NCBI GenBank assembly: GCA_020848855.1
Contig: JADLHH010000022.1
Span: forward strand, 1-19,284
DNA: 19,284 nucleotides
Direction of reading: 5' to 3'
Source: Anaerolineae bacterium
Lineage (GTDB): Bacteria > Chloroflexota > Anaerolineae > Aggregatilineales > Phototrophicaceae
Shown here: piece after piece, positions 1-19,284 of the stretch
Position numbering within the stretch: position 1 is the first letter of the stretch
Layout: every line of letters starts with the position of its first letter
Translations under genes and position numbers: made by a program
Notes under the pieces: model-generated
Seen by the model: the letters and a program-made list of their open reading frames with translations, nothing else
Database searches by the model: none
What the model was told of the DNA's origin: nothing

Positions 1-1181
1 ATCGTGCCCGGCTGGGCGACAATCCAGCGGGCAGGCGTGGCGACGTAGTACCCGCCCGATCCGGCGACCGCGTTCTTGTAGACGACCAGCGGGCGCTTTT
101 TCGCCAGCTCGTCGAGCGCCGAGGTCATGGCTTCGGCAGCGACGACCGCGCCGCCGCCGCTGTCCATGAACAGCACCACCGCCGCCGTGCTGTCGTCCTG
201 CATCAGCGCCCGCACCTGACGCACCACCGTCTGGTCGCCTGCCCGCTCGCCGCCGACGAATGGGATCGGCAGGTCGATAGGCGGGTTCGCACTCTCGCCG
301 GGCGTCATCAGCCCGGTGATGGTGAGCAGCGCGACATGCTGATCGCCGCGCGGCGCGCGCCCGAGCACTAGTTTTCGGTCGGCGTCTTTCCAGAGGTGCA
401 GGTACTTGCCCTTCAGGTAGGCGGCGAAGCCTTCTTCGTTGACGACGGCGTCGACGTAGCCCGCTTTGAGCGCCGGCTCGGCGACGTGCGGCGACGTGTC
501 GATCATCGCCTGCGCCTGCTCCAGCGTCCAGCCGCGCCCGGCGGCGATGCCGTCGCGGATCATGGCGTAGCGCGAGTCGATGAGCCATTCCAACTGCTCG
601 CGCCCTTCCGGCGAAATCGTCTCGCGCGAGAACTGGTCGAGCGCGCCCTTGTACGGCGTGATCGCCACCACGTCGAGCGCCACGCCGATGGTGTCGAGGG
701 CGTCCTTCAGAAAGATCGCTTCCTGCCGCAGCCCGACGGTCATCAGTTCGCCGCCCGGCTGAAGCAGAATCGAGTCGGCGGCGCTGGCGACGTAATACCC
801 CGCCGTGTCGTAGGTCTGGGCGAAGCAGACGACACGCTTACCCGCCGCCCGCAGGCGCGTGATCGAGCCGCGCAGCGTTTGTAAATCCGCCAGCGGCAGC
901 GCCAGCCCGCTGATTTTGAGGATGACGTTCTGGGGGCGTGGGTCGGCGGCAATCCGCCGGAAGATGCGGTCAAGCTCCCACAGGCTGAGCGGCGGCGCCC
1001 CCTGTACGCGCTGGCGCAGCCAGCCGCGCGTGTCCGGCAGGGCGGGCATGGACGCCGGGAGTGTCAGGATGATGGTGTCGAGGTCTTTGTAGCGGGCGCG
1101 CAGGCGGTTGCGCAGCGCCAGCCGCAGCCGGAGAAACACACGCAGCAGGCGGAACGGATTCAGGCGCTTCAGCCGACGCAT
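1..1181 (-). CDS. sppA: Signal peptide peptidase SppA-type serine protease (S49), 3' end missing
   Basis: This is the N-terminal 393 residues of a double-domain S49 protease; the rest lies beyond the window edge. The family cleaves leftover signal peptides at the membrane with a Ser/Lys dyad whose Lys and Ser come from the two tandem domains. Both are visible: PYKGALDQFSRE around K178 matches the general-base segment, and GSGGYYVATPA around S375 matches the nucleophile segment. A degenerate first-domain copy (TAGYYVASAAD, about 126-136) lacks the Ser, as expected for the two-domain (67K) type, usually near 600 aa. The N-terminus is very basic (MRRLKRLNPFRLLRVFLRLR) and has no clean transmembrane helix, so it may sit peripherally on the membrane, unlike E. 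coli SppA. The ATG has an AAAGGAA ribosome binding site about 10 bases upstream. It is divergent from the histidine kinase gene at 1287. The family is secure; the symbol is given by family. Confidence 0.9.
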   Translation of the reverse strand, partial: MRRLKRLNPFRLLRVFLRLRLALRNRLRARYKDLDTIILTLPASMPALPDTRGWLRQRVQGAPPLSLWELDRIFRRIAADPRPQNVILKISGLALPLADLQTLRGSITRLRAAGKRVVCFAQTYDTAGYYVASAADSILLQPGGELMTVGLRQEAIFLKDALDTIGVALDVVAITPYKGALDQFSRETISPEGREQLEWLIDSRYAMIRDGIAAGRGWTLEQAQAMIDTSPHVAEPALKAGYVDAVVNEEGFAAYLKGKYLHLWKDADRKLVLGRAPRGDQHVALLTITGLMTPGESANPPIDLPIPFVGGERAGDQTVVRQVRALMQDDSTAAVVLFMDSGGGAVVAAEAMTSALDELAKKRPLVVYKNAVAGSGGYYVATPARWIVAQPGT

Positions 1182-1217
1182 CGAACTCAGGTTCCTTTCG
1201 AACCTCGCCAATGATAG

Positions 1218-1246
1218 TCTATAGCATCTTCAAAAGCGAAAGTGAA
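1218..1246 (-). promoter_or_regulatory. Candidate sigma-70 promoter for the SppA gene
   Basis: Read on the minus strand, TTCACT (-35) and TATAGA (-10) are separated by exactly 17 bases. The start point would fall near 1211, giving a leader of about 30 bases before the ATG at 1181. It overlaps the oppositely directed promoter candidate of the kinase gene. Consensus matches are moderate, so this is inference. Confidence 0.45.
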
Positions 1247-1257
1247 TGTAGTATAGA
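1229..1257 (+). promoter_or_regulatory. Candidate sigma-70 promoter for the PAS-GAF histidine kinase
   Basis: TTCAAA (-35) and TATAGA (-10) lie 17 bases apart. Transcription would begin near 1264, just upstream of the GAGGAA ribosome binding site at 1277-1282. It interleaves with the divergent promoter candidate for the SppA gene, so the two would compete for polymerase. Inferred from consensus and spacing only. Confidence 0.45.
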
Positions 1258-1286
1258 GATAACAGGAGTTTGCGTCGAGGAAATAA

Positions 1287-3860
1287 ATGGAGTTGAGGGG
1301 TTTTGTGCGCGCTTTCCTGCGCTGGTTATTAGAGCCTGCGGCATCGCTCAGCGAGCCAGAGGATAGACACCAGGCGCGCACGGTTGCCGCGACTCTGCTC
1401 CTGACGCTCGTGCTGATCGTCGTGCCGCTGTTCCAGCGCAGCAGCAGCACCGAGACGCCAATCCCCTGGCTGCTGACCCTGCTCGGCATCGGCGTCGCCT
1501 ATGCTGCCAGCCGGACGCGCTACTACCGGCAGGGCGCATTCATCGCCATCCTCACGCTGTGGCTGCTGCCAACGTATACTATCCTGCTGATCGGTATGAG
1601 CAGCTCGGTGTCGTTCGTGCTGGCGATTGGTCGGCTGCTGCTGCTGTCGCTGCTGATGACCTACATCATGATTTCGCTGCGGGCGAGCATCGTGCTGGGC
1701 GCGGCGATGCTGATCATCTTCCTGATCAACCCGACCGCGCCGGGTACGACGCCATCGCTTCAGCGCGCGTCCGATTTCCTCCTGACGACCGCGTCGATTT
1801 TCATGATCTTCGTGATCACCCGCCAGTACGAGCTGGCAAAGCGGCGCGAGGCGGAAGCCGCCCAGCGTGCTACCGAGGCACTATACCGGGCGATTGTCGA
1901 ATCGCAGACCGAAATGCTCGTCCGCTGGCTGCCGGATACCACGCTGACGTTCGTCAACGACGCCTACTGCCGCTACTTCGGCAAGCCGCGTGAAGAATTG
2001 ATCGGCACGAAGTTCAGCCAGGTCGTATTCGGGGACGATTTTTCGGTCATCCGCAGCGCCTTCGGAACGATCACGCCCGAAAAGCCAACGATCACCTATG
2101 AGCACCGCGTCATCACGCCGGCGGGCGCGGTCGGCTGGCTGCAATGGACTGACCGCGCCATCTTCAACGCGCGCGGCAGCATTATCGAATACCAGTCCGC
2201 CGGGCGCGACATCACCAGCCTGAAGCGAGCGGAAGAAGCCGAGCGCGAGGAGCGCCAGTTCGCGGAAGCCCTGATCGCCACCGCCGCGCTGATCTCCAGC
2301 ACGCTCGATCTGGACGAGGTGCTGGATCGCATCCTGGAGCGGATCGCGGCGCTCAGCCCGTTAAACTCCGCTGAAGTGATGCTGATCGACGACGGAACTG
2401 CCGGCATCGTGCGAACGATCGGCTATCAAAAACCCGAAGACCGCGCCGCCTTGATGAACCTGCGCCTCGGCATCGGGCAGGCGCGCAACCTGCGAACGAT
2501 GGTCGAGACCGGCAAGCCGCTCATCATCGACGACGTGCGCGAGGACTCGGAATGGATCGACGTGGAAGCCAGCCGCTGGATTCGCGCGTCGTGCGGCGCG
2601 CCGATCCGGCTGGAAGGCGAGACTATCGGTTTCCTGAACATCACCAGCGACATGCCCGGCGCGTTCACCGACCAGCACGCCCGGCGCTTGCAGGCGTTCG
2701 CAGACCAGGCAGCAATCGCGCTGCGCAACGCGCGGCTCTACGACAAAGTCAGCCGGCACGCGGACGAGCTTGAGCGGCAGGTGAGCGAGCGCACCGCCGA
2801 ACTCGACCTGGAACGCCAGCGGCTGCGCGTCATCCTCGACGGGACGGGCGAAGGCATGTTCTATACCGAGGACGACCGGATACAGTTCGCGAACGTCGCC
2901 TTCTACAACCTCACCGGTTACACGCAGGGCGAACTGGTCGGGCAAAGCTATCACCAACTTTATGAGGAAAATTCACAGATTCCGATCCTGGACAGCGCCC
3001 ACGACGAAGTCTCTCGGCACGGCATCTGGCGCGGCGAATTCCACATCCGCCGCAAGGACGGCTCGCTTTGCCCGGTCGGGCTGACCATCTCGCTGATTGG
3101 GACGAACGGCGCGCGCCCGTTCCGCGCCGTGACGGTCGTGCGCGACATCAGCCGTGAAAAGATGCTGCAAGCCCAGCGCACCAATTTCGTCGCCTACGCC
3201 TCGCACGAACTGCGCACGCCGATCACCAATATGAAAACGCGGCTCTACTTGCTGCGGCGGCGTCCTGAATTCCTGGAGGAACATCTCGTCATCCTGGACG
3301 AAGTGACCGAGCGGATGCGGCAGCTTGTCGACGACCTGCTCGATATGTCGCGGCTGGAGCACGGCATCATCCCCATGCGACGGCAGGATGTCAACGTGCA
3401 GGAAGTGGTGGAGACGGTGATCACGCTCCAGAAGCCGGAAGCCGAGCGCAGCAGCCTCGCGCTCGACTGGATGCTCTCGCCGGATCCGATTCTGGTTTCT
3501 GGCGACCGCGAGCGGCTGATTCAGGTGCTGACCAACCTCGTCACCAACGCGATCAACTACACGCCCGCCGGCGGCAGGATCAACGTGAGCGTGCGCCAGG
3601 ACGACAGCAAAGCCTGCATCGAAGTGGCGGACACCGGCATCGGCATCGCGCCGGACAACCTGCCGCACATCTTCCAGCCGTTCTACCGCGTCGTCAGCAG
3701 CGTGGAAGGCACCGGTCTGGGGCTGAGCATCGCCAAGCAGATTGTCGAGCTGCACGGCGGGACGCTGGGCGTGCACAGCGAGCTGCAGCGCGGCAGCGTC
3801 TTCACAATCACCCTGCCGCTGCAGCAGCCCACGCAGAACAACCACGCCCACGCGGACTGA
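1287..3860 (+). CDS. Membrane sensor histidine kinase (MASE-like TM domain-PAS-GAF-PAS-HisKA-HATPase)
   Basis: An 857-residue two-component sensor kinase. Residues about 31-178 hold five or six hydrophobic segments forming a membrane sensor domain. A short helical linker leads to PAS (about 195-312), GAF (about 325-482), a coiled coil (484-515, ERQVSERTAELDLERQRL) and a second PAS (about 515-622). The transmitter is complete: H-box YASHELRTPITN with phosphoacceptor H640, N-box NLVTNAINYTP, G1 box DTGIGIAP (D782) and G2 box GTGLGLS (808-814). There is no receiver or HPt domain, so phosphate should go to a separate response regulator; none is encoded in the window. The ATG at 1287 is preceded by GAGGAA at good spacing. 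The gene ends 58 bases before the metallophosphoesterase-like gene and may be cotranscribed with it. The signal is unknown; PAS and GAF suggest an internal small-molecule or redox cue, which is inference. Confidence 0.95.
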   Translation: MELRGFVRAFLRWLLEPAASLSEPEDRHQARTVAATLLLTLVLIVVPLFQRSSSTETPIPWLLTLLGIGVAYAASRTRYYRQGAFIAILTLWLLPTYTILLIGMSSSVSFVLAIGRLLLLSLLMTYIMISLRASIVLGAAMLIIFLINPTAPGTTPSLQRASDFLLTTASIFMIFVITRQYELAKRREAEAAQRATEALYRAIVESQTEMLVRWLPDTTLTFVNDAYCRYFGKPREELIGTKFSQVVFGDDFSVIRSAFGTITPEKPTITYEHRVITPAGAVGWLQWTDRAIFNARGSIIEYQSAGRDITSLKRAEEAEREERQFAEALIATAALISSTLDLDEVLDRILERIAALSPLNSAEVMLIDDGTAGIVRTIGYQKPEDRAALMNLRLGIGQARNLRTMVETGKPLIIDDVREDSEWIDVEASRWIRASCGAPIRLEGETIGFLNITSDMPGAFTDQHARRLQAFADQAAIALRNARLYDKVSRHADELERQVSERTAELDLERQRLRVILDGTGEGMFYTEDDRIQFANVAFYNLTGYTQGELVGQSYHQLYEENSQIPILDSAHDEVSRHGIWRGEFHIRRKDGSLCPVGLTISLIGTNGARPFRAVTVVRDISREKMLQAQRTNFVAYASHELRTPITNMKTRLYLLRRRPEFLEEHLVILDEVTERMRQLVDDLLDMSRLEHGIIPMRRQDVNVQEVVETVITLQKPEAERSSLALDWMLSPDPILVSGDRERLIQVLTNLVTNAINYTPAGGRINVSVRQDDSKACIEVADTGIGIAPDNLPHIFQPFYRVVSSVEGTGLGLSIAKQIVELHGGTLGVHSELQRGSVFTITLPLQQPTQNNHAHAD

Positions 3861-3874
3861 AACGTGTTAAGATC

Positions 3875-3918
3875 GGGCGGTTCTGGCTGAGGAAATCCTC
3901 AGGCAAAGGAAACCGCCC
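3875..3918 (+). promoter_or_regulatory. Nested hairpin enclosing the ribosome binding site of the next gene
   Basis: Two perfect inverted repeats are nested. The outer arms GGGCGGTT (3875-3882) and AACCGCCC (3911-3918) enclose an inner stem CTGAGG (3887-3892) / CCTCAG (3897-3902) with loop AAAT. The ribosome binding site AAAGGAAA (3905-3912) lies between the stems and touches the outer 3' arm, which ends on the base before the TTG start. Folding would occlude initiation. It could instead be a processing or termination signal after the kinase gene, but no T tract follows. Confidence 0.5.
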
Positions 3919-5094
3919 TTGACCCAACCGCTCGAAGAATCGACCTTGCACCGCGTCCTGGTGATGACCAACCAGCTTCAACTGCTGCCCGCGACGGCGG
4001 TCGCCGGGTCGTTCGCCGTCAACAGCCTGCTGGTCGCCGTCATCTGGCTTCAGCACGGCGCAGCAGCGTCTGCCCTCGGCGCGGCGTTCGGCGTGCTGGT
4101 CGCCAGCCTGATCAACTGGACGCTGCTGCGCCGTCTGCCCGCGCAGGGACGCAGCTTCGGACCGGATCAGCCGGCGGCGCTGGCGCTCGGCGCGGGGCTG
4201 GCGCTGGTCGCCCTGCTGTTAGGCTTGTTCGGCGCGTCGCTGGCGGTGATGCTGCTGGCGCTCGCGCTGATCACGGCGCTGGCGTACTACGCGACGTGGA
4301 TCGAGCCGTTCCGGCTGACGCTCACCCGCCAGCGGCTGACAGCACCGGCATGGCAGGGCGACCCGCTGCGCCTGCTGCACATCAGCGACCTGCACGTCGA
4401 GCGCACCACCGAGCGCGAGCGGCGGCTCAACGCGCTGATCGAATCGCTTCAGCCCGACGTGATCGTCTTCAGCGGCGATTTCGTCAGCCTGTCGTATACC
4501 CACGACGCACAGGCGAAAGCCGATATTCGCAGCATCCTGAGCGAATGGCGCGCGCCGCTCGGCGTCTTCTGCGTGCCGGGCACGCCGGTCGTCGAGCCGA
4601 TCACGCGGGTGCTGGAATTCGTCGAGGGGCTGGACAACCTGACGCTGCTGGCGAACCGCTGGGTGACGGTTGACGCGCCCGGCGGCGATGCACCGTCCGG
4701 TGCCCTGCACATCCTCGGCTTGGTCACCACCCACGATCTGAAGACCGACCGCGCGGCGCTCGCCGGTATGATGCGCACCGCGCCCGACGGCGGCGTGAAG
4801 CTGCTGCTCGTCCATGCGCCAGATATCGCACCGGAAGCCGCCGACGCCGGGATTGATCTATACCTGTGCGGGCACACGCACGGCGGGCAGATTCGGCTGC
4901 CGCTGGTCGGCGCGCTGGCGTCGTCCAGCCAGCTAGGCAAGCGCTTCATCATGGGGCGCTATCCGGTCAAGCACATGACGCTGTACACCTCGCGCGGCAT
5001 CGGCATGGAAGGGCTGGGCGCGCCGCGCGCCCGGCTGCTGTGCCCGCCGGAACTGATCCTCTGGGAAATCGGCGCGTCGCCCGGCGCGGGATAA
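3919..5094 (+). CDS. Membrane-anchored calcineurin-like metallophosphoesterase (YkuE/YaeI-like), atypical active site
   Basis: A 391-residue protein. Residues about 20-128 carry four hydrophobic segments, followed by a cytoplasm-type metallophosphoesterase domain. Motifs seen in order: LLHISDLHVE (D157, H159), FSGDFVS (D187), a late VHAPD (H299) and CGHTHGGQ (H319, H321). These are the metal ligands of the YkuE/YaeI-like family, which acts on phosphodiesters such as lipid-linked substrates. The expected GNH(D/E) motif, whose Asn binds metal and His assists catalysis, is replaced by PGTPVV (220-225). The reading frame is clean and other frames offer no GNH, so this is not an obvious frameshift. 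Activity may be altered or lost. The TTG start is chosen for its AAAGGAAA site 6 bases upstream. It follows the kinase gene by 58 bases and may share its transcript. Fold confident; substrate unknown. Confidence 0.85.
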   Translation: MTQPLEESTLHRVLVMTNQLQLLPATAVAGSFAVNSLLVAVIWLQHGAAASALGAAFGVLVASLINWTLLRRLPAQGRSFGPDQPAALALGAGLALVALLLGLFGASLAVMLLALALITALAYYATWIEPFRLTLTRQRLTAPAWQGDPLRLLHISDLHVERTTERERRLNALIESLQPDVIVFSGDFVSLSYTHDAQAKADIRSILSEWRAPLGVFCVPGTPVVEPITRVLEFVEGLDNLTLLANRWVTVDAPGGDAPSGALHILGLVTTHDLKTDRAALAGMMRTAPDGGVKLLLVHAPDIAPEAADAGIDLYLCGHTHGGQIRLPLVGALASSSQLGKRFIMGRYPVKHMTLYTSRGIGMEGLGAPRARLLCPPELILWEIGASPGAG

Positions 5095-5157
5095 ACAAGC
5101 ATCGTTGACCATCCACTAAGCGTTACGATAGGCATTATTTCTCAAATATTTAAGACC

Positions 5158-5185
5158 TTACAATTTCCATTATTTGTGGTATGAT
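5158..5185 (+). promoter_or_regulatory. Sigma-70-type promoter for the glycosyltransferase gene
   Basis: TTACAA (-35, 5158-5163) and TATGAT (-10, 5180-5185) are 16 bases apart, and TGG directly before the -10 makes it an extended -10. It stands in a markedly AT-rich stretch (about 5130-5185) inside a GC-rich region, which strengthens the call. The start would fall near 5192, leaving a leader of about 60 bases. Confidence 0.65.
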
Positions 5186-5253
5186 AGCGCCCTGATCGTG
5201 GAAATGCGCCTTGATAGCTGAGCCGGACTCTCTGACATCAACAAGCGACAACC

Positions 5254-6690
5254 ATGATGATCACTAACGTGCTAACGGTCGTGTACGTTGTATGCCTGCT
5301 GATTCTGGCATCGTTTGCGCTGGCATCGGTGATGATGCTCGTCATGTACCTGCGCCACCGCCGCGACCCGGTCGTCCCTGTCGAGGTGACGGAGTGGCCC
5401 TCCGCTGCCATCCAACTGCCGATTTACAACGAGCGCTACGTGGTCGAGCGGCTGCTGAAAGCCTGCGCCGAACTCGATTACCCGCGCGACCGGCTGGTGA
5501 TCCAGATTCTCGACGATTCCAACGACGATACCTCGGAATTGGTCGCCGAGCTGGTGGAACACTGGCGGGCGCAGGGGGTGGACATGCGCCACATCCGGCG
5601 CGATTCACGGCAGGGCTTCAAAGCTGGGGCGCTGGCGTACGGCATGACGCTGCTCGACGCCGAGATGGTCGGCGTGCTGGATGCCGACTTCATGCCGCCG
5701 CCCAACTTCCTCAAGCGGGCGATCAGCCACCTGCTGAGCGACCCCAGGCTCGCCGCCGTGCAGGGGCGCTGGGGACACCTCAACAGCGAGGAAAATTCGC
5801 TGACGCGGGCGGTGACAATGGCAATCGACGGGCATTTCGTCATCGAGCAGATGGCGCGCAACCGCTCCGGCTGGCTGATGAACTTCAACGGGTCAGGCGG
5901 CGTGTGGCGTTCGAGCGCTATCCGCGAATCCGGCGGGTGGCAGGACGCGACGCTGAGCGAGGATATGGACTTGAGCTACCGTGCCCAGTTGATGGGCTGG
6001 CGGCTGCTCTACCTGCCCGATCTGGTCGTGCCGGGCGAAATCCCGCCGGTGATCATGGCGTACAAGCAGCAGCAGGCGCGCTGGGCGCAGGGCGGGACGC
6101 AGTGTTTCCGCCGCCTGATTCTTCCGGTGTGGCGTCACCCGCGTCTGACGGTGATGCAGAAGATCATGGCAACCATGCACCTCAGCCAGTACATCATGCA
6201 CCCGATTATGATCGTGGTGATTTTGCTGACCCCGCCGCTGCTGCTCTCGCAGAGCCTCCAGCACCTCAACCTGGGCTTGCTGGGCATCGTCGGGCTGGGA
6301 CCGCCGATGGTGTTCGTCCTCAGCCAGCAAGCGCTGTATCTCGACTGGCGCTACCGGCTGATCCGGTCGATCCCGCTGCTGTTCGTGATCGGCACGGGCA
6401 TCGCCTACAGCAACTCGCGCGCCGTCATGCGCGGCATCCTCAACCGCCATGACGAATTCCGGCGGACGCCGAAGTACGCCAGCCGCATCCGCGACAACAT
6501 CTACGGTCTGCGGCTGAACAGCGGCACATTCTGGGAGCTGATGCTGTGCGGTTATGCCGCATGGGGGGCGTGGACGGCGTTCCGGCTGGAGCGCACGCTG
6601 GTGCTCTACCTGCTGGTCTACAGCATCGCCTTCGGGGTGGTGGCGCTGTGGGGCTTGCGCGATAGCCTGTCCACGCGCCGCGCACTATAA
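5254..6690 (+). CDS. Family 2 processive glycosyltransferase, CSLA/CSLC-like (beta-mannan/glucan synthase type)
   Basis: A 478-residue membrane glycosyltransferase with one N-terminal transmembrane helix (about 5-32), a GT2 catalytic domain (50-290) and about four to five C-terminal helices (305-470). Catalytic signatures: LPIYNE, ILDDSNDD (D87/D88), VLDADFMPP (D143, D145), LSEDMDLSYRA (E236-D237) and QQARW (Q273-W277), the QxxRW motif of processive enzymes. GFKAGALAYGM, FNGSGGVWR and ESGGWQDATLSEDMDLSYRA resemble the plant cellulose-synthase-like A/C group and its bacterial homologues, which polymerise beta-1,4 hexoses from nucleotide sugars across the membrane. There is no PilZ domain or associated BcsB-like gene, so it is not a classical cellulose synthase operon. 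The start is one of two adjacent ATG codons with no strong ribosome binding site. The polymer it makes cannot be read from sequence. Confidence 0.92.
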   Translation: MMITNVLTVVYVVCLLILASFALASVMMLVMYLRHRRDPVVPVEVTEWPSAAIQLPIYNERYVVERLLKACAELDYPRDRLVIQILDDSNDDTSELVAELVEHWRAQGVDMRHIRRDSRQGFKAGALAYGMTLLDAEMVGVLDADFMPPPNFLKRAISHLLSDPRLAAVQGRWGHLNSEENSLTRAVTMAIDGHFVIEQMARNRSGWLMNFNGSGGVWRSSAIRESGGWQDATLSEDMDLSYRAQLMGWRLLYLPDLVVPGEIPPVIMAYKQQQARWAQGGTQCFRRLILPVWRHPRLTVMQKIMATMHLSQYIMHPIMIVVILLTPPLLLSQSLQHLNLGLLGIVGLGPPMVFVLSQQALYLDWRYRLIRSIPLLFVIGTGIAYSNSRAVMRGILNRHDEFRRTPKYASRIRDNIYGLRLNSGTFWELMLCGYAAWGAWTAFRLERTLVLYLLVYSIAFGVVALWGLRDSLSTRRAL

Positions 6691-6691
6691 T
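6686..6691 (+). promoter_or_regulatory. Consensus -10 element placed for leaderless transcription
   Basis: A perfect TATAAT overlaps the TAA stop of the glycosyltransferase gene and ends 7 bases before the ATG at 6699. Initiation at the usual distance would start the mRNA on or next to that ATG. No good -35 lies upstream (TAGCCT at 17 bases), and there is no Shine-Dalgarno for the ATG. This combination suggests a leaderless transcript but is not proof. Confidence 0.5.
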
Positions 6692-6698
6692 CATTTTC

Positions 6699-7058
6699 AT
6701 GCGTCCATTACTGATTATCCTGGTGGTCGCCGTCGTCGGCGTGATGACAGCGGCTGCCCTGCAGCCGGTTACGCCGACGGCAGCGTGCGACCCCGCGCCC
6801 GTCTCGCGCCTGATCAGACACGAGCGCGCCCGCGTCTCGCTCGACGACCCGCGCCCGCTGAACATGCGCGACGGTCCCGGCACCGCCTTCGACGTGATCA
6901 CGCAGATTCCGGCGGGGGGCGTCCTGTACGTGGTCGAAGGTCCGTCGTGCAGCCAGAACTATGCCTGGTATCGCGTCGAATATGGCGGGCGTGACGGCTG
7001 GATCGCCGAGGGGGATTCGTCGGGGTACTACGTCGAGGTGTACCCGCCGGGGTGGTAG
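6699..7058 (+). CDS. Small secreted SH3b-domain protein
   Basis: A 119-residue protein with an N-terminal signal-type sequence: a short basic start, a hydrophobic core (about 4-21), then a Pro/Thr stretch with no lipobox. It is followed by one bacterial SH3 domain (about 45-115). The SH3b signature is clear: NMRDGPGTAFDVITQIPAGG, then WYRVEYGGRDGWIAEG. C30 and C84 could form an extracellular disulfide. Bacterial SH3b domains often bind peptidoglycan or mediate envelope contacts; no enzymatic domain is attached, so it would be a binding or accessory protein (inference). It begins 9 bases after the glycosyltransferase gene but has its own -10 directly before the start. A longer SH3b protein with a similar core occurs at 17546-19147. 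Confidence 0.8.
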   Translation: MRPLLIILVVAVVGVMTAAALQPVTPTAACDPAPVSRLIRHERARVSLDDPRPLNMRDGPGTAFDVITQIPAGGVLYVVEGPSCSQNYAWYRVEYGGRDGWIAEGDSSGYYVEVYPPGW

Positions 7059-7074
7059 GGTGGGTGCGCATATT

Positions 7075-7094
7075 GGGCGCAGCACGCTGCGCCC
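7075..7094 (+). repeat. GC-rich perfect hairpin, REP-like or terminator-like
   Basis: GGGCGCAGC and GCTGCGCCC form a perfect 9-base-pair inverted repeat around AC. It follows the SH3b gene by 16 bases and lacks a T tract, so it could be a transcript-end stabiliser or a dispersed REP-type element rather than a classical terminator. I recall similar GGGCGCAGC-type palindromes being repeated in other genomes, but copy number cannot be judged here. Confidence 0.5.
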
Positions 7095-7125
7095 CTGCAA
7101 CTGCCAAATCAGGCAATATCTCCCC

Positions 7126-7155
7126 TTGAAGCGCGGTATTCTGCTGTGATAAAAT
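7126..7155 (+). promoter_or_regulatory. Promoter of the rpsB-tsf unit
   Basis: TTGAAG (-35, 7126-7131) and TAAAAT (-10, 7150-7155) are 18 bases apart, with TGA before the hexamer giving an extended -10. The start near 7162 leaves a leader of about 128 bases, unusually long and structured, as is common upstream of ribosomal protein genes. Confidence 0.6.
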
Positions 7156-7158
7156 TTC

Positions 7159-7239
7159 GTCCAGTTAGGCTCGCGCCTGGCTAATTTCACACGTCTGGAC
7201 TCGGCGCGGTGTTGCCGGCTCGCTGGTTCGCTGCCGGGG
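7159..7239 (+). promoter_or_regulatory. Structured 5' leader of rpsB, candidate ribosomal-protein autoregulatory element
   Basis: The leader contains an outer stem GTCCAG (7159-7164) / CTGGAC (7195-7200) around an inner hairpin AGGC (7167-7170) / GCCT (7175-7178). A separate hairpin follows, CCGGC (7215-7219) / GCCGG (7233-7237). CCAG at 7161-7164 can pair alternatively with CTGG at 7177-7180, giving two exclusive folds. Leaders of rpsB are known S2 autoregulation sites in several bacteria; the match to any known leader class was not tested. Confidence 0.4.
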
Positions 7240-7289
7240 TTGAAGGACGTGATCGCTTAAACATGGTCTAAACCAGGAGAAATTCCCAA

Positions 7290-8132
7290 ATGCCCTCATC
7301 AGTTTCCATGAAGGCGCTTCTCGAAACGGGCGTCCATTTCGGTCACCGCACGACCAAGTGGAACCCGAAGATGAAGCCGTACATCTTCACCGAACGCAAC
7401 GGTATTCACATCATCGATTTGCAGCAGACGCTGACCAACCTGAACCAGTACTACGATCTGATCCGCGACATCGTGGCGGGCGGCGGCACGGTGCTGTTCG
7501 TGGGCACCAAGCGCCAGGCGCAGGAAGCGATTGCCCGTGAAGCCGAACGCGCCAACATGCCCTACATCAACCACCGCTGGCTGGGCGGCACGCTGACCAA
7601 CTGGAAGACGATCCGCGACCGCATCGACACGCTTAAGAAGCTGGAAAAGCGGCGCGACAACGGCGATTTCGACCGCCTGTCCAAGAAGGAAGCGCTGATC
7701 CTCAGCCGCAAGATCGAGAAGCTCCAGCAGCGGCTGGGCGGCATTCGCAACATGCGCCGCCTGCCGGAAATTCTGGTGATCGTCGATACCAAGCGCGAAG
7801 CGACGGCGGTCAAGGAAGCCAACACGCTCGGCATTCCGGTGCTGGCGCTGGCGGATACCAACAGCAACCCGGATGAGATCGACTACATCATCCCCGCCAA
7901 CGACGACGCCGTGCGCGCCATCAAGCTGCTGCTGAGCGCAATGGCGGACGCGGTTGAAGAAGGGCAGCAGATGCGCAAGGCTGAGGACTTCACCGAAGAA
8001 GGTGAAGAGACAGACCGGAGCTTCTCGGCTTACGAGGACGAAGAAGAAGATGAAGCTCTGCTCGGCGCTTCAACGCTGGCGAAACTGCGCAGCGCCAAGC
8101 TATTCGACGAGGACGAGGAAGAAGAAGCATAA
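7290..8132 (+). CDS. rpsB: Small ribosomal subunit protein uS2
   Basis: A 280-residue ribosomal protein S2, part of the 30S subunit where it sits between head and body and helps recruit S1-like functions. Family hallmarks are continuous from the start: LLETGVHFGHRTTKWNPKM, then IHIIDLQQT, VLFVGTKRQAQ, NHRWLGGTLTNW and PVLALADTNSNPDEIDY. The core ends near residue 232. About 48 more residues are strongly acidic (EDEEEDEALL and a DEDEEEEA terminus), a lineage-type extension not needed for the fold. The ATG has an AGGAG site at 7275-7279. The TAA stop overlaps the tsf ATG by one base, so translation of the two is probably coupled. Confidence 0.99.
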   Translation: MPSSVSMKALLETGVHFGHRTTKWNPKMKPYIFTERNGIHIIDLQQTLTNLNQYYDLIRDIVAGGGTVLFVGTKRQAQEAIAREAERANMPYINHRWLGGTLTNWKTIRDRIDTLKKLEKRRDNGDFDRLSKKEALILSRKIEKLQQRLGGIRNMRRLPEILVIVDTKREATAVKEANTLGIPVLALADTNSNPDEIDYIIPANDDAVRAIKLLLSAMADAVEEGQQMRKAEDFTEEGEETDRSFSAYEDEEEDEALLGASTLAKLRSAKLFDEDEEEEA

Positions 8133-8755
8133 TGGCAGTCACAGCACAACAGGTCAAAGCGCTACGGGACGCGACCGGAGCCGGTCCGCTCGATTGCAAG
8201 AAGGCGCTGGAAAGCACCAGCGGCGATTTCGACAAAGCGGTGGAACTGCTGCGCGAGAAGGGTCTGGCGAAGGCAGCCAAGAAGCTGGGCGCGGGTCGCA
8301 CGATGAACGAAGGCGTCATCGAGACTTACCAGCACTTCAACCGCCGGCTGGGTGTGATGGTGGAAGTCAACTGCGAGACCGACTTCGTGGCGAATACGGA
8401 TCAGTTCCGCGCGTTCGCCAAGGATATCGCCCTGCACGTCGCCAACCTGAACCCGGAATACGTCAAGCGCGCGGACGTGCCGGAAGCGGTGGTCGAAGCG
8501 GAGCGCCAGCTCCAGCGCCGCCGCGCCCTTGAAGAAGGCAAGCCGGAAGCGGTCGTGGACAAGATCGTCGACGGGCGCATGGCGAAGTTCTTCGAGGAAC
8601 TCGTCCTGATGGAGCAGCCGTTCCTGAAGGACGACGGCAAGACGATCCAGCAGCTTCTTTCGGAAGTCGTCGCCGAACTGGGCGAGAGCATCGAAATCCG
8701 GCGCTTCGCCCGCTTCGCCCTGGGCGAAGACGTGGCGGACGACGCGAGCGAGTAA
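8132..8755 (+). CDS. tsf: Elongation factor Ts, short form
   Basis: A 207-residue EF-Ts, the nucleotide exchange factor that releases GDP from EF-Tu. It has the N-terminal UBA-like domain (1-42, with LRDATGAGPLDCKKALE) and the core with VEVNCETDFVANTDQF, containing the TDFV motif that disrupts Mg2+ binding in EF-Tu. At 207 residues it is the short, single-core-repeat form also seen in Thermus, not the 283-residue E. coli form. The usual Met in MMDCKKAL is replaced by Pro-Leu. There is no separate ribosome binding site: its ATG overlaps the rpsB stop. A strong terminator follows, so rpsB-tsf forms a unit. Confidence 0.98.
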   Translation: MAVTAQQVKALRDATGAGPLDCKKALESTSGDFDKAVELLREKGLAKAAKKLGAGRTMNEGVIETYQHFNRRLGVMVEVNCETDFVANTDQFRAFAKDIALHVANLNPEYVKRADVPEAVVEAERQLQRRRALEEGKPEAVVDKIVDGRMAKFFEELVLMEQPFLKDDGKTIQQLLSEVVAELGESIEIRRFARFALGEDVADDASE

Positions 8756-8800
8756 TGGATGTCGCAGACTCCCGCATCCGTTTCAGAACCAGCTTTCACG

Positions 8801-8834
8801 AAGGGATTAGCTTCAGTGCTAGTCCCTTTTTTTT
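8801..8834 (+). terminator. Rho-independent terminator after tsf
   Basis: AAGGGATTAGC (8801-8811) pairs with GCTAGTCCCTT (8818-8828) through 11 positions, one of them a G-U pair, around a 6-base loop TTCAGT. It runs straight into a tract of nine T residues ending at 8834. This is the clearest intrinsic terminator in the window and separates rpsB-tsf from pyrH. Confidence 0.92.
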
Positions 8835-8849
8835 GCCACCCGAACACTA

Positions 8850-8868
8850 GGGTCATTCACAATGACCC
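8850..8868 (+). promoter_or_regulatory. Perfect 8-bp inverted repeat over the pyrH -35 region
   Basis: GGGTCATT (8850-8857) and AATGACCC (8861-8868) flank CAC. No T tract follows, so it is not a terminator. The -35 candidate TTCACA (8856-8861) covers its centre, the position expected for an operator. The repressor, if any, is unknown. It may also be an mRNA hairpin if transcription reads through from tsf. Confidence 0.4.
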
Positions 8869-8884
8869 GGCAAAACAGCATGAT
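8856..8884 (+). promoter_or_regulatory. Candidate promoter for pyrH
   Basis: TTCACA (-35, five of six consensus bases) and CATGAT (-10, four of six) lie 17 bases apart between the tsf terminator and the pyrH ribosome binding site. The predicted start near 8891 gives a leader of about 29 bases. A separate promoter is needed if the preceding terminator works. Confidence 0.45.
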
Positions 8885-8919
8885 CATCCTGGAAACCCCT
8901 GCATTCACGGAGGACACGT

Positions 8920-9639
8920 ATGAACGAACAGCCTATCTACAAGCGGATCGTTCTGAAGATGAGCGGCGAAGCCCTTTCCGGCGCGAACGGCTTCGGCATC
9001 GACCCTGACCGCGCGGAAGAAATCGCCGAGAAGATCAAGCAGGTGCATGAACTCGGCGTGCAGGTCGCGGTCGTAATTGGCGGCGGCAATATCTGGCGCG
9101 GCAGCATCGGCGTCAACCGGGGGATGGAACAAAGCACCGCCGACCACATCGGCATGATCGCCACGGTGATGAACGGGCTGGCGCTGCAGGACGCGCTCCA
9201 GCGGGCGGGGGTAACCACCCGCGTGCAGACCGCCATCGCCATGAACGCGGTCGCCGAGCCGTACATCCGGCTACGCGCCATCCGCCATATGGAAAAAGGG
9301 CGCGTGGTCATCATCACCGGCGGCACGGGCAACCCGTACTTCACGACCGATACCGCCGCCGCCCTGCGGGCGATGGAGATCGATGCCAACATCGTCATCA
9401 AGGCGACGAAGGTGAACGGCGTGTACTCCGCCGACCCGCACAAAGACCCGTCCGCCGTGCGCTACGAACAGATCGGCTACCAGCAGGTCATCATGGAGCG
9501 GCTCAACGTGATGGACATGACCGCCTTCACGCTGTGCCAGGAAAACAGTATGCCGATCCTCGTGCTCGATTTGTGGTCGAACGACGACCTGGTCAACGCG
9601 GTGCTGGGCAGGCACGATGTCGGCACGCTGATCAAGTAG
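8920..9639 (+). CDS. pyrH: UMP kinase
   Basis: A 239-residue bacterial UMP kinase of the amino acid kinase fold. It phosphorylates UMP to UDP with ATP and works as a hexamer under UTP inhibition and GTP activation. Motifs: [17 protein letters not shown] at the start, [10 protein letters not shown], the [15 protein letters not shown] substrate region, [14 protein letters not shown] and [18 protein letters not shown]. Length and ends are normal for the family. The ATG has a strong GGAGG at 8909-8913. The usual bacterial order rpsB-tsf-pyrH is kept, but the ribosome recycling factor gene frr, normally next, is absent: the following genes are on the opposite strand. A terminator and its own promoter candidate separate it from tsf. 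Confidence 0.98.
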
Positions 9640-9687
9640 ACGACAGTCGCGTTTAGGGGCACGTCAGAGACGCGCGCCAGATGAGAA

Positions 9688-9717
9688 TCAAAAACGCCCG
9701 GCTCGACGCCGGACGTT
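9688..9717 (-). terminator. Rho-independent terminator of the duplicated membrane protein operon
   Basis: On the minus strand AACGTCCGGC and GCCGGGCGTT pair over 10 positions (one A-C mismatch) around a GTCGA loop, followed by five T residues (complement of 9690-9694). It lies about 20 bases after the stop of the minus-strand gene. It also lies 3' of pyrH, but the T tract favours termination of minus-strand transcripts. Confidence 0.8.
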
Positions 9718-9737
9718 CTGATATTCAGATTCGCCGC

Positions 9738-10085
9738 TCAGACGAGGTCGTTCTTGTCCTTGTGGCTGCTCCCGCTGCTCCCACCACCGATATTCACGCG
9801 GTTGCCGAACAGCAGGTACAACCCCAGCAGGATGAGCAGCAGCGGCCACCAGTTGAAGGTGAAGATATTCAGCACGTTGATCAGCGTGAAGATTACGCCG
9901 ATGCCGATGCATACGACCCCGGCGCGCTCCTCCGTCCAGCTTCTGCCCTGGGCGACGGTGCGCGCGATCAGCGCGATGCCGATCACGTACATGATGCCGG
10001 GCCACCACCAGTTGACCAGGAACAGAATCGCCAGCCCGATCAGAAATGTCCCACCGAAGATTTCGCTTGCGCGCTTGTCCGTCAT
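9738..10085 (-). CDS. Small membrane protein, paralogue of its upstream neighbour (LiaF-like transmembrane region)
   Basis: A 115-residue protein dominated by about four short hydrophobic segments: GGTFLIGLAILFLVN, PGIMYVIGIALIA, GVVCIGIGVIFTLI and WPLLLILLGLYLLFG. It has a hydrophilic tail ending in KDKNDLV. The repeated PGI..VIG..LIAR and PLLLILLGL patterns resemble the N-terminal transmembrane unit found in LiaF/DUF5668-type bacterial membrane proteins; that family link is by pattern only. Its start ATG is preceded by AGGAGG, which overlaps the TAG stop of the upstream gene, so translation is coupled. The two genes share the same pattern of hydrophobic segments and similar C-termini (KNDEFV versus KNDLV), pointing to tandem duplication. 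Function unknown; a role in envelope sensing is only a guess. Confidence 0.75.
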   Translation of the reverse strand: MTDKRASEIFGGTFLIGLAILFLVNWWWPGIMYVIGIALIARTVAQGRSWTEERAGVVCIGIGVIFTLINVLNIFTFNWWPLLLILLGLYLLFGNRVNIGGGSSGSSHKDKNDLV

Positions 10086-10094
10086 GATTTCCTC

Positions 10095-10451
10095 CTAGAC
10101 GAACTCGTCGTTCTTCGCCTTGTCATCGAAGATGCTGTGCGACTTGCGCCCGAACGCATCCGACTTGAACGAATAGCCAAAAAGCATAGTCAAACCGAGG
10201 ATGATCAGCAGCAGCGGCAGGCTGAAGCCCCACAGGAAGACCAGCCCCAAGCCGAACATCCACAGACCGCCGGAAACCGTGTACCAGGGCTGCCCTTCCG
10301 CCATGCCGCGCGCCAGCGCCGAAGCGCCGATCACGAACAGGATACCGGGGAAGAAGCCGCCGACAATGTTGCCTATCGACGTGAACAACAGTCCCAGACC
10401 GATGAGGAAAACAGCGCCGGAAACCCGGTCAGCATAAGATTTCGCGTACAT
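10095..10451 (-). CDS. Small membrane protein, first copy of a tandem duplicated pair
   Basis: A 118-residue integral membrane protein with segments GAVFLIGLGLLFTSIG, FPGILFVIGASALA, GLWMFGLGLVFLWGF and LPLLLIILGLTMLFGY, then a charged tail ending KAKNDEFV. The start is set at the ATG preceded by GGGGGTG at suitable spacing; an in-frame upstream start (10511) would add 20 residues lacking any such site. It is the promoter-proximal gene of a two-gene minus-strand operon, overlapping the ribosome binding site of its paralogue. Aligned features include G..FLIGL, PGI..VIG..(A/I)LAR, A.G(Q/R).W and PLLLI(I/L)LGL..LFG. It is divergent from the triple-GAF histidine kinase, with 135 bases between starts. 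No enzymatic motif is visible. Confidence 0.75.
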   Translation of the reverse strand: MYAKSYADRVSGAVFLIGLGLLFTSIGNIVGGFFPGILFVIGASALARGMAEGQPWYTVSGGLWMFGLGLVFLWGFSLPLLLIILGLTMLFGYSFKSDAFGRKSHSIFDDKAKNDEFV

Positions 10452-10547
10452 GATCACACCCCCATGTGGATCGTTTGGTCGTTTCAAGGTGTAATACGCA
10501 GCGCGCGGCAAAAAGTTGCGTGTTTATCAATGCTGCTCTGGTAGTCG

Positions 10548-10556
10548 TGGCATAAT
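10548..10556 (+). promoter_or_regulatory. Extended -10 promoter candidate for the triple-GAF kinase
   Basis: TGGCATAAT gives a TGn plus a near-consensus -10 (CATAAT, 10551-10556). No convincing -35 is present at the normal distance. Transcription would start near 10563, before the preferred ATG at 10587. No clear minus-strand promoter for the membrane protein pair was found in the same intergenic space. Confidence 0.45.
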
Positions 10557-10586
10557 GAGAACAGATTGGGTTCTTTCGTGGTGATC

Positions 10587-13022
10587 ATGACGACCAACAA
10601 GCGACGAACGCCTCAACTTCGCAAGCGGCAGCCACTCCGCCCGCGCGACCAGCACGACGCGGCGCTGGCGGGCATTATTGATCTCAGCCGCATCCTCAGT
10701 TCGAATCTCGACATCAACACCATCTGGGACGCGCTGCACGATCACATCAACCTGACGTTCGACACGACCTCGTTCTTCGTCGGCGTGTACGAATACGAGC
10801 GCGACCGGCTGACGCTGCCGTTGGTCTCGGAAGACGGGCTGCGCGTCGATTACGAGCCGATCCCGGTGTGCGGCATGAGCCGGGCGGTGATGACGCACGG
10901 CATTGAACTGTACGTGGGGGATGCGCAGGCGGAGCAGGAACGCCTGCAGGCGCTCGGCGTCGAGCCGGACGAGCGCGAGCCGGGCTGCTGGGCGCGCTCG
11001 TGGATCGGCGTGCCGCTGCGCAGCCGCCAGAGCGAAGTCATCGGCTTGATCGCGCTGCAGAACGCCGTGCCGGGCAGCCTTACCGACCGCGATCTGACAC
11101 TGCTGATGGCTATCGCCGCGCCGCTGTCGCTGGCGCTCGACAACATCCGGCTGACCGACAACGACCGCGAGCGACGGCTGATCGCCGGAGCGCTGGTGGA
11201 GATCGGGCAGCTTGCCGGGGCACACCTGCGCTACGACGACGTGCTGGATGGCGTGCTTGACCAGCTTCAGCGGGTGATCAGCTACGACAGCGCGGCAATC
11301 CTGCTGCCAACCCCCGACGACGAGCATTTGCTGATCGTCGGCGCCAGCCACGACCCCGACACCTTCGCCAAAGGCAGCGGGCTGCGCTATGCCGATTCCA
11401 GCCCGCTGGCGCAGTCGGTCGCGTCGCAGCAGCCATTCGTTGTCGCCGACGCCGACGATTTCGCGGCATGGTGGGAAGGGAACGCCCCGCCGACGGACAA
11501 CCTGCGCTCGTGGCTGATCGTGCCGATGCCGGTACAGGGCAAGGTCAGCAGCGTGATCCTGTTGGGCAGGTTCGCGCCGGTCAGCTATACCCAGAAAGAA
11601 GCCAGCAACGCCTTCGCGCTGGCGCGGCAGGGCGCGATCGCGCTGGAGACGACCCGGCTGCAGGCGCAGGCGCAAGCCAGCCTGGAGATGTTCCGCAAGC
11701 GCGCGCACCGGCTGGCGTCGATCAACCGCATCACCAGCGTGATCACGTCATCGCTGGACCGCGACGAAGTGTTTCGGACGACCGCGCAGCTTCTCGCCGA
11801 ATTGTTCGAAGCCGACCACTGCGGCATCCTGATGATCGAGCAGGAGCGAGGCGAAATCGTGCTGGCAGCCGAATACCCGGACACCGCCAACCTTGGGATG
11901 GGCGTGCGCATCGCCGGGAACGCGACGATGAACACGCTGACCTACTACGGCACGGCGGTCAGCATCGAAGACGCCGAAGACAGCAGCGTGGATGACCCCA
12001 CCCGCGACGCCCTGCGACGCATCGGCGCGCGTTCGACGCTGATCGCCCCGCTGATCGTGCGCGACAAGCTGATCGGCACGATCAACGTCGACATGACCAG
12101 CACGCGCCGCCGCTTCAGCGAAGACGAGCGCGAGATGCTGGTGATGATCGCCGGGCAGGTGGCAATCGCCGTCTCGCACGCCGACCTGTACGGCGACGCG
12201 CTGACGCTCAGCCGCCTGCGGAGCGCCTTTCTCGCCAACATCAGCCACGAGCTGCGCACGCCGCTCACCGCCATCATCGGCTACAGTGACATGCTGCTGA
12301 GCGGGTTCTACGGGGCGCTCAACGAGCAGCAGAGCGATCGCGTCAACCGCATCAACGGCAGCGGCAAGCACCTGCTCGACATGATCGACGACGTGCTCAA
12401 CCTGTCCAGGCTGGAAGCCGGGCAAATCACGCTGTCGCGGACAGCGATCCACACGTCCAGCGTGCTGAGCGAAGTCATCGACGAGATTACGCCGAGCGCG
12501 CACGAGAAGAATCTGGCGCTGGAAGTCCGCATCGCTCCCGACGAGCCGCCAGCGCGCGCCGACCGCCAGTATCTGCGGCAGGTGATCGCCAACCTGCTGC
12601 GAAACGCGGTCAAGTTCACGCCAGCGGGCAGCATCCGGGTCGAGGTGCAGATGGCCGCTTTCGAGGACGGGCGTTCACCGCAGATCAGCGCGCCGAATCA
12701 CGTCGTCGTGCCGGATGGCGACTGGGTGGCGCTGCGCGTCAGCGACACGGGCATCGGCATCAAGCCAGAAGACCAGGGCATCATCTTCGAGAGTTTCCGC
12801 CAGGTGGATTATTCGACGGCGCGCCAGTACGGCGGCACCGGGCTGGGGCTGGCGATCACGCGGCGCGTGGTCGAACTGCACGGCGGCTGCCTGTGGGTCG
12901 AAAGCGAAGTCGGGGCGGGCAGCACGTTCACGGTGCTGCTGCCAACAGCGAAGCCCAGCCTGATCGACGATTTCGACGTGTCGGCGGTGGGAACAAATAC
13001 AGCGCGCGCTCGAAAAGGCTGA
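10587..13022 (+). CDS. Soluble sensor histidine kinase (GAF-GAF-GAF-HisKA-HATPase)
   Basis: An 811-residue kinase without transmembrane segments, so cytoplasmic. Three GAF domains occupy about 28-188, 205-355 and 385-535, joined by helical linkers, the last with VITSSLDRDEVF. The transmitter has H-box FLANISHELRTPLTAIIGYS (phosphoacceptor H554), N-box NLLRNAVKFTP (N673), G1 DTGIGIKP (D720), FESFRQVD and G2 GGTGLGLAITRR. There is no receiver domain. An in-frame TTG at 10566 is possible, but the ATG at 10587 is preferred because GTGGTGATC just before it matches the extended anti-Shine-Dalgarno complement. GAF domains bind small ligands, cyclic nucleotides, bilins or haem; the chromophore cysteine context of phytochromes is not evident. 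It stands alone between divergent membrane protein genes and paired hairpins, with no adjacent response regulator. Confidence 0.93.
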   Translation: MTTNKRRTPQLRKRQPLRPRDQHDAALAGIIDLSRILSSNLDINTIWDALHDHINLTFDTTSFFVGVYEYERDRLTLPLVSEDGLRVDYEPIPVCGMSRAVMTHGIELYVGDAQAEQERLQALGVEPDEREPGCWARSWIGVPLRSRQSEVIGLIALQNAVPGSLTDRDLTLLMAIAAPLSLALDNIRLTDNDRERRLIAGALVEIGQLAGAHLRYDDVLDGVLDQLQRVISYDSAAILLPTPDDEHLLIVGASHDPDTFAKGSGLRYADSSPLAQSVASQQPFVVADADDFAAWWEGNAPPTDNLRSWLIVPMPVQGKVSSVILLGRFAPVSYTQKEASNAFALARQGAIALETTRLQAQAQASLEMFRKRAHRLASINRITSVITSSLDRDEVFRTTAQLLAELFEADHCGILMIEQERGEIVLAAEYPDTANLGMGVRIAGNATMNTLTYYGTAVSIEDAEDSSVDDPTRDALRRIGARSTLIAPLIVRDKLIGTINVDMTSTRRRFSEDEREMLVMIAGQVAIAVSHADLYGDALTLSRLRSAFLANISHELRTPLTAIIGYSDMLLSGFYGALNEQQSDRVNRINGSGKHLLDMIDDVLNLSRLEAGQITLSRTAIHTSSVLSEVIDEITPSAHEKNLALEVRIAPDEPPARADRQYLRQVIANLLRNAVKFTPAGSIRVEVQMAAFEDGRSPQISAPNHVVVPDGDWVALRVSDTGIGIKPEDQGIIFESFRQVDYSTARQYGGTGLGLAITRRVVELHGGCLWVESEVGAGSTFTVLLPTAKPSLIDDFDVSAVGTNTARARKG

Positions 13023-13032
13023 TTAACAACAA

Positions 13033-13061
13033 CACTCCACCCGGGGACTGTGGGTGGAGTG
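13033..13061 (+). terminator. Strong hairpin after the triple-GAF kinase gene
   Basis: CACTCCACCC (13033-13042) and GGGTGGAGTG (13052-13061) form a perfect 10-base-pair stem with a 9-base loop, 11 bases after the kinase stop codon. No T tract follows on the plus strand, so it may terminate weakly, protect the mRNA 3' end or work with the next hairpin. Confidence 0.55.
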
Positions 13062-13081
13062 GAAAAGAAGGCACTTTTCCA
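13060..13081 (+). terminator. Second hairpin overlapping the first
   Basis: TGGAAAAG (13060-13067) and CTTTTCCA (13074-13081) form a perfect 8-base-pair stem around AAGGCA. Its left arm shares two bases (13060-13061) with the right arm of the preceding hairpin, so both cannot be fully paired together. An A tract follows on the plus strand, which reads as T residues ahead of it on the minus strand. Confidence 0.4.
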
Positions 13082-13262
13082 AAAAGACTATTTGAACTGT
13101 GATGTTTTGCCCCTATTGTGTCTGTGTTAAGTAAAGTTAACAAGTGATGATCGGCGCAGAGCGCCCCGATTCGTCAGAATTCACAAATCACGCTGCGATA
13201 CTGCGGCGCTTCGAAGCTGCCTGCACCGCCTGTTTTAGCCCCGTGTGGTGTGATTCGAAGCG

Positions 13263-13291
13263 TTGGCGCGCGCCGGGGGTTACGCTAATAT
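13263..13291 (+). promoter_or_regulatory. Promoter of the MaoC-like gene
   Basis: TTGGCG (-35, 13263-13268) and TAATAT (-10, 13286-13291) are 17 bases apart. The start near 13298 supports translation from the ATG at 13327 rather than any start further upstream. A TTCGAAGC motif abuts the -35 and has a second copy 44 bases upstream, a possible activator site. Confidence 0.55.
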
Positions 13292-13326
13292 ACAATTTTG
13301 CCGCGCACACAAAGGCAAGTATCGAA

Positions 13327-13785
13327 ATGGGACCCATTGGGCTTTACTTCGAGGATATCGAAATCGGCAGGGTGATGGAGACGCGCGGGCGCACCATCAC
13401 CGAAGCCGATCTGGTGCAGTTCGCCGGGCTGACCGGCGATTACAACCCGATGCACACCGACGCCGAATACATGAAAAGCTCGGCGTTCGGGCAGCGCATC
13501 GCGCACGGGATGCTGACGCTCAGCTACGCCGTCGGGCAGGCGTACCAGCTTGGCTTCATGGAACGTACGGTGATCGCCTTTCGCGGGCTGAGCATGAAAT
13601 TTAGCCTGCCGGTGTTCATCGGCGACACGCTGCACGTCGAACTGACGGTGCGCGAAAAGCAGGAAATGAAGCGCATGGGCGGCGGCTGGGTGACACTCGA
13701 CGTGAAGATCATCAATCAGAATGGAAAAGTCGTGCAGTCCGGCGACTGGACGGTGCTGCTGGCGCTGAAGCCTACGCAGGCGTAG
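13327..13785 (+). CDS. MaoC-like (R)-specific enoyl-CoA hydratase / dehydratase
   Basis: A 152-residue single hot-dog-fold MaoC domain. The hydratase 2 motif is intact: FAGLTGDYNPMHTDAEYMKS with catalytic D38 and H43, then RIAHGMLTLSYAVGQ. This family adds water to trans-2-enoyl-CoA (PhaJ type) or dehydrates 3-hydroxyacyl-CoA; substrate length cannot be judged. Size matches monodomain members that act as dimers. The start is the ATG at 13327, whose product begins MGPIGLYFEDIEIG as in homologues; AAAGG lies about 12 bases upstream and the promoter just before. A longer in-frame opening to 13144 is rejected. It converges on a histidine kinase gene, overlapping its 3' end by 14 bases. No acyl-CoA pathway genes are nearby, so its pathway is unknown. 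Confidence 0.92.
   Translation: MGPIGLYFEDIEIGRVMETRGRTITEADLVQFAGLTGDYNPMHTDAEYMKSSAFGQRIAHGMLTLSYAVGQAYQLGFMERTVIAFRGLSMKFSLPVFIGDTLHVELTVREKQEMKRMGGGWVTLDVKIINQNGKVVQSGDWTVLLALKPTQA
13772..13785. other. Palindrome forming the overlapping stop codons of two convergent genes
   Basis: CTACGCAGGCGTAG is an inverted repeat (CTACGC/GCGTAG around AG). The right arm ends in the TAG of the MaoC gene; the left arm, read on the minus strand, ends in the TAG of the kinase gene. The 14-base overlap of the two coding regions is exactly this palindrome. Both proteins thus end in Gln/Pro-Ala-type tails. Confidence 0.85.
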
Positions 13786-15040
13786 CGACCAGTTCAAGCG
13801 GCAGCGTGAAGGTGAAGACCGCGCCGCTGTCCGGTTGGTTTTCGACCCAGATGCGCCCGCCGTGCGCTTCGACCGCCAGCCGGCAGAACGCCAGCCCCAG
13901 CCCGACGCCGGTCGGGGCGTTGGTGTGGCGGATGCGGTAGAACTTGTCGAAGATTTCCTGCATGTGACTGACGGGGATGCCGGGTCCGGTATCGCTGACG
14001 CTGAAGGCGACGGCATCGTGCCGGACGCGCACGCTTAGCGTCACATGACCGTTGGCGGGCGTGTGCTTGACGGCATTCTCGATCAGGTTGACCAGCACCC
14101 GTGTGATCATGTCGGCGTCGATCTGCACATCAGGCAGTATTTCCGACATTTCGAGCGAGACGGTCTGATCCGCTTCGGAAGCGGCGGGGCGCACCAGTTC
14201 CATCACTTCGTCGAGCAGCGGGCGCAGCGGCGTCCGACGCTTGGTGATCACTCTGCTGCCCTGCTCCAGCACGTCGATATCGAGCAGCCCCTTGACCATG
14301 CGCGTCATCTGCCGGGTACTTTGCATCGCCAGCCGAAGCAGGCTCACGGCGATAGCGCGGTCTTTGACGTAGGCTTCCATGCCGGACAATCCGGTATAGA
14401 TGTTTTGCAGCAAGCCGCGCAAATCGTGATAGGTCATCGACGCGAGATCGCGCCGAAGCTGCTCAATTTCGCTCTGCTCAGACTTCTTCTGCTGAAGCTG
14501 CTCGTAATATTCCTGCGCGTGCTCCGCCTGCGCTTCCAGCCGCTGAGCGCTGAGGGCGTTTTCGTAGGCGGCGGCAATCAAGCCGCCCGCTTCGTCCAGA
14601 AATTCGCTGACGTCATCGCGGAAGTAATCGATCTGTGGGTGCAGCATGATCAGCGCGCCGAGCAGATTGGAGTGGTGCATGAGCGGAATGCCGATTGCCG
14701 AGCCTTGCCAGCTTTCGGGCAGGTGCGCCCAGCGGGCGTCGGCGCGGGTGTCGCGCACGTAGATCGTATGCTGCCCGTGCTGCACAAAGCCGAGGAAGCC
14801 TTCCGCCAGCAGCATGTGCCACAGCCGCTGCTCGCTGGCAGCTTCCGCGCCGGGCAGCAGGACATCGCGCAGCTCGCCGCCGTCGTCAAACGTCAGGATG
14901 CCGCCCTTGGTCACGTCGAGGGCGGAGCAGGTCATCGAGAGCGCCGTGTACAGGACGTTATTGGCGTCCAGCCCCTGATAGTGCAGGGCACGGGCGAGAC
15001 GATAAAGCCACTCCACTTGCGTCGAACTGCCTTCCGGCAT
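13772..15040 (-). CDS. Cytoplasmic GAF-domain sensor histidine kinase
   Basis: A 422-residue soluble kinase. A GAF domain spans about 10-168, with GSAIGIPLMHHSNLLGALIML typical of its core. A coiled coil of Glu/Gln-rich helix follows (about 165-200), then the transmitter: H-box SMTYHDLRGLLQNI with phosphoacceptor H205, N-box NLIENAVKHTP (N322), G1 DTGPGIP (D350), IFDKFYRI and G2 GVGLGLAFCR. The H-box has Leu where HDLRxPL kinases usually have Pro. There is no receiver domain. It lies downstream of the FHA-FHA-TIR gene on the same strand with a 108-base gap that may hold a weak -10 (TACAAT, complement of 15074-15079), so cotranscription is plausible but not certain. The ATG has only a weak GAGAG upstream. 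The partner regulator is unknown. Confidence 0.93.
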   Translation of the reverse strand: MPEGSSTQVEWLYRLARALHYQGLDANNVLYTALSMTCSALDVTKGGILTFDDGGELRDVLLPGAEAASEQRLWHMLLAEGFLGFVQHGQHTIYVRDTRADARWAHLPESWQGSAIGIPLMHHSNLLGALIMLHPQIDYFRDDVSEFLDEAGGLIAAAYENALSAQRLEAQAEHAQEYYEQLQQKKSEQSEIEQLRRDLASMTYHDLRGLLQNIYTGLSGMEAYVKDRAIAVSLLRLAMQSTRQMTRMVKGLLDIDVLEQGSRVITKRRTPLRPLLDEVMELVRPAASEADQTVSLEMSEILPDVQIDADMITRVLVNLIENAVKHTPANGHVTLSVRVRHDAVAFSVSDTGPGIPVSHMQEIFDKFYRIRHTNAPTGVGLGLAFCRLAVEAHGGRIWVENQPDSGAVFTFTLPLELVATPA

Positions 15041-15148
15041 CGCAAACTCTCACATCATTACGAACTTCACTTCATTGTAAGGGAAAACGGCTGAGAGCGG
15101 GCATGAAATTTGTCCGCAACTTTTATGAAATCTGTAAATCCACCCCCG

Positions 15149-16357
15149 TCAGTGAAGCTGCATGATCTGAAAGATGAGCTTGTGGAAGCTGGCGGGGTTG
15201 GTTTCGGGGTCGTAAACGGTGGCGCGCAGGTTCGCCAAGCCGCTGGGAAGCGTCTGCGTCGCATCGCGCACGAGCGGGATGACCGGCTTGTTCTGGTTGA
15301 GGAAGTAGCGATACATGAGATGCACATACGCCGAGCCGAGCGCGTTGGGCGACACGACGACGACCATCAGCCAGCATTCGTTGAGCGCCTGCTCGACGGC
15401 GATGCGCCAGTCGTCGCTGCCGAGCGACAGGTATTGATCCACCCACGCATTCAGGCGCGTATCCTGCAGGCGCACCAGCAGCGGCGCGACCAGCGTCTCC
15501 CAGTCTTCGCGGGCGTACACAATCATGAAATGGTCGTCCAGCGCGCCGGGAACCAGCCCGGTGGCGCGCGCCGCCTGTTTCCTGCGCGTGGGGTCGACGC
15601 GGAAGAAACTGGCGAGGGTATCGGTCTTGTCGAAGGCGAACTCTGCCGGACGGACAACCGGGGTCTCTTCCTCGTCGTTATCGTTATCGCCGTCGCGCAC
15701 GACGTACTGAAGCTGCACCACCGTGCCGAGCCGGAGCAGATCATTCGGCTCCAGGCATTGGGAGCCAGTTACGGGTTCGCCGTTGACGTATGTGCCGTTG
15801 GTCGAGCCGAGGTCTTCGGCATAGTACGTGCCGTTCGAATAGCGCAGGTGCAGGTGGCGGCGGCTGACTTCCGGGTCCTGAATCACGAGATCGTTGGACA
15901 CGTCGCGCCCGACCGCCTGCGACTTGCCGCCGAGCGTGTACACCGTGCCGATGGCGGGACCGTTGACCATGCGCAGGCTGTAACGCGCACCGTCTTCGAC
16001 CGGCGCGATTCGTTCGAGGATGGCGTTGGCGTGCCCGTTCATCAGCGGGGCATCGCCGTATTCGAGCGTGATGGTATCGCCCAGTTCGATCAGCACACCG
16101 TTCTGCAGCAGCCAGGGCGTGACCACGCGCTGCCCGTTGACGAATGTGCCGTTGCTGGAACTCAGATCGTGGACTTCGTAATTGCCCGTCAGGCGGACGA
16201 GGCGACAGTGTTCGCGGCTGACCTCGTTATCGCGGATGACGATGTTATTCTTGCTGCCGCGCCCAATCGTGATCTCGTCGGCTTCGAGATCAAATACTGC
16301 CCCTGGTGTTGGTCCCCGGCGCATGACCAGGCGTAGCATAAGGTTACCCGCGATCAC
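15149..16357 (-). CDS. FHA-FHA-TIR fusion protein
   Basis: A 402-residue soluble protein. FHA1 (about 8-103) shows IGRG (R33), SREH (47-50) and SSSNGTFVNG (N69). FHA2 (about 127-218) shows VGRD (R151), SRRH (165-168) and GSTNGTYVNG (N187). Both keep the phosphothreonine-binding Arg, Ser and Asn. An acidic linker (220-235, DGDNDNDEEE) leads to a TIR/TIR_2 domain (about 274-402): HFMIVYAREDWE, LNAWVDQ, DDWRIAVEQALNEC, VVVVSPNALGS and KPVIPLV. The glutamate that acts in TIR NADases follows a W/Y-V-x-K-E pattern, as in SARM1 E642; here that segment reads SAYVHLMYRYF, placing M348 at the site. NAD+ cleavage is therefore doubtful and a scaffold role more likely. The start is GTG at 16357 or ATG at 16339; neither has a clear ribosome binding site. 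A histidine kinase gene follows on the same strand. Confidence 0.88.
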   Translation of the reverse strand: MIAGNLMLRLVMRRGPTPGAVFDLEADEITIGRGSKNNIVIRDNEVSREHCRLVRLTGNYEVHDLSSSNGTFVNGQRVVTPWLLQNGVLIELGDTITLEYGDAPLMNGHANAILERIAPVEDGARYSLRMVNGPAIGTVYTLGGKSQAVGRDVSNDLVIQDPEVSRRHLHLRYSNGTYYAEDLGSTNGTYVNGEPVTGSQCLEPNDLLRLGTVVQLQYVVRDGDNDNDEEETPVVRPAEFAFDKTDTLASFFRVDPTRRKQAARATGLVPGALDDHFMIVYAREDWETLVAPLLVRLQDTRLNAWVDQYLSLGSDDWRIAVEQALNECWLMVVVVSPNALGSAYVHLMYRYFLNQNKPVIPLVRDATQTLPSGLANLRATVYDPETNPASFHKLIFQIMQLH

Positions 16358-16366
16358 TCACTACAC

Positions 16367-16429
16367 ACGATATAGTTTGAATGTTAGCAGAACTATTCTG
16401 GCACGGAAAGTCGAGCGTGGGTATATCGT
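16367..16429 (-). promoter_or_regulatory. Inverted repeat flanking the region upstream of the FHA-FHA-TIR gene
   Basis: ACGATATA (16367-16374) and TATATCGT (16422-16429) are perfect complements 47 bases apart. The arm nearer the gene contains the only -10-like hexamer (CTATAT/TATATC on the minus strand) ahead of the start, without a good -35. It could be an operator pair for looping or chance in an AT-rich pocket. Confidence 0.3.
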
Positions 16430-16465
16430 AGCGAGGGAGGACGTGAAACATATACAAATTCGAAC

Positions 16466-16501
16466 AAAAGAGGCGCGGATCGTCATGTCTGCGCCTCTTT
16501 T
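16466..16501. terminator. Bidirectional intrinsic terminator candidate
   Basis: AAAAGAGGCGC (16466-16476) pairs perfectly with GCGCCTCTTTT (16491-16501) over 11 positions around a 14-base loop. On the plus strand it runs into six T residues; on the minus strand into four T residues and G. On the minus strand it would end transcripts of the transposase-fold gene, about 150 bases upstream of it in that direction, before they reach the FHA-FHA-TIR gene. Confidence 0.7.
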
Positions 16502-16599
16502 TTCCTCGTTTCCCCGGCTGTGCTTAGCCTTGAGATCGTAGCTGTACTTCAGCCGGGCAAGCGCCTGGCGTTCGTCCACAGACTGCTTTTTCCGGTCAA

Positions 16600-16613
16600 A
16601 TGAGCGCGCTCAT
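16600..16613. repeat. 14-base perfect palindrome
   Basis: ATGAGCGCGCTCAT reads the same on both strands. It lies in the non-coding stretch 3' of the transposase-fold gene. It has no T tract and no promoter beside it. It may be a protein-binding site or a remnant of a mobile element end. Confidence 0.35.
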
Positions 16614-16652
16614 GATCTATATCCCCGGCGGAGCGAAAAAGTTGGGGGGAAT

Positions 16653-17204
16653 TCAGGATTCGCTTTTGGCAACGCCTGAACTGATGGAAGGAAGGTCGGT
16701 GGCGGTTTCTTCGTCGTCGCCGCTGTTGAGCGGCGCGGTCTGCGGCAGGCTGGCAGAACGCTGGTAGCCGGTGAACGGCGTGATCGCGCCGGAGTAGCGC
16801 GGGTTCGAGGAACTGTAGGCGTAGCTTTCAGCGTCGTTGGTCAGCCCATGCGCGACCGGCGACAGCAGCAGCATATTCAGGCGGGCGTCGAGCGCGCGCT
16901 GCGTTTCCAGCGGCGTGCGCATGAAGTAGCGGTTCCAGATCATGCCGCTGTTGGGCGCGAGCACGCTGAGCAGCGGGATCGTCTCGGACTGGATGTAGCC
17001 GACGAGCGCGCCCACGCTCATGTTGATCGGCGTGGCGACCAGTTCCAGTGTCCCCGGCAGCACGACGAAGCCGTGCAGGCGCATGTAGCCGATTTCCTGC
17101 GCCTTCACCACCACGCCGATCACAACTTCGGCGCAGCTATGACTTTCGAACAGCGGCTGTTCATGCTCGGTTGGGATTCGCAGATAGACCGGCTGGTCGC
17201 TCAT
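16653..17204 (-). CDS. Catalytically degenerate REP/IS200-type (Y1) transposase-fold protein
   Basis: A 183-residue protein matching the REP-associated tyrosine transposase (RAYT, Y1_Tnp) domain pattern from start to finish. EHEQPLF matches the opening RxxxQPxF region, EIGYMRLHGFVVLPG the strand before the active site, IWNRYF the LWQRRYY-like region, and LLLSPVAHGLTNDAESYAYSS (split 112-132) the NPVRAGL...YxxSS block. The active site is gone: where the family has NHVHLL, with the HUH histidines, this protein reads GTLELV (T52, E54), and the helix that should bear the nucleophilic Tyr (IQSETIPLL) has none. A disordered, acidic and Ser/Thr-rich tail follows (about 145-183). The frame is intact and no terminal repeats flank it, so this looks like a domesticated DNA- or RNA-binding derivative, not a live element. 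Homology is by pattern, not search. Confidence 0.7.
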   Translation of the reverse strand: MSDQPVYLRIPTEHEQPLFESHSCAEVVIGVVVKAQEIGYMRLHGFVVLPGTLELVATPINMSVGALVGYIQSETIPLLSVLAPNSGMIWNRYFMRTPLETQRALDARLNMLLLSPVAHGLTNDAESYAYSSSNPRYSGAITPFTGYQRSASLPQTAPLNSGDDEETATDLPSISSGVAKSES

Positions 17205-17245
17205 ACATGTGTTCTCTTGTCGGCAGCTTGATGCGTCTATTGTTG

Positions 17246-17251
17246 ATCATA
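17246..17251 (-). promoter_or_regulatory. -10 candidate for the transposase-fold gene
   Basis: On the minus strand TATGAT stands about 35 bases before the predicted transcript's ATG. No -35 at standard spacing is convincing (TTGTGG is only 13 bases away). Low confidence. Confidence 0.3.
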
Positions 17252-17322
17252 TCGCAGCTTTATGCCACAACCGTGAACGTCACATGAAATACGTATGAAG
17301 GGAAGCCTATGGCTGCAAAAGG

Positions 17323-17354
17323 TTGAAATAACTTCTAACGTTCAAGGCTATACT
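17323..17354 (+). promoter_or_regulatory. Weak promoter candidate for the secreted PPC-SH3b-CARDB protein
   Basis: TTGAAA (17323-17328) and TATACT (17349-17354) are the best hexamers in this region, but they are 20 bases apart, longer than usual. If used, the leader would be about 185 bases, containing the inverted repeats noted for this intergenic region. Confidence 0.25.
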
Positions 17355-17545
17355 GAGGCAAAGTTATCTCTTAGTCAACACCACTTGTGCCCAAAGATTT
17401 CGACAATATGCAGCCGGGCTGGTGCCGCGATTCCGCCTGGCGCGTTGGTATAGCCAGTTTGTCACACGTACTTGACGACGCCTGAGAAGGTCGTCCGACG
17501 ACATAAAAGATAGAGCCACAAATCTGTAAACGGGAGCAATTCAAC

Positions 17546-19147
17546 ATGAACACGATTAGCCGCACCCCTAGCCAATCCGGGTTTGCCATCGTCGCGTTGA
17601 TTTGCTGGCTTCTCATCGGCGCTGTCGTCGTCAGCGCCCAGACTGCTCCGAAACCGATCACCATTGGCGAAAACCAGATTGGTAATATCACTTATACGAC
17701 CGAAGGTGTTCAATTCAGTTTGTCCGTCGCTGCGCCGACATCGGTCGAAATTCAGGTGCTGGGGATTTCGCCGGGCTTCGCACCGACGTTTCGTATCCTT
17801 GATCCGGCTGGGATCGTCGTTTTAGTCGCCACCAGCTCCAGCACGCAGACCGTCGCCACAGACGTACCAACCCTCTTCAGCCAAGGCAGCTACACGATTG
17901 AAGTGAGCAGCGCCAACGAAACGCCTGGGCAGTTTATGATCAGCGTGCAACCCGGCACGCCTTTAGCGCCTCCCCAGCCACTCGCGCTGGGCGAGACGCG
18001 GAGCGGCTCCGTCGACAGTGACGAAACACGGGAAGCATACGCCTTCAGCGCCTCCGAAAGCGAGATACTGCTGTTGACGGTACGCGCCGACGACCCCGAA
18101 ACGGGTGTGGTCGTCGCTCTGCGCGACGCTGACGACGGTGAGACATTCGGCTTGAGTAATGCCCAGCTTGGCGGCGTGCGTTATCGCATCCTGACGGGGC
18201 AGGCGAATTACCTTCTCGAAGTCATGAACTCCGGCGGGGGCAGCGAACAATCATTTGTCGTCTGCCTGGAAACCGAGAGTGAATCAATCACCTGCTCCAG
18301 CGGAGCGGATTCGGCGGCGGCTACCCCCATACCACCTGTCCAGACTGAAGAAGCTGCCGCTTCGCCCGTTCCCACTGCTACCATCAATCCAAACGGGGCG
18401 TGCATGGTCAGTTCGGCAAGTGGCGTCAGCATCAACGTCCGCAGCGGTCCCGGAACGGGTTATGGCATCATCGGCAATCTGCCACCTGGCAGCAGTGCGC
18501 CTGTGCTCGGCAGGCTGGCGGACAATAGCTGGTATCAGGTGAATGTTGGCGGTGTGGTCGGTTGGGTTTCGGCAAGCGTTGTCACAACAAGCGGGAACTG
18601 TGGTGGCGTCCCGGCGGTCGCTCCTCCCGCGCCGCCGCCGACGAATGCAAGTACCTCCACTCAGGCGCCAACCCTGACCCTGACCCCAACCTCCGCCTCA
18701 AGTAATCTCACGCCGACAGTGACGAACACCCCACTTGCCACTCCCACGCCAGCGGCAACCATCGCACCGCCGACCCTGCCCATCTTGGAGCCGCTAGACA
18801 CGCGCCCCGATCTCCAGTATCGACCCGGAGGGATCGCCCTGCGTCGGGATACTCAGGGCGTACCGGTCGAGCCGAGACACTACGATTTCTGGACCTACGT
18901 CCAGAATAGAGGGGGTAGTGATGCAACTGCCTTTGTCGTCAGAATATGCATGAACACATTCTGTTACGACAAAATTGTTGCGGGTGTGGGAGTCAATCAG
19001 GAGGCTGTGGTCGCTGTCGAACTCAGCCCGGAAGTGATGGGTGACGTAGTTCTTCAGATCGCCATTGACTTTCACAATGATGTCGATGAGTCGAGTGAGA
19101 GCAACAACCTGGTGACATTCCAGATGTATCTTAACCCTGGCGGTTGA
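17546..19147 (+). CDS. Secreted multi-domain protein: PPC-like x2, SH3b, Pro/Thr linker, CARDB-like
   Basis: A 533-residue exported protein. A signal peptide with hydrophobic core AIVALICWLLIGAVVV ends near VSAQ (about 32). Two beta-rich pre-peptidase C-like domains follow (about 36-135 and 143-242; each opens with IGENQIGNITY or LGETRSGSVDS and contains a YxF/FSxS-type strand). After a Pro/Ala/Thr linker, an SH3b domain (283-352) shows INVRSGPGTGYGIIGNLPPG and WYQVNVGGVVGWV, flanked by C286 and C352, which could pair. A long Pro/Thr/Ala-rich spacer (353-413) leads to a CARDB-like module (about 420-530) ending DFHNDVDESSESNNLVTF, with a CMNTFC pair. No protease or other catalytic domain is seen, so it is probably a surface adhesin or wall-binding protein. 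The ATG has GGGAG at 17532-17536. No sorting signal or C-terminal anchor is visible. Confidence 0.85.
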   Translation: MNTISRTPSQSGFAIVALICWLLIGAVVVSAQTAPKPITIGENQIGNITYTTEGVQFSLSVAAPTSVEIQVLGISPGFAPTFRILDPAGIVVLVATSSSTQTVATDVPTLFSQGSYTIEVSSANETPGQFMISVQPGTPLAPPQPLALGETRSGSVDSDETREAYAFSASESEILLLTVRADDPETGVVVALRDADDGETFGLSNAQLGGVRYRILTGQANYLLEVMNSGGGSEQSFVVCLETESESITCSSGADSAAATPIPPVQTEEAAASPVPTATINPNGACMVSSASGVSINVRSGPGTGYGIIGNLPPGSSAPVLGRLADNSWYQVNVGGVVGWVSASVVTTSGNCGGVPAVAPPAPPPTNASTSTQAPTLTLTPTSASSNLTPTVTNTPLATPTPAATIAPPTLPILEPLDTRPDLQYRPGGIALRRDTQGVPVEPRHYDFWTYVQNRGGSDATAFVVRICMNTFCYDKIVAGVGVNQEAVVAVELSPEVMGDVVLQIAIDFHNDVDESSESNNLVTFQMYLNPGG

Positions 19148-19211
19148 CCGGTATCATGCATTTCCTGCTATTAGTGGTCACGATTCCACGCGGACATCGG
19201 GGGCGGTGAAG

Positions 19212-19284
19212 ATGAGCTGTAATCACTTGAGGGTCTGTTATCCAATACGTATAGTGACCGCGCTCTTGCTGGATTTCCACACAA
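19212..19284 (+). CDS. Possible start of a further gene, cut by the window edge
   Basis: An ATG after GGGCGGTGAAG opens a frame without a stop for 24 codons to the window end, beginning MSCNHLRVCYPIRIVTALLL, which could be a signal or membrane segment. A loose promoter (TTGACC at 19144, CTATTA at 19168) precedes it. Too little is visible to name it, and the frame may be chance. Confidence 0.25.
   Translation, partial: MSCNHLRVCYPIRIVTALLLDFHT

Follow-up and report, generated by a model that had tools for sequence, protein, structure and literature searches.

The locus raises the question of whether a TIR domain joined to two FHA domains is still an enzyme or serves another purpose. To our knowledge, bacterial TIR domains are discussed mainly as NAD+-consuming enzymes. 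The gene lies in a 19,284-nucleotide stretch of DNA, referred to here as the window. The initial annotation had proposed that two FHA domains are fused to a C-terminal TIR domain with a Met at the position of the catalytic Glu, and that the protein is a scaffold that assembles on a phosphorylated partner. The observation was confirmed and is extended here from one protein to a family, and the interpretation as a whole is partly supported.

The domain architecture was borne out by Pfam profiles, which identified two FHA stretches (E value of 3.5e-42) and a TIR_2 domain at residues 277–383 (E value of 7.2e-13), all above the curated cut-offs. The GTG codon that opens the reading frame is probably the wrong start, because 91 of the 119 aligned sequences (120 listed of 2228 matches) have their first residue in the column of residue 7, which is an ATG in the window (Table 1). 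FHA matches were listed in the top 50 of the first fold search, and therefore the TIR domain was folded alone. The predicted structure and the structure matches agree on the TIR fold. A promoter scan yielded no site, and five terminator-like sites were found on the plus strand, compared with a mean of 3.3 (standard deviation 2.1) in shuffled sequence.

Table 1 Features of the FHA-FHA-TIR gene and of the adjacent kinase gene, in window coordinates.
Feature	Residues	Position	Strand	Basis or remark
FHA-FHA-TIR open reading frame		15149..16357	(-)	402 codons, GTG start
Probable true start (ATG)	7	16337-16339	(-)	Residue 7 column; gives 396 aa
FHA1	9-102	16052..16333	(-)	Pfam FHA; model strands
FHA2	125-221	15695..15985	(-)	Pfam FHA and Yop-YscD_cpl
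Linker before TIR	222-262	15572..15694	(-)	Model confidence low at 225-246
Conserved linker Thr	247	15617-15619	(-)	End of low-confidence segment
TIR domain	270-401	15155..15550	(-)	Pfam TIR_2 277-383; model, structure matches
Met codon, catalytic-Glu column	348	15314..15316	(-)	
Val codon, FISY Ser column	280	15518..15520	(-)	Ser in 21/22 paralogues
GAF histidine kinase		13772..15040	(-)	Pfam GAF and HATPase_c; 108 bases past FHA-FHA-TIR stop codon

The FHA fold is a reader of phosphothreonine. The Arg, Ser and Asn of the FHA site, which are presumably the phosphothreonine-binding residues, are present in the window protein as R33, S47 and N69 of FHA1 and R151, S165 and N187 of FHA2. The predicted phospho-sites are thus those of phosphothreonine-binding FHA domains, and the description of both domains as intact-looking stands. 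Within the alignment (119 sequences; 120 listed of 2228 matches), R151, S165, R166, H168, T186, N187, G188 and N192 of FHA2 are each conserved in 119/119, and S185 in 112. The corresponding counts for FHA1, among the same 119 aligned of 120 listed, are 119 for H50 and G70, 118 for R48, 116 for S47, 108 for R33 and 86 for N69, such that N69 is replaced in 33 sequences and R33 in 11.

The variable linker between FHA2 and the TIR domain carries a Thr at column 247 in 95 of the 119 aligned sequences (120 listed of 2228 matches) and a Ser in five. Of 172 distinct linkers, 147 contain an acidic residue–Thr pair, compared with a mean of 101.6 (standard deviation 5.8, maximum 116) after shuffling, an excess that is inflated by shared ancestry. 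The conserved Thr could be the phospho-ligand itself. In GarA and OdhI, a phosphorylated Thr motif lies beside the FHA domain. These two proteins are relatives of the FHA-FHA-TIR protein by sequence and fold of the FHA domain; however, they contain one FHA domain and no TIR domain, and their motif is only loosely similar. Identity of the linker motif with that of GarA is not claimed, as the strict pattern occurs in only 5 of 201 sequences. Each of six host genomes contains between 21 and 80 Pkinase matches.

Residue 348 of the window TIR is Met. In the profile match it aligns without gaps to the WxxxE Glu of AbTir, which is taken here to be the catalytic Glu of that enzyme, and it also stands opposite the Glu of related TIR domains (YVHLMYRYF in the window compared with YVRLEYRYF). 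The alignments with the paralogues and sister TIRs are likewise free of gaps, which upholds the original by-eye placement of the Met and rules out misalignment. The alignment of 119 sequences comprises the window protein and 118 of the 120 proteins listed of 2228 matches (P0057 and P0081 were left out) and leans to close relatives; its residue 348 column contains 35 Ala, 28 Met, 23 Gln, 15 Glu, 8 Leu, 5 Ile, 4 Ser and 1 Lys. With Met in 28 of these 119 proteins, an error confined to a single contig is ruled out. A broader set of 201 sequences (aligned proteins, further proteins and loci) gave 174 distinct TIR domains once identical ones were collapsed, L044 (without TIR match) and L047 (gene cut by the contig end) being left out. 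Only 17 of the 174 have Glu at this column, and loss of the Glu thus extends over most of a conserved family. The FISY Ser, Val280 in the window protein, is lost in 166 of the 174 and kept in eight; Ser280 and Glu348 occur together in a single family member.

Two control sets retain the Glu. The other TIR domains of six family-carrying genomes have Glu in 21 of 22 cases and Ala in one; these 22 paralogue TIRs come from 20 hand-picked stretches, mostly high-scoring, and are not a random draw. Glu is present in 19/19 TIR domains found with the nearest paralogue TIR, that of L068 (response regulator-GAF-TIR), which is itself one of the paralogue controls, such that the two sets are not independent. 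Eighteen of these 19 sister TIRs belong to other architectures and all 18 keep Ser280 and Glu348. The remaining match, P0156, is itself an FHA-FHA-TIR protein with Ala280 and Glu348. On a TIR tree calculated without column 348, a branch with a support of 98 separates the 22 paralogues from all other sequences, and scoring the column as Glu or not Glu requires 10 changes; the tree has few columns and long branches, hence how often the Glu was lost is uncertain, and it may have been regained. The window TIR belongs to a starred set of 39 rows in which Glu is absent. Loss of the Glu is a family-wide feature, seen in most members examined, while paralogues and sister TIRs keep it. The window protein retains the TIR fold and profile match; it has Met348 in the third helix where a catalytic TIR NADase has Glu, and shares the absence of the catalytic Glu with scaffold TIRs. 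These residue patterns suggest that the TIR domain of the family has likely lost NAD+ catalysis.

The domain is nonetheless under constraint. Columns Y281, W286, W305, Q308, W317 and A324 are invariant in 174/174 TIR domains. The dN/dS ratio of the TIR ranges from 0.024 to 0.128 in the seven computable of eight locus pairs, and in six of the seven it is below that of the remainder of the protein. Three pairs are drawn from the same three loci, dS is above 1 in several cases and saturated in some, and none of the pairs comes from the clade of the window. In the tested pairs the TIR domain is under purifying selection, and it is kept although the catalytic residue is not. The open frame, the low TIR dN/dS in the tested pairs and the presence of Met in the three closest relatives rule out decay, and the TIR of the family looks like a retained pseudoenzyme.

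The family is confined largely to one lineage. Among 396 genomes drawn from the class, 14 have a match at an E value of 1e-40. All 14 recur within one Chloroflexota order, 54 of whose 154 genomes have a match; in a few of the 54 the alignment spans the FHA part only. Each of six genomes has one whole-profile match (6/6), alongside numerous separate matches to FHA or TIR domains. A contig scan with the single FHA-FHA-TIR protein as query returned no relative, and the same scan with the alignment as query returned 47 public loci, 45 of them with Chloroflexota-type titles. The titles of L025 and L047 name Pleurocapsa and Bacteroidetes, respectively; the genes resemble those of Chloroflexota loci and the bins are possibly misassigned. 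Sister TIRs were considered as a fixed partner of the family and not seen as such, with matches in 38 of the 154 genomes, many of them being the family's own TIR.

The histidine kinase that had been noted to follow the gene is a GAF kinase by Pfam. A search of the open reading frames of 50 loci with the window kinase gave 21 best matches, all of which are same-strand kinases downstream of an FHA-FHA-TIR gene, the farthest at 2.0 kb. These score at least 165 bits and the next match scores 112 bits. The GAF histidine kinase is thus an orthologous partner gene of the FHA-FHA-TIR gene. Neighbours were counted at 51 loci, comprising the 47 public loci, L058, L065, L067 and the window, some of which have little flank, with profiles built from the same loci that they counted. 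On the same strand, 26 of the 51 have a histidine kinase no more than 1.6 kb downstream; the other 25 have none inside that distance, some through short flank.

A Gld-type ABC transporter operon, made up of genes for an ABC ATPase, a permease, a GldG-like protein and a DUF4340 protein, is represented upstream by one or more of its parts in 20 of the 51 loci and by all four in 13; in L046 the four parts were identified by Pfam as ABC_tran, an ABC2 membrane protein, ABC_transp_aux and DUF4340. No part was found in 31 of the 51 loci, some through short flank, which rules out the operon as a universal neighbour, and in the window none lies within 2.9 kb upstream of the FHA-FHA-TIR gene. DUF4340 has between one and three matches, usually one, in 133 of the 154 genomes of the order. 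At least 17 of the 54 family genomes, a set that overlaps with the 51 loci, have it 283–1012 bases upstream of the FHA-FHA-TIR gene on the same strand. According to the available part of one article, GldG and GldA make up an ABC transporter, and both have been linked to Flavobacterium gliding (PMC9127263).

Taken together, these data make it somewhat probable that the family is a lineage-specific adaptor controlled by phosphothreonine, in which the TIR domain binds proteins and no longer cleaves NAD+. The two FHA domains would dock onto phosphothreonine, either of a kinase substrate or of their own linker. The TIR domain, lacking NADase catalysis, would be kept as a surface for protein–protein contact or assembly. 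Phosphorylation of the linker or of a partner would control FHA docking, to which the TIR would add contact or assembly. The adaptor may act together with the GAF histidine kinase encoded beside it. In many relatives it may also act with the neighbouring Gld-type ABC transporter, perhaps controlling the activity or clustering of the latter. Enzymatic inactivity, the phospho-ligand, TIR assembly and contact with kinase or transporter are what we infer from these patterns. A bolder version, which we hold only tentatively and regard as rather unlikely, is a MyD88-like bacterial adaptor, in which a TIR domain that gave up catalysis for a scaffold role in a single Chloroflexota order is attached to two phosphothreonine readers and joins Ser/Thr kinase signalling to the partner histidine kinase and the Gld-type ABC transporter, with the linker Thr as phospho-switch. 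The replacements of FHA1 N69 and the loci that lack the neighbours slightly weaken both versions.

Ligand binding is often retained by pseudoenzymes, and the TIR domain might accordingly be a nucleotide sensor, binding NAD+ or a cyclic ADP-ribose signal without cleavage and thereby controlling FHA docking. The TIR fold with W305, D307 and W317 is kept; however, Ser280 has been lost along with the Glu in most of the family, and this alternative is improbable. Slightly less probable again is an NADase that still works with a different acidic residue, E322 or E327 for example. These are present in 98 and 117, respectively, of the 119 aligned sequences (120 listed of 2228 matches), but the model places both in the helix 315–327 before the third strand, whereas the usual Glu sits on another helix, 343–354, such that they would probably lie away from the pocket. 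TIR domains are common in bacterial defence, and a DNA methylase gene directly follows the FHA-FHA-TIR gene in 3 of 50 loci (L027, L028 and L046). That the protein belongs to a so far undescribed system of anti-phage defence or cell death is nevertheless very improbable given the single full-length match in each of the six genomes, the recurrence of kinase and transporter as neighbours, and the PADLOC result. Run on the FHA-FHA-TIR and kinase proteins only, PADLOC gave weak hits, namely PDC-S66 at 19.1 bits and ThsB at 13.9 bits over the TIR domain, and a best hit of 22.5 bits for the kinase, in keeping with the original remark that no recognised defence gene is adjacent.

The adaptor reading has partial parallels among known systems. 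SARM1, AbTir and the TIR-APAZ protein of SPARTA are TIR NADases, whereas the window TIR has Met for the catalytic Glu and Val for the FISY Ser. The nearest TIR subfamily found, with response regulator-GAF-TIR, kinase-TIR and WD40-TIR architectures, has the DW, DQ and EYRYF stretches in common with the family, yet keeps Ser280 and Glu348 (18/18) and has other partner domains. In the accessible text of a TIR survey, Glu is described as rare in the TIR domains of MyD88 and TIRAP, with the caution that Glu frequency is not always in step with activity (PMC7075850), and part of another article describes these TIR domains as forming scaffolds (PMC8635717). MyD88 and TIRAP are animal proteins, whereas the present family is bacterial and joined to FHA rather than death domains. 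Rv1747, a Mycobacterium ABC transporter, has two FHA domains and a disordered linker and clusters upon phosphorylation, as stated in the available portion of PMC9312465. Two FHA domains with a linker are likewise found in the FHA-FHA-TIR protein; however, Rv1747 combines FHA and transporter in one protein and has no TIR domain, while in the family these are separate genes and the window has no transporter. A literature search, with most subscription journals outside its reach, found no paper on an FHA-TIR architecture or on FHA proteins of Anaerolineae/Chloroflexi with TIR or histidine kinase, and the accessible text of the TIR survey contains no occurrence of FHA (PMC7075850). The family keeps the TIR fold and surface and drops the catalytic Glu, and sister TIRs keep the Glu, which makes an independent bacterial origin of scaffold TIRs testable. 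The family further places phosphothreonine reading in one setting with a histidine kinase and, among relatives, with a Gld-type ABC transporter.

Several variants of the architecture and gene order were observed. The genes at 518–1306 (+) of L084 and 444–1301 (+) of L078 have the domains in the opposite order, with the TIR ahead of the FHA domain; they keep the catalytic Glu, and their genomes also carry the family. FHA-FHA genes without TIR match occur at the family position in L044 (6992–8215, +) and immediately before the FHA-FHA-TIR gene in L007 (3014–3793, +). In P0143, a sister-subfamily TIR that keeps its Glu is joined to a Ser/Thr kinase. The DNA methylase of L046 carries a RAMA domain. 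In the window, a 183-residue open reading frame (16653–17204, −) occupies the spot where relatives often have the Gld operon; it has a weak match to REP-associated tyrosine transposases (33.2 bits, cut-off 80) and none among the open reading frames of the 50 loci. A MaoC-like gene (13144–13785, +) and a three-GAF histidine kinase gene (10566–13022, +) are convergent to the FHA-FHA-TIR/kinase pair, and MaoC-like genes and large GAF kinases recur downstream of relatives, for example in L011, L012 and L013.
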